Shown here in pieces: positions 1 through 64,000 of a stretch of 64,000 nt of DNA (the first letter of the stretch is position 1; every line of letters begins with the position of its first letter). The DNA comes from Prochlorococcus sp. AG-418-M08 (GTDB lineage Bacteria > Cyanobacteriota > Cyanobacteriia > PCC-6307 > Cyanobiaceae). The stretch is from contig QCMG01000008.1 of NCBI GenBank assembly GCA_003213955.1, positions 1-64,000 of the forward strand, written 5' to 3'. The translations under genes and the position numbers were made by a program. Under the pieces are notes generated by a model that worked only from the letters and a program-made list of their open reading frames with translations, searched no databases and had not been told where the DNA came from.

Positions 1-129
1 TCTATTCTTTTTGGGCCTAAAATCGAGAGCACAATAACTGAAATTAAAAAAATTTCAGGAGAATTTAAACCTAAAAATTTCATCAATAATTTATCTTCTA
101 GATTTACTTTAGTACATCATAAAAATTAA
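1..129 (+). CDS. C-terminal 42 residues of an unidentified protein (cut by window edge)
   Basis: An open frame runs from base 1 to a TAA at 127-129 and ends ...TLVHHKN. It has no start in the window, so it is the tail of a gene that begins upstream. The piece is basic and Ile/Phe-rich, with no motif that identifies the family. It converges on the minus-strand gene whose stop lies 2 bases further on. Confidence 0.6.
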   Translation, partial: SILFGPKIESTITEIKKISGEFKPKNFINNLSSRFTLVHHKN

Positions 130-131
130 GG

Positions 132-563
132 CTAATTATTTTCAAAAGTGGGTAAATAAAGTTCTCTATTTGAAGCAATAATACCTTCTTCTTTAAAAAA
201 GATTTCTAATTCAGTCAAATCATTAATATTAATATTATCTCCGCAATTATCTATAATATTATTTGAAGTAAATTCCCAAAGATCATCTAAATATTGATTA
301 TCATCTGGAAATGCTACAAATTTTAAATATGTATTATTTAAGGCATATTCACTTGCAAATTCAGAATCTAATCCCTCCTTTTTTGCATCACAAAAAACCT
401 TCGCAAATCTTTTACCTACTGAACTCTGAGCACTTGATAAATCAAGGCTTTTTTGTGTCGCATAAACATTATTTGGTGCGATAAAAAGAAATATTGGAAG
501 TAGGATTGATAATATAAGTAGCAAAGATAAGATAAAAATTTTTAACCTTTTACAAGTTAGCAA
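132..563 (-). CDS. hypothetical secreted or membrane-anchored protein, 143 aa
   Basis: Not recognised. Residues 8-35 form a long hydrophobic N-terminal segment rich in Leu and Ile, followed by NNVYATQ, which resembles a signal-peptidase site or a membrane anchor. The remaining ~105 residues are soluble, acidic (several Asp/Glu near the C-terminus) and contain two cysteines (FCDAK and DNCGD). The protein is probably exported to the periplasm or thylakoid lumen, or tethered there. It converges with the preceding partial gene and is divergent from the dihydrouridine synthase. Confidence 0.6.
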   Translation of the reverse strand: MLTCKRLKIFILSLLLILSILLPIFLFIAPNNVYATQKSLDLSSAQSSVGKRFAKVFCDAKKEGLDSEFASEYALNNTYLKFVAFPDDNQYLDDLWEFTSNNIIDNCGDNININDLTELEIFFKEEGIIASNRELYLPTFENN

Positions 564-682
564 AAATAGTAACTATTTAAGACAATAAGAATTAAATCTA
601 ATAAAAATTTTAAGAATAAAAACTGAAGTAAATAAATCTTTATTCATCAAATTACAATTAATACAATTAATCTGAATTGATA

Positions 683-1690
683 ATGTCTTCGATTATAAAA
701 TTAAAGGGAAAAGGTGTGACTAAGATAATTAAAAGTAAAGTAATGTTGTCTCCGCTAGCAGGAGTTACAGATAAAATATTTAGAAAATTAGTAAGAAAAT
801 GGGCTCCAGATTCCCTACTTTTTACTGAAATGATAAATGCTACAAGTTTAAAAAAAGGATATGGCATCCAAAAAATAGATCAACTTGGATTAGAACATGG
901 ACCTATTGGTGTTCAAATTTTTGATAACAGACCCTATGCTGTTTCAGAGGCAGCTAAACTAGCGGAAGATTCAGGAGCATTTCTTATAGATATAAATATG
1001 GGATGTCCAGTTAAGAAAATTTCAAAGAAAGGAGGTGGAAGTGCCTTAATTAAAGATCGTTTATTAGCTATAGAATTAGTAAAAAGAGTTTCAAATGCCG
1101 TTAAAGTCCCTGTCACTGTAAAAACAAGGCTAGGTTGGGATAATAAACAAGAAAATATAGAAGAATTTTTATTAAATCTGCAAGATTCTGGCGCAGCAAT
1201 GATAACAATACATGGAAGAACTAGAAAAGAAGGCTTTTCAGGAACAGCCGATTGGGGCATGATTGGAAGAATTAAAGAACTTTTAGAAATACCAGTAATT
1301 GCAAACGGTGATATTAAAAATCCTAAAGATGCACTCAATTGCTTAAAAAAAACAAATGCTGACGGTCTAATGGTTGGGAGAGGCATTCTTGGTTCTCCTT
1401 GGAAGTTAGGAGAAATAGATTATGCAATTAAAGAACTTATAGGGTTTAAAGAACCAAATATTGAAGAAAAACTATTATTAATAATTGAACATTTAGATGA
1501 ACTTATAAAAGAAAAAGGAACCCATGGTTTATTAATAGCAAGAAAACATATTTCATGGACTTGTAAAAATTTTCCACAAGCTACAAAATTACGTAATAAT
1601 TTAGTAAGAGCAATCGACGCAGATGAGGTTAAACAATTAATAAATAAAACTATTGAAACTTTAAATACTGATCAAAAATTATTAATTTAG
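683..1690 (+). CDS. dus: tRNA-dihydrouridine synthase (Dus/NifR3 family)
   Basis: FMN-dependent reductase that converts uridine to dihydrouridine in the tRNA D-loop. From the ATG at 683 the protein has 335 residues, normal for the family. Visible hallmarks are LSPLAGVTD at residues 22-30, the catalytic cysteine in NMGCPVKK (Cys108), the TVKTRLGW phosphate-binding segment, HGRTR near 177, and the NGDI and MVGRG FMN loops, all on a TIM barrel. A TTG at 677 is two codons upstream in frame, but the ATG at 683 is the more natural start. A DUF2470 gene follows after 19 bases on the same strand. Which of the Dus A/B/C specificities applies cannot be told by eye. Confidence 0.92.
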   Translation: MSSIIKLKGKGVTKIIKSKVMLSPLAGVTDKIFRKLVRKWAPDSLLFTEMINATSLKKGYGIQKIDQLGLEHGPIGVQIFDNRPYAVSEAAKLAEDSGAFLIDINMGCPVKKISKKGGGSALIKDRLLAIELVKRVSNAVKVPVTVKTRLGWDNKQENIEEFLLNLQDSGAAMITIHGRTRKEGFSGTADWGMIGRIKELLEIPVIANGDIKNPKDALNCLKKTNADGLMVGRGILGSPWKLGEIDYAIKELIGFKEPNIEEKLLLIIEHLDELIKEKGTHGLLIARKHISWTCKNFPQATKLRNNLVRAIDADEVKQLINKTIETLNTDQKLLI

Positions 1691-1709
1691 AGAAAGAGAC
1701 TTCATTTAA

Positions 1710-1964
1710 ATGAAAATTATTAGTTCAAATACAAGTAAAAGAGTTTGTAATCATATGAATAAAGATCATATTGATTCTGTGCATAAATATCTTGTACATT
1801 ATGGAAAGATATCAAAGTTTAAGGAAGCTTATTTGGAGGAAATTTCAAGTCAATTCATGAAAATTAAATATGATGGTAAATCAGTAATTATAAATTTTAA
1901 AAATGAAATTTCAGAAGATGAAATTCATTCGACTCTTGTTTCTATGATAAAAGAAATTGAATAG
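1710..1964 (+). CDS. DUF2470-family small protein
   Basis: 84 residues containing CNHMNKDHIDSV at about 13-24. This matches the N-terminus of the DUF2470 fold, which also forms the C-terminal domain of HugZ-like haem-handling proteins. The domain stands alone here, without the FMN-binding split-barrel usually fused to it. It lies 19 bases after dus and may be cotranscribed. A link to haem or iron is family knowledge only; nothing in this sequence proves it. Confidence 0.75.
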   Translation: MKIISSNTSKRVCNHMNKDHIDSVHKYLVHYGKISKFKEAYLEEISSQFMKIKYDGKSVIINFKNEISEDEIHSTLVSMIKEIE

Positions 1965-1994
1965 ATAAATTTAACCAGAACTTATTAAAAAAAA

Positions 1995-2159
1995 CTAACG
2001 ATTTTTTTTAAAGTAATCGGAAATTAATTTACATTCTTCAAAAGTGAGCATACTTAACCTTGAACTAGCTTTACATTTTAAAATTGCACAAACAGCTAAC
2101 AAATCTGAACTGTCGACATTAAGTGCTTCTGAAAGCTCTAAAACTCTGAGACCTTTCAA
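1995..2159 (-). CDS. candidate small protein (about 54 aa) with possible TTG start
   Basis: A minus-strand frame ends with TAG at 1995-1997. From a TTG at 2157-2159 it reads LKGLRVLELSEALNVDSSDL... to ...CKLISDYFKKNR. The composition is protein-like (amphipathic helices, few rare residues) and the ELSEALNVDSSDLL segment resembles the small helical IF2 N-terminal type module. There is no ATG in the frame. The open frame extends upstream to the TAG that ends the next gene (2205-2207), and that stop lies in the same frame. It is either a short gene with a TTG start or the remnant of a once longer protein. Confidence 0.45.
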   Translation of the reverse strand: MKGLRVLELSEALNVDSSDLLAVCAILKCKASSRLSMLTFEECKLISDYFKKNR

Positions 2160-2204
2160 AATTTGACACCTACTGATAAGTTTGCAGGAGAGTTGTATTG
2201 TGAA

Positions 2205-2450
2205 CTAATGTGCAGCATTTTTCCCTAAACCAGCTATAAATGGGAAGGCTTGTTCATCACCAAATATATCTTCATTAGAATCTTTAGTAATATCAGTTTT
2301 ATCCTTATCTTTATTTTTAATACTATAAGGTTTTGAGTTCTTAGAAAAATCATTATTTAATTCATTTCCAATTTCATCTGCCAAGCAATAACTTATACTT
2401 ATAAAAAATGAAAAAACTAAAACGAAAACAAATGAAATGATCCTTTTCAT
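2205..2450 (-). CDS. small secreted protein, 81 aa
   Basis: Residues 1-25 are a clear signal peptide (MKRIISF, a hydrophobic core, then CLADE). The mature part is short, polar and Lys/Asp/Asn-rich. It ends in a more conserved-looking tail, DEQAFPFIAGLGKNAAH, which I take to be the functional part. No known domain was recognised. Export to the periplasm or lumen is likely. The stop codon is in frame with the open frame at 1995-2204. Confidence 0.7.
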   Translation of the reverse strand: MKRIISFVFVLVFSFFISISYCLADEIGNELNNDFSKNSKPYSIKNKDKDKTDITKDSNEDIFGDEQAFPFIAGLGKNAAH

Positions 2451-2560
2451 GAATTAGAAACTAATTAAATACTATTTTCCTATCTAAACAAAGTTAAGAA
2501 AAAAAATTTAATAATATGAAAACAATTCTAAATAAATATTATTTAGGAAATTAACTAAAA

Positions 2561-2797
2561 TTATTTATTTATTTTTTTTCTATTTTTAAATCTAACTAAA
2601 TAATAAAACCCAATAATAATAAGAATAGCTGTTGAAAATCTCAACAGAAAAACATAAACGATATAAACTAAAAAAGGAAAAAAACACGCCCTTTTAAAAT
2701 TGATTTTTTGATCTGCAGTCATTTTATTCCAATTTAAATAATCCCTCCACTGAAATATTTTTTTCATTTTTCTTTCTTTGTTTTTTCGATTAAACAT
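2561..2797 (-). CDS. small membrane protein, 78 aa
   Basis: Not recognised. A basic N-terminus (MFNRKNKERKMKK) precedes a Trp-rich stretch (FQWRDYLNWNKM). One long hydrophobic region (about residues 38-66, possibly two helices) follows, and then a basic tail. An alternative start is the Met at residue 11 (2767). It is divergent from the thioesterase gene at 2918. Confidence 0.6.
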   Translation of the reverse strand: MFNRKNKERKMKKIFQWRDYLNWNKMTADQKINFKRACFFPFLVYIVYVFLLRFSTAILIIIGFYYLVRFKNRKKINK

Positions 2798-2917
2798 AAC
2801 TTAAGAAATATAACTTTTGTATATTTTTTTTATTTTAATTAAGAAAGCGCAATATCACTTATAAGTAATAAATTATTTGATTATAAATATACAAATATAC
2901 TTACCTTGAATTTTTAA

Positions 2918-3331
2918 ATGAAAAAAAAAGTTTGGAAAATTAATAAGATAGTCTTACCTCAACATTCAGATCATGCCGGAGTTATGTGGCACGGTACATA
3001 TTTTAATTGGCTTGAAGAAGGAAGAATTAATGCTCTTGCAAAAGCAGGTATAAATTATTTTGAGCTTACTAACTATGGCTTTGAACTGCCGTTAGTAAAT
3101 GCATCAATAAAATATATTCAACCTATATATCTTGGAGATGAAATTTTAATTGAAAGTATTTTCAGCATAAGTAAAAGTCCAAGAATTAATATTCATTCAA
3201 AGTTAATTAATGAGACTAAAAAGGTTACTACTGTGGCTGATATTAATATAGTTCTCGTAGATAAAAATAATTTTTCTATTATTAGAAAAAGGCCTGATTT
3301 TATATCAAAGGCATTTCTTAAATTAAACTAA
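2918..3331 (+). CDS. hot-dog acyl-CoA thioesterase (4HBT family)
   Basis: 137 residues, the usual length for a single hot-dog domain. The N-terminal part has the HSDHAGVMWHGTYFNWLEEGR-like catalytic segment, with Asp18 in the position of the 4-hydroxybenzoyl-CoA thioesterase nucleophile/base. A second family segment is ELPLVNASIKYIQP. The layout resembles cyanobacterial 1,4-dihydroxy-2-naphthoyl-CoA hydrolases of the phylloquinone pathway. That substrate is an inference, because no other men genes are in the window. Cytosolic. Confidence 0.8.
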   Translation: MKKKVWKINKIVLPQHSDHAGVMWHGTYFNWLEEGRINALAKAGINYFELTNYGFELPLVNASIKYIQPIYLGDEILIESIFSISKSPRINIHSKLINETKKVTTVADINIVLVDKNNFSIIRKRPDFISKAFLKLN

Positions 3332-3388
3332 TAATTCTATTATTATTTAATTTACAAAATAATAAAAGCAATTAATTTCAATTAGCTA

Positions 3389-3589
3389 ATGAAGCATCTT
3401 TTAATAGATATAGATTCATATCAATATCAAATGGAATCAAGATATCAAGAAAACTCCTCTCTCACTAATCTTTTTACTGAAAACAAATTTATAGGTTGGT
3501 TGGGTCTATTTATTGTTTTCTTTTCAATCTTTGCAATAATTATTTTTCAATATTTTGAATGGGAAAGTAATGAAAAAAATAAAGATTAA
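3389..3589 (+). CDS. small single-pass membrane protein, 66 aa
   Basis: Not recognised. A polar N-terminal half (residues 1-32) precedes one hydrophobic helix, about residues 34-55 (GWLGLFIVFFSIFAIIIFQYF), and then an acidic/basic tail. A second Met at residue 15 is a possible start. It lies in a plus-strand run with the thioesterase and the next two genes. Confidence 0.55.
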   Translation: MKHLLIDIDSYQYQMESRYQENSSLTNLFTENKFIGWLGLFIVFFSIFAIIIFQYFEWESNEKNKD

Positions 3590-3629
3590 ATAAGTTTAGA
3601 TTATAATGTGGATAAATATGTCTTGTTAA

Positions 3630-3881
3630 ATGGCCATTTACTTAAAGATAACTAATCCGACAGAAGTTGTAAAAAAAAAGACCTCAAAATGGCTAACAGA
3701 TATAACGCCAGAAAGAATTGATAGGAAATTAGTTGAAGATGAAGTAATTAAGGGTATTATTGAACAATTAACACTAGAAGGGATTGAAGGGGAGATATCT
3801 GCGATAAATGGATTTGATGTGAAGAACTCAACATTAATAACAAAAAACGATTTTGTTATTAGAAAAACAAAATCTTTTTAA
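3630..3881 (+). CDS. conserved-type hypothetical protein, 83 aa
   Basis: A soluble, charged protein with no signal peptide or helix. The segment WLTDITPERIDRKLVEDEVIKGIIEQL looks like a compact alpha region, followed by a short beta-like tail. No known domain was recognised. It sits 28 bases before the Mrr-type nuclease gene and may be cotranscribed with it. Confidence 0.6.
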   Translation: MAIYLKITNPTEVVKKKTSKWLTDITPERIDRKLVEDEVIKGIIEQLTLEGIEGEISAINGFDVKNSTLITKNDFVIRKTKSF

Positions 3882-3909
3882 TGATTAAAATAGTAAATAT
3901 AAATATTAA

Positions 3910-4782
3910 ATGAATAATATATTTATAATAGTAGCTTCGTTAATTATATTAATAGTAATAGTTATTGTTAAAAATAATTTTTTAAAAAGAAGAAAATACA
4001 AATTAAACAATGCTTTAAAAGCAAATTATTTTTTAGAAACATTAAATAAACTTATTCAAGATAATAAATATAATCTATTAGAGGAAAGGATTAGATTAAA
4101 AGAGATAGATGCTTATGGAAATGAAGACTTAAAAAAGTGGATTGGGAATCCTCCTCTCGACGAAATATCAATAAAGGAGAGTCTCAATAATGGTTCAAAA
4201 AGATTTAAAGAGGGTATTCCTTACTTTTGGGAAAAAGTAATTTTAAAAGAATTTTTGGGTCAAGAGTCTTTTTTTGAAAAATGGAACTCTTATCGCAAGA
4301 TTAATCCCATTATTAATGATGAGATTATTGGAGCGAATAGAAATTTGGAGAATGAAGACTGGTTTATATTTATAGCAAGTCAAATAGAAAAATCTTGTTT
4401 AAACATGATAGGAAATAACTCCTTAAACAAAAATAATGAAAATTATAAAAAAGGAATTAGATTTGAAAATTATTGTATGGAAATTCTCAAACGAAATGGT
4501 TGGAACGTTAAAGAAACGCCAAACACTGGGGATCAAGGAGTCGATTTAATTGCCTCCATGGATAATTTAAGAATATGTATTCAATGTAAAGATCATAAAA
4601 AAATTATTGGGAACAAGGCTGTTCAAGAAATTTCAGCTGGGAAATTATATTGGAAAGGAACTCATGCGGTACTAGTTTCAAAATCTGGTTTTACAAAATC
4701 AGCACAAAAATTAGCCAGAGCTAATAAAGTGAAATTAATAAATAGCTATGAATTAGAAGATTTCGAAAACTTTTTAATTTAG
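3910..4782 (+). CDS. membrane-anchored Mrr-type restriction endonuclease-like protein
   Basis: 290 residues. Residues 3-20 are a hydrophobic N-terminal anchor, 30-175 a helical region of unknown role, and 183-290 a restriction-endonuclease-like (Mrr_cat type) domain. The catalytic set is visible: Glu186 in RFENYCMEIL, the GDQGVDLIA motif with Asp208/Asp212, and QCK (Gln225, Lys227), the Q-x-K variant typical of Mrr relatives. Family members cut DNA, often modified DNA. There is no methyltransferase or restriction specificity gene beside it. The anchor suggests action at the membrane, for example on incoming DNA; that is inference. Confidence 0.8.
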   Translation: MNNIFIIVASLIILIVIVIVKNNFLKRRKYKLNNALKANYFLETLNKLIQDNKYNLLEERIRLKEIDAYGNEDLKKWIGNPPLDEISIKESLNNGSKRFKEGIPYFWEKVILKEFLGQESFFEKWNSYRKINPIINDEIIGANRNLENEDWFIFIASQIEKSCLNMIGNNSLNKNNENYKKGIRFENYCMEILKRNGWNVKETPNTGDQGVDLIASMDNLRICIQCKDHKKIIGNKAVQEISAGKLYWKGTHAVLVSKSGFTKSAQKLARANKVKLINSYELEDFENFLI

Positions 4783-4787
4783 TTAAT

Positions 4788-5192
4788 TTACATTAACTGA
4801 GTTATTCCCTCCTTATATAAAACTATTGAAGTAAAAACGCCAGAAGCCCAAATTAAGCCTCTTAAAATAGGGATATTAAAAACATATGCACCAATATATA
4901 ACAAACGTAAAAGAGGATGTATCCAAGCAGCTATTAATGAGAAATTCGAATCAGGTAAAGTAATTAAGCAAAGCAAGCAGGCTGGAGCATGAATAGAAAT
5001 ACTTTCCCAGCAATTCTGATGACACCAAACTGCTCTTTTGCCAAAGTCAGGAAGTTCATTAAATAATGCCCTGGGCGCAGACATATTGTCCATTGAATAG
5101 CCAGCTTTGATTCTGCCGATTGTAAGAGGAATGGTCGATAATAAAACTACCAATACAGAAAGGCAAAGGCTCCATGCAAAAACAACTGACAT
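4788..5192 (-). CDS. MAPEG-family membrane protein
   Basis: 134 residues with about four hydrophobic helices, the size and layout of the MAPEG family (membrane-associated eicosanoid/glutathione metabolism proteins). The N-terminal helix is followed by an Arg/Asn/Pro-rich loop (SAPRALFNELPDFGKRAVWCHQNCWE), matching the cytosolic loop of the bacterial branch. Bacterial substrates are mostly unknown; glutathione-dependent detoxification is the family theme. It converges with the Mrr-type gene with 5 bases between the stops. Confidence 0.8.
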   Translation of the reverse strand: MSVVFAWSLCLSVLVVLLSTIPLTIGRIKAGYSMDNMSAPRALFNELPDFGKRAVWCHQNCWESISIHAPACLLCLITLPDSNFSLIAAWIHPLLRLLYIGAYVFNIPILRGLIWASGVFTSIVLYKEGITQLM

Positions 5193-5314
5193 ATATCTTT
5201 TATATTTACATAAGCTTAATAATTACTTTCTACTATCGCGTGAATAATATTTCTATCTTGGTTTAGAAGAACTTAAAATATAATTATCTAATTTTCAAAT
5301 TTTTAAAAATTTTT

Positions 5315-5443
5315 ATGAATTTCTCAAAAATACTAATAATAATTCTTAGTAGCATTTTTATTTATTTATCTTTCCTATTATTGGGGTTTAAACTAAGAAA
5401 TAAGAACTTAAAAGCACAAAATATATCTAAGAAAGAAAACTAA
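5315..5443 (+). CDS. small single-pass membrane protein, 42 aa
   Basis: ATG at 5315, TAA at 5441-5443. The N-terminal 26 residues are a hydrophobic helix (KILIIILSSIFIYLSFLLLG) and the rest is a Lys/Asn-rich tail. Not recognised; it resembles the many one-helix peptides of picocyanobacteria. It is weakly supported, because low-complexity AT-rich DNA can produce such frames by chance. Confidence 0.4.
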   Translation: MNFSKILIIILSSIFIYLSFLLLGFKLRNKNLKAQNISKKEN

Positions 5444-5571
5444 TTAAATTTTTAATTTCCTAAAAAATTAAAAACATATTTAATTTATCTTTATATTATG
5501 GAAAAATACAAATTAACTAATAATATTAGTTAAAAGATTTATATTTTTTTCTATTTCAGCCAATAAAAATA

Positions 5572-5865
5572 ATGAAAAAGATTTATAAATTTTTAAAGAG
5601 TTTTTTATTTATATCTTTTTGGCTAATACTCTCTTCTTATCTCCAAAGATATTGGAATACATTCCATTGGGAATTTATCTACCTTAATATAAGAACAGTA
5701 TTTGATAGAGAATTTTGGTTTGTTTTAGAAAAATACCTTTTTGGAATTGACTTTGGTTATTGGATAGAGGAATTATTAAAATTTTTATCGTATGAAATAC
5801 CTATGGAGTCTTTTAAATATTTACCAATTTTCTTTTTTTTAAAATATATTTGGATTAAAAAATAA
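5572..5865 (+). CDS. aromatic-rich membrane protein, 97 aa
   Basis: Not recognised. It is unusually rich in Phe, Trp and Tyr, with hydrophobic stretches at about 8-22 and 78-92. Between them is an amphipathic Trp-rich section (RYWNTFHWEFIYLNIRTVF). It may lie at the membrane surface. It converges with the PAP/fibrillin gene, with 7 bases between the stops. Confidence 0.5.
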   Translation: MKKIYKFLKSFLFISFWLILSSYLQRYWNTFHWEFIYLNIRTVFDREFWFVLEKYLFGIDFGYWIEELLKFLSYEIPMESFKYLPIFFFLKYIWIKK

Positions 5866-5872
5866 AAAAGAT

Positions 5873-6415
5873 TTAAAAAGATTCAATAAACTCTTGAAAT
5901 CCATTAAACAAAAGGTCGTCCTCAATTTTTCTTAGAACAAATAAAGATCCTTTATCACCTCTACAAATTCTAAGATCATTATTCAAAAAAGTAATATCTA
6001 ACCATCCATTTTGTTCATTTTTTATTTTTGTTAAGGCATTTATCTTTTTTACTCCAATTTTAGGTCCAATTAAGCCCGCATGAGTAAATCTTATTCCAAT
6101 TTTTTTTTCATTTATAGATTTCAATTTTAATACTATTCCTATTCCTATAATTGCCTTTAATCTAGGAGGTTTAAGCAAATTTAAACCCTTAAAATTAAAT
6201 GGATCAAGAAATTGAAAATTATCAACTAACGATGAATAATTCAAAAAAGGAGCTTTTGAACTACTCCATATAAGTTTCCATATACCTTTTAATTTGTGAA
6301 TATCGTTACTAAAAGTAAAATTAGAATCCATTTCTAATTCTTTAGCAATTTTCTCAATTTTTTCTGTATTTTGATTGGTAACAAGCAATTCCAATAATTG
6401 ATCCTCTAATTTCAT
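5873..6415 (-). CDS. PAP/fibrillin-family protein (plastid-lipid-associated type), 180 aa
   Basis: The KGIWKLIWSSSKAPFLNYSS segment (about 44-63) matches the L-x-G-x-W-x-L-x-Y-S/T-S signature of PAP/fibrillin lipocalin-like proteins. It is followed by beta-rich sequence and a short C-terminal hydrophobic end. In plants and cyanobacteria these proteins associate with thylakoid lipids and isoprenoids and with photoprotection. A second family member is encoded at 8712-9476. The size fits a single-domain member. Confidence 0.7.
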   Translation of the reverse strand: MKLEDQLLELLVTNQNTEKIEKIAKELEMDSNFTFSNDIHKLKGIWKLIWSSSKAPFLNYSSLVDNFQFLDPFNFKGLNLLKPPRLKAIIGIGIVLKLKSINEKKIGIRFTHAGLIGPKIGVKKINALTKIKNEQNGWLDITFLNNDLRICRGDKGSLFVLRKIEDDLLFNGFQEFIESF

Positions 6416-6492
6416 TTAAAAACCTAAATAATAACTTGAGCAAAAATACTTAATAGCCATGTGCTATATTCTACGCAGAATGTTTTGATCTC

Positions 6493-6777
6493 ATGACAAA
6501 AAGCTACTGGTTAAAGAAAATATCTATTCCAAATGCGGACTTGTTTCTCGAATACATTAGAACAGTACTGCCGTGGATAAAGTCTGTAGGGGGAATAGTA
6601 GTAAAAAGAGATTTAATACAGGACTCTAATTCAAGTAAATGGGACGGTGGTCAACTGGGCATTGTAATTGAATTCGAATCAAAGGTAGCAGCAAAAAAAG
6701 CCTTTTATTCTGAAGTTTTTCAAAATTACCTTCGGACAAGAGACTTAATGGAACTAGTTACAATAAGCACTTTTTGA
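6493..6777 (+). CDS. DUF1330-like small protein, 94 aa
   Basis: Soluble alpha/beta protein. The layout KISIPNADLFLEYIRTVLPWIKSVGG...VVKRD...GQLGIVIEFESKVAAKKAFYSEVFQNYLRTRD follows the ferredoxin-like dimeric DUF1330/ABM-type fold (strand, helix, strand, 'VIEFES...A..A..S..Y'). Function unknown. A TATATT hexamer upstream at about 6468 could be its -10 box. Confidence 0.65.
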   Translation: MTKSYWLKKISIPNADLFLEYIRTVLPWIKSVGGIVVKRDLIQDSNSSKWDGGQLGIVIEFESKVAAKKAFYSEVFQNYLRTRDLMELVTISTF

Positions 6778-6952
6778 AAGTTAGCAAATTATAAATAGAA
6801 CAATTTTGTATAAAATATCTCATAAAATCTTTTGATTTAATTAGTTAAAGAATAAGTATTTACTACTATTAATGACTTTTTGTAATATTCATAACTTCAC
6901 TACCAAGCTACTCTTTAGCAAAATTTGAATATGTAATTAAGAACTAAATTAA

Positions 6953-7132
6953 ATGAACTATTCAACAGAACAAGAAGATTATTTAATGACAACCCCATAT
7001 ACAAAAAAAATCCAAAGAAAATTCAAAGAAGTTAAGTCTTATCTTGAAAAAAATGGGTTTAATTCCTCTTCACAAGGTTTAATGCAGGATATTATTAGTT
7101 CTCAAGAATATATGTCCAAAAATGATTTATAA
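6953..7132 (+). CDS. small soluble hypothetical protein, 59 aa
   Basis: ATG at 6953, TAA at 7130-7132. Polar and probably helical (YTKKIQRKFKEVKSYLEKNG), with Ser/Gln-rich ends. Not recognised. Its last six bases overlap the end of the convergent gene at 7127. Amino-acid use looks protein-like rather than low complexity. Confidence 0.5.
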   Translation: MNYSTEQEDYLMTTPYTKKIQRKFKEVKSYLEKNGFNSSSQGLMQDIISSQEYMSKNDL

Positions 7133-7300
7133 AATATTTTTTAAATAATAAAATCCACCTATCAAGAAAGGTAATAATATACCTATGAATAAGAAAAAAG
7201 ATTTCTTTGACTCCCCTTCAGTTATTGGATTTATTTCTGGTTCAATTGCGAATCCATTTTGTCTGCCTCCACTTTCTGTTGTATAACCTTTTTTATTCAT
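7127..7300 (-). CDS. Ssl1498-type light-harvesting-like small protein, 57 aa
   Basis: I start at the ATG at 7298-7300. The protein then begins MNKKGYTTESGGRQNGFAIEP, which matches the cyanobacterial ssl1498 family (Y-T-x-E-x-G-R-x-N-x-F-A-x-E-P). One transmembrane helix follows at about 33-53. A longer open frame up to 7402 exists, but its extra residues are low complexity and run towards another small gene at 7383. The family is linked by similarity to HLI/light-harvesting-like proteins of the thylakoid membrane; its function is not settled. Confidence 0.65.
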   Translation of the reverse strand: MNKKGYTTESGGRQNGFAIEPEINPITEGESKKSFFLFIGILLPFLIGGFYYLKNIL

Positions 7301-7382
7301 AACAAAAAAATTTAATATGATTATCTCATAAAAATATTTTTGTTTTAAACTTATTTTACACTTAGAAAAATTAATTATATTG

Positions 7383-7520
7383 TCAATACTTATTAATCTC
7401 AATCTTAGATTTTAAATTAGCTGCTTTTTTTAGTAGACCAACAACTTCTTTTCTACCATTAGCCAATTCAGCCCTATTAATTAATTCGCTATATTTTTTT
7501 GTAATCTCTCTATGGTTCAT
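7383..7520 (-). CDS. small soluble hypothetical protein, 45 aa
   Basis: ATG at 7518-7520, TGA at 7383-7385. The sequence (MNHREITKKYSELINRAELA... LLKKAANLKSKIEINKY) looks like a two-helix, basic peptide with good amphipathic pattern. Not recognised. It precedes the Ssl1498-type gene on the same strand, which supports the shorter start chosen for that gene. Confidence 0.5.
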   Translation of the reverse strand: MNHREITKKYSELINRAELANGRKEVVGLLKKAANLKSKIEINKY

Positions 7521-7610
7521 TAAATTTAAATATTTAATTAAATTATATGAATCTTGAAATTAAATTTTGTATAAAAGGTATCTTTATACAGTTTTAATTT
7601 CTAAAGTTAA

Positions 7611-7910
7611 TTATTTAAACCAACCTTTTTTTTTATTTCCTAAATTTTCAATAGATGCAGATTGTCTACTAAATAACCCTTTTTTCTTAGGCTTAACTTC
7701 CTCTATAATCGGTTCAGTTTTTCTGCCAAACAATCCTTTTCTCTTAAGTTTATCATTAATATTTTTTGATTCGTTCAATTTTTTCTTAGATGATTTCAAT
7801 TGAGTCTTAATTGTTTTTTTACCGTCTGATAGAAGTTGATAGACAAAAAAGGCAAACACACTAAAAAAGCCTAGTGCTTGAACTAATGCAGTTCCGAAAT
7901 TATCAAACAT
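7611..7910 (-). CDS. membrane-anchored, lysine-rich protein, 99 aa
   Basis: Residues 5-26 (FGTALVQALGFFSVFAFFVYQL) form one helix. The rest is a highly basic coiled-coil-like tail with three spaced copies of a K-G-[LW]-F motif (KRKGLFGRKTEP, KKKGLFSRQSAS, KKKGWFK). The repeated K-G-[LW]-F boxes may bind membrane or an acidic partner; this is inference. Conserved-looking, family not recognised. Confidence 0.65.
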   Translation of the reverse strand: MFDNFGTALVQALGFFSVFAFFVYQLLSDGKKTIKTQLKSSKKKLNESKNINDKLKRKGLFGRKTEPIIEEVKPKKKGLFSRQSASIENLGNKKKGWFK

Positions 7911-8028
7911 TTGTGGAATTATATTTATGTGTAAATTCTAAATATAATTATGGATAAATATTTTAAAAAATGTGGAGCCTTGAACTATAAACTCAAAAAA
8001 TAAAAAAATAAAAAAATAAAAAAAAACA

Positions 8029-8208
8029 CTAATTATAATAATTAATTAGATCTATTATTAAAATTGCAAGTACCGAAATTCCTAAAATATATGGAAAATA
8101 TGGATATTTATTTAATATTTGACTTAATTTGTTTTTAGATTCACTTTTGTCTATTTTCTTTTTCCTTGGAGGCAAACCTAATTCTTCTCTTCTTTTAGCT
8201 TCTCCCAT
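8029..8208 (-). CDS. DUF2839-type small membrane protein, 59 aa
   Basis: ATG at 8206-8208, stop at 8029-8031. It starts MGEAKRREELGLPPRKKK, the signature opening of the cyanobacterial DUF2839 family. A polar linker and one C-terminal helix (YFPYILGISVLAILIIDLI) follow. Function is unknown for the family. Codons and N-terminal signature make it a confident gene although it is short. Confidence 0.7.
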   Translation of the reverse strand: MGEAKRREELGLPPRKKKIDKSESKNKLSQILNKYPYFPYILGISVLAILIIDLINYYN

Positions 8209-8321
8209 TTTTTGCAGATTTAAATTTTAAAACAAATATAGTATATTGATATGTTCATATACAATAATTAGGTAGTTAGTAAATTTAGTTTGTTTTTTAT
8301 AATTTAGGATAAAATTAAAAA

Positions 8322-8429
8322 ATGATAGAAATAGTTTGGTCTGTAAATATTATGATTGCAATTCTAATTGGAGGCGTTGGCTGGGTTTTATACTATATAT
8401 TCACTTACGACCAGAAATATACTTCTTAA
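8322..8429 (+). CDS. small single-pass membrane protein, 35 aa
   Basis: ATG at 8322, TAA at 8427-8429. Nearly the whole peptide is one helix (VWSVNIMIAILIGGVGWVLY), ending in a short polar tail, YDQKYTS. The size and pattern resemble photosystem or cytochrome accessory peptides, but I do not recognise it as any known Psb/Psa/Pet subunit. The gene at 8437 starts 7 bases later, so the two are probably cotranscribed. Confidence 0.5.
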   Translation: MIEIVWSVNIMIAILIGGVGWVLYYIFTYDQKYTS

Positions 8430-8436
8430 TTTAAAA

Positions 8437-8619
8437 ATGGCTGAAAAAGATTTAAAAAATTTCCTAAAAAAAATTGAGCAATTAAACAGTATAAAAGAAT
8501 TAATAGAAAATAATCCTTATAAAAAGAAAGAATTGTCTGATTGTAAGAATCATGAAGAAGTTATTATCTTAACGTCAAAATGGGGTTTTGAAATTAGCAA
8601 AAGGTGGGGAGAATATTAA
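8437..8619 (+). CDS. Nif11-like small protein, 60 aa
   Basis: I start at the ATG at 8437-8439 because the longer frame would overlap the 35-residue gene upstream. The sequence AEKDLKNFLKKIEQLNS, then a KxLxD-type middle and HEEVIILTSKWGFEISKRW, follows the Nif11 pattern (FLxK...L...L...EEV...A...GF). Nif11 domains occur alone in cyanobacteria and also as leaders of lanthipeptide precursors. This one lacks a GG cleavage site and a Cys/Ser-rich core, so a peptide precursor is unlikely. Confidence 0.6.
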   Translation: MAEKDLKNFLKKIEQLNSIKELIENNPYKKKELSDCKNHEEVIILTSKWGFEISKRWGEY

Positions 8620-8711
8620 TTAAATTTTTATTATCAGGATTATAAAAAACAGATGACTTATAAATTAACTTCCTAAAATTTATTTATTAATATTTAAAAA
8701 AGTTCTAAATT

Positions 8712-9476
8712 ATGAAAGGTATTGATGAATTAAAAAAACAAATCTATCAAATTGCGGCTGTAACAGATAGGGGGCAAAGACTTAATAAATTAATTGCGCC
8801 TATGTATAAAGAAAAAATAAAAGAGATGGAAGTTCTTATAGATCGTCTTGCAAGTTTTAATTCGGCAGTTTCTGAAGAAAAATTATCTGGAGAGTGGGAA
8901 TTAATTTATTCCTCAGTTGAATTATTTAGGAGCTCACCATTTTTTCTAGCAATAGAAAAAGCTCTAAATGATGAATCAAAAAGCAGCCTTTTTTTTAAAT
9001 TACATCAATTACAAGTTGGATCATTTGGTTTATCAACCATTGGAAGAATTGTGCAAAATATTGATTTTGAAAAAAATGAATTCATATCTACCTTCGACAC
9101 CATAATTTTTGGACTTACAACAATTCCCATCCTGGGTTGGTTTAAACTTCTTCCAACATTTGGAGGAAGAGTAATTACCTTGGCTGATGAATTAAAATTA
9201 AAAGACAATTCACTTCAAATGAATTTGCTAAAAACTAAAGTTTCAAAAGTCGAGGGACTTAACAAAATTCCAATATTTAGCAAAATTCTCATGGATAGAT
9301 GGTATCCGGTAAAAGAAGTCTGGGGGAAATTACCCTGGAATAAAGAAATACCTTCATGTGAATTATCAATTATATATTTAGATGAAGAAATTAGGATCAT
9401 GAAAGATATTTATGGATCTGTTTTCATTTATTTAAGACCAACAATATCCTTACTAAAACTCGCACAAACAAGTTAA
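8712..9476 (+). CDS. PAP/fibrillin-family protein, 254 aa
   Basis: An N-terminal helical part (1-50) is followed by EEKLSGEWELIYSSVELFRSSPF (about 56-78), the family signature of plastid-lipid-associated proteins. A lipocalin-like beta region with the 'IGRIVQNIDFEKNEFIS' strand pair follows, and a C-terminal segment EIRIMKDIYGSVFIYLRP. Members act at thylakoids and plastoglobule-like lipids. It is a second, longer homologue of the protein at 5873-6415. It carries no signal peptide and is probably a peripheral thylakoid protein. Confidence 0.75.
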   Translation: MKGIDELKKQIYQIAAVTDRGQRLNKLIAPMYKEKIKEMEVLIDRLASFNSAVSEEKLSGEWELIYSSVELFRSSPFFLAIEKALNDESKSSLFFKLHQLQVGSFGLSTIGRIVQNIDFEKNEFISTFDTIIFGLTTIPILGWFKLLPTFGGRVITLADELKLKDNSLQMNLLKTKVSKVEGLNKIPIFSKILMDRWYPVKEVWGKLPWNKEIPSCELSIIYLDEEIRIMKDIYGSVFIYLRPTISLLKLAQTS

Positions 9477-9629
9477 AAGCTTCTTTAGATATGCGAGAGA
9501 TGATTTTGATTTATAGTTTTTGTATTTTTAAAAATTTTTAAAAATCCAGTTTAATTAAGTAAATCTACTGAAGTTAATTTCGCATAAATTAAATAAATAG
9601 GTTAAGTTCATTATGGAATTATTAAATAA

Positions 9630-9944
9630 ATGCTTAAAAACAAAGAAAAAAATTCAGTGGTAAGAGGAATTTTTTTACTAGCCGGTTGGGGTTTAGGTTT
9701 AGATAGATTTTATGAAGGCGATAAAAAAGGTGGAATTTTATCTATCATTGGTTGGAGTATTACTTTTTTTACTCTGTTATACTTGAAATGTTCTGGGTAC
9801 GATTATGTTGATGGAGTTAAAAATTATACAGATTATTCCCCTAATCCTTTAATAATATTACCTTTATTAGCTTTGGCATATGGCGGATTTCTTATAATTA
9901 GAAAGTCATTTAGATTAGCAAAACAATTTGAAAACGCTGAATAA
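9630..9944 (+). CDS. TM2-domain membrane protein, 104 aa
   Basis: Two helices: about 13-30 (GIFLLAGWGLGLDRFYEGD) and 36-58. The G-x-x-R/D-R-F-Y-x-G-x-x-x-x-G spacing is the TM2 signature (glycine-rich hairpin with DRF-type turn). A third hydrophobic stretch lies at 76-92. TM2 proteins are small membrane proteins of unknown biochemical role. No neighbour explains it. Confidence 0.75.
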   Translation: MLKNKEKNSVVRGIFLLAGWGLGLDRFYEGDKKGGILSIIGWSITFFTLLYLKCSGYDYVDGVKNYTDYSPNPLIILPLLALAYGGFLIIRKSFRLAKQFENAE

Positions 9945-9960
9945 CCTTCTCAAACAAAAT

Positions 9961-10122
9961 TCAAGACAATAAACCTGATCCTTTCAAATAAAATTTGAAT
10001 AAAACGATAACTAATAAATTCACAATTAATAATGCAACTACTCCATTCCTATTTTTAACATCTAGTTTTTTTATTAAATTAGATAGATAAACGACAGGAT
10101 TTTCAGGTTCTTTATTATTCAA
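9961..10122 (-). CDS. small membrane protein, 53 aa, probable TTG start
   Basis: The frame ends with TGA at 9961-9963; the best start is a TTG at 10120-10122. It reads NNKEPENPVVYLSNLIKKLD, then a helix (GVVALLIVNLLVIVLFKFYL) and a short Gly/Ser tail. The polar-then-helix layout is protein-like. No ATG is available in the frame. Not recognised. Confidence 0.45.
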   Translation of the reverse strand: MNNKEPENPVVYLSNLIKKLDVKNRNGVVALLIVNLLVIVLFKFYLKGSGLLS

Positions 10123-10216
10123 TATTAATGGAAATAAAATTAGAGACTAAATTATCATAAATGTTTTTTATATCCAAATAATGTGAAGAACACATTATTA
10201 AAAATATAATAAATTA

Positions 10217-10570
10217 CTACATAATTCCTGCCTTCCTCAAGAAAGCTTTCCCTATGTTGCCAATAACAAAAAAGAGAGACAAATTTATCAAAAGAATTAT
10301 TAATAATGCCAACATTTTATAGTTAGGGTTTGATGAGATTCCATCAAAACCATCATTGAGTACCCTTCTAAAAAGAGAAATCTTTTTAGTTTCTGATTCT
10401 TCCGCTTTTAAAACAGAATTGTTTTCTACTTCGTTGCTTTCTTGTTTAGTTGCTGTTTCAAGGAATTCATTGAATGTTTTTTTGTTCTCCTCTTTTTTAG
10501 TTTTTTTCTCCATATCAGGAGATGATTCGATCGAATTATTATCCTCAGGAATTGATTTAGATTCTTCCAA
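10217..10570 (-). CDS. tail-anchored acidic protein, 117 aa
   Basis: Residues 1-80 are disordered and rich in Glu/Lys/Ser. One helix lies near the C-terminus (about 86-108, YKMLALLIILLINLSLFFVIGNI), followed by a short GKAFLRKAGIM tail. The tail-anchored layout suggests the disordered domain faces the cytosol. Family not recognised. Confidence 0.6.
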   Translation of the reverse strand: MEESKSIPEDNNSIESSPDMEKKTKKEENKKTFNEFLETATKQESNEVENNSVLKAEESETKKISLFRRVLNDGFDGISSNPNYKMLALLIILLINLSLFFVIGNIGKAFLRKAGIM

Positions 10571-10747
10571 ATTTAAAAATTTATTCTAGAGATATATTAC
10601 ACTATTAAAAAAAACCCACTCGATCAGATGAAGAGAAGGCTTGTTAAGGTTAAAGTTCTTGAAATTATATTAAATAATTTTGATTAGTTATGTGAGTCAA
10701 AATACGAGAAAATGAAAACATAACAATTAATTAAGTATTTTTTAATT

Positions 10748-10951
10748 ATGATTGATTCCCAAACAATTAAAATTTGCAAAGAGAATTCTTCAATAAGAGA
10801 TCTTAAAATAAAAAATATTGAACATGCTATAGAGCAGGCTGAAATATTAATTAAAGAATCAAAAATGAGCCAAGAAGAATTAATTTTTTTGAAAAGAAAA
10901 ATATCAGACTCAAGACAAGATCTAGAGATTCTTTATTTATTAAAAATTTAA
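10748..10951 (+). CDS. small helical hypothetical protein, 67 aa
   Basis: Soluble, charged and predicted by eye to be helical or coiled-coil (EHAIEQAEILIKESKMSQEELIF, then RKISDSRQDLEIL). No signal peptide or known motif. It stands alone between opposing neighbours. Confidence 0.5.
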   Translation: MIDSQTIKICKENSSIRDLKIKNIEHAIEQAEILIKESKMSQEELIFLKRKISDSRQDLEILYLLKI

Positions 10952-11040
10952 TTATACAAAACCTTTTAAATTAATTTTTAGTATATTTGGAAACGTATGA
11001 AAACTTAGATGTAGTGTAATAATTAAAAAAAAAATGTTTT

Positions 11041-11142
11041 ATGTCAAAGAAAAATTTTTATATCCCTATAAGAATAATTCCTTACATATTTATTTCAGTA
11101 GCGGCTATTTCAATTGCTGCTACTACAAATATTATTATTTAA
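11041..11142 (+). CDS. very small membrane peptide, 33 aa
   Basis: ATG at 11041, TAA at 11140-11142. A basic start (MSKKNFYIPIR) is followed by a single helix (IIPYIFISVAAISIAATTN). The positive-inside start and clean helix look real, and a run of A precedes the ATG. No known photosystem peptide matches by eye. A small RNA that happens to contain this frame cannot be excluded. Confidence 0.45.
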   Translation: MSKKNFYIPIRIIPYIFISVAAISIAATTNIII

Positions 11143-11230
11143 TATTTAACAAATCTATTTCTTTACGATTAGGAAGATGGTTAAATAGGTCATATCAATA
11201 AATTAATAAATTTATAAATTACACAAATTA

Positions 11231-11473
11231 ATGAAATTTTTCAGGTTCACTTTTGCTGTAATTTTATTATCTTTAGTATCTTTAATGGCTTTAAAACTAC
11301 ATAGGAATTTTAAAATGTCTCGGGATTTAAAAATTGAAGAAAAGAATAAATTAAAAAAATCAGCTGAAATCTTGAATGAGTGTTTTGATCTTAAAAACAA
11401 AAGTCAAAGATCCCTTAATGATTCAATGAACTTGATTGAATATTGTTTGAAGGAATATGGAAATGAAAAATAA
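11231..11473 (+). CDS. small membrane-anchored or exported protein, 80 aa
   Basis: The N-terminal hydrophobic stretch, residues 4-20 (FFRFTFAVILLSLVSLMAL), acts as signal or anchor. A charged helical part with two cysteines (NECFDLKN, EYCLKEYG) follows. Not recognised. It belongs to a plus-strand series of small genes that leads to the OsmC gene. Confidence 0.5.
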   Translation: MKFFRFTFAVILLSLVSLMALKLHRNFKMSRDLKIEEKNKLKKSAEILNECFDLKNKSQRSLNDSMNLIEYCLKEYGNEK

Positions 11474-11541
11474 TTTAATTAGGATATCCTCAACTATTAA
11501 TATCTTTTAAAATGGCTCATATACTATGAAATAAATTTTTA

Positions 11542-11733
11542 ATGTCCAATAAAAATAAAAATAGATGGGAACCAACGAAATTGCAAATAGATGAAGTCAT
11601 TCTTCCTGCTTATACAGATATTTCCAAGAAATGTGTTTCTTATATTAATAAACTTGAGTGCCCTCCAAAATATATAGCTGATATGATGAGAGATATAGCC
11701 GATGCAATAATGACTTCATATCCTGAAGTTTAA
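11542..11733 (+). CDS. small conserved-type hypothetical protein, 63 aa
   Basis: Soluble, with RWEPTKLQIDEVILPAYTDI and a helical C-terminus KYIADMMRDIADAIM. Two cysteines (KKCVSY, LECPP). No transmembrane segment. Gene spacing of 30 bases to the OsmC gene on the same strand suggests cotranscription. Function unknown. Confidence 0.55.
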   Translation: MSNKNKNRWEPTKLQIDEVILPAYTDISKKCVSYINKLECPPKYIADMMRDIADAIMTSYPEV

Positions 11734-11763
11734 AAAAAAAATTCCACTTTATAGCTTTTTATA

Positions 11764-12186
11764 ATGAGTAAAGTTAAATGTTTTTATTTAGGGGACTTAA
11801 AATGTGAGGCTAAACATCTTAATTCAGGCAATCGAATCAGAACGGATGCCCCTTTAGACCACTGTGGGAAGGGAGGAAACTTTTCTCCAACTGATTTATT
11901 GGCAACTTCAATTGGCACTTGTCTTCTAACCATAATGGCTATTAAAACTAGATCAAATGGTTGGGAATTAGATAATATTTACTTAGATATTGAGAAAATA
12001 ATGACTAAAAATAGAGAGAGAAAGATTGAGCAATTGATAATTGATATTTATATTCCTAAAGATTTACCAAAAGAAAAGATTAACTTCCTGCAAAATGCTT
12101 CTAAAGATTGTCCCGTAACGCGAAGTATATCGAAATCCCTTATTCTTGAAATAAATTGGCATATCAATAATACTTTACAAAAATAA
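11764..12186 (+). CDS. OsmC/Ohr-family peroxidase-like protein
   Basis: 140 residues with the OsmC fold landmarks: FSPTDLLATSIGTCLLTIMA with Cys53 and the second active-site cysteine Cys116 in KDCPVTRS. In the family the two cysteines reduce organic hydroperoxides. The YhfA/OsmC-like branch fits better than Ohr because the N-terminus is short. A protective role against oxidative damage in the cytosol is expected. Preceded by a small gene 30 bases upstream. Confidence 0.85.
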   Translation: MSKVKCFYLGDLKCEAKHLNSGNRIRTDAPLDHCGKGGNFSPTDLLATSIGTCLLTIMAIKTRSNGWELDNIYLDIEKIMTKNRERKIEQLIIDIYIPKDLPKEKINFLQNASKDCPVTRSISKSLILEINWHINNTLQK

Positions 12187-12212
12187 TAATCAATTTTGAA
12201 TAAAAGAATTAC

Positions 12213-12329
12213 ATGAAATACTTCGTTGGAATAATTATTCTTGTACTAGGAATATTTATAATGATCGATTTAGCATTTAAAACTAGATATACTAGAAAAA
12301 GGCTGTCAGATAAAAACAATCGTAAATAG
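12213..12329 (+). CDS. small single-pass membrane protein, 38 aa
   Basis: ATG at 12213, TAG at 12327-12329. Helix at 2-22 (YFVGIIILVLGIFIMIDLAF) followed by a strongly basic tail with RYTRKRLSDKNNRK. It lies 26 bases after the OsmC gene and may be the last gene of that run. Not recognised. Confidence 0.5.
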   Translation: MKYFVGIIILVLGIFIMIDLAFKTRYTRKRLSDKNNRK

Positions 12330-12414
12330 ATTTCTCTTTTAGTACATTAATAATCAAAATAATTTAGGCTTTTTTTTCTACAAAATCATTATTATTTCTT
12401 TAAACCATAATCTT

Positions 12415-12696
12415 CTATTTTTTAATTTTTTTATCAATCAGGCTAATTAATGGAATCATAAAATTTACATTTATTCCTACAGTGCACCATATATAGGTAA
12501 GACAAAATATCAATCTTATAACAATGTTAGAGGGTAAAGTCACAAATAATTTAAAAAAACTCCCTATAAAAAGTATTAGTATTCCTATTTGCAATAACCC
12601 CTTAGCTGTCCAGATCAACCCAAATTTCTTAATGTTCCTAAAAAACCAAACCAAAATAGATCCACAAATAAACAATAAAATTAAATTTATTATCAT
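12415..12696 (-). CDS. membrane protein, 93 aa, about three helices
   Basis: Hydrophobic segments at about 2-17, 28-52 and 58-82 with a short basic tail (DKKIKK). Not recognised. No neighbouring gene on the same strand within 160 bases, so it is probably its own unit. Confidence 0.5.
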   Translation of the reverse strand: MIINLILLFICGSILVWFFRNIKKFGLIWTAKGLLQIGILILFIGSFFKLFVTLPSNIVIRLIFCLTYIWCTVGINVNFMIPLISLIDKKIKK

Positions 12697-12859
12697 GCAA
12701 TTTAAATAACAATATTAGATAGTAGCAATCATTCAATAAAAGAACATTTATGGTATTAAATTTATAGATACACCTTAATATTAAAGTTTATAATTTTTCA
12801 ATAACTAATCTTTAAAAAGAATATGATTAATAAATTAAAATTTAAAATGCAAATTTCTT

Positions 12860-13246
12860 TCAAAACAGCCTAGATCTTAATATATCAACTCTTTTCTGAT
12901 TCACTCCTAAGTCACTTTCGCCAACTCTTGATTCAGACCTTACTATCAATTTTTCGGATTCAGGAACAAAAGATACTTCTAAATCATCAACAAATTTCAT
13001 CCATTTACTTGTTACTTCCGCATGAAGGTAATCTCCTTCAAGTGCAACTATTACAGATCTTGGAGAGTTCTCAATAAGCTCTTTAATCTCTTTAAAAGGT
13101 TGTTCAATTGAACTAACATCCCATTCCTCTTTAACGCAATGTGCTATTTCAACACATTCACTAAGTTCAATGTGAGAAGCAAATGAAGCGGAAGGAAAGA
13201 GAAGCCCTATAAATATAATAAAAATACTAACAACAAATCTTCTCAT
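12860..13246 (-). CDS. secreted hypothetical protein, 128 aa
   Basis: A signal peptide is clear (MRRF, a hydrophobic core to about 20, then SASFASH). The mature part is acidic, with two close cysteines (LSECVEIAHCVKEEW) that could form a disulphide. A beta-like half follows (VIVALEGDYLHAEVTSKWMKFVDD...). The second half resembles DUF1499-type exported proteins of cyanobacteria; the match is weak. Expected in the periplasm or thylakoid lumen. Confidence 0.65.
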   Translation of the reverse strand: MRRFVVSIFIIFIGLLFPSASFASHIELSECVEIAHCVKEEWDVSSIEQPFKEIKELIENSPRSVIVALEGDYLHAEVTSKWMKFVDDLEVSFVPESEKLIVRSESRVGESDLGVNQKRVDILRSRLF

Positions 13247-13528
13247 AAAATTTAGAAATTTAGCTTAATCTAACTAAAAAAACTTATAATAAGGGTTTGT
13301 TTTTTAATTAAATCTGATTTGGTCGATACCTTAATAGATAACCATTAGATCTAATATTTGAAGTTGTTTAAAAATAAGCTCAAACAAGTCTTCAAAGAAA
13401 AAAAGAGTTAAAAGTTTAATCATTCGCTCGAGAAAAACAAATATTTCGGGATTAAATGAACTAGTTAAGGATTATGTATTCACATAATTATTATCAGGAA
13501 TAGAACTTAATTTTCTTGTAGGGGAGTA

Positions 13529-13711
13529 GTGGAAGCAACTCAACATGTTAAAGAGATAAATCCATTGATAATAACTCTAAAAAATATATGCAAGAAATTA
13601 GATCTAAAGAAAAATTTTGTTGGCAATAAAATTGTGCTGCAGTGCTTAACCACTCAATACTCTAAAAAAGTTGATATTTTTAAAAAATTAATTAGTGAAA
13701 ATGATTTTTAA
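13529..13711 (+). CDS. small hypothetical protein, 60 aa, GTG start
   Basis: Starts at GTG 13529 behind a GGGGAG ribosome-binding site about 4 bases upstream, which decides the start. Soluble, basic, with two cysteines (NICKKLDL, LQCLTTQ). Not recognised. Its end lies just before the hairpin at 13741-13766. Confidence 0.5.
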   Translation: MEATQHVKEINPLIITLKNICKKLDLKKNFVGNKIVLQCLTTQYSKKVDIFKKLISENDF

Positions 13712-13740
13712 TATAAATAAAAAATAAAATAAAATAAAAA

Positions 13741-13766
13741 AAAGACCCCTCAATAAGGGATCTTTA
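13741..13766 (-). terminator. intrinsic terminator (strong on minus strand)
   Basis: Inverted repeat AAAGACCCCT / AGGGATCTTT with one mismatch and a 5-base loop. On the minus strand it is followed by eight T and further T-rich sequence (13740 downward), so it ends the minus-strand Yfr2-like RNA. On the plus strand it is followed only by TTTAATGG, so it is a weaker terminator for the gene at 13529. Confidence 0.7.
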
Positions 13767-13825
13767 ATGGTTTTAAAAAATCAAGTGTTTCCTTGTTTCC
13801 ACTGATTTTATAAAACTTCTCCTAC
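13741..13825 (-). ncRNA. Yfr2-family-like small RNA
   Basis: On the minus strand, two copies of GGAAACA lie side by side, one within AGGAAACA. They sit in a loop closed by AAATCAGTG (13800-13808) and CACTTGATTT (13778-13787) with one bulged base. The intrinsic terminator at 13741-13766 follows. A GGAAACA/AGGAAACA loop plus 3' terminator is the layout of the cyanobacterial Yfr2-5 RNA family. A possible -10 box TAGATT lies at about 13830-13835, giving an RNA of roughly 85 nt. Ends are estimates. Confidence 0.6.
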
Positions 13826-13904
13826 ACACAATCTAACTATCACACGTATATCTCTGTGATGAAATACCTATTGGGCATCTATTTCAACTGTCACATGATT
13901 TTAA

Positions 13905-14015
13905 AACAAAAAGTACTCAAATATATGTTTGAGTACTTCGATTATCAGAAAAATGTGTGTGAGGAGTTTCTGACCTTATTAATTTACACCCAATTGAAAT
14001 TAAATAGCTACAGTA
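13905..14015 (-). ncRNA. candidate small RNA carrying the Yfr1 core motif in a loop
   Basis: Minus-strand RNA predicted from a TATACT -10 box (14022-14027), a hairpin and a terminator. The hairpin has a perfect 7-bp stem (13945-13951 with 13967-13973) and a 15-base loop that holds CTCCTCACACAC. The same 12-mer is in the true Yfr1 of this window (42004-42015), and the 11-base published motif ACTCCTCACAC is complete here at 13957-13967. The hairpin at 13911-13938 with a T-rich tail then ends it. No open frame of note. Ends are estimates. Confidence 0.5.
13911..13938 (-). terminator. intrinsic terminator of the Yfr1-motif RNA
   Basis: Perfect 11-bp inverted repeat AAGTACTCAAA / TTTGAGTACTT with a 6-base loop. 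On the minus strand it runs into TTTGTTTTAA. On the plus strand the flank is CGATTATC, so termination is on the minus strand. Confidence 0.65.
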
Positions 14016-14021
14016 TAAATT

Positions 14022-14027
14022 ACTAAT
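14022..14027 (-). promoter_or_regulatory. possible -10 box (TATACT)
   Basis: TATACT on the minus strand, about 50 bases upstream of the Yfr1-motif hairpin. It fits the loose TANNNT -10 of Prochlorococcus. There is no clear -35 element. Confidence 0.35.
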
Positions 14028-14093
14028 TTTTTTACGTTTTTTTATCATGGATAAATAAACCTAAGGTAAATGGAATTTACAAGTAATTTTTAT

Positions 14094-14240
14094 ATGAGAA
14101 AAAGATTCAAAAGGGTAATTTACATTTTTTCAGTAATTATCCTTTTTTCAATTATTGGAGGGGTTGTTAAATATTCTCTTAAATATATGGATAATAATCC
14201 TGATTTATATATCCCTAAAACAAAGTCTATACATACATAA
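14094..14240 (+). CDS. small single-pass membrane protein, 48 aa
   Basis: ATG at 14094, TAA at 14238-14240. A basic N-terminus (MRKRFKRVIY), one helix (IFSVIILFSIIGGVVKYSL) and a polar tail with DNNPDLYIPKTKS. The positive-inside pattern is convincing. Not recognised. Confidence 0.5.
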   Translation: MRKRFKRVIYIFSVIILFSIIGGVVKYSLKYMDNNPDLYIPKTKSIHT

Positions 14241-14382
14241 GCATTCTTAAAATATATATAAGTATTTTAAGTATAAATTCACTTCAAGAAATTCTAAATC
14301 TATCTTATATAAGCCTTACATAAAAATTTTCATCATAGGAAAAAAATAATGAGGATTTTTTAATGATTTCTAACAAAATATT

Positions 14383-14631
14383 ATGACTTTTTTAATTTCT
14401 ATGTTTCTAGCTTCGGTAATGTGGGTTCAAGTCCCTCAATGGGAAGCTGATTGGTCTAAATGCGCCGTAGATGTACCAGATACTTCATGCCATTGGTATG
14501 TGGCAGCTCCCGATAATACCTTTGGAGAAGGATTTGATTGGAGTACTGCGCCTTGGTTTGATGCAAACGGCCTACAAGATGTAGCAAGAATTGAAAAAGA
14601 AACTGTGGTTGAAAAGCTTCAAAATAATTAA
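14383..14631 (+). CDS. small Trp-rich hypothetical protein, 82 aa
   Basis: A short hydrophobic start (MTFLISMFLASVMW) is followed by an acidic, Trp-rich body with two cysteines (SKCAVDVPDTSCHWY). The start could be a weak signal or anchor. Codon choice is less AT-skewed than in the neighbouring small genes, which supports a real, well-expressed gene. Family not recognised; it resembles picocyanobacterial-specific proteins. Confidence 0.65.
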   Translation: MTFLISMFLASVMWVQVPQWEADWSKCAVDVPDTSCHWYVAAPDNTFGEGFDWSTAPWFDANGLQDVARIEKETVVEKLQNN

Positions 14632-14718
14632 GTAATGTTCAATCTATCAATTATATTATTTCAACAAAATATATTTTTTTAATTAAATTTAGAATATAAT
14701 AAGGCTTTAAATAATTCT

Positions 14719-14865
14719 ATGCGTTTCAAGGTGAGTTTAAAAAAAAATGGCAAAGAATTTGAAGAGGTTGTTATTGCAAATAACAAAAAAGAGGCTATGG
14801 AAGTAGCTTTAAAAAACAATCCAGAGGCTCAAGCATTAAACTCTGATTGGACATTTAAGATTTAA
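14719..14865 (+). CDS. small conserved-type protein, 48 aa
   Basis: ATG at 14719, TAA at 14863-14865. It reads MRFKVSLKKNGKEFEEVVIA, then a helix NNKKEAMEVALKNNPEAQAL and a short end SDWTFKI. This beta-hairpin plus helix layout resembles a small ribosomal- or DUF-type fold. Its stop abuts the stop of znuB, which converges on it. Function unknown. Confidence 0.6.
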   Translation: MRFKVSLKKNGKEFEEVVIANNKKEAMEVALKNNPEAQALNSDWTFKI

Positions 14866-15651
14866 TTATTTACGAAGTTTAGGAATCAAAAGAGATGCGA
14901 CACAAATAACACTAATTGCAGGTCCAGGCGACAAATTAAAGACTATAGAGAGAATAAAGCCCAAAAGTGAGATACATAATCCAAAAAATGAAGACCTCAT
15001 CATTGCAATTCTTAAACTATGAGCCTTATTAAGCCCTAAAAGTGTTGGGGTAGAAAGAAGAGCAATTACAAGAATTACTCCCACTGCTGACATTGAACTA
15101 ACAATTACTAATGCCGTTGTAAAACTCAAAGCAAGATTTAATAAAGAAACGTTTATACCACTCGCGGATGCACCTTCTGGATCTAATCCAACATAAACAA
15201 CCTTTTCATATCCAAAAGTCATTAAAAGTATAAATACTAAAAAAGCAATTATTGTTCTAAGTAAATCTCCAAAATTTGCAGTCAATAAATCGCCAAATAA
15301 TACTGCCTCCAAATCGATCCTTATTCCAAGTAAAGGGATTATAAGGACCCCAAATCCAAGCATTCCAGCGAGAATAGTATTCATAACTGCTTCATAATTT
15401 TCACTTTTTCTATTAGTTAAACTTTCCGCAATTACTGAGCCCAGAAGACCACTTATAACACCACCAATTGAGGGGTGAATTCCAAGCGCTAATGCGAGAG
15501 CAAGTCCAGGCAACACACAATGAGAGATTAAATTAACTTGTAATAATCTCTTATGAGTGATTAATACAGTTCCCATAGCTGGGCATAAAATCCCGGAGAA
15601 TATAGTTATTATTAATGGAACCAGCCACCAGTTGTTATTTATAAAAGACAT
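14866..15651 (-). CDS. znuB: zinc ABC transporter permease ZnuB
   Basis: 261 residues with about eight hydrophobic helices, the ABC-3 (metal uptake) permease family. Landmarks are GTVLITHKRLLQVNLISHCVLPGLA near 27-52 and the C-terminal helices around SAVGVILVIALLSTPTLLG. It forms the membrane channel for zinc delivered by ZnuA and powered by ZnuC. It lies downstream of znuC on the same strand, but zur sits between them on the other strand. Its start is only 17 bases from the zur start, so a znuB-specific promoter would have to overlap zur. Manganese transport is possible in this family; the neighbours argue for zinc. Confidence 0.9.
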   Translation of the reverse strand: MSFINNNWWLVPLIITIFSGILCPAMGTVLITHKRLLQVNLISHCVLPGLALALALGIHPSIGGVISGLLGSVIAESLTNRKSENYEAVMNTILAGMLGFGVLIIPLLGIRIDLEAVLFGDLLTANFGDLLRTIIAFLVFILLMTFGYEKVVYVGLDPEGASASGINVSLLNLALSFTTALVIVSSMSAVGVILVIALLSTPTLLGLNKAHSLRIAMMRSSFFGLCISLLGFILSIVFNLSPGPAISVICVASLLIPKLRK

Positions 15652-15668
15652 TATTCGAATGATTCGGT

Positions 15669-16103
15669 ATGATCAAAAATACGGGACAAAAAAAGATTTC
15701 GGAAACAATGGTAACTAAGTCTGACATTACCAAAAGACAAGAACAACTTCTTGAAGAACTTAATAAATGTGAGGATGAATTGACTGGTCAAGAGTTGCAT
15801 AGACAATTGATAGAAAGCGGAAAGGCTATGGGACTGACGACTGTTTACAGGAATCTTCAAGTTCTGATAAAGCATGGCTTAATACGTTCTAGACATCTCC
15901 CAACTGGAGAGGTTCTGTACACTCCAGTAGACAGAGATATTCATCATTTGACCTGTGTTCAATGTGGTGAGACATCAAAAATGGAAGGATGCCCGGTAAA
16001 AGATATTCATACACCCAAAACAAATCCAAAGAAATTCCAATTGTTGTTTCATACCCTCGAGTATTTCGGGCTTTGCCAAAACTGTTATCAAGCTCAGAAT
16101 TAA
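15669..16103 (+). CDS. zur: zinc uptake regulator Zur (Fur family)
   Basis: 144 residues. A winged-helix DNA-binding domain contains GLTTVYRNLQVLIKHGLI (55-72), and the C-terminal metal domain contains His92/His93, Cys96-x2-Cys99 and Cys136-x2-Cys139. These are the zinc ligands of Zur proteins. Among Fur members the zinc role is set by the neighbours znuA, znuB and znuC. The expected action is repression of zinc-uptake genes when zinc is sufficient, by binding palindromes such as the one at 16987-17003. A second in-frame Met at residue 14 (15708) is a likely alternative start and would leave room for a promoter. It lies antisense between znuC and znuB. Confidence 0.88.
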   Translation: MIKNTGQKKISETMVTKSDITKRQEQLLEELNKCEDELTGQELHRQLIESGKAMGLTTVYRNLQVLIKHGLIRSRHLPTGEVLYTPVDRDIHHLTCVQCGETSKMEGCPVKDIHTPKTNPKKFQLLFHTLEYFGLCQNCYQAQN

Positions 16104-16116
16104 AAAGGAACATTCT

Positions 16117-16887
16117 CTAATCACAGAAATTATTTTCGTTTATAGAGCTAATGTTTATTGCCTCTAATTTATCTTGTATTTGGTCAGGACTACCAACTGC
16201 CAAAACACTTTTATCAAGAACGATTACTTGATCATAGTTATTTAAAGAATCGCCCCAATCATGGCTACTTACGAGCAAAGAAAGTCCGGCATCGGCAAGT
16301 TGACGAACAATTTTAAGAAAATCCTCCTTTGCAGGTGGGTCCAAAGCTGCACAAGGTTCATCTAAAAGAAATATTTTTGCCGGGGACATAAGAGTTTTTG
16401 CTAATAGAGCTCTTTGCTGCTGTCCTCCTGAAAGAGAATCGAGTCTTCTATTCGCCAAACTTGCAATGCCTACTCTCTGCATTGTCGCCTCTAATTCACA
16501 ACATTTATTAATCCAAGAATTAGGATATGCTAGAAGAGTCTTAATTTGAAATGGGTTATTACTTCTTGATTTTGAATACTTTATTTGACCAAGAGATACC
16601 AACTTTTCAACTGTAATGGGGAACTTCCAATTCATAGAACTTCTTTGAGGCATAAGTGCCACAAGAGCTCTAGATCTATATAAATTTTCACCATCAATTT
16701 TTATTTCGCCTTTATCTGGAGTATTTTGTCCTTGCAAAATTCTCAAAAGAGTTGATTTACCTGCGCCGTTTGGGCCAACTAACGCTGTTAGAGTTCCAGG
16801 TTTAATCTCAACCGATACCTTATTCAAAACTGGCTTACTTTTTTTTGCGTATGCAAAGGTTAAATTTTCAGCGACTAAAGTAGCCAT
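16117..16887 (-). CDS. znuC: zinc ABC transporter ATP-binding protein ZnuC
   Basis: 256 residues. Walker A GPNGAGKST at 38-46, signature LSGGQQQRA at 152-160, Walker B LLDEP with Glu177, and a switch histidine in SSHDWGD. It hydrolyses ATP to drive zinc import through ZnuB. An insertion at about 105-130 (YSKSRSN...WINKC) matches the cyanobacterial metal-ABC branch. It is divergent from znuA and shares that promoter region. It precedes zur (opposite strand) and znuB (same strand). Confidence 0.9.
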   Translation of the reverse strand: MATLVAENLTFAYAKKSKPVLNKVSVEIKPGTLTALVGPNGAGKSTLLRILQGQNTPDKGEIKIDGENLYRSRALVALMPQRSSMNWKFPITVEKLVSLGQIKYSKSRSNNPFQIKTLLAYPNSWINKCCELEATMQRVGIASLANRRLDSLSGGQQQRALLAKTLMSPAKIFLLDEPCAALDPPAKEDFLKIVRQLADAGLSLLVSSHDWGDSLNNYDQVIVLDKSVLAVGSPDQIQDKLEAINISSINENNFCD

Positions 16888-16925
16888 TAATTAATCTTTT
16901 AAAAAAGTCACTTTACAAGCTTACC

Positions 16926-16948
16926 AATAATACAAGTTGCGTATTATT
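16926..16948. promoter_or_regulatory. inverted repeat in the znuC/znuA divergent promoter
   Basis: Perfect 8-bp arms AATAATAC / GTATTATT with a 7-base spacer. It lies about 40 bases upstream of the znuC start. It does not match the Zur palindrome nearby, so it may bind another regulator or be a structured leader element; its role is unknown. Confidence 0.4.
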
Positions 16949-16986
16949 TTCATAACATTTGATACCTTCACTTGTCAGAGATAATG

Positions 16987-17003
16987 AAAATGATTATCAT
17001 TTT
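16987..17003. promoter_or_regulatory. Zur-box-type operator upstream of znuA
   Basis: Perfect palindrome AAAATGAT-T-ATCATTTT (8-1-8). Fur-family Zur sites have a TGATnATnATTATCA-like palindrome, and this ATGATTATCAT core fits. It lies 20 bases before the znuA start, over the expected promoter, where bound Zur would block transcription. zur itself lies 900 bases away. Confidence 0.75.
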
Positions 17004-17023
17004 TATGTATTTAATTATTTTTC

Positions 17024-18565
17024 ATGTCAATTTTTAAAAGACTTTTAACAAATAAAAAAGGTTCGAGTAAGTCAATTATTAAAAATTCCGTAATCGCAGG
17101 AACAATTATATTTTCTGGTTTTGGGCAGGATGTTATGGCTAAAGGAAAGTCATATGTAGCAGTAGAGCCACTAGTTTGTGATTTAGTTAAATCAATTGCA
17201 TTACCATCTGACGAAGTTACATGCTTAGTAGATAGAAAACAAGATGTTCATGACTTAAAGATCAATCCAAGGCAAGCTCAATTACTAAATAGCGCAGATA
17301 AAGTATTTACTCTTGGTAAAGAAATGACTCCAAGTATGAGAAATTGGGAAAATAAAAAGAATACTGTTGTTATAGGTGTTAGTGCAATAGACGTAGATGA
17401 TCATTCTGATCATGGAGGTCATGATGATCACTCAGACCATGGTGGACATGACGATCATTCTGAACATTCAGCTAAAGTAGATGATCATTCTGATCATGGA
17501 GGACATGATGATCATTCAGACCATGGAGGACATGATGATCATGCTGAAGGTGCTTTCGAATGGGCAGGCAAATTTCAACTTTCTAAGGGTTCTTACAAAT
17601 GGTCATTTGAAAAAGTCGATGGAGAATATGCAGATCCTGCAATGAAGATGGTGATTCTCAAATCTAATGACATAGAAGGGTCTGAAGATTTAGCTAAAGA
17701 ATTATTAGGATCTAAAGACTCAATAAGCAGAAAAAATGATGGTACGTTGATAGCAAGTAATAAAGCTTTTGTTCTTAACTTTGATCAAAGAAAAGAAAGT
17801 ACTGTTTTTAACGTGGATATCAAAGAAGATGGTCAATATATATTTTTTACTGAACACATGCCTTTTGAGTTTGAAGCAACTCAACACTTTTTTAAAGACG
17901 TTTCAAATAGTGATGTAGAACCAATAGCACAAGTTCCAGACGAAGGTGAGGGGCATCATCATCATGACCATGGAGGTCTAGATCCACATGTATGGCATGA
18001 TCCACATAACATCATAAAAATGGGAGATCTTATAAGCAAAAGTTTAAAGAAAGATATTTCAGTTTTTAATAGAGGTGACAGAAAACTAATTAATGAAAGA
18101 TTCGAAAAAGCTGATTCTCTCTTAGAAGGCTTAGATAGTTGGATCGTCGAACAAGTAAGTTCTATTCCTGAGGAAAACAGAGTAATTGTCTCTAAACACA
18201 AAGCGATGGAATACTACGGGGATGCATTTGGTTTTGAAACCATTAGTTTACTTGACTTTCTTGGAGACTCCTCAAGCTTAAGGCCAGGCAACATAAGTTC
18301 TACTTTAAAAATGTTAGATGAAGAGAAAGTTCAGGCATTATTTCCTGAACAAATTCCAGCATCTAAGTTATTAAGGAACTTAAGTAGACAAAGTTCAGTT
18401 CCTTTAGCTTCTAATCAAATATTTGTTGATGGATTAATGATGGATGGTAATACGGTTTCAGTAGCTGTTCACAATACTTGTACAATTGTTGATTCATTAG
18501 GTGGAAGCTGTGATAAAGAATCTGGCTCCAATCTTGAGTCTGAATGGTACAAACTTTCAGATTAA
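17024..18565 (+). CDS. znuA: zinc-binding protein ZnuA with His-rich repeats and an inserted domain
   Basis: 513 residues, much longer than the usual ~300. The two ZnuA lobes flank an insert. The N-lobe (43-123) contains His76 in DVHDLKINPRQ. A His/Asp repeat (124-176) follows, and then an extra domain (177-305) that begins FEWAGKF and has FTEHMPFEFE at 275-284. A HHHHDH patch (311-316) precedes the C-lobe with DPHVWHDPH (320-328) and His392 in KHKAMEYYGD. The N-terminus (1-39) is an export signal. It captures zinc in the periplasm for ZnuBC. The extra domain resembles one in the CobW protein encoded next. Likely Zur-controlled from 16987. Confidence 0.9.
   Translation: MSIFKRLLTNKKGSSKSIIKNSVIAGTIIFSGFGQDVMAKGKSYVAVEPLVCDLVKSIALPSDEVTCLVDRKQDVHDLKINPRQAQLLNSADKVFTLGKEMTPSMRNWENKKNTVVIGVSAIDVDDHSDHGGHDDHSDHGGHDDHSEHSAKVDDHSDHGGHDDHSDHGGHDDHAEGAFEWAGKFQLSKGSYKWSFEKVDGEYADPAMKMVILKSNDIEGSEDLAKELLGSKDSISRKNDGTLIASNKAFVLNFDQRKESTVFNVDIKEDGQYIFFTEHMPFEFEATQHFFKDVSNSDVEPIAQVPDEGEGHHHHDHGGLDPHVWHDPHNIIKMGDLISKSLKKDISVFNRGDRKLINERFEKADSLLEGLDSWIVEQVSSIPEENRVIVSKHKAMEYYGDAFGFETISLLDFLGDSSSLRPGNISSTLKMLDEEKVQALFPEQIPASKLLRNLSRQSSVPLASNQIFVDGLMMDGNTVSVAVHNTCTIVDSLGGSCDKESGSNLESEWYKLSD
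17393..17548 (+). repeat. 84-bp tandem duplication coding His/Asp-rich zinc-binding repeats
   Basis: Two copies (17393-17476 and from 17477) encode VDDHSDHGGHDDHSDHGG-type 28-residue units, ending SEHSAK in the first and AEG in the second. The third-base differences between copies are few, so the duplication is fairly recent or kept similar. It lies inside znuA. The His/Asp clusters probably bind and buffer zinc. Confidence 0.85.
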
Positions 18566-18642
18566 ATTTTTCTAATAAAAACGGTTTTCATTTCTTATTA
18601 TTACTATTATTAAGCTATTGTTTATTTAGTAAAAATCAGTAA

Positions 18643-19992
18643 ATGAGCATCAAAGATAAAGTTCCCGTAACCATCCTCACTGGATTCTTAGGTTCAGGGA
18701 AGACTACTTTGCTTAATAGAATTTTAAGTGAAGAGCACGGGAAAAGAATAGCCGTAATTGAGAATGAATACGGTGAAGTAGGTATAGATCAAGGTCTCGT
18801 AATTAATGCCGATGAAGAAGTATTTGAGATGTCAAACGGGTGCATTTGTTGTACTGTTCGTGGCGATTTAATAAGAGTCCTTGGCAACCTTATGAAAAGA
18901 AGAGATAAGTTTGACTATGTTTTAGTAGAAACTACAGGATTAGCAGATCCAGGCCCAGTTGCTCAGACTTTTTTCATGGATGAAGAGATTAGTTCTGAAT
19001 TTACTCTTGATGGAATTGTGACTTTAGTTGATGCTGCACATATTGATCAACAGCTAGGCAGGAGTGACGAAAGTTCAGAACAAGTGGCATTTGCAGATGT
19101 TCTTGTCCTTAATAAAACTGATTTAGTCTCTGATGATGCATTAGATACCCTTGAATCAAGATTGAGAGATATGAATCGAATGACTCGCATTATTAGAGCC
19201 GAGAATGCCAAAGTACCAATTGAAACAGTCTTAAATCTAAGTGCATTTGATCTCGATCAGATCCTTAAACGCAGACCAACATTTCTTGAACCAGAATATC
19301 CTTTTGAATGGACGGGTGTTTATGATCTAGATCCAGGTAAATATGAATTAATTCTAGAAGAAGGACCCGATCCAGAAATGTCCCTAGTAGCTCTCGTTAA
19401 CCAAGGTGAGAGTGAGGAAGAACTTAAAGATGGTGCTGAATCCTCCGTAAGACTTTATGCAGAAAATGCTAATACTTTGGAGCCTGGAAATACTGTCCCA
19501 TATGGAGAACATGTAAATCTAAAATTGGAGAATAAAGGAAATAAATCCTTCATCCTTAACATAGAAAAGCCATCAAAAATAGGTTTGTTTACACAGCACA
19601 CTGCTGAAGAATTTAATATGAAAGTCATTAAAAGTGACGAAAATAAAGAGATTCCATTTAATACTGAAAGGTTCTGGCAAGCAGAGCATGAACATGATGA
19701 TGAAGTAGGCTCAATTGCTATAGAGCGTTTTGGAGATGTTGACCCAGAAAAACTAAATACTTGGATGGGAAGGCTTCTCTCAGAAAAAGGGGTGGACATA
19801 TTTAGAACTAAAGGTTTCATAAGTTACTCAGGCAACCCAAGGCGAATAGTTTTCCAGGGGGTACACATGTTATTTACTGCACAACCTGACAAAGAATGGG
19901 GTAACGAACCTCGTAGAAATCAACTTGTTTTTATCGGTAGAAATTTAAATGAGAAAGAGATGCAAGAAGGCTTTGATAAATGCCTGATATAG
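18643..19992 (+). CDS. CobW/COG0523-type zinc GTPase with an inserted extra domain
   Basis: 449 residues against ~320-360 for the family. Walker A GFLGSGKTT at 14-22, the metal-site motif C67-x-C69-C70, NKTD at 157-160 and a C-terminal CobW_C domain at about 355-445. Between the GTPase and the CobW_C domain, residues 221-330 form an added domain (FEWTGVYDL, PDPEMSL, GLFTQHTAEEF) that resembles the insert in ZnuA. A small acidic/His patch (AEHEHDDEVG) follows. COG0523 GTPases deliver or allocate metals to client proteins. Gene order makes zinc the likely metal. It is followed by the WD40 gene with 13 bases of overlap. Confidence 0.85.
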   Translation: MSIKDKVPVTILTGFLGSGKTTLLNRILSEEHGKRIAVIENEYGEVGIDQGLVINADEEVFEMSNGCICCTVRGDLIRVLGNLMKRRDKFDYVLVETTGLADPGPVAQTFFMDEEISSEFTLDGIVTLVDAAHIDQQLGRSDESSEQVAFADVLVLNKTDLVSDDALDTLESRLRDMNRMTRIIRAENAKVPIETVLNLSAFDLDQILKRRPTFLEPEYPFEWTGVYDLDPGKYELILEEGPDPEMSLVALVNQGESEEELKDGAESSVRLYAENANTLEPGNTVPYGEHVNLKLENKGNKSFILNIEKPSKIGLFTQHTAEEFNMKVIKSDENKEIPFNTERFWQAEHEHDDEVGSIAIERFGDVDPEKLNTWMGRLLSEKGVDIFRTKGFISYSGNPRRIVFQGVHMLFTAQPDKEWGNEPRRNQLVFIGRNLNEKEMQEGFDKCLI

Positions 19993-21053
19993 AACCATTT
20001 AGCCCAAGAGGCATGTTCCATGAAGGATGGACTGCTGAAGTTAGCGATTATGCCATAGCATGTGGCTGGGCTCTTAAAGGGAAACAATTTATTGTTGGCG
20101 ACGTTGCGGGTGGTATTTTTGCATTCGAAGGAGATACTGGAAAAATTATCTGGAAAAAAGAAAATACACACTCTGGTGGTCTACTAGCAATGGCAATTCA
20201 TCCAGAGGGTGAAATTTTTGCAACATCAGGTCAGGATGGGAATGTTCAAATTTGTAATTGCCAGGAAGGTAAAGTTATTAAAACACTTAATCTTGGTAAG
20301 GGTTGGGTAGAACACCTCAAGTGGTCTAATGATGGTTTATTTCTAGCGATAGCTACCTCAAAAAAAGTATATGTTTTTAATGAAATTGGTGAAGAGAAAT
20401 GGATCTCAGAAGACCATCCAAGCACAGTAAGTGCAATAACATGGTCAAATAAAAATGAGCTAGCAACTGCTTGCTACGGCAGAGTGACATTCTTTGACAT
20501 AGTTAATAATAAAACGAATCAAAAACTCGAATGGCAAGGATCATTGGTATCTATGGAATTAAGCCCTGATGGAGATATAGTCGCCTGTGGGAGTCAAGAC
20601 AATTCAGTTCATTTTTGGAGAAGATCAACAGGAATGGATGCTGAAATGACTGGATACCCTGGAAAACCAAGTCACCTTTCTTTTGATGACAGCGGAAAAT
20701 TATTAGCTACTAGCGGCAGTGAAAGAATTACAGTATGGAGCTTTATAGGAAATGGTCCAGAAGGGACTATGCCAGGAGAGCTATGTCACCATACAGAACC
20801 CATTTCGAGCCTAGCCTTTTCAAATAAAGGTATGCTTGTAGCCTCAGGATCTAGAGATGGTTCTGTTGTCGCAAGTTTCCTCAAAAATGACGGCAATGGG
20901 GATCCCGTTGGAGCTGCATTCGCAGGAGATTTAGTAGGGGCAATATCTTGGAGACCTGATGATTGCGCACTTGCAGCAGTCAATGCAAAAGGTGTTGTAA
21001 ATGTATGGAAATTTAAAGTTCGTACTAACCTTTTTTCTAAAGGATTTAAATAA
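19980..21053 (+). CDS. WD40-repeat protein linked to the zinc locus, 357 aa
   Basis: A beta-propeller of about seven blades. Repeats end in W-x-x-like or DG-x-V motifs (SGQDGNVQICN, VACGSQDNSVHFWRR, VASGSRDGSVVASF). No signal peptide or enzymatic domain, so it is likely a cytosolic scaffold. Its start overlaps the CobW-type gene by 13 bases, which implies translational coupling and a joint function in zinc handling. The partner is unknown. It could dock the GTPase to its client. Confidence 0.8.
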   Translation: MPDIEPFSPRGMFHEGWTAEVSDYAIACGWALKGKQFIVGDVAGGIFAFEGDTGKIIWKKENTHSGGLLAMAIHPEGEIFATSGQDGNVQICNCQEGKVIKTLNLGKGWVEHLKWSNDGLFLAIATSKKVYVFNEIGEEKWISEDHPSTVSAITWSNKNELATACYGRVTFFDIVNNKTNQKLEWQGSLVSMELSPDGDIVACGSQDNSVHFWRRSTGMDAEMTGYPGKPSHLSFDDSGKLLATSGSERITVWSFIGNGPEGTMPGELCHHTEPISSLAFSNKGMLVASGSRDGSVVASFLKNDGNGDPVGAAFAGDLVGAISWRPDDCALAAVNAKGVVNVWKFKVRTNLFSKGFK

Positions 21054-21072
21054 AAATTAGAAAATTATAAAA

Positions 21073-21228
21073 TTACCAATAGTTAGCTTTTAAATGTCTT
21101 TCCATACAAATGACCTCACAGTCATTATCTATTCCTTTTGGGTGTATATCGCAATATGAGAGACATTGAAAATATTCGTCTATAGGATTTGATTTATCAG
21201 TTTTACTAACTTCTTTCGAATGATTCAT
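21073..21228 (-). CDS. small Cys-rich protein, 51 aa
   Basis: ATG at 21226-21228, TAA at 21073-21075. Four cysteines: FQCLSYCDIHP and DCEVICME. The spacing C-x3-C ... C-x3-C resembles a helical hairpin with two disulphides or a metal site. Soluble, no signal peptide. It converges on the WD40 gene. Composition is convincing for a gene. Role unknown; a zinc link by position is only a guess. Confidence 0.6.
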   Translation of the reverse strand: MNHSKEVSKTDKSNPIDEYFQCLSYCDIHPKGIDNDCEVICMERHLKANYW

Positions 21229-21409
21229 AAAAGATTTCCTCAAATATTTAAAATTAAGATAGTCGAATTAAATATCAAAAGAAATAAGCAAAACTTACTA
21301 AAAAATCTTCAAAAAAAAAACAGCAATTGATTACTACTTTCGGACATTTTTAAACAAAAAGCAATGCGTATAAAAACGGATTGTCTTTAGAGAAATATTT
21401 GCTTAATTT

Positions 21410-21415
21410 TATATT
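21410..21415 (+). promoter_or_regulatory. possible -10 box (TATATT)
   Basis: TATATT at 21410-21415, about 7 bases before the start of the candidate structured RNA. No convincing -35 at the usual 17-base spacing, as is common in this genus. Confidence 0.35.
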
Positions 21416-21419
21416 GTTG

Positions 21420-21730
21420 AGTTCTAGGGGGTCTTTCAAAATGATCGATAGCCTGCCTGAAATTTCGGAGTAAATCGAACTAATTTAATTAACTGCTCCA
21501 ATTATTTTTTATTAATGTCTAAGCTTCCTTCTTCTGCATCGTTTAGGTGCCCCCTTGAGAAACAAGCTTAATTCTAGAGTTTTTGCCCCAGTTAAAGACA
21601 ATTAGTTAATTTTGATGAGCATTAGCTGAATGAAGTTAGCAACAAGGATCCATGATTTAGGTGCGTTATTAACTTCAGTAAAAATATAAGTAAGAGATAA
21701 AAGAGGGCTTAATTTTTGCCCTCTTTTTTT
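21420..21730 (+). ncRNA. candidate structured non-coding RNA
   Basis: A 550-base gap without a coding frame holds a promoter-like TATATT, a G/C-richer structured stretch and a strong terminator on the plus strand. TTCTAGGGGG (21421-21430) can pair with CCCCCTTGAGAA (21551-21562), enclosing about 120 bases with local hairpins. The RNA would then run to the terminator at 21700-21730. The long imperfect stem is reminiscent of 6S RNA but I cannot confirm this. tmRNA and RNase P RNA landmarks are missing. Bases 21229-21409 show nothing else. Confidence 0.4.
21700..21730 (+). terminator. strong intrinsic terminator
   Basis: Perfect stem AAAGAGGGC / GCCCTCTTT with a loop of nine bases, followed by a long run of T on the plus strand. 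It ends transcription from the left, most likely that of the candidate RNA at 21420, before the zinc-ribbon gene. Confidence 0.85.
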
Positions 21731-21789
21731 TTAATAGGATGACTTTATTCTAGTTTTATAGATAATGATTAAAATAAAAAAATTTAAAA

Positions 21790-22074
21790 ATGGTTAGATA
21801 TTATTGCCCATATTGCAATCCTAAATATCAATTTCAAAAAGAATCCTTAAAAGGTAATTTGATTTGTGGCTTGTGCGGAGAGGATCTTGTAAAAAAACCA
21901 TTTATTAAATTGAACCAGATAATAGCTTTAATTGCTGTTTCATCATTACTTCTACCGTTAATATATACTTTTATTTTTTTAATTAAAAATCAAATAAATT
22001 CTCCTAAAAATAATTATCAAGCAAATAGTAATTTCATAATAATTAAAAGAAACAATTTCATAAGACAGTTTTAA
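21790..22074 (+). CDS. zinc-ribbon membrane protein, 94 aa
   Basis: An N-terminal treble-clef/ribbon (YYCPYCNPKYQF and ICGLCGEDL; C-x2-C twice) is followed by one or two helices (IIALIAVSSLLLPLIYTFIFLI, about 45-66) and a polar tail. The layout resembles small membrane proteins whose cytosolic ribbon binds zinc or iron. Function unknown. It lies after the terminator, so it is a separate unit. Confidence 0.65.
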   Translation: MVRYYCPYCNPKYQFQKESLKGNLICGLCGEDLVKKPFIKLNQIIALIAVSSLLLPLIYTFIFLIKNQINSPKNNYQANSNFIIIKRNNFIRQF

Positions 22075-22087
22075 AATTATCGAGAGG

Positions 22088-22321
22088 TCAACCTCTACAT
22101 AGTGATTTATTCAAACAAGAATTTTTTCTCTCAATATTTATTTGATTATCAAGAATTTTTAATTTGTTTTTATTATTTATTAATTCAATTTTTTGCCCAC
22201 AATGTTCATTGCAACCACCATTAAATAAATTATGTGCATATAAATTAGAAATATTTGTAATTAGTAAAAGAAAAATTATTTTATAAATTTGATAAAAATA
22301 AGACTTCATTTTTAATATCAT
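22088..22321 (-). CDS. small secreted Cys-rich protein, 77 aa
   Basis: Signal peptide to about residue 29 (IFLLLITNISNLYAH), then a short mature part with GGCNEHCGQ and, near the end, SCLNKSLCRG. Two C-x3-C/C-x4-C pairs could form disulphides or bind metal. Start at 22321 is weakly supported; a Met at residue 5 (22309) is the alternative. Not recognised. Confidence 0.55.
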   Translation of the reverse strand: MILKMKSYFYQIYKIIFLLLITNISNLYAHNLFNGGCNEHCGQKIELINNKNKLKILDNQINIERKNSCLNKSLCRG

Positions 22322-22352
22322 TTTCCCAGAATTAGTAAATAAATAATATCAG

Positions 22353-22589
22353 TTAATTCCAAGGAGTGTTTATAAGTCCCCAAATATCGAAGAAGAAAAA
22401 CAAAACTGCAATAACAACAAGATCCCATGCTCTTTCCCTAAAAGCCCAAGGAGCAATAAACACTTCTCCAAGCCCGTGAAGTGCGGCCCCTACTGGTAAA
22501 TGATCAAGAACCAGCAAACTGTGAGAGAGGATAAAAAGAAAGCTTGCAAAATATCTAAAAAAAACAAATTGCCAATTACTAGAACTCAT
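22353..22589 (-). CDS. small membrane protein, 78 aa
   Basis: Two helices with Phe/Trp-rich edges: about 8-28 (FFRYFASFLFILSHSLLVL) and 52-72 (ERAWDLVVIAVLFFFFDIWG). The loop HLPVGAALHGLGEVFIAPWAFRE looks conserved and holds two histidines. Not recognised; its codon use is less AT-rich than that of its small neighbours, which suggests a real gene under selection. Confidence 0.6.
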   Translation of the reverse strand: MSSSNWQFVFFRYFASFLFILSHSLLVLDHLPVGAALHGLGEVFIAPWAFRERAWDLVVIAVLFFFFDIWGLINTPWN

Positions 22590-22726
22590 AACTTTTAGAT
22601 TTTTAAGAAATATACTTCAATGATCAAAATAATTAAATAGATCAAGTTAAGAGATATTATTTTTGGTAGCCATAAATACGAATAAAGATTTGAAGCTCAA
22701 GTAAAAATTACTAAACGAAGAAATAA

Positions 22727-24160
22727 ATGTTTTCAGGTTATCGTCCTAAAAATAGTTTTGATGAATACTTTAAGGATAATGTCAACTCTGCTAGAGAAAT
22801 ATTAATTCCTCTTTTGTCATCTTTAGATAATATGGGTCTTGAAGAGTTAAACAGGAATCATTCTGCAGCAAAAAAATTATTACTTAGACATGGTGCCACT
22901 TTTAGATTAAACGATACTGGTTTAAAAGGGACAGAGAGAATATTACCTTTTGATCCACTGCCAAGAATAATAAGTAAAGATGATTGGATAACATTAGAAA
23001 AAGGCCTAAAACAAAGACTTGAAGCAATTGATTTATTCCTTGATGATATTTATAATTCTCAAAATATAATGAATGATGGAATAATTCCAAGAGAATTAAT
23101 AGAAAGCTCTGATGGTTGGAGACCTCAAATGTTAGGTTTCAAACCTCCATTAAATAGATGGTGTCAAATTTCAGGACTTGATTTGATAAGGGACAGAAAG
23201 GGAGATTGGCATGTATTAGAAGATAATTTAAGATGTCCTTCTGGGGTTGCATATTTTTTAGAAAATAGATTAGTTATGAAAAATATTTTTCCTAATCTTT
23301 TCTCTGGCAGAATAGTAAAACCAATTGATGAATATCCATCATATCTTTTAAAAACGCTTCAAGAACTTGCAGTCTGGACAGATACTCCCAAGATAGTTCT
23401 ACTAACTCCAGGAATTTTTAATAGTGCTTATTTTGAACATAGTTATTTAGCTCAAGAAATGGGCATCCAACTAGTTCAAGGTCATGACTTAGTTTGTAAT
23501 GATGATTATGTATATTTAAAAACCACCTCTGGATTAAAAAGAGTAGATGTCATTTATAGACGAATTGATGATAATTTCTTAGATCCTCTTAATTTCAGAA
23601 AAGATTCCTGCCTTGGTGTTAGCGGATTACTTGATGTTTTTAAGGCAGGTCATGTTGCTTTAGCAAATGCGCCTGGAACTGGAATAGCAGATGACAAAAT
23701 GATTTATTCTTTTGTTCCAGAAATGATTAAATATTATCTTGATGAAGAAATTATTATTAAAAATGTAGAAACGTATATTTGTCATTACCAAAAGGATCGA
23801 GAATATGTTCTAGAAAATTTATCAAAACTTGTTGTTAAGTCTGTGGCAGAAGCTGGGGGTTATGGAATGTTAATTGGCCCTCACGCAACAACGACTGAGA
23901 TAGAGGAATTTGCCAATAAAATTAAAAAAGATCCTCGAAATTTCATAGCGCAACCAACATTAGAATTATCTACTGTGCCATCTTTATGCGATGGAGAACT
24001 ATATCCATGTCATGTTGATTTAAGACCATATATCTTAAGAGGAAAAGATTCATGGGTTAGCCCAGGTGGGCTTACGAGGGTAGCATTAAAAAAAGGCTCA
24101 CTAGTCGTTAATTCTTCTCAAGGTGGAGGATGCAAAGATACATGGGTTGTAGGAAAATAA
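22727..24160 (+). CDS. circularly permuted ATP-grasp protein (type 2)
   Basis: 477 residues, normal for the CP_ATPgrasp_2 family. It reads GWRPQMLGFKPPLNRWCQISGLDLIRDRKGDWHVLEDNLRCPSGV-like motifs at about 127-175, a family hallmark, then ATP-site segments (VKSVAEAGGYGMLIGPHATT, and RPYILRGKDSWVSPGG with Arg). The ATP-grasp fold joins an acid to an amine using ATP, and the family is predicted to build small peptides. The next two genes (alpha-E and transglutaminase-like) complete a conserved operon. Confidence 0.88.
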   Translation: MFSGYRPKNSFDEYFKDNVNSAREILIPLLSSLDNMGLEELNRNHSAAKKLLLRHGATFRLNDTGLKGTERILPFDPLPRIISKDDWITLEKGLKQRLEAIDLFLDDIYNSQNIMNDGIIPRELIESSDGWRPQMLGFKPPLNRWCQISGLDLIRDRKGDWHVLEDNLRCPSGVAYFLENRLVMKNIFPNLFSGRIVKPIDEYPSYLLKTLQELAVWTDTPKIVLLTPGIFNSAYFEHSYLAQEMGIQLVQGHDLVCNDDYVYLKTTSGLKRVDVIYRRIDDNFLDPLNFRKDSCLGVSGLLDVFKAGHVALANAPGTGIADDKMIYSFVPEMIKYYLDEEIIIKNVETYICHYQKDREYVLENLSKLVVKSVAEAGGYGMLIGPHATTTEIEEFANKIKKDPRNFIAQPTLELSTVPSLCDGELYPCHVDLRPYILRGKDSWVSPGGLTRVALKKGSLVVNSSQGGGCKDTWVVGK

Positions 24161-24161
24161 T

Positions 24162-25103
24162 ATGCTCTTAAGTCGTGTTGCAGAATCTCTTTATTGGATC
24201 AATCGTTATTTAGAACGTGCGGAAAACATATCTCGTTTTGTGGAAGTAAGTGAAGCAATGTCATTAGATTGTCCTCCTGGAAGTGCAGAACCTTGGCTAC
24301 CGTTAATTGATGCTTCAAGTGATAGAGAATCATTTGATAAAAGATTCCCAGAGAAAAAGCCTGATGATGTTATTAATTTTTTAATAAGAGATCGTTTAAA
24401 TCCAAACAGCATTATTTCTTGCATTCAAATGGCAAGAGAAAATGCAAGACAAATCAGAGACGTCATGACCACGGAAATGTGGGAACAAATTAATATCTTA
24501 TATTGGAATATGCAAGAAGGAGAGTCAATATGGAATAAACCAAGGCAAGAACAATTAAGTGAGATAAGGAGGGAATGTCAGCTTTTTTATGGAATTACAG
24601 ATGCTACTCTAAGCAAAGACCTTGCCTGGAGGTTTAGCATTCTTGGAAGATTAATTGAGAGAGCGGACAAAACATCAAGAATTTTAGATGTTAAATATTA
24701 TTTACTTCTACCCAGTTTAGATGAACTTGGAGGAGTTCTTGATGAGTTGCAATGGATTGCACTTTTACGTTCAGCTGGAGCTTATCAAATGTTTAGGAAA
24801 GCAGAGCAAAATTCTATAAAGCCTAATTCAGTAGCAAGATTCCTTTTACTTGATCCAATTTTTCCAAGATCAGTAAGATACTGTTTAGATGGAATAAGCA
24901 ATACTCTTAAAATGATAGATTCCTCTCCTCCTCCTGAAAACCCCACAGAATTAGAATGCATGAGAGGTTTGCTTAAAGCAAAGTGGAGTTATATCAGAAT
25001 TGAGGATATAATTAATGATGGCTTACATGAGGCAATAGATTCATTGCAAATTGATTTAAATAAATTAAATGATCTCATTCAAGAAAAATATTTTATTAAT
25101 TAA
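24162..25103 (+). CDS. alpha-E domain protein (DUF403), 313 aa
   Basis: All-helical protein that opens MLLSRVAESLYWINRYLERAE, the alpha-E signature, and has the NARQIRDVMTTEMWEQIN segment (about 89-107). It starts 2 bases after the ATP-grasp stop, so the two are cotranscribed and probably form a complex. The family always travels with circularly permuted ATP-grasps and transglutaminases. Proposed role: partner of the ligase or of its substrate. Biochemistry unknown. Confidence 0.85.
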   Translation: MLLSRVAESLYWINRYLERAENISRFVEVSEAMSLDCPPGSAEPWLPLIDASSDRESFDKRFPEKKPDDVINFLIRDRLNPNSIISCIQMARENARQIRDVMTTEMWEQINILYWNMQEGESIWNKPRQEQLSEIRRECQLFYGITDATLSKDLAWRFSILGRLIERADKTSRILDVKYYLLLPSLDELGGVLDELQWIALLRSAGAYQMFRKAEQNSIKPNSVARFLLLDPIFPRSVRYCLDGISNTLKMIDSSPPPENPTELECMRGLLKAKWSYIRIEDIINDGLHEAIDSLQIDLNKLNDLIQEKYFIN

Positions 25104-25114
25104 GAAACTTATTA

Positions 25115-25972
25115 ATGAGAATTAAATATATCCACAAACTTGAATATAAATATGAAGACCCTGTTCAATTAGGTGAGCATAGATTGTGTATAAAGCCGAG
25201 GTCAAATGGATTCCAAAAGCTAAAAAATTTTGAATTAAAAATAAGTCCAGAACCAGAAATTATTTTTCCATTACTTTCTGCCAGTGGCGAAGAGATTAAT
25301 AGAATAAGATTTAACGGATTAACGGATAACTTAATTATTGAATCAACTAGTGAAGTTGAGACTATTAAACATCCAAACATTATTGATGGGGTTAAAAATA
25401 GAGATTTAACATTACCTTTTTGTAGAAGCATTATTAACAGAGATTTACAAGGCGCATTAGAGGGGTGGATGCCAAATGGACAACACGACCCTTCTGCTGT
25501 AGAACTTGCTCAAGAAGCTTTAGCAGGAAGCATTAATAACGCATTATCATTCACATACCAACTAATAGAGATCATTCAAGATCGGGTTAAATACACCAAA
25601 AGACATACAGGCCCAGCATGGCCTGCAAGCAGAACACTAAGAGAACGTATAGGTTCATGTAGAGATTTAGCAATGCTAATGGTAGAAGCTTGTAGGTCTA
25701 TTGGTATTCCTAGTAGGTTTGTAAGTGGTTATCATTTTGAAGACCCATTGCCTTCTGAGTTGGATTTACATGCTTGGGCTGAATTATATATTCCAGGTGC
25801 AGGTTGGAGAGGTTTTGATCCAAGCGGAAAAGGATTAATAGACGAAAGATATTTAACATTAGTATCCTCTTCCAAATCTAATTTAACTTCAGTAATCACA
25901 GGAAACTTTATAGGAAAAAATAATCTCAAAAATTCTTTATCATGGGTAATCAAACCTATTGAAATCAAATAA
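25115..25972 (+). CDS. transglutaminase-like cysteine protein, 285 aa
   Basis: N-terminal beta domain (1-95; opens MRIKYIHKLEYKYEDPVQLG-like) followed by a transglutaminase-like core. The catalytic triad is visible: Cys182 in GSCRDLAML, His219 in DLHAWAELY and Asp235 in GFDPSGKG. These enzymes usually break or rearrange amide bonds. It lies 11 bases after the alpha-E gene in the same operon and probably trims or transfers the ligase product. No signal peptide. Confidence 0.87.
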   Translation: MRIKYIHKLEYKYEDPVQLGEHRLCIKPRSNGFQKLKNFELKISPEPEIIFPLLSASGEEINRIRFNGLTDNLIIESTSEVETIKHPNIIDGVKNRDLTLPFCRSIINRDLQGALEGWMPNGQHDPSAVELAQEALAGSINNALSFTYQLIEIIQDRVKYTKRHTGPAWPASRTLRERIGSCRDLAMLMVEACRSIGIPSRFVSGYHFEDPLPSELDLHAWAELYIPGAGWRGFDPSGKGLIDERYLTLVSSSKSNLTSVITGNFIGKNNLKNSLSWVIKPIEIK

Positions 25973-26111
25973 AATCTCAAATAAATATTAAATATTGCAT
26001 CTCCTAAAAATAAGAATAAAAGATAAATAAAAATATGTTTCCTTTTTAGTGTTGATTGATACGTTCTAATAGATATATATCTGTTTTCATTAGTTTAATC
26101 TTTGAAGAAAA

Positions 26112-26633
26112 TTGAATTCAAGCTTAGAAATTCCAGTAATCAAACCAAACAAATCAAAAATGTTTGAATTGATAAGTTATGAAAAATTCCGCGACACAAA
26201 AGATGTCAGATTCTTTGATATTAGTATTAATCAATCAAATTACAGAGATCTTGTTATTCACAGTGGTCCTGCAGTTAGTCCTCCAAATAATGAAGATTTT
26301 AACAATTGGCAATTTTATATACATCACAATCAAGAAGATAATCTACTAGCTATCTCTGGGGGTAGAACATTTTTTCTTGTTAATTTTGGGTGGGACTATC
26401 CTTTTTATAAAGTTAGATTAGAATCCTGCGGCTACATTCTAAGAATACCTAGAGGAACTTTTCATAGATCAGTATCTGACGAAAACGGTTCCATTGTTTT
26501 AAATCAAGCCATTAGAGATAAAGGCGGGACAGTTGAATCTGAATTCATGGTTACTAATAGCAAAGATAACAAAAAACTTCTAGATTGTATAACCAATTTA
26601 GAGCCTAGATTTAAAATCTATAGTGTTAAATAA
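26112..26633 (+). CDS. probable cupin-fold protein, 173 aa, TTG start
   Basis: Starts at TTG 26112 behind a GAAGAAAA stretch; there is no ATG ahead of the conserved part. The pattern of short strands ([28 protein letters not shown], then [26 protein letters not shown]) fits a beta-barrel cupin-like fold, with His (IHH, GTFHR) that may bind a metal. It is not proven. A 139-base gap separates it from the transglutaminase gene. Soluble. It is a candidate accessory to the amide operon by position only. Confidence 0.55.
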
Positions 26634-26716
26634 TTTTAAAAAGAAGTTCCAAATTTATACATCAATTTAAAAAATTATCTAATTGTTATAAAATAAATTT
26701 ATTCAAATTTTTTAAT

Positions 26717-27235
26717 ATGAAATTTTTTAAGTTTTTAAGATATTTTTTATGCATAATTTTTTCTTTCCTAGTTTTGTCCCCTCCAGTTTTTGCTGGGGCT
26801 AATGTTGCTGTTAAGGGAGAAGGAGATGAAGTCCCAAGTTATGTAAGATCTAATATTACGGGATTTGATTTCCATGGAGAGGATCTTCATTTGTCTTCTA
26901 TAGCTGGAGCAGTTGCTAGAGACGCAGATTTCAGTGATGTTGATTTACATGGAACTACATTAACCCTATCTGATTTAAAAGGTTCTAATTTAAATGGAAT
27001 CGACCTTACCGATACTCTTTCTGACAGAGTTAATTTCCAAAAAACAGATCTTAGAAATGCTGTTTTAATAAATATGATCGCATCAGGCAGCAGTTTTGCA
27101 GGAGCTCAAATTGAAGGCGCAGATTTTTCTTATGCTATTCTTGACAGCGAGGACCAAAGAAATCTTTGTGAAATTGCTGATGGGATCAATCCAACAACAG
27201 GAGTTTCAACAAGAGATAGTCTAGAATGTAATTAA
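26717..27235 (+). CDS. secreted pentapeptide-repeat protein, 172 aa
   Basis: Signal peptide to about residue 26 (ending VFAGA). The rest has A(D/N)LxG-type pentapeptides: [57 protein letters not shown]. These form a right-handed quadrilateral beta-helix. It ends in a non-repeat segment with two cysteines ([12 protein letters not shown]). Exported to the lumen or periplasm. Similar cyanobacterial thylakoid proteins exist, with unknown function. Confidence 0.8.
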
Positions 27236-27245
27236 TTTATTTCTA

Positions 27246-27599
27246 TTAAATATATTTTTTTTTACCATTTATATATTTGAAAATCTTTTGATCTTTGTCT
27301 ACAAAAATAATTTCCCCATTTAATTTTGACTTCTTAAATTTTGCAAGTCTTGCTCTATGAATATTAGATTTTCTATTTATAGTTTCTTCATTATCATAAA
27401 GTCCAATATTAATATTAATATTTGGATCTGAGGATTTTTTTTCATCATCTCTAGAAAAAATTTTTTCAATATTTGATTCCTTACTAAGAAGTTTTTTTTT
27501 AAATTTTAATAAATTTTTATTCTTATTCTTTTTTAAATTTATAATTTTATTAATGAGAAAAATTAAAAATAAAGTAAAGACAATTAAGAGTATATTCAT
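27246..27599 (-). CDS. membrane-anchored basic protein, 117 aa
   Basis: An N-terminal helix (residues 2-18, ILLIVFTLFLIFLINKI) is followed by a Lys/Asn-rich tail that ends in a beta-like EIIFVDKDQKIFKYINGKKKYI. Its ATG overlaps the TGA of the next upstream gene by four bases (ATGA), so the two are translationally coupled. Not recognised; low complexity limits confidence. Confidence 0.5.
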   Translation of the reverse strand: MNILLIVFTLFLIFLINKIINLKKNKNKNLLKFKKKLLSKESNIEKIFSRDDEKKSSDPNININIGLYDNEETINRKSNIHRARLAKFKKSKLNGEIIFVDKDQKIFKYINGKKKYI

Positions 27600-27787
27600 T
27601 TAATTTTTATTTTAAAATCAAATCCCAAGTTGCTTTTAGTAGTCAAAATTTCTTTTTTAAAAATTCCATAGGTAAAAAGCTCAGTTAAAATTTTTATAGA
27701 TTCAAAAATTAAAATGAAGATAAAGAAGAAGAAAATAATAATTGAATCAAAAAGAATACTTCTTTTTTTATTTTTTAAATTATTCAT
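27596..27787 (-). CDS. small membrane protein, 63 aa
   Basis: One or two helices (SIIIFFFFIFILIFESIKIL) between basic ends. Cotranscribed with the 117-residue gene through an ATGA overlap at 27596-27599. It lies 22 bases downstream of the PfkB-type kinase on the same strand, so all three may form one unit. Not recognised. Confidence 0.5.
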   Translation of the reverse strand: MNNLKNKKRSILFDSIIIFFFFIFILIFESIKILTELFTYGIFKKEILTTKSNLGFDFKIKIK

Positions 27788-27809
27788 AAATAAAATTTCC
27801 TAACTATGT

Positions 27810-28673
27810 TTAATTACAAATTTCATATGGACCAAAATGTTCACTAGAATCTCTACCCATTACTTTAGCAAGATTTAAGCTTTCTTCTATATCCCAACCT
27901 GAAGACAATCCATAAAGAATGCCAGCAGCAAAAGAATCTCCACATCCATAAGAATCAACCTTATTTTGTTTATTATCAATAGCTTTATACCTACCTCCAG
28001 GGAAAACTAACCCTCCATCCTCTCCTTCTGTTTTAATAACAAATCTAGGCTTTAATCTTAGTTCGTCCAAAGAAAAAACTTCTCCTGGATCAAAATTACT
28101 ACCAATTAATCCATCTAAAAATATTCCAGATTCATTAATAATATTTAAACCTACTCTGGGTGTAGTACATAATGTTTTTGCAACTCTTGATTTTTTAAAA
28201 ATTTCCTTATCTGCTGCTGTAATAAAAATTCCATCCATATCATTAAGAGTATCCCAGTCTAAATTATCTTTATTCGTTGGGGCTATCCTTTCTCCAACAA
28301 TAGTAATAGATCTTTCGCCCTGAGTGTCAACTATACTAAAACCTTTTCTTGTTGGTTCATCACGCCACGCAACATGTAATTTTATACCCATATTTTTAAG
28401 AATATTTAAACATTGATTTCCATAAAAATCAGTCCCTAAAGCGGTAAAAAAATGTACTTCATTATTGGTTAATTCAAGAAGTCTTTTTGCTATTACAGTT
28501 CCGCCACCTGCAGGGCATTCTAGAAATTTTTTTGCATGCGAGATTAATCCTGGTTTTGGTAGTTGCTCAACTTTAATGAAATTTATCCATTCTGTATGGC
28601 CAATGACAGCAAACTTTAAGTTCCCTTTTTTAAATTTATAATCTTGGAATGAATTCTTTTCTTCGACAACCAT
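27810..28673 (-). CDS. PfkB-family carbohydrate kinase, 287 aa
   Basis: Ribokinase-type fold with the N-terminal glycine motif PAGGGTV (55-61), and C-terminal anion hole and base in SYGCGDSFAAG (241-251, Asp246). The second motif is usually GAGD; here it is GCGD. It phosphorylates a sugar or nucleoside with ATP. The substrate cannot be read from sequence. A membrane-protein pair follows it on the same strand. Confidence 0.85.
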   Translation of the reverse strand: MVVEEKNSFQDYKFKKGNLKFAVIGHTEWINFIKVEQLPKPGLISHAKKFLECPAGGGTVIAKRLLELTNNEVHFFTALGTDFYGNQCLNILKNMGIKLHVAWRDEPTRKGFSIVDTQGERSITIVGERIAPTNKDNLDWDTLNDMDGIFITAADKEIFKKSRVAKTLCTTPRVGLNIINESGIFLDGLIGSNFDPGEVFSLDELRLKPRFVIKTEGEDGGLVFPGGRYKAIDNKQNKVDSYGCGDSFAAGILYGLSSGWDIEESLNLAKVMGRDSSEHFGPYEICN

Positions 28674-28714
28674 AGGTTTTTAAATACTATTATTAGGTTA
28701 TATTTAATTTACAT

Positions 28715-29083
28715 ATGAATTCACTTAACATATTAAAAGATAATAAACAAACTTTATCTTATATTTACCTTTTCTTATCTATCCTTGGCGCAATACTACC
28801 TATGATGGCTAATTTTGATTTTGCATCAGAATACGGCAATACTTTTGACATAAAGAACTTTGTTTCATTAGCTAATGCTAATCCTGCAGCTCAATCAATT
28901 TCTAGAGATTTATTGATTGGAGCCAGTGCTGTTTTTATTTGGATAATAAATGAATCTAAAAAATTGAATGTAAAAAATATGTGGATTGTATATCTTGGGA
29001 CTTTTTTAATTGCATTTGCATTCTCTGCTCCTTTTTTCTTATTTCTTAGACAAAGAAGAATAATCGAACTAGAAAACAAATAG
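28715..29083 (+). CDS. DUF2834-type membrane protein, 122 aa
   Basis: Three to four helices (about 15-35, 65-85 and 92-112), with SYIYLFLSILGAILPMMANFDF at the start and the NPAAQSISRDLLIGASAVFIW loop typical of DUF2834. It ends in a basic RQRRIIELENK tail. Function is unknown for the family. It is divergent from the kinase with a 41-base gap and converges on the MFS gene. Confidence 0.7.
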   Translation: MNSLNILKDNKQTLSYIYLFLSILGAILPMMANFDFASEYGNTFDIKNFVSLANANPAAQSISRDLLIGASAVFIWIINESKKLNVKNMWIVYLGTFLIAFAFSAPFFLFLRQRRIIELENK

Positions 29084-29119
29084 ACGAATATAATTTTTTA
29101 AATAAAATCTTAAATAATT

Positions 29120-30349
29120 TCAAAATATTTTTTTAAAGATTAACGTAAACATTGATAAACAGAGAAATGAAATGCATACCCAAATTATCGATGCATAACC
29201 AAAAGAATCTAAGACTCTTCCAGATATAAATGGCCCGAAAAAATATCCCATCGCGAAACATTGGGACAAAAGTGCAAGGGCATATCCTTTTTTATTTGTA
29301 GGAGCTATGCTGAAAACAATATCTGTGGATGCTGGAAGGAAGGAAGATGTGCCTAAACTTATTAAAATTATTGCCACGAATACAAAATAAAAAGCACGAA
29401 TATTCAAAAAACTAGAAATAAATAATAAAATTGAGGCAATGGAAAAGTTAATTAAGCTAAATTTTAAGCCAAACAACTTTCCTTTTTTTGATATCCATGA
29501 ACCAATTGGCCATTGAAGAATTAACAATAAAATCAATTGAAAAGAAATAATCAAACTAATAAGTTTTTCATTAATGACTTCTCTATAAACCCCACCCTTA
29601 ACAAGATCAAGAGGTAGTGTCACCTGAATTAAAGCAAGAGATGTAGTAATCAAGACTATAGATATAATTATTAAAATCGAATTTTTGTTCCATCTTTCCT
29701 GATAGGATTTAGTAAGGTCCAATGCTTTTTTTTGATAATTCTCTAAAGTATTTTTGATTGAAATTTTATTTCTTAAAATCAAAAAAATAATTGTAAGCAT
29801 ACAAAATATATCATTTATAAAAATCGATTTGAGATATAAAAAATTATTCATAAAACCCCCAATAAATACTCCTAAAAATATCCCCAAAGCCTCAGAACTT
29901 CTTACTAGGGCATAAGCTTTTCTAGTATCGATAGGATTGCAAAAATATGGAACGACAAACTCTGCTGTAGGCCAATATATACCCGCGGCTGAACCAATTA
30001 ATGCTTGTCCAATTATGTAGAAGTAAATATCTTTTGCAAGAATTAAAAAAAAACTTGCTGCAATACTAATTAATGATGAGATAACCAAAGGAATATGAAT
30101 TTTGGTTGTTTTATTTAAGTAATTACCTGTTAAAAATCTTGTTAAAGTGCCTATAATTGCAGATATTGTAAAACCTAGTCCAATTTCAGTGGCTGAAAAA
30201 CCAATATTATTAAAAATAAGGGATGTTAAATAAATGACACCTCCCGCTCCAAATGAAGCAAAAAATCTTATTTTAGTGATTAACCTTAAATGAAAGGGAA
30301 ATTGACTCCACCAAATTTTACTAATTAGAAATTTATTCGGGATAACCAC
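29120..30349 (-). CDS. major facilitator superfamily transporter, 409 aa
   Basis: About twelve helices. The first-half loop has GLGFTISAIIGTLTRFLTGNYLNKTT, similar to the MFS motif A region. A second motif-like segment is LALLSQCFAMGYFFGPFISGRVLD in the C-terminal half. Probable drug/metabolite exporter; substrate unknown. The only in-frame start is GTG at 30347-30349, two bases from the TTG start of the divergent hydrolase gene, so each promoter must overlap the other gene's 5' coding sequence. Confidence 0.8.
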   Translation of the reverse strand: MVIPNKFLISKIWWSQFPFHLRLITKIRFFASFGAGGVIYLTSLIFNNIGFSATEIGLGFTISAIIGTLTRFLTGNYLNKTTKIHIPLVISSLISIAASFFLILAKDIYFYIIGQALIGSAAGIYWPTAEFVVPYFCNPIDTRKAYALVRSSEALGIFLGVFIGGFMNNFLYLKSIFINDIFCMLTIIFLILRNKISIKNTLENYQKKALDLTKSYQERWNKNSILIIISIVLITTSLALIQVTLPLDLVKGGVYREVINEKLISLIISFQLILLLILQWPIGSWISKKGKLFGLKFSLINFSIASILLFISSFLNIRAFYFVFVAIILISLGTSSFLPASTDIVFSIAPTNKKGYALALLSQCFAMGYFFGPFISGRVLDSFGYASIIWVCISFLCLSMFTLIFKKIF

Positions 30350-30351
30350 AA

Positions 30352-31911
30352 TTGAAATTCATTTTTGTACTCTTTTTAACTTTCTTTGGTTTTTATTCAG
30401 CTAATAACTCCAAGGCTGCAGAAAAGATAAATGTTAAGTTTGAGGAGATGTTGATACCTTTGAGTATAGATCAGTTATCAAACTTTGAAGCATCTGTAAA
30501 TGATTCTTCAGAAGTAATTGATTGGTTTAAGCAAAATGGATTCTTGAAAGTTTTTGAATTTTCAAAATTTTTAAGTTACCCAGTTTTTAAAGAAGAAAGT
30601 TTAAACCGACAAGTACTAAGAAGTTGGATAGGTAGAAAGATTCTTTCAGAATTAAGTAGTACTATTCTGGTCCCAAATGACAAAGAAGGTATTGAAGTTT
30701 TTAATACTATAGAAAATTTGTTGGAAGTAAAAAAGGAAGTTTCAACATTAGATATACTTAAGGCTTTACCTTCAGAAGAAATTTCATTAGATATTGATAA
30801 TCTAATTTTAATTATTTCTTCATGGAAACAAGAACTGGAAATAGAACAAAATCTAATACTTAAATTAAATTCATTAGAAAAAACTAATAATTACTTTACT
30901 AAGAAGGTTATTAAAAATAATCCTAATCTTATAAAATTAAGCAAGAACATTTATACTCCTCATCGAGTTGATCCCTTAAAAGTTGAACTATGGAAAGATA
31001 AAAATGATGTCTCTGAAAAAGATCTAATTATATTTATGCCAGGATTTGGAGGAGATATAAGTAATTTTAGATGGATTGGGATCGAACTAAGTCAGAGGGG
31101 ATGGCCTGTACTATTAATAGACCATCAAGGAAGTAATTCTAAAGCTCTTTTAGAGGTCCTCGAAGGTAGTGATACGCTTCCAAGTAGTGCTGATTTTTTC
31201 TCATATCGTATTAAAGACTTAGATTCAGTAATAAAAGCTCATAAAAATGGAAGATTTGGATTAGCAAATAATTCTTATATATTAATGGGGCATTCATTAG
31301 GAGCTTTAATAGCCTTTTTATATGAAGGTAATATACCTAAAGAAAATTTAGATAAAAGATGTAACTTAGCTTTAAAAGATTTTGCAGTAACAAATTTATC
31401 AAAACTACTCCAATGTCAATTAAACGAAATTCCATTACCTGAAAAAAAGAATTTAAATAAGGCGAATGGGATTATAGGATTTAATTCATTTGGCAGCATA
31501 ATTTGGCCAAAAGAAAAAGACTCTGGAATTGAAATGCCCGTACTATTTATTGGAGGAACTTATGATCTTATTACCCCCTTAATAAATGAACAATTTAAGT
31601 TATTTTTATCTACGACTTCTAATCCATTAAATAGATTTCTAATAATTGAGGGAGCAAGTCATTTCTCTCCAATAAGAATTAATGATGATTATTCAGAAAA
31701 TCATGAAAGTAATGATATTTTTAAGATTAATAAATCATTTATTGGATCTAATCCTAACTTAGTTCAAAATTTATCTATAAAAGTCATTGTTGAATTTCTG
31801 GAAAATTTAAAAAATAAAGAAAGCATTAAAGTAATAAAAAATCAAAGACAAAACAATCTTGATTTTCATATTTTAGATAGAAATAACTTAAAGAAATTAT
31901 CAAAAATTTAG
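30352..31911 (+). CDS. DUF1400-type alpha/beta hydrolase, 519 aa, TTG start
   Basis: Signal peptide at 1-22 (FIFVLFLTFFGFYSANNSKAA), an N-terminal DUF1400 domain typical of cyanobacteria (30-190), then an alpha/beta hydrolase. The nucleophile is Ser315 in GHSLG, with oxyanion residues in MPGFGGD and a late His in GASHFSP. It probably acts as an esterase or lipase in the periplasm. The start is TTG at 30352, because no ATG/GTG lies after the upstream stop. It converges on the ABC permease with a 4-base overlap. Confidence 0.82.
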   Translation: MKFIFVLFLTFFGFYSANNSKAAEKINVKFEEMLIPLSIDQLSNFEASVNDSSEVIDWFKQNGFLKVFEFSKFLSYPVFKEESLNRQVLRSWIGRKILSELSSTILVPNDKEGIEVFNTIENLLEVKKEVSTLDILKALPSEEISLDIDNLILIISSWKQELEIEQNLILKLNSLEKTNNYFTKKVIKNNPNLIKLSKNIYTPHRVDPLKVELWKDKNDVSEKDLIIFMPGFGGDISNFRWIGIELSQRGWPVLLIDHQGSNSKALLEVLEGSDTLPSSADFFSYRIKDLDSVIKAHKNGRFGLANNSYILMGHSLGALIAFLYEGNIPKENLDKRCNLALKDFAVTNLSKLLQCQLNEIPLPEKKNLNKANGIIGFNSFGSIIWPKEKDSGIEMPVLFIGGTYDLITPLINEQFKLFLSTTSNPLNRFLIIEGASHFSPIRINDDYSENHESNDIFKINKSFIGSNPNLVQNLSIKVIVEFLENLKNKESIKVIKNQRQNNLDFHILDRNNLKKLSKI

Positions 31912-32930
31912 TACTCGATTCGAGGGTCTAATAAAGCTATAAAAATATCTACAAAAAGATTTAGCGAAACAATTATTAAAGAAGTAAAAATTACTATTCC
32001 TTGAACAACAGTATAATCACGTTGAGAAATAGCTTCATATAATCTTAAGGCTATACCTGGCCATGAAAAAGTAACTTCAAAAAGAAGGGCTCCTCCCGCC
32101 AAAGAAGCTATTGTTAAACCAGAAATAGTGACAATAGGTAAAAGTGCATTAGGTAAAGCGTGATTTAAGATAATTTTTCTTCCTGTGATTCCTCTACATA
32201 AAGCTGCATTAACATAATCGCTTTTTATCGCCTTATCTAAATTCAACCTTAAAGATCTACTAAAAATTCCACTCAAAAGAAACCCTAGTGTTAACGAGGG
32301 TAGTAAAAGATGATATAAGCTATCTCTCAAAAAGATAGGATTATTATCAAGAAGACTATCTAGAACTAAAAAGCCAGTTATCTTAGGGTGACTTTGAATT
32401 ATTGGTAATCTACCTCCAATAGGAAAAAATCTAAAATTTACCGAGAATATTAACTGAGCTAGCATTGCCCCCCAGAATGGAGGAATTGCATATGAAGAAA
32501 TTCCAATTACTCTAACAATATAGTCTCCTCTTTTACCTTTGTTTTTGAAACCTAAAAAGCCTAAAGGAAATCCAATTAGGATTGCAAAAAAAATTGAAAA
32601 GAGACCTAATTCAAGACTTGCTGGTAACGACTTGATAATAATATTAAGAACGGGTTCTTGATTACTTAAAGACTCTCCGAAATTTAAGTGCAAAATATTA
32701 TTAATGAAAGATAAATATTGACTTAAAAGGGAATCACTTAATCCTAATTTATCTCTTAGAAGTTGTCTTGAAGCTTCATTTGCCCCAGATCCAAGAATTG
32801 CATCAACAGGGTCCCCTGGGGCAAGGCGCAATAAAATAAAAACCAATGTAGATATTATCCACAGAATTAAGGGTATTAAAGAAATTTTTAATAAAGAGTA
32901 TTTTAATAGTTTATTTAAGTCTCTACTCAT
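31908..32930 (-). CDS. peptide/nickel-type ABC permease (DppB/OppB family)
   Basis: 340 residues with about six helices. It opens with LAPGDPVDAILGSGANEASRQLLRDKLGL-like sequence, the hallmark of the DppB branch. The EAA loop region is NAALCRGITGRKIILNHALPNALLPI. It forms half of a channel for oligopeptides or similar solutes. The binding protein gene precedes it with 8 bases of overlap. No second permease (DppC) or ATPase lies nearby. Confidence 0.88.
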   Translation of the reverse strand: MSRDLNKLLKYSLLKISLIPLILWIISTLVFILLRLAPGDPVDAILGSGANEASRQLLRDKLGLSDSLLSQYLSFINNILHLNFGESLSNQEPVLNIIIKSLPASLELGLFSIFFAILIGFPLGFLGFKNKGKRGDYIVRVIGISSYAIPPFWGAMLAQLIFSVNFRFFPIGGRLPIIQSHPKITGFLVLDSLLDNNPIFLRDSLYHLLLPSLTLGFLLSGIFSRSLRLNLDKAIKSDYVNAALCRGITGRKIILNHALPNALLPIVTISGLTIASLAGGALLFEVTFSWPGIALRLYEAISQRDYTVVQGIVIFTSLIIVSLNLFVDIFIALLDPRIEY

Positions 32931-34494
32931 TGATAAATTCTAGATCACTCATTGAAATAATTCCTGCTCCATTAAAAATAGGTTTTGATACTTCATTTTG
33001 AGACCAAGCTTTTTGAGAGGAAATCCATATCGGAATATAAGGTATTGATTCTGAAGCTATCAACTCAATCTCAATTAATTTGTCATATCTTCCAATCCCA
33101 TTTATATTTTCGCTTTCAAGAAATAAATCCTCGACAGTATTCGATCCCCAAAAACTTCCACTATAAACTGATTCTCCCTCTTTGCAACTTTCACCATCTA
33201 ACTCACTGCAACTTAGAAGAGGAGTTAGATATGCTTCGGGATCAGAATAAGCACCTGTCCAATCAAGAATAACTGCTGCATAAATTCCTAATTTTAAATT
33301 TTTATAAATTGTTGTGGACTCTACTCCATTTAGTTGAATGTTAATACATTCATTTAAATTATTTTTAATATCTTCTTTCCATGATAGGGCAATAAGTTTA
33401 TCAGAAGGTACATTAGATCGATAAGTAAGAGGAAAATCTAAAATGTTGCCGTTACAAAACCCCTCTTTTTTTAGTAAAACTTTTGCCTCTATTGGATCAT
33501 ATTTAGGCCATAATTCCCTTTTATTTTTTTTTAAAATTGGAGGAACTAGTGATCTTGTTGGAAGCCTTAATCCATAACTTACTTTATTGCTAATTAATTC
33601 CCTATTAAGACTTTTAGCTATGGCTAACCTTACATTACGATTATTTAAAGGATAAGAATTTGTTCTAAGACTAATAAAACTTATTTCAGTTGCGGCACTA
33701 TTTCCTTCCTTAATTACTTTGTTTTCACTTAGCGACTTTAATTTATTTCTTTGACTATCATCGATTGAATTTGATAAAAGAACATCAATTTGTTTACTTT
33801 TTAAAGCTCCGAAAAGAGAAGATGAATTAGAATACCCAACAAAACTAATACCTTCATTATTAGGTTTATCACCCCAATAATTTAAGTTTGGATCAATTAT
33901 TTGAATTTCATTTGAAAATCTTCTCAATATATATTTCCCAGTGCCAATAAATTTATCATTTAAAAATTTGTCAGAGTAGTCTTTATAAAAAGTTGGTGAA
34001 ATAGGTGTCAAATTAACCGCTGTAAGTAAACCATTAATAGAGCTAGATGGCTTATTTAAATTAATGATTACTTTGTATTCGCTTGGTGTTTCTATAGATT
34101 TAATTTTATTCCCCAAAATATAATTCATTGTTCCAATCCTTTTAAATCTATCAAAAGAAAACTTTATTGCCTTTGAATTAAATGCAGTACCATCATGAAA
34201 AAGAACATCCCTCCTTAGATTAATTATTATTTGGAGTTTATTCTTTGAAAAAACTGGCATACCCGAAGCTAATTCAGGAATTAATTCTCCTTCAGAATTC
34301 AATTCGTATAAAGTATCTCCAAGGGAACTTAATAGTTGAATTGCTTTAAGAGTACTTGCTCTAGCGGGATCTAAAGATTCTATTTTACCTGAACTTGCAA
34401 CTATAATTCTTTTGGATTTTTTATTAGGAATGCACGAATACTGAGTTAAAGAAATCAAGAAAATGAATATAGCTATTAAAAAATTTTTGTTCAT
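32923..34494 (-). CDS. peptide-type ABC substrate-binding lipoprotein, 523 aa
   Basis: SBP_bac_5 family. A signal peptide ends in a lipobox-like TQYSC with Cys21, so the mature protein is a lipoprotein. Family landmarks are ASSGKIESLDPARAST, LINLRRDVLFHDGTAFNSKAIKFSFDR and LNYWGDKP. It would deliver peptides, nickel complexes or opines to the permease whose gene overlaps its end by 8 bases. Length is normal for the family. Confidence 0.88.
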   Translation of the reverse strand: MNKNFLIAIFIFLISLTQYSCIPNKKSKRIIVASSGKIESLDPARASTLKAIQLLSSLGDTLYELNSEGELIPELASGMPVFSKNKLQIIINLRRDVLFHDGTAFNSKAIKFSFDRFKRIGTMNYILGNKIKSIETPSEYKVIINLNKPSSSINGLLTAVNLTPISPTFYKDYSDKFLNDKFIGTGKYILRRFSNEIQIIDPNLNYWGDKPNNEGISFVGYSNSSSLFGALKSKQIDVLLSNSIDDSQRNKLKSLSENKVIKEGNSAATEISFISLRTNSYPLNNRNVRLAIAKSLNRELISNKVSYGLRLPTRSLVPPILKKNKRELWPKYDPIEAKVLLKKEGFCNGNILDFPLTYRSNVPSDKLIALSWKEDIKNNLNECINIQLNGVESTTIYKNLKLGIYAAVILDWTGAYSDPEAYLTPLLSCSELDGESCKEGESVYSGSFWGSNTVEDLFLESENINGIGRYDKLIEIELIASESIPYIPIWISSQKAWSQNEVSKPIFNGAGIISMSDLEFINE

Positions 34495-34514
34495 ATTTTT
34501 TATATTTTAGAAAT

Positions 34515-34775
34515 TTACTTTTTACTAAAGCTTTTATTGCAAAAGGTTTGTACAGTGATCTGATTAATATCCAAAGAAAATGTTTTGTTTACTTCTGAAG
34601 CAAAAGGCCACTCTCTTATCCAACAAACTTTAATCTTTGGGTTAATGCCTACAACCTGGAATATCTTATGACTATTTTTAATTTTCACACACGCCCCTTT
34701 GTATAGATTATTACAAATGTCATTAGGATTAATTTTATGATTATTTTTACTTTCTATTAATTTCGAGAAACTCAT
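34515..34775 (-). CDS. small hypothetical protein, 86 aa
   Basis: Soluble. A short beta-rich domain reads GACVKIKNSHKIFQVVGINPKIKVCWIREWPFASEV. It resembles a KOW- or hypothetical 'conserved in picocyanobacteria' fold, with three cysteines. It lies between hom and the binding-protein gene on the same strand, 20 bases before the latter. Not recognised. Confidence 0.55.
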   Translation of the reverse strand: MSFSKLIESKNNHKINPNDICNNLYKGACVKIKNSHKIFQVVGINPKIKVCWIREWPFASEVNKTFSLDINQITVQTFCNKSFSKK

Positions 34776-34837
34776 TACTAAAATATATTTCCTTTCTTCG
34801 GTTTAACAAGCTAAGGAGTAATTTGCAAATGTTTTTT

Positions 34838-36139
34838 TTAAATACAACTTAATTGGCTAGCAATTAATTCAACTTCAGAAAGAGCATTTATTTCCTGCTT
34901 GGATTTTTCAAATTTGCCATTTGTTACTTCATGAGTAATAACAACAATTTCTGCTTTGTTCTCACTCGCATCTAGTTGAACAATTGATTCTATTGAAACA
35001 TCATTTTTGCCAAAAAGATCTCCAATCTTACCAATTACTCCTGGGGTATCAAGACAAATAATTCTGAGATAATTTTTTTTTGATATTTGATTAAAGTCCG
35101 CGATATGGCAGTCTCTCCAATAATTAGAGGATAATAATGGATCTATTGAAGGTATTTTTTTGGATAATGAAGCATGAAGTGCCAAGATATCTGAGACAAC
35201 AGAAGATGCAGTTGGACCGCTTCCCGCACCTGGGCCGTACAACATTATTTCTCCTAGTGGAGAGGCGTCAATTAGGATGGCATTATTTACACCTCCGACC
35301 ATTGCCAAAGGATGAGATTTGGGGATTAAAGAGGGCGCTACCCAAATATTTAAGGATAGAGAGTCATTGATATCGACATGGTTTCTCTCGGAAAAGGCTA
35401 AAAGTTTTATTTCAAAACCTAATTTATTTGCATATTCAATATCTTTAATATTTATTTTTTCAATACCCTGCGTACTAATTGAATCTCTAATAATTTCCCC
35501 TCCAAATGCAAGCTCAGTAAGAATTGAAATCTTATCAGCTGCATCATGACCTTCAACATCAGCAGAAGGATCAAATTCTGCGAAACCAAGTTTCTGAGCT
35601 AATTTTAGTGTCGCATTGTAATCGGCTTTTTCATTTGTCATTTTGGTAAGTATAAAATTTGTAGTACCGTTTATTATCCCAACCATTTTATTTATTTGAT
35701 TACTTTTAAGTGATCTTTTTAAAGGTTCGATGATTGGTATACCCCCGCAAACTGCTGCTTCTGTTAAAACATAAACTCCATACTTAGCTGCTGTAGCATA
35801 TATTTCACTACCATATCTTGCAATTACTGCTTTATTCGCAGTGACTACAGATTTTCGAGCCTTTAAAGATTTAAGAATAATATCTTTGCTTACATCTGTC
35901 CCTCCCATCACCTCTACAATTACATCAACATTAGGATCTTCAATTAATTCATAAGGATCATTTATTAAAAGATTATTTTCAAATTTAATATCCCTTTTTT
36001 TATTGATATGTTTAACAGCTATTCCAATAATTTCAATTTCATTTAAAATAGGATGAGAGTCATTTTGTGAATTTAAAATTCTATAAATACCTTTGCCTAC
36101 TGTACCAAAACCTATAATTCCAATTTTACATTTTCCCAT
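34838..36139 (-). CDS. hom: homoserine dehydrogenase
   Basis: 433 residues. NAD(P)-binding GFGTVGKG at 10-17, the catalytic region GGIPIIEPLKRSLKSN and NGTTNFILTKM, and a C-terminal ACT domain from about 350 (LRIICLDTPGVIGKIGDLFG). It reduces aspartate semialdehyde to homoserine for threonine and methionine. The ACT domain implies threonine feedback. It starts the minus-strand run after sufE. Confidence 0.95.
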   Translation of the reverse strand: MGKCKIGIIGFGTVGKGIYRILNSQNDSHPILNEIEIIGIAVKHINKKRDIKFENNLLINDPYELIEDPNVDVIVEVMGGTDVSKDIILKSLKARKSVVTANKAVIARYGSEIYATAAKYGVYVLTEAAVCGGIPIIEPLKRSLKSNQINKMVGIINGTTNFILTKMTNEKADYNATLKLAQKLGFAEFDPSADVEGHDAADKISILTELAFGGEIIRDSISTQGIEKINIKDIEYANKLGFEIKLLAFSERNHVDINDSLSLNIWVAPSLIPKSHPLAMVGGVNNAILIDASPLGEIMLYGPGAGSGPTASSVVSDILALHASLSKKIPSIDPLLSSNYWRDCHIADFNQISKKNYLRIICLDTPGVIGKIGDLFGKNDVSIESIVQLDASENKAEIVVITHEVTNGKFEKSKQEINALSEVELIASQLSCI

Positions 36140-36179
36140 TTTTATTTTTTAATATAAATTTAATTTTATAATATTGTTC

Positions 36180-36599
36180 CTACAAAAAATCATTTGCTTT
36201 GGATTGCATTTTTAAAAGTATATTTAAAAAACCATTTGCCCTTGATGGAGTTAAGCTTTTCTTTAGACCAGTATCTTCTATGAACTTTTTGTTTATATTT
36301 ATAACTTCTTTTGGTGTTAACTCGTTTAATCCATTAATAAGAAATGCAAGCAAACCCTTCGTTATCAAGGCATCTGAATAACCTTCCCAAAAAAGCTTGC
36401 CTTCTTTAATAATTGCATTTACAAAAACCTCAGACACACAACCTTGTACTTTGTTTTCCGGTATTAAGATTTTTTTATTTGGAATTTTTAAATTTTTCCC
36501 CAACCATAAAATATATTCATATTTTCTTTTAGGGTCCTCTGAATTTTTCAGCTTATTAACTTGTTTAAATAAATTAATATAAGTTTCTTTTTTTTCCAT
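36180..36599 (-). CDS. sufE: SufE cysteine desulphurase activator
   Basis: 139 residues. SufE/CsdE fold, with Cys54 in VQGCVSEVFV as the sulphur-accepting residue. It takes persulphide from SufS and passes it to the SufBCD scaffold for Fe-S assembly. It lies downstream of the 5-formyl-THF cyclo-ligase and upstream of hom on the same strand. The other suf genes are not in the window. Confidence 0.92.
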   Translation of the reverse strand: MEKKETYINLFKQVNKLKNSEDPKRKYEYILWLGKNLKIPNKKILIPENKVQGCVSEVFVNAIIKEGKLFWEGYSDALITKGLLAFLINGLNELTPKEVININKKFIEDTGLKKSLTPSRANGFLNILLKMQSKANDFL

Positions 36600-36639
36600 T
36601 CTTAAACAACTTTTTAAAGACTTACTAATTAGTAACAGG

Positions 36640-37197
36640 TTATACTAGTATTTCTCTTTCCGTAATAAAGCCTGATAGAGGGATATCCCAATCGGCCTTA
36701 GTTAATAAATCTTGACTTACACAATTAGAGGTTAATACTCCAATACAGGGGATAGATTTCCAAAGTTTATTACTTCTTAATTTATCAAAATATCCACCTC
36801 CATAACCTAATCTTGTCAAGTTACTATCAACTGCCAGACAAGGTATAAAAATCATACTTATTTCTTTATAACTTAGCTTTAGAGAAGCATCAGGAGAAAG
36901 TATTCCTTCAGTATCTCTAGATAATTTATTTTCGTCCCAAGAACAAAATAAGAGTTCTTTATTTCGTTCACATCTAGGTAAGGCTATGGAATATTTATCC
37001 TTAAGACTCCTTATATCAACCTCATTTTTAAGTGGCCAATAAATTGCAATATGGTTAATTTTCATATTTTTTTTTAAAAAAGACTCAACATATAATTTCA
37101 CATTTATTTCTACATTTCTCCTATCAATTGGAGAACTTTTCTTCATCAAATCACTGAAAATTTTCCTTTCATATTTCTTTTTTTCTGAAATAATCAT
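36640..37197 (-). CDS. 5-formyltetrahydrofolate cyclo-ligase
   Basis: 185 residues. Nucleotide-binding N-terminal part with RRNVEINVKL and the C-terminal RLGYGGGYFDKLRS motif (about 128-141) of the MTHFS family. It converts 5-formyl-THF to 5,10-methenyl-THF with ATP. Part of the minus-strand run with ruvC (9-base gap) and chlI upstream. Confidence 0.9.
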   Translation of the reverse strand: MIISEKKKYERKIFSDLMKKSSPIDRRNVEINVKLYVESFLKKNMKINHIAIYWPLKNEVDIRSLKDKYSIALPRCERNKELLFCSWDENKLSRDTEGILSPDASLKLSYKEISMIFIPCLAVDSNLTRLGYGGGYFDKLRSNKLWKSIPCIGVLTSNCVSQDLLTKADWDIPLSGFITEREILV

Positions 37198-37206
37198 AGA
37201 TTTTAT

Positions 37207-37680
37207 CTAATTTATTCCCTCTTCATTTAATTTTGTTAGAGCTATTGCCAGTGCATCTGCAGCGTCATCAGGTTTTGGAAAATAGTTTAAATTTAAGTTA
37301 TAAACAACTGCTTCAACAACCTCTTTCTTCGATGCTTTCCCAGATCCAGCAATGGTAAGTTTAACCTGAGAAGGTGAGTACTCACTAACTTTTATTTTCT
37401 TGGAAGCAAATACCATCATAATTACACCTCGAGCTTGAACTACGCTTATAGTAGTACTGGATCTATAAAAGAAAAACTTTTCTATCGCGGCAATATCTGG
37501 TTTCCAACGATCTATTAATGAATTGAGATCATTGAAAATCTCATAAAGTCTTTCTTCTTCTGTTTTAGTTTTATTAGTTTCAATTACACCACAATCAATA
37601 AATATTTTCTTTTCATTTTGTATTTCAATAATTCCATATCCAACTCTTCCCAATCCAGGATCAATCCCAATAATCCTCAC
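37207..37680 (-). CDS. ruvC: RuvC Holliday-junction resolvase
   Basis: Nuclease that cleaves Holliday junctions with RuvAB. I choose the GTG at 37678-37680, because RuvC proteins begin close to RIIGIDPG (here residue 2), giving 157 residues. The ATG at 37731 would add 17 unlike residues and overlap chlI by 44 bases. Active-site acids: Asp7, the Glu in AAIEKFFF, and Asp/Asp in [10 protein letters not shown] near the end. It follows chlI after 7 bases. Confidence 0.92.
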
Positions 37681-37687
37681 TTTATTA

Positions 37688-38773
37688 TTATTGTGATGAT
37701 AGTTGAAATTTGGAAAGATTATCTTTTTCATTTAAATTGAACACCTTACAAAACGCCTGAATAACCCTTTCACCAGAATCAACTTGTTCCAATGGATCTT
37801 TTCTTAATCGGTGCCTTAAGGAGCAAGTAATTACTCTTGCGATATCATCCTCTTGTACTTCAGTTCTCCCCTCAAATGCAGCTATTGCTCTTGCGGATCG
37901 ATTAGTTACAATATCTCCTCTTAATCCATCAACATCAAGTTCACCACAAATTGCTGATATATTTAACCTAAGATCATCATCCAATTGAACTGAATTTAGT
38001 ATCTCCTGAGCTTTAATAACTTTTTGCTGAAGCTCATCCTGTTGTTTCTCAACACTTATAGAAAATTGATTAGGATTATCATCGAAAGATGTTCGCTGAT
38101 CAACAACTTTAACTCTTAATTCTGCATCTCTCACAGTCTTAACCTCAACACTCATACCAAATCTATCTAATAACTGAGGTCTGAGTTCTCCTTCTTCCGG
38201 GTTGCCAGATCCAATTAGAACAAATCTTGCAGGATGTCTGACTGAGACTCCCTCTCTCTCAACAGTATTCCAACCAGAAGCTGCTGAATCTAATAGGACA
38301 TCCACCAAATGATCATCTAGAAGATTTACTTCGTCTACGTATAACAAACCTCTATTAGCTTTTGCTAATAACCCTGGTTCAAAAGCTTTTATACCTTCAC
38401 TTAAAGCTTTTTCAATGTCAATAGTTCCGCAAAGTCTATCTTCAGTTGCACCCAACGGCAAATCTACCATCGGGACTTGTTTTTTATCTTTTTCTAAACT
38501 GTCTCCTTGTACAATTCTCTCTAAAACTTCTTTACTTTGTAAATCAGGATCTACAAGAGAACTATTATAAGGATCATCTTTAACTACTTCTATTGCTGGC
38601 AATAAATCTGCAAGAGCTCTGATAGTAGTGGACTTCCCAGTCCCTCTGTCACCCATAATCATTACCCCTCCAATCCTGGGATCTATGACATTTAATAAAA
38701 GAGCTAATTTCATTTCTTCTTGACCAATTACTGCCGTAAAAGGAAATACTCTTCTTTTCTTTGTAGTGCTCAC
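37688..38773 (-). CDS. chlI: magnesium chelatase subunit ChlI
   Basis: 361 residues. AAA+ ATPase with Walker [10 protein letters not shown] at 41-49, Walker B-type [13 protein letters not shown], sensor [19 protein letters not shown]. It works with ChlD and ChlH to insert magnesium into protoporphyrin IX, the first committed step of chlorophyll synthesis. Length is right for the photosynthetic ChlI. ruvC follows immediately. The region 38774-39040 upstream has no convincing gene. Confidence 0.95.
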
Positions 38774-39040
38774 AGCTTTAGTTTTACTTTATTTTCAAAT
38801 GATCAATAGATGATACTTCAGAAAATGTTATTAGTAAATATTCAAATCAAATTAAACCTTTTGATCGAATTTGAGTCTTTTTATTATTTACTATCATTTC
38901 TGATTCTAAATTAATTTTTCGACTCTGAATTTACTTTAGTAAATAAACTAGTTAAAAATATATTCAATCCCAAAGTAATAAATAAAGCTTTCAATAAAAA
39001 TAAAAAAATTTACTTAGATTTTTATATAAAAACATTAACT

Positions 39041-39784
39041 TTACTTACCATTTGAATTATTTAAAAACCAGTTAATTTGGTGAACAATTCCTCTCAGGAC
39101 ATTTATTTCATGACTTGAGGTATCTGCTTTTAACATAAATTTTTTAAATTTACTTATTTTTGCATAAGCGGTGTGCTCCAAAAGATACCCAGTTCTAATA
39201 AGCATTTCTTCTAGTTCTTTCGAAGATTCATAAATTTGTTTTGATGATGCTAGGTTAAAAACCTTTAAATCCTTCTTTAAATTATTAGTTGAACATTTAT
39301 TTAATTCATACAGTATTATTGAAACTGCATGAGACAGATTTAAAGAAGGATAATTATTAGAAGTTTTAATATTAAAAATCTTATGAGCAAAGAGTAATTC
39401 ATTATTACTTAAACCTCTATCCTCTCTTCCAAATAAAATTCCTAAATTATTAATTTTTTTAAAAGATGAGATCCATTTTGATATCACGGCAGGAGATTCA
39501 CATTCAATATCATTACTTAAATCAGCTCTTCCACATGTAGCAAGGACCAAATCACAGTCAAATATTGAATTTTCAATATTATTGAATATTTTACAATTAT
39601 CAATATATCTTTGGCCTTTTAGAGCCATTTTTTTTGCTTCTAAGGAAAAAATATCGCATTTTGGGGAAACAATCCTTAATTCTGTAACATCAAAATTCGA
39701 ACATAATCTTGCAATACTTCCAACATTTATGGGCCCATTCGGCTCGACCAAAACAACTTTCAAATTAAAATTTTTATTATTCAA
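39041..39784 (-). CDS. TrmJ/SpoU-type RNA 2'-O-methyltransferase, 247 aa
   Basis: SPOUT fold. It opens KVVLVEPNGPINVGSIARLCSNF-like, with the trefoil-knot motifs NLGILFGREDRGLSNNEL and SLNLSHAVSIILYEL. It methylates a ribose in tRNA or rRNA with SAM. The LasT/TrmJ group fits better than TrmH by the N-terminus. It is followed by helices typical of TrmJ. cytM lies 5 bases upstream on the same strand. Confidence 0.88.
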   Translation of the reverse strand: MNNKNFNLKVVLVEPNGPINVGSIARLCSNFDVTELRIVSPKCDIFSLEAKKMALKGQRYIDNCKIFNNIENSIFDCDLVLATCGRADLSNDIECESPAVISKWISSFKKINNLGILFGREDRGLSNNELLFAHKIFNIKTSNNYPSLNLSHAVSIILYELNKCSTNNLKKDLKVFNLASSKQIYESSKELEEMLIRTGYLLEHTAYAKISKFKKFMLKADTSSHEINVLRGIVHQINWFLNNSNGK

Positions 39785-39789
39785 AATTT

Positions 39790-40173
39790 TTACAAGCTAT
39801 GTAAATAAGATAATAAATTTGACATGTTTTGAGGATCAATTTCAAAACTTGGCATAGGAGGTGTAAGACCCTCAATAACTTGCTTAATAATTTCCTCATC
39901 GTTTAAACGATTAGTTACTAAATGCAAATCTGGTCCAACTAAACCTCTCGCAGTAATACCATGGCACCCTACACAATTCATTTTAAAAATAGTATATCCT
40001 TCATTAAAAGACCCCTTAAGTTCAAGAGTTTTAAGAATATAAGCATGATTCTCTCCTAGATTTAAATAAAAATAAACAGCAAATATTAACAAAATCACAA
40101 AAAAGACAAAAAACTGTTTCCAGAATTTCATTATCAAATTTTTTTCTGCTGCAGATGATGAAGATGTTGTCAC
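39790..40173 (-). CDS. cytM: cytochrome cM
   Basis: 127 residues. One N-terminal helix (about 17-38) and a haem site Cys67-x2-Cys70-His71, with the axial Met in PPMPSFEIDP. The C-terminal PQNMSNLLSYLHSL matches cyanobacterial CytM. A membrane-anchored c-type cytochrome facing the lumen, thought to moderate electron flow between photosynthesis and respiration. The Met at 15 (40131) is another possible start. It shares a divergent promoter gap with petG. Confidence 0.85.
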   Translation of the reverse strand: MTTSSSSAAEKNLIMKFWKQFFVFFVILLIFAVYFYLNLGENHAYILKTLELKGSFNEGYTIFKMNCVGCHGITARGLVGPDLHLVTNRLNDEEIIKQVIEGLTPPMPSFEIDPQNMSNLLSYLHSL

Positions 40174-40228
40174 AAAAAATTGTAAGTGTGTAATAATTTT
40201 GAAAGAGAAATAACAGAAATGCCAGAAA

Positions 40229-40348
40229 ATGATTGAACCTCTTTTATGTGGAATAGTTTTAGGATTAGTTCCAATTACACTTCTTGGGTTATTTGTTAGC
40301 GCATGGAATCAATATAGAAGAGGTTCAGGAATTTTAGATATTGATTAA
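40229..40348 (+). CDS. petG: cytochrome b6f subunit PetG
   Basis: 39 residues. The peptide starts [20 protein letters not shown] and ends in a basic tail with QYRRGSG. This is the standard PetG sequence, a single-helix small subunit needed for assembly of the cytochrome b6f complex. Its end overlaps the convergent rsmD gene by 15 bases. It is divergent from cytM with a 55-base gap. Confidence 0.93.
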
Positions 40349-40921
40349 AAATGTCAATTTGGATTGACCATAAGTTCTAACGTCATAAATTTCCCACAAA
40401 GTATTTTTCATTATATCTAGATCTAATGAATGCTCGCAAATAACAATAGTACCTTTTCTCAAAAAATTACAATTAAATATTTGCTTTAAAACTAATTCAT
40501 GGTAACTAGATCTATATGGGGGATCTAAATAGACAAAGTCAAATTTAATTTTATTAAAGTCATTAATACTTGATAAATTCCTTTCGTTATTGGGTTTTGT
40601 CCATATCAATGCATCTTTGCAAATAACTTCAATATCATTTTTTCTATTCTCTATATTGTGTAATGAGTATAAATTTTTTAAGCATATTTCTGAATTTTTT
40701 CTATTTTTTTCTATTGCAACTATTTTTTTTGCTCCATGATTATATGCCTCACATGATATTGCTCCTGTTCCACTAAATAAATCTAACCAATTAGAATTTT
40801 TTACTGAATTTTTCAAAATATTAAATATAGCTTCTCTAACCATTAAAGTAGTTGGCCTAGTATCAATCGAATTCGGGCTCTCAAGCTTTCTCCCTCCAAT
40901 TAACCTCAAATTTGTTTTCAT
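40334..40921 (-). CDS. rsmD: 16S rRNA (guanine966-N2)-methyltransferase RsmD
   Basis: 195 residues. Rossmann methyltransferase with SAM loop [12 protein letters not shown] and active motif DPPY ([12 protein letters not shown]). It also has the typical N-terminal LRLIGGRKL and [15 protein letters not shown] segments. It methylates guanine 966 in 30S assembly. hisH lies 13 bases upstream on the same strand. Confidence 0.92.
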
Positions 40922-40934
40922 TTATCACTTGGAA

Positions 40935-41552
40935 TTATTGAATATTTTTGAGCCATCTACGTAAAAGTTTTTCTCCTGTTTTTCCTGACTTTTCAGGATG
41001 AAACTGACAAGCTAGCAAATTGTCTTGCTCTATAATTGCTGTTAATTTTTCACAACCGTAATTAACATTTGCAGCGATGACATTAGTATTAAAAGGTACA
41101 GCATGATAAGAATGAACAAAATATACCCAATTATTTAATTCATCATCTTTTAATAAGCTATTTTTTCTTGTTGGAAGAAGTTCACACCATCCAACATGGG
41201 GGATTCTTTGATCAGATAATTGAGGAATTTTTTTTATTTGGCCCTTTACTATTCCAAGTCCATGAATTGAACCTTCATCACTTGATTCAAAAAGCAATTG
41301 CAATCCAAGACAAATACCTAAAAATGATTTTCCACTTTTAATCCAGTTTTTAATATCAATTATTAAATTAGTTTTAATAAGATTATTTATTGCCGGATCA
41401 AAGGAACCAACTCCAGGAAGTATTAACGCCTTACAATCTTTTGTTTGATGTTTATTTTTAATTAAAATTATTTCTTCATCAAGATTTTCCAAGGCTTTCA
41501 TTACGGAATGAATATTACCCATCCCATAATCTATAAGTCCTATTTTAGACAA
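40935..41552 (-). CDS. hisH: imidazole glycerol phosphate synthase, glutaminase subunit HisH
   Basis: 205 residues. Class I glutamine amidotransferase. Nucleophile Cys81 in GICLGLQ, and the His/Glu pair in CQFHPEKSG. It supplies ammonia to HisF for histidine synthesis. Follows trxA after 8 bases on the same strand. hisF is elsewhere. Confidence 0.95.
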   Translation of the reverse strand: MSKIGLIDYGMGNIHSVMKALENLDEEIILIKNKHQTKDCKALILPGVGSFDPAINNLIKTNLIIDIKNWIKSGKSFLGICLGLQLLFESSDEGSIHGLGIVKGQIKKIPQLSDQRIPHVGWCELLPTRKNSLLKDDELNNWVYFVHSYHAVPFNTNVIAANVNYGCEKLTAIIEQDNLLACQFHPEKSGKTGEKLLRRWLKNIQ

Positions 41553-41560
41553 AACATTAT

Positions 41561-41884
41561 TTATAAGTGCTTAGATAAGGTACTTGAAAGAGTCGATTTT
41601 GGGACAGCTCCAACTACAGTATCAACTTTTTGACCACCTTTAAAAATCATTAAGGTTGGGATACTTCTGATTCCGTATTGACTTGCAACATTTGGATTTT
41701 CATCTGTATTTAACTTAAATACTTTAATTTTCCCTTCAAAGTCTTTTGAAATCTCCTCAACAACTGGTGCGACCATCCTGCAAGGACCACACCATGGAGC
41801 CCAAAAATCAACTAAGACTGGTAGATCACATTGCAAAACTTCTTTGTCAAATGAAGAGTCAGTTACGGCGGGAGCTGATGACAT
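41561..41884 (-). CDS. trxA: thioredoxin
   Basis: 107 residues. Active site W31-C32-G-P-C35 ([11 protein letters not shown]), cis-Pro in [10 protein letters not shown] typical m-type thioredoxin that reduces target disulphides with electrons from ferredoxin or NADPH. Yfr1 lies upstream of it, on the same strand, as elsewhere in cyanobacteria. Confidence 0.96.
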
Positions 41885-41974
41885 AATTTAGATATTCCTT
41901 TAGAAAATTTAGCAGGCAATTCTTTTAAGTGATGATTTCATTACAGATAAAAACATATAAGTAACAAAATATTT

Positions 41975-42033
41975 AAAAAAAGCCCGATAAATCGGGCGAT
42001 TTAGTGTGTGAGGAGCATGGGGTTTCCCCCATT
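41975..42033 (-). ncRNA. yfr1: Yfr1 small regulatory RNA
   Basis: Minus-strand RNA between guaB and trxA. Three parts are visible: 5' hairpin GGGG-GAAA-CCCC (42019-42030), the unpaired core CTCCTCACACAC (42004-42015) and a terminator hairpin (GCCCGAT 41982-41988 / ATCGGGC 41991-41997) followed by T. This is the classic Yfr1 layout and location. The core pairs with target mRNAs. A TATTAT -10 box sits just upstream (about 42037-42042). Confidence 0.95.
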
Positions 42034-42088
42034 TTCTAATAATAACTCCTAATGAGAAATTTTTTACATTTAAGAGATAAGATTTATA

Positions 42089-43252
42089 TTATTTACCCAT
42101 TCCAAGCTGTTGGGCTTTTTGATAAACTTTGCCTTCCGTCAAGAGCGATGGTGCAATTACGATATCTACATTTTGCATTTCTTTAATATTTTTGGCTCCA
42201 AGAGTGCTCATTGATGTCCTTATAGCTCCAAGTAAATTATGTGTCCCGTCATCAAGTAGTGCAGGCCCTTTTAATATTCTTTCTAAAGACCCTGTGGAAC
42301 CTACTTCAATCCTTGTACCTCTAGGTAATAAAGGACTTGGTGTGGCCATGCCCCAATGAAATCCATTACCTGGAGCACTTGATGATTTAGCAATTGGAGA
42401 ACCAATCATTACAGCATCGGCACCACAAGCAATACATTTACAAATATCACCTCCAGTGATAATTCCTCCATCTCCAATTATAGGAACGTAACGGCCAGTT
42501 TCTTGAAAATAATCATCTCTAGCTAAGCTACAGTCAGATATTGCTGTTGCTTGAGGGATACCTATTCCTAATACTCCTCTTGAAGTACATGCAGCACCAG
42601 GTCCAATTCCTACCATAAGACCTGAGACTCCCGATTTCATGAGAAGTTCTGAAACCTCATAGGTTACACAGTTTCCTGCAATAACGGGAATTTTTAAAAA
42701 TTGACATAGGCTTTTGATGTTTAATGTTTCATTACCATCCACACCTAAATGTTTTGTTGAAACAACGGTCCCTTGAAGAAAAAATAAATCTATTTTCGAT
42801 TTTGCTAGTGTTTCCTTGTATTTTATAGCAGCTTGAGGTGTTCCACTTAATGCTGCTATTCCACCTTTTTCTTTAATTTCATCAATTCTTTTTAAGATTA
42901 AGTCTTCTTTAATGGGTTCTCGATATATTTTTTGCATTAAAGGGACGAATTCATTTTTTCCTACAGATGAGATTTTACTCAATATTTCTTTTGGATTCTC
43001 ATATCTTGTTTGTATACCTTCCATATTGAGAACCCCAATAGCGCCTAGCCTGGAAAGCTCTACAGCCGTGTTGACATCAACAACACTATCCATTCCACTA
43101 GCAATAATTGGAATGTCTCTTTTAATATTTCCAATTGACCAAGAAGGATCAGTTAAATCATAATCTAGGGTTCTTGTTCCAGGCACTAATGCAATTTCAT
43201 CAATGCCGTAAGCTCTTCTAACTTTTTTGTTTAAACCAATTTCAATATTCAC
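42089..43252 (-). CDS. guaB3: GuaB3-type IMP dehydrogenase-related protein
   Basis: 387 residues without CBS domains. The catalytic loop is GPGAACTSR with Cys222, in place of the canonical GSICTTR of IMPDH. TIM barrel motifs GMDSVVDVNTAVELS and GDGGIITGGDIC are present. This is the GuaB3 branch common in cyanobacteria. Members act on IMP/GMP, and some are reported as GMP reductases, so a plain 'IMPDH' label may be wrong. It is divergent from gyrA. Confidence 0.88.
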   Translation of the reverse strand: MNIEIGLNKKVRRAYGIDEIALVPGTRTLDYDLTDPSWSIGNIKRDIPIIASGMDSVVDVNTAVELSRLGAIGVLNMEGIQTRYENPKEILSKISSVGKNEFVPLMQKIYREPIKEDLILKRIDEIKEKGGIAALSGTPQAAIKYKETLAKSKIDLFFLQGTVVSTKHLGVDGNETLNIKSLCQFLKIPVIAGNCVTYEVSELLMKSGVSGLMVGIGPGAACTSRGVLGIGIPQATAISDCSLARDDYFQETGRYVPIIGDGGIITGGDICKCIACGADAVMIGSPIAKSSSAPGNGFHWGMATPSPLLPRGTRIEVGSTGSLERILKGPALLDDGTHNLLGAIRTSMSTLGAKNIKEMQNVDIVIAPSLLTEGKVYQKAQQLGMGK

Positions 43253-43431
43253 GGTTATTTTTATTATTCTGATTAAGTTAACAACTAAAGGTGTAATAAG
43301 CCAATAATTTTAAAAAAAAAAAAGAGTTTTTTTATTATTTGTGTTTAAGTATAAGTATTTAAAAATTAATTATTAGCTTTATTTTATTCATTCTGTCAAT
43401 CAGCGATTATTATTAAATAAAAGTTTTTTAA

Positions 43432-46023
43432 ATGGCTGATATTCTTGATTCTGGGAATTCTGGTTTGAGTGAAGATAACGAACGAATCATCCAGACTGAT
43501 TTAAGAAATGAAATGTCACGATCGTATCTTGAGTATGCGATGAGTGTCATTGTTGGTCGTGCTCTGCCAGATGCAAGAGATGGACTAAAACCAGTTCACA
43601 GAAGGATTCTTTACGCAATGTATGAGCTTGGATTGACAAGCGGTAGGCCATATAGAAAATGTGCAAGAGTTGTTGGTGAAGTTTTAGGTAAGTACCATCC
43701 TCATGGCGATACGGCTGTTTACGATGCATTAGTACGAATGGCGCAGGACTTTTCTATGAGAATGCCACTAATAGATGGCCATGGAAACTTTGGATCAGTA
43801 GATAATGATCCTCCAGCAGCGATGCGATATACAGAGTCACGTCTTCAATCCCTAACAGATGAAAGTTTACTTGAGGATATTGAATCTGAGACTGTAGATT
43901 TTTCTGATAATTTTGATGGATCACAACAAGAACCAACAGTCCTGCCAGCAAGAATCCCCCAGCTCTTATTAAATGGGTCATCAGGTATTGCGGTAGGAAT
44001 GGCAACTAATATACCTCCTCATAATTTAGGAGAATTAATTAATGGTCTTAAATCAATAATCAAAAACCCTTTAATAGAAGACACTGAACTTTTTGAATTA
44101 ATCAAAGGACCAGATTTCCCAACAGGTGGCCAGATCTTAGGTAGAGATGGAATTAAAGAAACTTTCAAGACTGGGAGAGGCTCAATAACTATGCGAGGCG
44201 TTGCAGATATTGAACAAATTAAATCTCCAGGGAGGGCTGAAAAAGATGCTGTGATAATTACTGAGCTCCCTTTTCAAACCAATAAAGCAGCTTTAATAGA
44301 GAGAATTGCAGATCTAGTAAATGATAAAAAATTAGAGGGTATTTCTGATATTAGAGATGAAAGCGACAGGGACGGAATGAGAATAGTAATTGAGCTAAAG
44401 AGAGATTCTTATCCTCAAGTTGTTTTAAATAATTTATTTAAGTTAACGCCTCTACAAAACAATTTTAGTGCAAATATTTTAGCTCTTGTAAACGGAGAAC
44501 CTACAACTCTTTCTCTCAGAAAAATGTTGGAGGTTTTTCTAGATTTCAGGACTGAAACAATTAAAAGAAGAACAACTTTCTTATTGAAAAAAGCAGAGGA
44601 AAGAGATCACATCATTAAAGGACTTCTTCTGGCGCTAGAGGCCATGGACAACATTATTAATCTAATAAGATCAGCAAAAGATACAAATTCAGCGAGAGAA
44701 CAATTACAAAAAGATCATGAATTATCAGTTATTCAAGCAGATGCAATTTTACAAATGCAATTGAGAAGATTAACAGCTTTAGAGGCAGATAAAATCAAAT
44801 TAGAGCATGATGAACTTATAAGTAAAATTACAGACTATAAAAATATTTTGAATGATAAAAAACTTATAAATGAAATAATTATCGCAGAGCTTAATAAAAT
44901 AAATGATAGATTTTCATCCCCAAGGAAAACTGAAATTCTGAATTTAGGTGGGGGTCTCGATGATATTGACCTTATAGCTAACGAGAGATCAGTTGTTTTA
45001 CTAACTTCAGCTGGATATTTAAAAAGAATGCCAGTAAGTGAATTCGAATCTACAAGCAGAGGTTCAAGGGGAAAAGCTGGAACAAAAACTCAAGAAGATG
45101 ATGAAGTTAAATTATTCATAAGCTGTAATGATCACGATACTCTCTTACTTTTTAGTGACAGAGGAGTTGCTTATGCACTTCCAGCATATAGAGTTCCTAT
45201 GAGTAGCAGAACAGCTAAAGGGACACCATCAGTACAACTACTTCCAATCCCAAGGGAGGAACAAATTACTTCGATCGTTTCAGTAGAATCCTTCGACAAT
45301 GATCGTTATTTATTAATGCTAACGAAAGCTGGATTTATAAAAAGAACTCCATTATCAGCTTTTTCAAAAATACGTTCAAATGGTTTGATAGCAATTAACT
45401 TAGAAGAAGGGGACGCTTTAACGTGGGTTAGATTATCAAAAGAAGGGGATAGTGTATTAATTGGATCAAGTAAAGGAATGACTATTCATTTTAGGTTAGA
45501 CATTAATGAATTAAGACCTCTTGGCAGAACTGCGAGGGGGGTTAAATCTATGAACATAAAAGATGAAGACAAACTTGTATCTATGGATGTTTTAACTTCT
45601 GATCTAGTAGATCAAATTGCAAATCTTGATAATGAAAATGATGAAGATAAAGAAATTAATACCTCAAAAGGTCCTTGGGTCTTAGTAGCTAGTGCTTTTG
45701 GTCTAGGTAAAAGAGTACCTGTAACACAATTTAGATTGCAAAAAAGAGCAGGCATGGGTTTAAAAGCTATCAAATTTAGAATAAAAGATGATTCTCTTGT
45801 AGGACTTAAGGTTCTTGGAGAAGGTGAAGAATTAATTTTTGTTACCGAAAGGGGGGTTATAGTAAGAACGAATGCAGATAAAATTTCGCAACAATCTAGA
45901 GCTGCTACAGGAGTAAAATTACAAAGACTAGATGATGGTGATCATTTATCTGAAGTCGTATTAGTTCCACATGAGCAATTCGATGATTCGGAAAAATTAA
46001 TTACTAAAGAAGAAGAGCATTAA
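43432..46023 (+). CDS. gyrA: DNA gyrase subunit A
   Basis: 863 residues. Catalytic Tyr133 in [10 protein letters not shown], the quinolone-resistance region [17 protein letters not shown] at 89-106, and about six C-terminal GyrA blades after 510 (for example [20 protein letters not shown]). With GyrB it introduces negative supercoils using ATP. The normal length suggests it is intact. The GuaB3 gene is divergent with a 179-base gap. Confidence 0.97.
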
Positions 46024-46048
46024 CAAAATAGGAGATTAAACAGTTCCC

Positions 46049-47260
46049 ATGGAAATACTTGATATTTTAATTTTAGGTTCTGGACCTGCAGCATTATGCC
46101 TAGCTTCGGAATTAGCCAAACAAAATCTCAATATAAAGGGAATATCAACTAAATCTCCTTATAAAAAGTGGGAGAATACTTATGGGATTTGGGCATCTGA
46201 ATTAGAAGAATTAGGTTTAGCTTCTTTGTTATCACATAGATGGTCAAAAACTTTGAGCTACTTTGGAGATGGATTAAATGAAAAAGGAAATAAACCCACA
46301 AAACATTGCTATGATTATGGATTAATAAATCAGGAAGCTTTTCAAAATGAACTATTGAAATCTTGCAAAGGTATTCAATGGTTGAATGAAACTGCAAAAT
46401 CAATAAAATCAGAAAACAAAATTTCTGAAGTAATTTGTTCTTCCGGGTTAAAACTAAAAGCAAGATTGGTAATTGATGCAAGTGGACACAAGAGTAAATT
46501 TATTAAAAGACCACTTTTAAAAGAAGTTGCCCAGCAAGCTGCTTATGGGATAGTAGGTAAATTTTCTTCTCCTCCTGTTAATAAAGATCAATTTGTTTTA
46601 ATGGATTTTCGTTCTGACCATCTAAATGATAAAGAATTGTTATCGTCTCCTTCTTTTCTCTATGCAATGGATCTTGGAAGTGAAACTTATTTTGTTGAGG
46701 AGACATCACTAGCTTGTTATCCTGCCTTATCTCAGGATCATCTTAAAAAAAGACTTTTAAGTAGACTAAATAATAAAGGTATAAAAGTAGAAGAGATTAT
46801 CCATGAAGAGAATTGCTTATTCCCCATGAATTTGCCCCTGCCATATAAAAATCAATCAGTTCTTGGTTTTGGCGGAGCAGCAAGTATGGTTCATCCTGCG
46901 TCTGGATATATGATTGGATCTCTATTAAGGAGAGCTCCACTCCTCGCAAAAAAATTAGCAATCTTTTTGAAAGAACCTAATTATAGCTCAATAGAATTGG
47001 CAACTAAAGGATGGTCAGTCTTGTGGCCGTATGAATTAACTCAAAGACATAAACTTTATCAATATGGGCTTAGAAGATTGATGAGCTTTGATGAGAGCAG
47101 ATTAAGAAGTTTCTTTTCTAATTTCTTCAAATTATCAACAAAAGAATGGGTAGGTTTTCTAACCAATACTCTTCCTTTACCAAAACTAGTTTTTGTAATG
47201 AGTAAAATGTTTATCAATTCCCCTTTAAAAGTTAAACTTGGGATGTTGAAGATAAAGTAA
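46049..47260 (+). CDS. crtL-b: lycopene cyclase (CrtL type)
   Basis: 403 residues. FAD/NAD-binding ILGSGPAALCLA at about 8-19, then conserved YGIWASELEELGL, and the family segments ENCLFPMNLPLP and GFGGAASMVHPASGYMIGSLLRRAP. It cyclises lycopene ends; Prochlorococcus has two paralogues (beta and epsilon). By the SMVHPASGYM region and the neighbouring gyrA I favour the beta type, but this call needs a tree. It starts 25 bases after gyrA. Confidence 0.85.
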   Translation: MEILDILILGSGPAALCLASELAKQNLNIKGISTKSPYKKWENTYGIWASELEELGLASLLSHRWSKTLSYFGDGLNEKGNKPTKHCYDYGLINQEAFQNELLKSCKGIQWLNETAKSIKSENKISEVICSSGLKLKARLVIDASGHKSKFIKRPLLKEVAQQAAYGIVGKFSSPPVNKDQFVLMDFRSDHLNDKELLSSPSFLYAMDLGSETYFVEETSLACYPALSQDHLKKRLLSRLNNKGIKVEEIIHEENCLFPMNLPLPYKNQSVLGFGGAASMVHPASGYMIGSLLRRAPLLAKKLAIFLKEPNYSSIELATKGWSVLWPYELTQRHKLYQYGLRRLMSFDESRLRSFFSNFFKLSTKEWVGFLTNTLPLPKLVFVMSKMFINSPLKVKLGMLKIK

Positions 47261-47265
47261 GGTTC

Positions 47266-48843
47266 TTATAATTGCCAATCTCTAATTCTTATTTCAGGAA
47301 ATATTTTATCTTCTTCTTCAATATCTTCAAGGAATTTGTAGTCAACACTAGATCTTTTTTCCAACATATCAATTAATTTCCAGAATCTAAAAAGGTGCCT
47401 ATGAATCCTTTCTTTTGCTAGTTCAGTTGTAGTTCCCGCTCTTAAGATAAAACTCCAATCTGAAGATTGAGAAAGAAGTAACTCTCTTGATGCCTGCTTT
47501 AACAATCTTGTAGAAAAATCATCTTTAAATTTTCTAGAAGATAACTTAACAAAAACAGACCCTGCTTTTGTTATTTCTGGTACTATCCATGCATTTTTAT
47601 CATTAAGCCAGTAATTGTGATATCCCCCTTGGCCCCAACTTGACGGAGAAGGATCACAAATTTGAAGATTAGGTTTTTGGAGAAGAATTTCTTTTAGGTT
47701 TGTGAGCTTAATCGAATATTGTATAGATTTTCTTAGTATATTTTCAATGAATATCGGTCCTTCATACCACCAATGTCCAAACAGTTCAGCATCAAATGGA
47801 GCTACTAACAAAGGGTCGAAAGATGATGAAAGGTTCTCTAATTGTTTAGATCTTGATAAAAGATATTTGTCAGCATGTTCTTCAACTTTTTTTATAGCCT
47901 CATCTTCTACATAAAATTCTTTTTTGTTTAAAGCAGCTTTTTTGTTTGTAATTCTATGAAATTTTAATCCTAGAGGCCTACTTGTTGTAATACCTTTTTT
48001 TTGTAGTTCTGCAGGAGATAATTCCCAACCCAAGTCTTTATGAAATTCCCTATAAACAGAATTCCCAGGGAATCCTTCTCTTGATGACCATACTGGAAGT
48101 GTTGATTCACTATCTCTCCCAAAAAAAGCTACGCCTTTCTTTGAACAAATAGGTGCATATACCCCATACCTAGGCCTTGGGGTTCCATTTAAGATCCCAT
48201 GACCATCTAAAACTGCATATCTAATCCCGCAATTAAATAAGATTGCATCTAAATTTTCATAATAAGCACACTCAGGTAACCAAATGCCTAATGGTCTTGA
48301 TCCAAAAAAAACTTCATGATTTCTTATCGCTGTATTTATTTGTCCTAATACTGTTTCAGGATTTTCTCTAAGGATTGGTAAATATCCATGCGTAGCTGCA
48401 CAAGTTAGAATATCTAAATTTCCACTTATATATAAATTTTTAAATCTCTCTATTAAATCCCCGTTACATTCTTCCCAATATAAATAATTGCTTTTTATGT
48501 TTCTCATAAGGAATTCGGAGGCAGCTTTTTCTTTATGAGGTAAATCGATCAAAAACTCTATTCTTGTCTCAATCCATGACGAGAATTTTTTTTGAATTTG
48601 TTTATTTTGAAGTAGAGATAATAAGGTCGGAGATAAACTAAGAGTTAATTTTGTATTTCTAATATTTTTCTTTTTACTAGATTCCATTACTTTAAGCAAT
48701 GGAATATAACATTCCAATATTGCCTGGAATAGCCAATCTTCTTCTAAGGAATTTTTTTCATGTTTTCTAACATAAGGAAGATGAGCATGTAAAACTATTG
48801 CCAGTCTGCCTAAGTAATTTTTATTAGGAGAAGGCTCATTCAT
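47266..48843 (-). CDS. GH57 1,4-alpha-glucan branching enzyme (DUF1957)
   Basis: 525 residues. GH57 barrel with N-terminal VLHAHLPYVRKHE, the catalytic nucleophile Glu191 in WLPECAYYENLD and the acid/base Asp351 in PFDAELFGHWWYEG. The C-terminal DUF1957 helical part includes SSDWSFILRAGTTTELAKERI. Forms alpha-1,6 branches in glycogen. Converges on crtL with a 5-base gap. Confidence 0.88.
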   Translation of the reverse strand: MNEPSPNKNYLGRLAIVLHAHLPYVRKHEKNSLEEDWLFQAILECYIPLLKVMESSKKKNIRNTKLTLSLSPTLLSLLQNKQIQKKFSSWIETRIEFLIDLPHKEKAASEFLMRNIKSNYLYWEECNGDLIERFKNLYISGNLDILTCAATHGYLPILRENPETVLGQINTAIRNHEVFFGSRPLGIWLPECAYYENLDAILFNCGIRYAVLDGHGILNGTPRPRYGVYAPICSKKGVAFFGRDSESTLPVWSSREGFPGNSVYREFHKDLGWELSPAELQKKGITTSRPLGLKFHRITNKKAALNKKEFYVEDEAIKKVEEHADKYLLSRSKQLENLSSSFDPLLVAPFDAELFGHWWYEGPIFIENILRKSIQYSIKLTNLKEILLQKPNLQICDPSPSSWGQGGYHNYWLNDKNAWIVPEITKAGSVFVKLSSRKFKDDFSTRLLKQASRELLLSQSSDWSFILRAGTTTELAKERIHRHLFRFWKLIDMLEKRSSVDYKFLEDIEEEDKIFPEIRIRDWQL

Positions 48844-49078
48844 ACTTTTTTATGATTTAAGAAAAGAGATTTTTAAAATATAAAAATTCACTTGAAGAAA
48901 TATTTAGTTATTTATTTTTCATAAAGAATACTTTATTTAATTAATATAAATACTTTTTATTGATAATAATTAAACCAATCAAACTTTAGGATTGTATCTA
49001 TACAACTTAATTAAATTAATCCACATCTAGTAATTTTTATTTAATTGCCTTAATATAAATGTAATACGTAGTTAGCAA

Positions 49079-50719
49079 ATGTCCAAAGATCCAGGCAGAA
49101 TATTGATCTTTGATACAACCCTTAGAGATGGAGAACAATCTCCTGGTGCAAGTTTAAATCTTGAGGAAAAACTTGCGATTGCTCATCAACTTGCCAGATT
49201 AGGTGTAGATGTAATAGAAGCAGGTTTCCCTTTTGCCAGCCCTGGAGATTTTAAAGCTGTAAATAAAATTTCTGAAGTAGTTGGAGGAGAAAACGGTCCA
49301 ATAATTTGCGGTTTAGCAAGGGCATCTATAAATGATATAAAAGCTTGTTACGAAGCAATAAGCCCCGCCCCAAAAAAAAGGATCCACACTTTTATAGCTA
49401 CAAGTGATATCCATCTAAAACATAAACTTAGAAAATCAAGAAAAGATGTTCTTTCAATTGTTCCAGAAATGGTCAGTTATGCCAAATCTCTAGTTGATGA
49501 TATTGAATTTTCTTGTGAAGACGCATCTAGAAGTGATCCTGAATTTCTTTATGAAGTAATTCAACTAGCGATAGCATCAGGTGCTACAACCATTAATATT
49601 CCAGATACTGTTGGCTTCACAACTCCCAGTGAATTTGGGAAGCTAATTTTTGATATTAATAAAAATGTTCCAAATATTGATGAGGCTATTATTTCTGTTC
49701 ATGGTCATAATGATTTAGGTTTAGCAGTTGCAAATTTTCTTGAGGCAACCAAAAATGGTGCGAGGCAACTTGAATGCACAATAAATGGCATAGGTGAAAG
49801 AGCAGGAAATGCATCATTAGAAGAACTTGTTATGGCATTGCACGTAAGAAAAAGCTTTTTTAATAGTTTTTTTGGAAGAAGTTCAGATTCGCCTACTCCT
49901 CTAACAGCTGTAAGAACAGAAGAAATAACAAAAACCTCAAGATTAGTATCAAACTTAACTGGAATGAATGTTCAGCCTAATAAAGCTATTGTTGGAGCCA
50001 ATGCTTTTGCTCATGAGTCAGGAATACATCAAGACGGAGTCCTTAAAAATAGACTTACATATGAAATTATTGATGCAAAAACTATTGGTTTAAATGATAA
50101 CAAAATTTCTTTAGGCAAACTTAGTGGGAGAAGTGCAGTTAGGGCAAGATTGGAAGAAATGGGATACGATTTAAGTAGGGAAGACTTAAACGATGCATTT
50201 GCTCGTTTCAAAGATTTAGCTGATAGAAAAAGAGAAATTACTGATAGAGATTTAGAGGCTATTGTTAGTGAACAGGTTCAACTTCCTGAATCTAAATTTC
50301 AGCTAAGTCATGTTCAAGTTAGTTGTGGTAGTTCATCAAAACCCACCGCTACAGTAACTCTTATGAATACAGAAGAACATACTGAAGAAACTGCTGTTGC
50401 AATAGGTACTGGGCCTGTTGATGCAGTCTGTGAAGCTCTTAATGCATTAGCTAAAGTTCCCAATGAACTAATAGAGTTTTCAGTCAAATCTGTAACAGAA
50501 GGGATAGATGCATTAGGCGAAGTTACTATAAGAATCAGGAATAACAATAAAATTTATTCAGGACATTCCGCAGACACAGACGTAGTTGTCGCTGCTGCCA
50601 ATGCTTTTGTAAATGCTTTAAATAGGCTTGTCTTTTCAGAGAAAAAGAATTCTATTCACCCCCAATTTGATAACTTAGAAAATTCTGATAAAAATTTATT
50701 TTCAAATCCTAAAAATTAA
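49079..50719 (+). CDS. leuA: 2-isopropylmalate synthase
   Basis: 546 residues. HMGL-like barrel with [13 protein letters not shown] (11-23), metal ligands HGHND and a C-terminal LeuA regulatory domain (about 390-520; [15 protein letters not shown]). It condenses acetyl-CoA with 2-oxoisovalerate for leucine and is probably leucine-inhibited. The 235-base upstream gap is AT-rich with TATAAA-like stretches near 49055, a plausible promoter. Confidence 0.95.
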
Positions 50720-50809
50720 GTTAATTTTGTGATTATTAAGTTTAGCCAAAATCTCGTTACTAATAATGTAGATTTAAGAATTGAGTATTGCATTAAATAA
50801 AATAAAATA

Positions 50810-51202
50810 ATGAGACAAAGAGTATTTGGATATTGGACTCTTGCATGGGTTGGGATGATAAGTAATATCATTGCCTTACCCATAATTGCATTAATAATTA
50901 GTTATGGACCACCATTTAAAGTGGCTAATATAACTCTTGCTGTAAGCCTTGGGTGGCCTTCAGCAATAGTAGGTATTGTTTCATCTTCTGCTCTTTTAGC
51001 GGAGAAGAAATGGGGCATAACCTTAACTTTAGTATCTCTCTCAATGGTTATTTCAGGAACTGCTCCATATTCTATTGTTCGATTAATCAATCTTAAAGAT
51101 TTTTTTGGGGTTGGTGGCTTAACACTTTTATCTGCTTTATTTTCTATCTTAGCTTTAATATATTGGTGCAACCCAAAACATCGAAGAACTATCAGATTAT
51201 AA
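50810..51202 (+). CDS. membrane protein, 130 aa
   Basis: Four hydrophobic helices (about 10-32, 42-64, 70-88, 98-120). Not recognised, though the composition is that of a conserved cyanobacterial membrane protein. Lies 90 bases after leuA and converges on the HD phosphohydrolase. Confidence 0.7.
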   Translation: MRQRVFGYWTLAWVGMISNIIALPIIALIISYGPPFKVANITLAVSLGWPSAIVGIVSSSALLAEKKWGITLTLVSLSMVISGTAPYSIVRLINLKDFFGVGGLTLLSALFSILALIYWCNPKHRRTIRL

Positions 51203-51212
51203 AATTCTTAGA

Positions 51213-52685
51213 CTAGGAAAAAGTATTATTTTTGGTTGTTGGATACTGGATTCTTCTATGTCTAATCCGTTTCCAAACATTCAAAAAAGATTTTTTAATA
51301 AGGTAAATTTCTCCCTTTGATAAATTACTATCATCTAACTGACCATCTATCTGCCTTGCATTAACTATCTTGGATATCGTTTCTAATGCTTCATGATCAG
51401 AAGCATTTATATCCATTGCTCGTAATGCCGCTTCACATCCGTCAGCAAGCATCAAAATAGCAGTCTCTTTAGATTGAGGAATCGGACCTTTATATCTAAA
51501 ATCACTTTCATTAATATATAATTTTTTTTCTTCAGCTTTATGAAGAAAATATCCCATTTTTAAAGTTCCTTGATGTTCAGGAATGAAATTAGCTATTGGT
51601 TTCGGCAATCTATTTTTCTTTGCATATTTAAGACCCTCATCTACGTGGGCTTGTAAAACTTTTGCACTTATAAAAGGATCATCTATTTCATCATGTGGAT
51701 TTATTGATCCATCTTGATTCTCAATAAACCAGTTTGGTGCATGCAATTTACCAACATCATGATACAGAGATCCAGTTTTAATAAGATCAATATCTCCACC
51801 AATCATTCTTGTAGCTTCTTCAGCTAAACCACATATCAATAAAGTATGTTCGAAAGTTCCTGGAGCTTCAATAGAAAGTCTTCTAATGAGTGGTTTCTCT
51901 TTATCAGCTAATTCCAATAATCTTGCTTTTGTTAATAATCCAAAAATTGACTCAAAAATAGGAATTAATAAAATGGTAATAAGCAAAATCATTGCTAATA
52001 AGAGCGAATCCGAAAATATTCTCCCATTTGAAAGAAAAAAATCTTTATTATCTACAAAAAAAGTTTGCCCATTTCCAATTAATAACCATTGAGCAAGTAA
52101 TGCTCCTAATGGAACGAATATTGATAATTGAAGTAACTGTGCTCTATTTCTTATTTTCCCTCCAAATACAGAAACAATACTAGAACAGATTAGCGTTATG
52201 ACTAATAAATTACTATTGATTTCTATAATTGAATCAGGCCAGCTTAGACTTGCTATTGATACCCAAGCTAAAGCTGTTATGGTTCCCATTCCCTGAGAAA
52301 TAATTAAGGCAGGAGGAACAATTATTGACAATGGGCTGAGTACAGATCCAAAAAAAGTTTTTATAGACTGAACAATCAAAAGTAGGGATATGATAAAGAG
52401 GATTTGCCTTGAATTTATAGTTGGATTTTCCTTTCTAGAAACTAGTATTAAGAAACTACAGCTTATAAGTACCTCAAAGAAAGATACGCTCCATGCAACT
52501 ACAACCGAACTTTGCAAAGATGGAACAAGCAGTATTTTGAAGGAGGAAATAATTGAAATAACAACACATATTAGGAAAATTATTAATTTATCTATTCTTG
52601 AAATTTGTATAGGTTTCTGCTTAGGTACCTGACTTCTTTTCCAGAAGTAATTAACTTTTTTTAAAGTAGTTTTAAGGTTATGCAC
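51213..52685 (-). CDS. membrane HD-domain phosphohydrolase (7TM-HD/PgpH-like), 490 aa
   Basis: About eight N-terminal helices (28-265) and a cytosolic HD domain: His in FEHTLLICGLAEEA, His-Asp in SLYHDVGKLHAP, His in AHVDEGLKYA and PEHQGT, Asp in ADGCEAAL. The set matches 7TM-HD proteins such as PgpH, which hydrolyse c-di-AMP. It lacks the large external domain of longer family members. Substrate is inferred. The C-terminal arginine-rich end is WKRIRHRRIQY. Confidence 0.82.
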   Translation of the reverse strand: MHNLKTTLKKVNYFWKRSQVPKQKPIQISRIDKLIIFLICVVISIISSFKILLVPSLQSSVVVAWSVSFFEVLISCSFLILVSRKENPTINSRQILFIISLLLIVQSIKTFFGSVLSPLSIIVPPALIISQGMGTITALAWVSIASLSWPDSIIEINSNLLVITLICSSIVSVFGGKIRNRAQLLQLSIFVPLGALLAQWLLIGNGQTFFVDNKDFFLSNGRIFSDSLLLAMILLITILLIPIFESIFGLLTKARLLELADKEKPLIRRLSIEAPGTFEHTLLICGLAEEATRMIGGDIDLIKTGSLYHDVGKLHAPNWFIENQDGSINPHDEIDDPFISAKVLQAHVDEGLKYAKKNRLPKPIANFIPEHQGTLKMGYFLHKAEEKKLYINESDFRYKGPIPQSKETAILMLADGCEAALRAMDINASDHEALETISKIVNARQIDGQLDDSNLSKGEIYLIKKSFLNVWKRIRHRRIQYPTTKNNTFS

Positions 52686-52759
52686 AGAATATAAAGATAT
52701 CAGTTTGATTAATTTAAAATTATAGGCATGCTAGTAGTAAAAAGGAGAAGTTTTTCTAA

Positions 52760-53656
52760 ATGTCATTAAAATTGGATGGTAAAAAATTATCTTTAGAAAT
52801 TGAAGAGAAATTACAAAAAGATATTGAATCTAAAATAAATTTAACAAAAAGACCTCCAGGTTTAGCTGTAATAAGAATTGGAGAAGATCCCGCAAGTGGT
52901 GTCTATGTTAGGAATAAAGAGAGAGCATGTTCAAGAGTTGGGATAAAGAGTTTTATTTTTCATCTAAAAGGTACAGAGAATCAAAAAGAAGTTGAGCAAT
53001 TAATAAATAAATTAAACTTTGATAGTGATATTGATGGAATGTTGTTACAACTACCTATACCAAAGAAATTTGATGAACAAAGATTGATAAGTTACATCAA
53101 TCCAGACAAAGATGTTGATGGATTGAATGAACAAAATGTTGGCAAGTTAGTAAAAAATGAAGCCGGAATGAGATCTTGTACACCAGCTGGGATTGTTAAT
53201 CTATTAAGATCGCAAAATATTACAATTGAAGGGAAGCGGATTGTTGTTATTGGAAGAAGTCTCCTAGTTGGGAAACCCTTGGCACTCATGTTGTTAAATC
53301 TGAATGGGACGGTAACCATGACTCATTCAAAAACTACCAATTTAAACAAACTCTGTAAGGAAGCAGATATATTAATTGCTGCCGCAGGAAAACCTAACCT
53401 TATAGACTCAAGTTTTGTTAAAGAGGGTGCTGTAATTATTGATGTAGGAATACATAGATTAACAAGTTCTGATAAAAGCAAAACCAGATTATGTGGAGAT
53501 GTATTATTAGAAGATGTCATACATAAAGTATTTGCTTACACACCAGTGCCAGGAGGTGTTGGACCGATGACAGTAACAATGTTACTTGTAAATACTATTT
53601 TCAGTTGGCAAAAACAATTTGGTTTATCATCAACTCTTAATGACATCCTGCCATGA
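52760..53656 (+). CDS. folD: methylenetetrahydrofolate dehydrogenase/cyclohydrolase FolD
   Basis: 298 residues. [25 protein letters not shown] at about 33-57, the catalytic YVxxK (Tyr52, Lys55), [16 protein letters not shown] and the dinucleotide loop [15 protein letters not shown]. Bifunctional one-carbon enzyme that makes 10-formyl-THF. It heads a plus-strand run with crtE and the DUF212 gene. Confidence 0.96.
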
Positions 53657-53692
53657 AGCCAAAGATGCAGAAAACTTTACTAAACGTAAAAA

Positions 53693-54595
53693 ATGACCGA
53701 AGTTATTGATAATATTTCAGATTTTGGTAAATACTTAAAAGACACTAAAAAGGTCGTGGAAGAAGCTCTTGATTTTTCCTTAGGTCCAGAGAATCCAGAA
53801 ATACTTAGAGAATCAATGAGATATTCTCTCCTGGCTGGGGGGAAAAGGATACGTCCAATTTTGTGTTTAGCATCTTGTTCACTCGCAGGAGGGGAACCCT
53901 CTCTAGCTGTCCCTACAGCAGTTGCTATAGAGATGATTCATACAATGTCATTAATACATGATGACTTGCCTGCTATGGATAATGACGACTTAAGGCGAGG
54001 TAGGCCTACTAATCATAAAGTCTATGGAGACGCACTAGCTATTCTCTCTGGTGATGCATTATTAACAAGAGCCTTTGAAATGGTCTCATTGCGAAGCCCA
54101 GGAGTTGATCCAATTAGATTATTAAATGTAGTTGGAGAACTTTCCCTAGTAGCAGGAGCACCTGGACTGGTTGGAGGTCAGGTTGTTGATCTGGAATGTG
54201 AAGGTAAAGAAGTTGACCTCGAAACGCTTGAATATATTCATCTACATAAGACTGGAGCTTTACTAAAAGCTTGCGTAAGAACTGGAGCCATGATTGCTGG
54301 AGCTAATGAAAAATTATTAAAAGCCCTAACTACATATGCCGAGGGAATTGGTTTGGCATTTCAAATAATAGATGACATCCTTGATTTAACTTCAAGCAGT
54401 GAGAAACTGGGTAAAACAGCAGGTAAAGATCTCTTAGCAGATAAAACTACTTATCCCAAATTACTTGGCATGGAAGAATCAAAGAAAAGAGCTCTCGATT
54501 TAGTAGATAAAGCAAAAAAAGCAATTGAACCTTGGGGTTCAGATGCAAAAAACTTAATCTATTTAGCTGATTTTATTACAAATAGAGATAGATAA
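53693..54595 (+). CDS. crtE: geranylgeranyl diphosphate synthase
   Basis: 300 residues. First aspartate motif DDLPAMDND (90-98) and second DDILD near 227. [12 protein letters not shown] and GGQVVDL are also present. Supplies GGPP to carotenoids, chlorophyll phytyl tails, plastoquinone and phylloquinone. It lies 36 bases after folD and 13 bases before the DUF212 gene. Confidence 0.94.
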
Positions 54596-54608
54596 AGAGT
54601 ATTAAATT

Positions 54609-55088
54609 ATGTCAGAATTTTCAGCTTTATTTGATAATTCAGTTCTTTTATGGAGTTTATTATCTTGTTTATTTGCACAATTTTTAAAGATTATATTTAA
54701 TTTCTTTTCAACAGGAAAGATAAGATTTGGAATAATTTTCGAAACAGGTGGAATGCCTTCTAGTCATTCGGCTTTGATAACTGGCGCGACTTCAGGAATA
54801 GGTTTTCAATTAGGATTTGACAGCCCAATATTTGCATTGGCGATTGCAGTTTCACTAATTGTTATGTACGACGCTAGTGGTGTTAGAAAATCAGCTGGAA
54901 TTCAGGCTGCAGAAATTAACAAACTATCAAGAAAATTAGATCCTAAATCTGAAGTAGATCTGAAGGAAACTCTTGGCCATACAAAGTTCGAGGTTGTTGT
55001 TGGAAGTCTTTTAGGCCCTCTTATTACATTACCTGGATTAGTTTTCATAGGTTCTCCTCTCAAAATATTAGATTTGATAATAAATTAG
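54609..55088 (+). CDS. divergent PAP2-family (DUF212) membrane protein
   Basis: 159 residues with three to four helices. The signature GGMPSSHSALITGATSG (about 46-62), then VMYDASGVRKSAGIQA and LGHTKFEVVVGSLLGP are those of the DUF212 branch of acid phosphatase/vanadium peroxidase-like proteins. Physiological substrate unknown; next to crtE it may act on isoprenoid diphosphates. Ends inside the convergent cobB (4-base overlap). Confidence 0.85.
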   Translation: MSEFSALFDNSVLLWSLLSCLFAQFLKIIFNFFSTGKIRFGIIFETGGMPSSHSALITGATSGIGFQLGFDSPIFALAIAVSLIVMYDASGVRKSAGIQAAEINKLSRKLDPKSEVDLKETLGHTKFEVVVGSLLGPLITLPGLVFIGSPLKILDLIIN

Positions 55089-56476
55089 TAATATTGAGAA
55101 TAATCAACTTGTGTAGCATCTACAAAATTTGTTGCTGCTTCTGGTGAACTTGGTAAGTGTAAGTGTATCCAACTTGCATGTAATTTTTTATCTGACCAAC
55201 CTTCATTTTTAAATTCAGTCTCCCAAGATTTAATTTCCCAAGGTGACGATAGCTTCTTATTATGCTCAGTTTTTTTTATATCAAATTCTGTTGCAGAACT
55301 TTCAACTTCCCAATAATGGAATTCATGTCCTCTAATTAATTGATTTTGTTTAATTATTGGTGTGTCTTTTAAACCCTTTATATATCTGTAACCTACCGAC
55401 AAATTACTTTTTTTTGATTTAAAAGGTAATATACCGCTCATTTTATGATTTTTACCATTTTCGTCTTTTATTAAATCTCCTAGAATCATCATCCCTCCAC
55501 ACTCTGCATAAATAAATCCTTTTTTACGAAAATCCCTTAATGACTTTAAGCTTTTATCTGAATCACTTATATGTCCAGCATATTTCTCAGGAAAACCTCC
55601 AGGAATAATTAAAGATGAAGCCTCATGAGGAATTTCTTCATTATTAAAAATACTCCATGAAATTAGTGGTATGCCTATTTCATGCAGAAACTCCTTTGTT
55701 TCAGCGTATTGGAAATGAAAGATTTTATCTTCTGCTATTGCGATAGGTTTCCTTTTATCTATTTTAAAATCTTTACTATTAGAAGAATTTAATAATCTTT
55801 TTGGAGGAGATTTTAGTAATTTACTTAAAGAAACTAAGTCTAGATTTTTTTCAGCAAAACTTGCAAAATAATCAACATCAATTTTTCTATCGCTATCTAA
55901 TGGAGAAATTAAACCTAAATTAGATTTATTAACATTTATTTTTGAGTCAGAAGGTAAAAATCCAAGGATGTCGATATCTTCATTTTTAAAAACTTCTCTA
56001 ATTAAATTTTTATGTCTATCTGAATTGACATTATTAAATATAATTCCTTTTATTGATAACCCATTATCAAAATCCCTAAAACCTCTAAAGGCAGGCAAAA
56101 GAGAGGCTACTTGACCTTTAGCATTAAAGATAAAAATTATTGGAGTATCAAGAAGTTTGGCAACATTTGCAGTACTTGAATAAGCAGTTGCACCTAATCC
56201 ATCAAAAAGACCCATGGCTCCTTCAATTAATGAAAATTCATATTTCAAAGAATACTTAAAATAATTTTCTCGAACCCATTCTTCACCGCTTAAAAAAATA
56301 TCTAAGTTCCTACATATAGGTTGACCAATGGAACTAAGTTGTTGTTGATCAAGGTAGTCTGGCCCAACTTTAAAAGATTGTATTTTTATGCCTTTTGAAA
56401 AAGCCCAACAAGAAATCAACAGTGATAAGGTGGTTTTCCCACTATCAGTTGAAGGAGAAGATATTACACAAGACAT
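55085..56476 (-). CDS. cobB: cobyrinate a,c-diamide synthase
   Basis: 463 residues. N-terminal P-loop-like SSPSTDSGKTTLSLL and a C-terminal glutaminase with IIPGGFPEKYAGH and nucleophile Cys in YAECGGMM. It amidates cobyrinic acid at two positions for the B12-type corrinoid (pseudocobalamin) that Prochlorococcus makes. Follows opcA after 3 bases, although the pathways differ. Confidence 0.93.
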   Translation of the reverse strand: MSCVISSPSTDSGKTTLSLLISCWAFSKGIKIQSFKVGPDYLDQQQLSSIGQPICRNLDIFLSGEEWVRENYFKYSLKYEFSLIEGAMGLFDGLGATAYSSTANVAKLLDTPIIFIFNAKGQVASLLPAFRGFRDFDNGLSIKGIIFNNVNSDRHKNLIREVFKNEDIDILGFLPSDSKINVNKSNLGLISPLDSDRKIDVDYFASFAEKNLDLVSLSKLLKSPPKRLLNSSNSKDFKIDKRKPIAIAEDKIFHFQYAETKEFLHEIGIPLISWSIFNNEEIPHEASSLIIPGGFPEKYAGHISDSDKSLKSLRDFRKKGFIYAECGGMMILGDLIKDENGKNHKMSGILPFKSKKSNLSVGYRYIKGLKDTPIIKQNQLIRGHEFHYWEVESSATEFDIKKTEHNKKLSSPWEIKSWETEFKNEGWSDKKLHASWIHLHLPSSPEAATNFVDATQVDYSQYY

Positions 56477-56479
56477 TTA

Positions 56480-57787
56480 TTAATCTTGGTTAGTAATGTT
56501 ATTAAATATTTGAACCGCGACCTTAATAGTACTTTCAAAGAGTGGACTTGTATTTCCTCTGCTACTTCCCAATAACTTACTCACATCAGATTCAGATGAA
56601 GAAAAAGTATTTGGAACGACTTGCTCTATTAATTGCATATCAGCCATACCTCCAGCTTCAAGTCTCATACATTCAACAGATTCGCAGCCCAGAATAATGC
56701 AAGTATTGTTTTTTGGTACCTCACTAATTTTTGAAATCAACCTTAAACCAATAACTTGGCCTGAATGAACACTTGGATTACCTAAAGGGACAGGATTTAT
56801 ACAAGTCGAAATTTTCTCGCCATTTTTTCTTTTAAAGTCTATTTTAATTAATTCTCCATGGTTTTCTATTTTTGAAAATAACCATTCTAGTTTGTCACTA
56901 ACCCATGAAATTAAGAATAATGCCTGAAGAATATTACCTTCTGCAATATCTATATCAATATCAGATATATGGTCTAATATTGGTCTTCTGGATGGAGGAT
57001 CAAAAATCATTGCCAGTGATTCTCGCCAACTTTTAAGTCTTACCCAATTTAAATCATTAATAGCTTTATTTGATCTAATTGATTCATCAAGAATTTTCAA
57101 GCATCTTTTCGGAGAACCATTTGCAGTATCTATAATCAACCGAATACCATGTTCTGTAAAATAATTAAAAATTTCTTGTGATTCATTAAGACTACCGTTC
57201 CACCATAACCAGGTAGGTAAATCTTTTATAGATAGTTCATCAATTATTTTCAATCCTTTTTTGTTAATAGAATTAGAGTCACCTCTAATAACAACTAAGT
57301 CGCCACAAATAGATTGAGTTACAGTGTTATCGCTTAGTGGGCAATAAGCAGATACAAACGTTTTTATCTCTGGTTTTTTATTTAAAGTTGGGGCTAAGGT
57401 AATTAATCTTCTAGGATTTAAAGTACTTATAGAAGATTCAAAGAATTGCCCTCTTAAGTCTTCATAATTTTTATTTGATAAATTTCCCTTTAATAAAGTC
57501 AATAACTGTTCACTATTTACTGAAGTAGTGTGTGACAAACCTTTATCAACAATAAGTTTTTTAGCAACTTTTATGATTTCTGGACTTAAAGTTCCAGTTA
57601 TTGGTCCACTTATTAAGCCTGATTGAACTAAACATTGTTCAAGCCACGAAGGCTGCCAAACCATTAAAGTAAAAGTATTTGCCCCAGAGCTGTCTTCATC
57701 TTCAGAAATCCATAACTTATTTAAGTAATTAGATATTTCTTCATAAGGAAGTTCCAGAGGTGTTTGAAGTGTTAATTGAGGTTTCAT
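56480..57787 (-). CDS. opcA: glucose-6-phosphate dehydrogenase assembly protein OpcA
   Basis: 435 residues. The C-terminal region holds repeated short Trp and Leu patterns, typical of OpcA. It starts MKPQLTLQTPLELPYEEISNYL. In cyanobacteria OpcA activates Zwf as a redox-sensitive, thioredoxin-linked chaperone. It lies 7 bases after zwf on the same strand, the usual pairing. Confidence 0.93.
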   Translation of the reverse strand: MKPQLTLQTPLELPYEEISNYLNKLWISEDEDSSGANTFTLMVWQPSWLEQCLVQSGLISGPITGTLSPEIIKVAKKLIVDKGLSHTTSVNSEQLLTLLKGNLSNKNYEDLRGQFFESSISTLNPRRLITLAPTLNKKPEIKTFVSAYCPLSDNTVTQSICGDLVVIRGDSNSINKKGLKIIDELSIKDLPTWLWWNGSLNESQEIFNYFTEHGIRLIIDTANGSPKRCLKILDESIRSNKAINDLNWVRLKSWRESLAMIFDPPSRRPILDHISDIDIDIAEGNILQALFLISWVSDKLEWLFSKIENHGELIKIDFKRKNGEKISTCINPVPLGNPSVHSGQVIGLRLISKISEVPKNNTCIILGCESVECMRLEAGGMADMQLIEQVVPNTFSSSESDVSKLLGSSRGNTSPLFESTIKVAVQIFNNITNQD

Positions 57788-57794
57788 TATAAAG

Positions 57795-59318
57795 TTAAGG
57801 TCTGCGCCAGAAAATATTATCTTTGGAAAGTAATTGATCTGATTCAGGAGGCCCCCAAGTCATTGATTCGTATTTATGAATTGGTAGTTTCCAAGGAGAA
57901 TTTTCCATCAATTCTATTAGTGGCGTATAAAGTTTCCAGGCAGCCTCTACCTCATCACTTCTTGTGAACAAGGTAGGATCTGAAAGCATAGCATCAGCCA
58001 ATAATCTCACATAACCTTCATCAGAGGGTTCCCCAAAGGATTCGTCATAAGAAAACTCCATCTCTACAGGCCTTGATTTCATCCCAGAACCAGGAGATTT
58101 TACTTCAAATTTAAAAGTAGCTCCTTCATTTGGTTGAATCCTTATGATAAGTTGATTTGGAGCAGGATTTATTATTGTTGATTCAAATAAATGTACTGGA
58201 ACGTCTTTAAATGTTAATACAATTTCCCCAAGTCTTTTAGGTAGCCTTTTACCTGTTCTTAAGTAGAAAGGGACTCCTTGCCAACGCCAATTATCAACAA
58301 AAACTTTCGTAGCAATATAAGTTTCTGTTGTACTATTTAAATTTACACCATCTTCATCTCTATAGTCTTTTAGTCTTTTTAGGCTATTTCCTCCCTTTGC
58401 ATATTGTCCTCTGACACAACAATTCCAAGGTTCATTCTCGTCAGCAAGTTTTGAAGCTTGAAGAACTTTTGCTTTTTCATTCCTTATTGCCTCAGGTTCA
58501 AATTTACCTGGGGGTTCCATTGCAGTTACAGCAAGCATTTGTGTTAAATGATTTTGGAGCATATCTCTTAAAGCCCCAGAGCTTTCATAATAGCCAGCTC
58601 TATCTTCAACTCCTACTGTTTCTGATGATGTTATTTGAACACTTGAAATATAATTTCTGTTCCATATAGGTTCAAAGATAGTATTAGCAAACCTCATAAC
58701 TAGTATGTTCTGAACAGTCTCTTTCCCTAAATAATGATCTATACGATATATCTGACTTTCATCTGCACAACTTTGAACAATCCTATTAAGTTTCTTCGCA
58801 CTTGAATAATCCCTTCCAAATGGTTTTTCAATAACAATTCGACTTTTCTTGGGATCATCTATTAATCCTGCAGCTTTTAGTGCTTTGCAACCACTGCCAT
58901 AGAAATTTGGAGATACTGATAAATAGAACGTCTTATTTCCATGAGTAGCCTGTGATTTATCAATTTCATTTAATCTTTTAGAAAGCCTTACTAAATGCTC
59001 ACTTTGTTGCAAATCAACTGGCTCATAGAAAAGATAATTAGAAAACTGTTCCCATTCATTCTCATTACCAGATATTTGATCAGTCAACTTAGCTTGCATT
59101 TTTTCCTTAAACTCATCATCAGTCCATGGTCTTCTCGCACATCCAACTATGCCAAATTCACTAGGAATTCTTCTTTGCAAATAAAGTTCGAATAGGGCAG
59201 GTATAAGTTTCCTATGAGTAAGATCTCCACTGGCTCCGAAAATTATCAAACATTGAGGAGGTATCACTCTCTCTTGTCGCAATCCTAATCTTAGAGGATT
59301 ACTTAAAGTTGAGGGCAT
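57795..59318 (-). CDS. zwf: glucose-6-phosphate 1-dehydrogenase
   Basis: 507 residues. NADP-binding IFGASGDLTHRKLIPAL at about 26-42, catalytic RIDHYLGKETVQN near 190-202 and the structural KRLPKRLGEI region. It oxidises glucose-6-phosphate and makes NADPH, the main dark source. opcA follows at once, then cobB; likely one transcript. Confidence 0.97.
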   Translation of the reverse strand: MPSTLSNPLRLGLRQERVIPPQCLIIFGASGDLTHRKLIPALFELYLQRRIPSEFGIVGCARRPWTDDEFKEKMQAKLTDQISGNENEWEQFSNYLFYEPVDLQQSEHLVRLSKRLNEIDKSQATHGNKTFYLSVSPNFYGSGCKALKAAGLIDDPKKSRIVIEKPFGRDYSSAKKLNRIVQSCADESQIYRIDHYLGKETVQNILVMRFANTIFEPIWNRNYISSVQITSSETVGVEDRAGYYESSGALRDMLQNHLTQMLAVTAMEPPGKFEPEAIRNEKAKVLQASKLADENEPWNCCVRGQYAKGGNSLKRLKDYRDEDGVNLNSTTETYIATKVFVDNWRWQGVPFYLRTGKRLPKRLGEIVLTFKDVPVHLFESTIINPAPNQLIIRIQPNEGATFKFEVKSPGSGMKSRPVEMEFSYDESFGEPSDEGYVRLLADAMLSDPTLFTRSDEVEAAWKLYTPLIELMENSPWKLPIHKYESMTWGPPESDQLLSKDNIFWRRP

Positions 59319-59425
59319 ATTTTTATAGGTCTTCTATAAATAAAATCGTCTTTTTTTGACTATTTAGCTACATTTTGTGTCTAAACCAAAAAAGTATAAT
59401 ATTAATAAAATATTTATAAGAATAA

Positions 59426-60550
<1,125 letters not shown>

Positions 60551-60723
60551 TTATTTATAATAAAAGATTATCAATATGTACCCTAAATTGTATGTAATAT
60601 ATAAAAATGGTTACGTTTTGAGATCGGAATATTTAAGTATAAATTTTTTAATATTCCAATTAATATCAATTTTGTCGGTATAGTTACACAAAATAATTTT
60701 TTATTTAATTAAAAAATTCATTT

Positions 60724-61260
60724 ATGAATAATTCTCAAGGATTAGAAAATCATTCGCAAAACGATGATTACAGAACAATTGAGCAGACAATGGAAAAGCT
60801 TTCTGGGGGAACAAGAAGGCTTGCCGCTCAGTTAACAACTTCTGCTACTTTCGATTCTCTTTGGAATGTTCTAACCGATTATGATCGGCTAAATCTCTAT
60901 ATCCCAAATCTTTTATCAAGTAAAAAAATCTATAAAAATAGAAATAATGTTCGTCTAAAACAAGTAGGAGCACAAGACTTTCTTGGAATGAAATTTTCAG
61001 CGGAAGTAACTATTGATTTATTCGAAGAGAAAGAACTTGGTTTATTAAAATTTAGCCTCATTAAAGGAGATTTCAGAAAATTTGAAGGAAGTTGGAAAAT
61101 TCAAACTATTCAAAATACTTCAAAAAACTCATTAATTTATGATCTCACAGTCCAAGGTTGTCAATGGATGCCAATTGGGATGATAGAAAAAAGATTAAAA
61201 AAGGATCTTTCTGAAAATTTGGTTGCAGTAGATAAGCAAGCAAAATTTTCAATTAAATGA
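60724..61260 (+). CDS. SRPBCC/cyclase-dehydrase (START-like) protein, 178 aa
   Basis: A Bet v1-like fold of about 145 residues: TTSATFDSLWNVLTDYDRLNLYIPNLLSS at the front is the signature of the coenzyme-Q-binding/polyketide cyclase type, followed by beta strands. It ends with a long helix with EKRLKKDLSENLVAVDKQ. Ligand (lipid, quinone or pigment) unknown. Cytosolic or membrane-peripheral. It is divergent from petH. Confidence 0.8.
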   Translation: MNNSQGLENHSQNDDYRTIEQTMEKLSGGTRRLAAQLTTSATFDSLWNVLTDYDRLNLYIPNLLSSKKIYKNRNNVRLKQVGAQDFLGMKFSAEVTIDLFEEKELGLLKFSLIKGDFRKFEGSWKIQTIQNTSKNSLIYDLTVQGCQWMPIGMIEKRLKKDLSENLVAVDKQAKFSIK

Positions 61261-61287
61261 TTAACTAAAAAAAATAAAATTAATTAA

Positions 61288-61360
61288 TAGCCCCAAGGGG
61301 ATTCGAACCCCTGTCGCCTCCGTGAAAGGGAGGTGTCCTAGGCCTCTAGACGATGGGGCC
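61288..61360 (-). tRNA. tRNA-Glu (anticodon UUC)
   Basis: 73-base cloverleaf on the minus strand from 61360. Acceptor GGCCCCA/TGGGGCT with G1-U72, discriminator A73, anticodon stem CCTCC/GGAGG with loop CTTTCAC (anticodon TTC), T arm GGGGTTCGAATCCCC. No CCA is encoded. tRNA-Glu is also the first substrate of the tetrapyrrole pathway that chlI serves. Confidence 0.97.
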
Positions 61361-61401
61361 ATGGGAATAGCTCTACAGCTTATAAAAAATTAGGAGTAAA
61401 G

Positions 61402-62520
61402 CTATCCTTTCGTCAAGTGTTGTTGATCTTTATTTTGGCCTTGCCACACTGGAACAGTAAAATGAAAGCATGAACCCTCGCCAACTTCTGATACAACCCA
61501 TATTCTTCCTCCGTGAACTTCAACGATTCTTCTACAAACAGATAAGCCAATACCAAATCCTGATGTGCCCTCAGATGTCTGTGGTAGCCTAACTCTATCG
61601 AGAAATATTCTTTTTTGTTCGCTTAGAGGAATTCCAGCACCTTTGTCACAAATCGTTATTTCTACCCATTGATTTGTTTTATGGATCATCGTAATTTTTA
61701 TTGATCCAGAATCATCTGAAAATTTAAGGGCATTTTCAATTAGATTTAAAAATACCTGTCTCATTCTTCTTTGATCTGCAAATACTCTTGGAAGATCTGA
61801 AGGGATATCAGTATCAATTTCTATTTTTCTAAATCTCCAAAACTTTTCTAATTCAAGAATTGCTTCAGCGCTAATATTTCCTAAATCAATTTTTTGAGGA
61901 TTAAAAAGAGCTTCCCATTTAGTGGTTCCTACTTCAAGAAGATCTTGAGACAAAAGTTCAATTTCTTCTAAACGTCGTTTAATAACATCTTGTAATTTTT
62001 TTATATCAATTTGTCCTAGTTTTTGACTTTGAATAGCAAGAGTGGCTGCAGTTAAGGGAGTTCTCAATTCATGTGCGACCATTCTTAAAAGTCTTTCTTG
62101 TGATTCGATTCGTTTTGTAAGCGTTTCATTTTCTTGTCTAAGGACTAAAAGTTCATCTTCAAGGAGAAATTCTTTTTGAGTTCTGATGGAATCTATTTTA
62201 GAGGGTTGAAGATTAATACCTAAATTTTTTGTAACCCCTTCTTGTTTCCACCTAGGCAACCAAGTCTGCAACTGAACAAAGATATTACTTCCAGCAAAAA
62301 TTTGCTTTGGAGCTGGTGATACCTTAATTAGAGCGGGAATAGCAACTAATCTATGCAACTCAAGAAGTTCAGGTTGTTCCTTCGGATCGGAAATTTGAAG
62401 AGAAATCTTAAATTCACGTTCATCCGCTTCTAAAAAGGATAATAAAGATTTAAGATCCCCCCTAGAGAGATGATTTCTAGAGGCAACAAGGATTAATGTT
62501 AGTTCTTTTTTCTCATTCAA
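61402..62520 (-). CDS. sasA: circadian clock output kinase SasA
   Basis: 372 residues. N-terminal KaiB-like sensor domain (about 7-100; [21 protein letters not shown]), coiled linker (115-145), HisKA with phosphorylated His150 in [12 protein letters not shown] and an HATPase domain with [19 protein letters not shown] and [11 protein letters not shown]. It senses KaiC and phosphorylates RpaA. Normal full length. Prochlorococcus lacks kaiA, so the clock acts as an hourglass. Confidence 0.95.
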
Positions 62521-62626
62521 ACCATTTCCCCTGAAGTGTTGAAAAGCTATTAATGCTTATGAACACATTAAGATATTTATCTTTATTTTACAGATAAGCT
62601 ATGAAATAAATAGATGATATTTATAA

Positions 62627-63169
62627 ATGGTTGTTATTAATCAAAACAGTGTCAATAATTCTGGAGATTACAAATCGCCAGAAGTCAGCATAGATAGTAA
62701 TCTAAAAAGATGGTTCTCTCGTAATGTTGGGCTTTGGAAATCTAACAGGACCTATTTTCTTGAAGAAGAAAAGAAAACTTATAATATTTGCATGTTTATA
62801 AAAGTTGAGGCCCTTGAAAATAAAAAAAAATGGGAATCTCACTATAAATTCACATGGTACCCGGAAAAAAAATATAAATTTTTTGATGAAAATCCAAATT
62901 ATAGAGACAAAGGTGAAATGCAAGCGTTTATTAAAGGTCACCAATTAATAAGAGAAAAATTTTATTTAAGTGATGTTGATGGGATATCAAATATTAGACA
63001 GGTTGACGAACATGAGCTGATTTTTGAATCTTCCTATGAAGACTGGTATATATTGGAACATACAAGACTTGTTGATGAAGATAATTATAGATATAGAGTT
63101 ATATATTCATGGAACAAAGATAAACTTAAAATTGTAGAAAATCATCATGAAATTAAAATTATTACATAA
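62627..63169 (+). CDS. possible CpcS/CpeS-like lipocalin lyase-type protein, 180 aa
   Basis: The pattern FSRNVGLWKSNRTYFLEEEKK (35-55), then ISNIRQVDEHELIFESSYEDW (123-143) and RLVDEDNYRYRVIYSW (150-165), follows the chromophore lyase/CpcS-like lipocalin family (F-x-x-x-x-G-x-W-x-S-x-R-T ... E-x-x-R-x-x-D-x-x-R-x-R). CpcS-type lyases attach bilins to phycobiliproteins. High-light Prochlorococcus keeps only traces of phycoerythrin, so its role is open. Divergent from sasA. Confidence 0.5.
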   Translation: MVVINQNSVNNSGDYKSPEVSIDSNLKRWFSRNVGLWKSNRTYFLEEEKKTYNICMFIKVEALENKKKWESHYKFTWYPEKKYKFFDENPNYRDKGEMQAFIKGHQLIREKFYLSDVDGISNIRQVDEHELIFESSYEDWYILEHTRLVDEDNYRYRVIYSWNKDKLKIVENHHEIKIIT

Positions 63170-63239
63170 GAACAAATCATCAATTAATTTTAAAAATAAA
63201 AAATGTTATCTTTAAATAATAAATAAATAGAAAAAATTA

Positions 63240-63668
63240 ATGATTGCCAATATATATTCAAAAAGAGCCTTAAAATATTTAAGCCTTCCACTACTTTTAT
63301 ATTTAAATTTATTTGACATAACTTTATTTAACAGAGAAATTAAATCCAACAAGAAACTAGACGCTGCTACTGAAGAAGATTTGTATTTATATAAGGGGAT
63401 GGGGGCATCATATCTCTGTATAGCTTCAAAAGCTGGCATAGAATTTCCAAAAGCTGTTGGAGTAGCAACCACAACCTATGTACAAGTTATAGAAGGCAAA
63501 CATGGAGGTATCATTAAAGAATTAGGTGATAAAAAATTAGAAAGAGATAAGTTATTTGCAGGTGCAGAATTTCAAATAGTTACAACAGCAATACAATATT
63601 GTCCAGAAAGCGTACCTGAAGAAGTGACTAAAAAAGTTAATGAAATAATAAAAGAGAATAAAAAATAG
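63240..63668 (+). CDS. secreted conserved hypothetical protein, 142 aa
   Basis: Signal peptide or anchor at 12-28 (YLSLPLLLYLNLFDITLF), then a helical domain with GASYLCIASKAGIEFPKAVGVATTTYVQVIEGKHGG and one late cysteine (QYCPESVPE). The two cysteines may pair. Length is typical of a cyanobacterial-specific exported protein. Function unknown. It converges on prs with 9 bases between the stops. Confidence 0.65.
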   Translation: MIANIYSKRALKYLSLPLLLYLNLFDITLFNREIKSNKKLDAATEEDLYLYKGMGASYLCIASKAGIEFPKAVGVATTTYVQVIEGKHGGIIKELGDKKLERDKLFAGAEFQIVTTAIQYCPESVPEEVTKKVNEIIKENKK

Positions 63669-63677
63669 TATTTAATA

Positions 63678-64000
63678 TTATCTAAACATAGAGCTAACAG
63701 AACTTTCTTCGTGAATCCTCCATATTGCCTCTCCTAACATATTGGCTACAGATAGTACTTTTAATTGAGGAAAACTCTTATCCTCAATTACTGGAATACT
63801 GTTAGTGACTATAACTTGCTCAAATAAATCTTTTGCACCTAATCTTTCATAAGAGGGTGGAGAAAATACTGCATGAGAAGCGCATGCAAAAATTCGCTTT
63901 GCGCCTTCTTTTTTTAAAAGATTTGCACCTGAGCATATAGTCCCCCCAGTATCTATCATGTCATCTATTAAGATGGCTGTTTTCCCTTTAACTTCTCCAA
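63678..64000 (-). CDS. prs: ribose-phosphate pyrophosphokinase, C-terminal part (cut by window edge)
   Basis: Open on the minus strand from the window end to a stop at 63678. The PRPP site appears as AILIDDMIDTGGT (upstream of and across 63959), then ACASHAVFSPP. This is Prs, which makes PRPP from ribose-5-phosphate and ATP for nucleotides, His and Trp. The N-terminal part lies beyond base 64000. Confidence 0.93.
   Translation of the reverse strand, partial: GEVKGKTAILIDDMIDTGGTICSGANLLKKEGAKRIFACASHAVFSPPSYERLGAKDLFEQVIVTNSIPVIEDKSFPQLKVLSVANMLGEAIWRIHEESSVSSMFR

Follow-up and report, generated by a model that had tools for sequence, protein, structure and literature searches.

Yfr1, Yfr10 and Yfr2-type sRNAs in Prochlorococcus

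The sRNAs that are closest to the element described here come from Prochlorococcus MED4, in which Yfr10, Yfr12 and Yfr18 have been detected (Steglich 2008, PMC2518516). In MED4, these three RNAs adjoin Yfr2, Yfr4 and Yfr5, and the Yfr1 motif was described in Yfr10 and Yfr18. Base-pairing of this motif with the 5′ end of the Yfr2-type RNAs was put forward as a proposal in the same study, which also reports a 270-nt precursor containing both Yfr10 and Yfr2. The expression of Yfr10 and Yfr18 was followed by Northern hybridization and 5′ RACE. Yfr18 occurs as species of 29 and 76 nt, and its mapped interval begins 67 nt 5′ of the hairpin. For Yfr18, the paper reports expression and proposes the pairing (PMC2518516).

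The targets of two of these RNAs were compared more recently in MED4 (Lambrecht 2019, PMC6778093). The targetomes of Yfr1 and Yfr10 overlap, with common targets such as ppa. For Yfr1, almost half of its targets are not shared with Yfr10; for Yfr10, two thirds are not shared with Yfr1, and csoS1, csoS2, atpA and atpC are examples of these. Yfr2 pulls down Yfr1 and Yfr10, and the reverse also holds. With Yfr10 as bait, Yfr2 was only slightly enriched and Yfr3, Yfr4 and Yfr5 clearly. Moreover, Yfr2 relieves repression by Yfr1 in an E. coli reporter, and Yfr1 or Yfr10 protects Yfr2 from RNase E. In high-light strains, Yfr10 homologs are located upstream of Yfr2 homologs (PMC6778093). Yfr10 was the RNA used in that study, in the main text of which the term Yfr18 was not found.

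A second copy of the Yfr1 motif and its RNA family

The DNA stretch analyzed here, further called the window, comprises 64,000 nucleotides of Prochlorococcus sp. AG-418-M08. The 12-mer CTCCTCACACAC occurs exactly twice in it, on the minus strand in each case (13955-13966 and 42004-42015), as compared to a mean of 0 copies in 100 dinucleotide shuffles. Both copies had been pointed out in an earlier note on this DNA; there is no third one in the window, and the source genome assembly has the 12-mer at these two sites and no others. The features of the locus, and the bearer of the other copy, are as follows.

13897..13974, minus strand: Yfr10-family sRNA (RF02362), orthologous by position to MED4 Yfr18; 74.5 bits (cut-off 43), model positions 1-78 of 78; synteny
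13944..13974, minus strand: motif-bearing hairpin with 7 Watson-Crick pairs (8 with G-U) and a 15-nt loop; fold
13955..13966, minus strand: Yfr1 core motif CTCCTCACACAC, in the loop; pattern search
13910..13939, minus strand: terminator-like hairpin with T-rich tail; 12 pairs, 3 of them G-C, 6-nt loop
13764..13831, minus strand: Cyano-1 RNA (RF01701), Yfr2-type sRNA, positional ortholog of MED4 Yfr5; 66.1 bits against a cut-off of 41, duplex of -17.6 kcal/mol
13741..13765, minus strand: terminator-like hairpin of the Cyano-1 RNA; hairpin scan
41979..42032, minus strand: Yfr1 (RF01116), bearer of the other motif copy; 53.8 bits against a cut-off of 38

The second copy of the Yfr1 motif is thus a member of the described family Yfr10, at the Yfr18 locus, and not a new discovery. 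It lies within the 15-nt loop CTCCTCACACACATT, closed by the stem TCAGAAA/TTTCTGA, the perfect 7-bp stem that the earlier note had seen; one G-U pair extends it to 8. After a short spacer there is a second hairpin of 11 Watson-Crick pairs (12 with G-U) with a 6-nt loop and the T-rich tail TTGTTTTAAA, in agreement with the 11-bp terminator hairpin and U tract reported before. The predicted fold of the 78-nt element consists of exactly these two hairpins (-18.9 kcal/mol; z = -5.03), and none of 200 shuffles folded as well. The motif ACUCCUCACAC is therefore displayed in a hairpin loop with a terminator hairpin 3′ of it, as is characteristic of Yfr10, the first A of this 11-mer being the final base of the stem. 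The arrangement of Yfr1, i.e., an RF01116 match with the motif single-stranded between two stem-loops, was not found at 13897-13974. It is the copy at 42004-42015 that falls inside an RF01116 match and was rightly called the true Yfr1. This Yfr1 reads GCTCCTCACACAC at 42003-42016 on the minus strand, with a G in place of the first A of the published 11-nt motif, which is why the 11-mer ACTCCTCACAC is found once and not twice in the source genome. The span of 13905-14030 that had been proposed for the element does contain both hairpins; the family match, however, covers 13897-13974, and a complementary RNA at 13764-13831 had been missed.

This complementary RNA is encoded downstream of the Yfr10-type RNA on the same strand, which is the position expected for a Yfr10 partner. 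It matches RF01701 and has the 5′ end GTGTGTAGGAG and the loop GGAAACAAGGAAACA of the Yfr2/Cyano-1 RNAs. Cyano-1 can be equated with the Yfr2 family because the Cyano-1 matches of MED4 adjoin Yfr10, Yfr12 and Yfr18, where the table in PMC2518516 places Yfr2, Yfr4 and Yfr5, and also because of GUGUGUAGGAG, which the paper gives as 5′ sequence. Together, the RF02362 and RF01701 matches identify the locus as a Yfr10-type and Yfr2-type tandem. Apart from a single bulged base, the 5′ end of the downstream RNA, TTGTGTGTAGGAG, is the complement of the Yfr1/Yfr10 motif. With the motif loop it is predicted to form a 12-pair duplex with one bulge at -17.6 kcal/mol; when this 5′ end was mononucleotide-shuffled 2000 times, no shuffle reached this value (mean -7.1, best -17.5).

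The spacer at 13832-13896 (minus strand) contains, as seen by eye, the inverted repeats GAAATA...TATTTC and ATCACA...TGTGAT, which are candidate operators or additional hairpins. Near its 5′ end is a GTGACA that is present in all six aligned Yfr18-type loci and absent from MED4 Yfr10 and Yfr12. A second Cyano-1 RNA of the source genome, on another contig (G000:C15:17273-17337, minus strand), has no Yfr10-model match upstream and an altered 5′ end, GTGTGTAGGAATC in place of GTGTGTAGGAGAA.

The real transcript may differ from the 78-nt model, because MED4 Yfr18 consists of the 29- and 76-nt species mentioned above and its interval starts well 5′ of the hairpin. A consensus promoter scan gave no site on the minus strand 5′ of the hairpin; its total of three sites compares with 3.5 in shuffles. 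A TATACT at 14012-14017 (minus strand), 38 nt before the hairpin, could be a candidate -10 box with a 5′ end near 14005. The pattern [TA]ATAC[TC] is present in seven of eight aligned loci, the exception being MED4 Yfr12. The published interval of MED4 Yfr18, at 67 nt before the hairpin, starts further upstream than the equivalent of 14005.

Orthology to MED4 Yfr18

To which of the three MED4 loci the window corresponds was decided by position. One genome of the sample (G015) has Yfr10-model matches at 346661-346738, 383217-383296 and complement 972241-972321. The first of these coincides exactly with MED4 Yfr10 as published, whereas the other two overlap Yfr12 and Yfr18; this genome was taken as MED4 because its Yfr10-model coordinates agree with the published sRNAs. 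Eight proteins encoded in the window near the locus were compared with MED4: each of them matches the stretch around MED4 Yfr18, with 77-94% identity, and none matches the (shorter) stretches around MED4 Yfr10 or Yfr12. The step from the Yfr10-type RNA to Cyano-1 is 66 nt in the window, as compared to 63 nt at Yfr18, 88 nt at Yfr10 and 91 nt at Yfr12. Yfr1 lies 28,049 bases away in the window and 28,467 bases away in MED4. Since flanking genes, Cyano-1 spacing and distance to Yfr1 agree, the locus is orthologous to Yfr18-Yfr5 of MED4. The source genome is 98.8% complete and gave no other Yfr10-model match at E 0.1 or better among the 150 of 847 candidates that were scored.

Conservation in Prochlorococcus and other genomes

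The family was searched in 61 Prochlorococcus genomes, the source genome included, and in 14 control genomes. Loci in this sample were picked by the Rfam models, which include the motifs, and stricter filters were applied at the cost of weak matches. The Yfr10 model matched at E 0.001 or better in 47 of the 61 genomes (over the cut-off in 45) and in 21 of the 22 with completeness of 90% or more and contamination of 5% or less. None of the 14 controls gave a Yfr10 match in this search; in a one-genome search, a match below the cut-off appeared in one of them, Bacillus subtilis. Cyano-1 was found in 50 of the 61 genomes and over the cut-off in one control, Synechococcus elongatus. Nearly every Yfr10-model match in the 61 genomes (72/73) is followed on its own strand by a Cyano-1 match within 300 nt, the spacing falling into two groups of 60-71 and 82-91 nt. 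Conversely, 16 of 88 Cyano-1 matches have no Yfr10 match upstream, at least one of which (G010:C9) carries the 12-mer at the right place. The only Yfr10-type match with no Cyano-1 in the 300 nt downstream is G021:C35:5511-5587. The highest numbers were seen in a genome given as 51% complete (G031), with six Yfr10 and six Cyano-1 matches; two of its pairs face each other on one contig, within 2 kb. On 23 contigs chosen by hand, two motif copies lie 24.6-34.0 kb apart, the second copy being presumed to be Yfr1; a 24th contig had one copy.

The earlier note had asked for conservation of stem and loop among relatives. Both TCAGAAA/TTTCTGA, the core of the stem, and the anti-motif GTGTGTAGGAG are intact in all of eight aligned loci; conservation of the loop is given by construction, as these loci, like the 15-mer matches below, were picked by the loop motif. 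The loop motif of MED4 Yfr12 is CATATAC, as published. A scan of genomes for the exact 15-mer gave at least 118 matching stretches. Among the matches listed, 51 have a stem of at least 8 pairs around the motif, and in all of these except one (L123) an anti-motif or Cyano-1 loop follows within 400 nt, as compared to one loose case (L099) among the other 67, which have shorter stems. All 35 listed matches titled Prochlorococcus or Synechococcaceae have a stem of 8-10 bp, and 34 of them a downstream anti-motif, L123 again being the one without. L123 thus is a Yfr10-type RNA with no Yfr2-type RNA found within 400 nt downstream, an exception to the tandem rule. Three other cyanobacterial matches have stems of 2-3 pairs, and the Yfr1 copy of the window has 2.

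From 30 model-picked loci (that of the window and L172-L200), 25 passed a filter on stem and loop, the others being L181, L184, L185, L186 and L190. Of the 25, 24 carry CTCCTCACACAC and one CTCCTCACACAA, and 23 have the anti-motif. The stem is nearly invariant (ATCAGAAA in 23 loci, GTCAGAAA in two); covariation therefore gives almost no support for it.

Viral contigs were scanned as well. The exact 15-mer was found in 47 stretches, three of which (L013, L015 and L022) have a stem of at least 6 pairs, and none of the 47 has a Yfr2-like anti-motif or Cyano-1 loop up to 400 nt downstream. An 18-mer scan for the Cyano-1 loop returned two stretches. Rfam, applied to 11 of 49 viral loci including both 18-mer matches, identified only a tRNA. 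A phage-borne copy of Yfr10 or Yfr2 was thus not found at exact 15-mer and 18-mer stringency, with Rfam on 11 of the 49 loci.

Probable regulatory role of the Yfr18-Yfr5 pair

The RNA of the window almost certainly belongs to the trans-acting sRNAs already known as the Yfr10 family (probability about 0.96). It is encoded at the Yfr18 locus just upstream of a Yfr2-type sRNA at the Yfr5 locus and would act as the MED4 work implies. Identity, predicted structure, synteny and complementarity come from the present analysis; transcription, targets and antagonism are transferred from MED4, where the experiments concerned Yfr1, Yfr10 and Yfr2. According to the predicted fold, the RNA at 13897-13974 would display the Yfr1 core motif in its hairpin loop. 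By analogy with MED4, this loop may base-pair with mRNAs, partly the same as those of Yfr1 and partly different ones. The Yfr2-type RNAs, with a 5′ end complementary to the motif, would bind and neutralize both the Yfr10-type RNAs and Yfr1. We infer that the Yfr18-Yfr5 pair of the window would work like the MED4 pairs.

It had been suspected that the second motif copy belongs to an undescribed RNA, a Yfr1 mimic that could share targets with Yfr1 or compete with it. Comparison with the published Yfr list, which the earlier note had advised, identifies the locus as Yfr10/Yfr18 (PMC2518516) and the RNA as RF02362, so that this suspicion was wrong; as a novelty claim, the mimic is refuted by Rfam RF02362 together with PMC2518516 and PMC6778093. 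The idea of shared targets fares better, as overlap was published for Yfr1 and Yfr10 in MED4, although many targets are unique to each (PMC6778093). Competition is not the relation that has been described: the antagonist described for both RNAs is of the Yfr2 type, and the window has such an RNA directly downstream of the element. A new mimic or decoy competing with Yfr1 would fit the same 12-nt motif in a different structural setting, but RNA, motif, structure and neighbor are all already in print and in Rfam, and the sRNA partner described for the motif is the Yfr2-type RNA, which makes this reading very improbable. Even less credible is a chance motif in untranscribed DNA or in a small ORF. 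Two ORFs of 56 and 43 codons (13856-14026 on the plus strand and 13917-14048 on the minus strand) do overlap the locus; the full-length Rfam match and the fold z-score of -5.03 speak against this explanation, as do the stem and anti-motif that are intact in 8/8 aligned loci picked by the loop motif alone.

A mainly cis-acting arrangement is less improbable than these two, although we consider it rather unlikely. In this arrangement, the sRNA and its Yfr2-type antagonist would reside in one precursor with motif and anti-motif paired, and processing would set the free amounts of each. The 239-nt stretch 13736-13974 is indeed predicted to fold with the motif paired to the anti-motif, a Yfr10-Yfr2 precursor is known in MED4 (PMC2518516), and the tandem spacing is tightly kept. 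However, the terminator-like hairpin between the two RNAs, which stays formed in the predicted precursor fold, would part them, and the published tests show pairing in trans (PMC6778093). In this rather unlikely case, Yfr18-Yfr5 would be the one sRNA-plus-sponge unit found in this strain, about 28 kb from Yfr1 in many Prochlorococcus genomes, and processing of a cis-paired precursor would set the ratio of free sRNA to free sponge. If true, this would represent a variation on the titration model that has been published.

The trans-acting Yfr18-Yfr5 reading amounts to a known family member at its expected place. The annotated RNA family settles the identity of the motif copy, and the likely partner is supplied by the Yfr2-type RNA just downstream. 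Motif sharing, the hairpin-loop setting and the Yfr2-type neighbor are already published; added here are the assignment to the Yfr18-Yfr5 locus and genus-wide counts of how firmly its two members stay adjacent. To the Yfr1/Yfr10/Yfr2 network, which is of genuine interest in Prochlorococcus, this locus contributes only these counts and a strain-level Yfr18-Yfr5 ortholog.

Comparison with known systems

The Yfr2 family, or Cyano-1 (RF01701), is complementary to the motif and encoded just downstream, and is therefore a partner and not the same RNA. Yfr1 (RF01116) has the identical 12-nt core motif, but presents it single-stranded between two stem-loops, according to both its fold and PMC6778093, whereas the element of the window has it in a loop. 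MED4 Yfr10 (RF02362) shares with the element the family model, the motif in a hairpin loop, the terminator hairpin and the Yfr2-type RNA downstream. It differs in its genomic site, which is genomic island 1, in a loop ending in ACTAA instead of ACATT, and in the longer step to its Yfr2-type RNA (88 versus 66 nt). MED4 Yfr18 is the closest counterpart. Its DNA identity to the window is 73% over 13439-14225, which represents ordinary divergence, and it has the same flanking genes, the same strand arrangement with the Yfr2-type RNA, a similar distance to Yfr1 and an identical hairpin core and loop TCAGAAACTCCTCACACACATTTTTCTGA.
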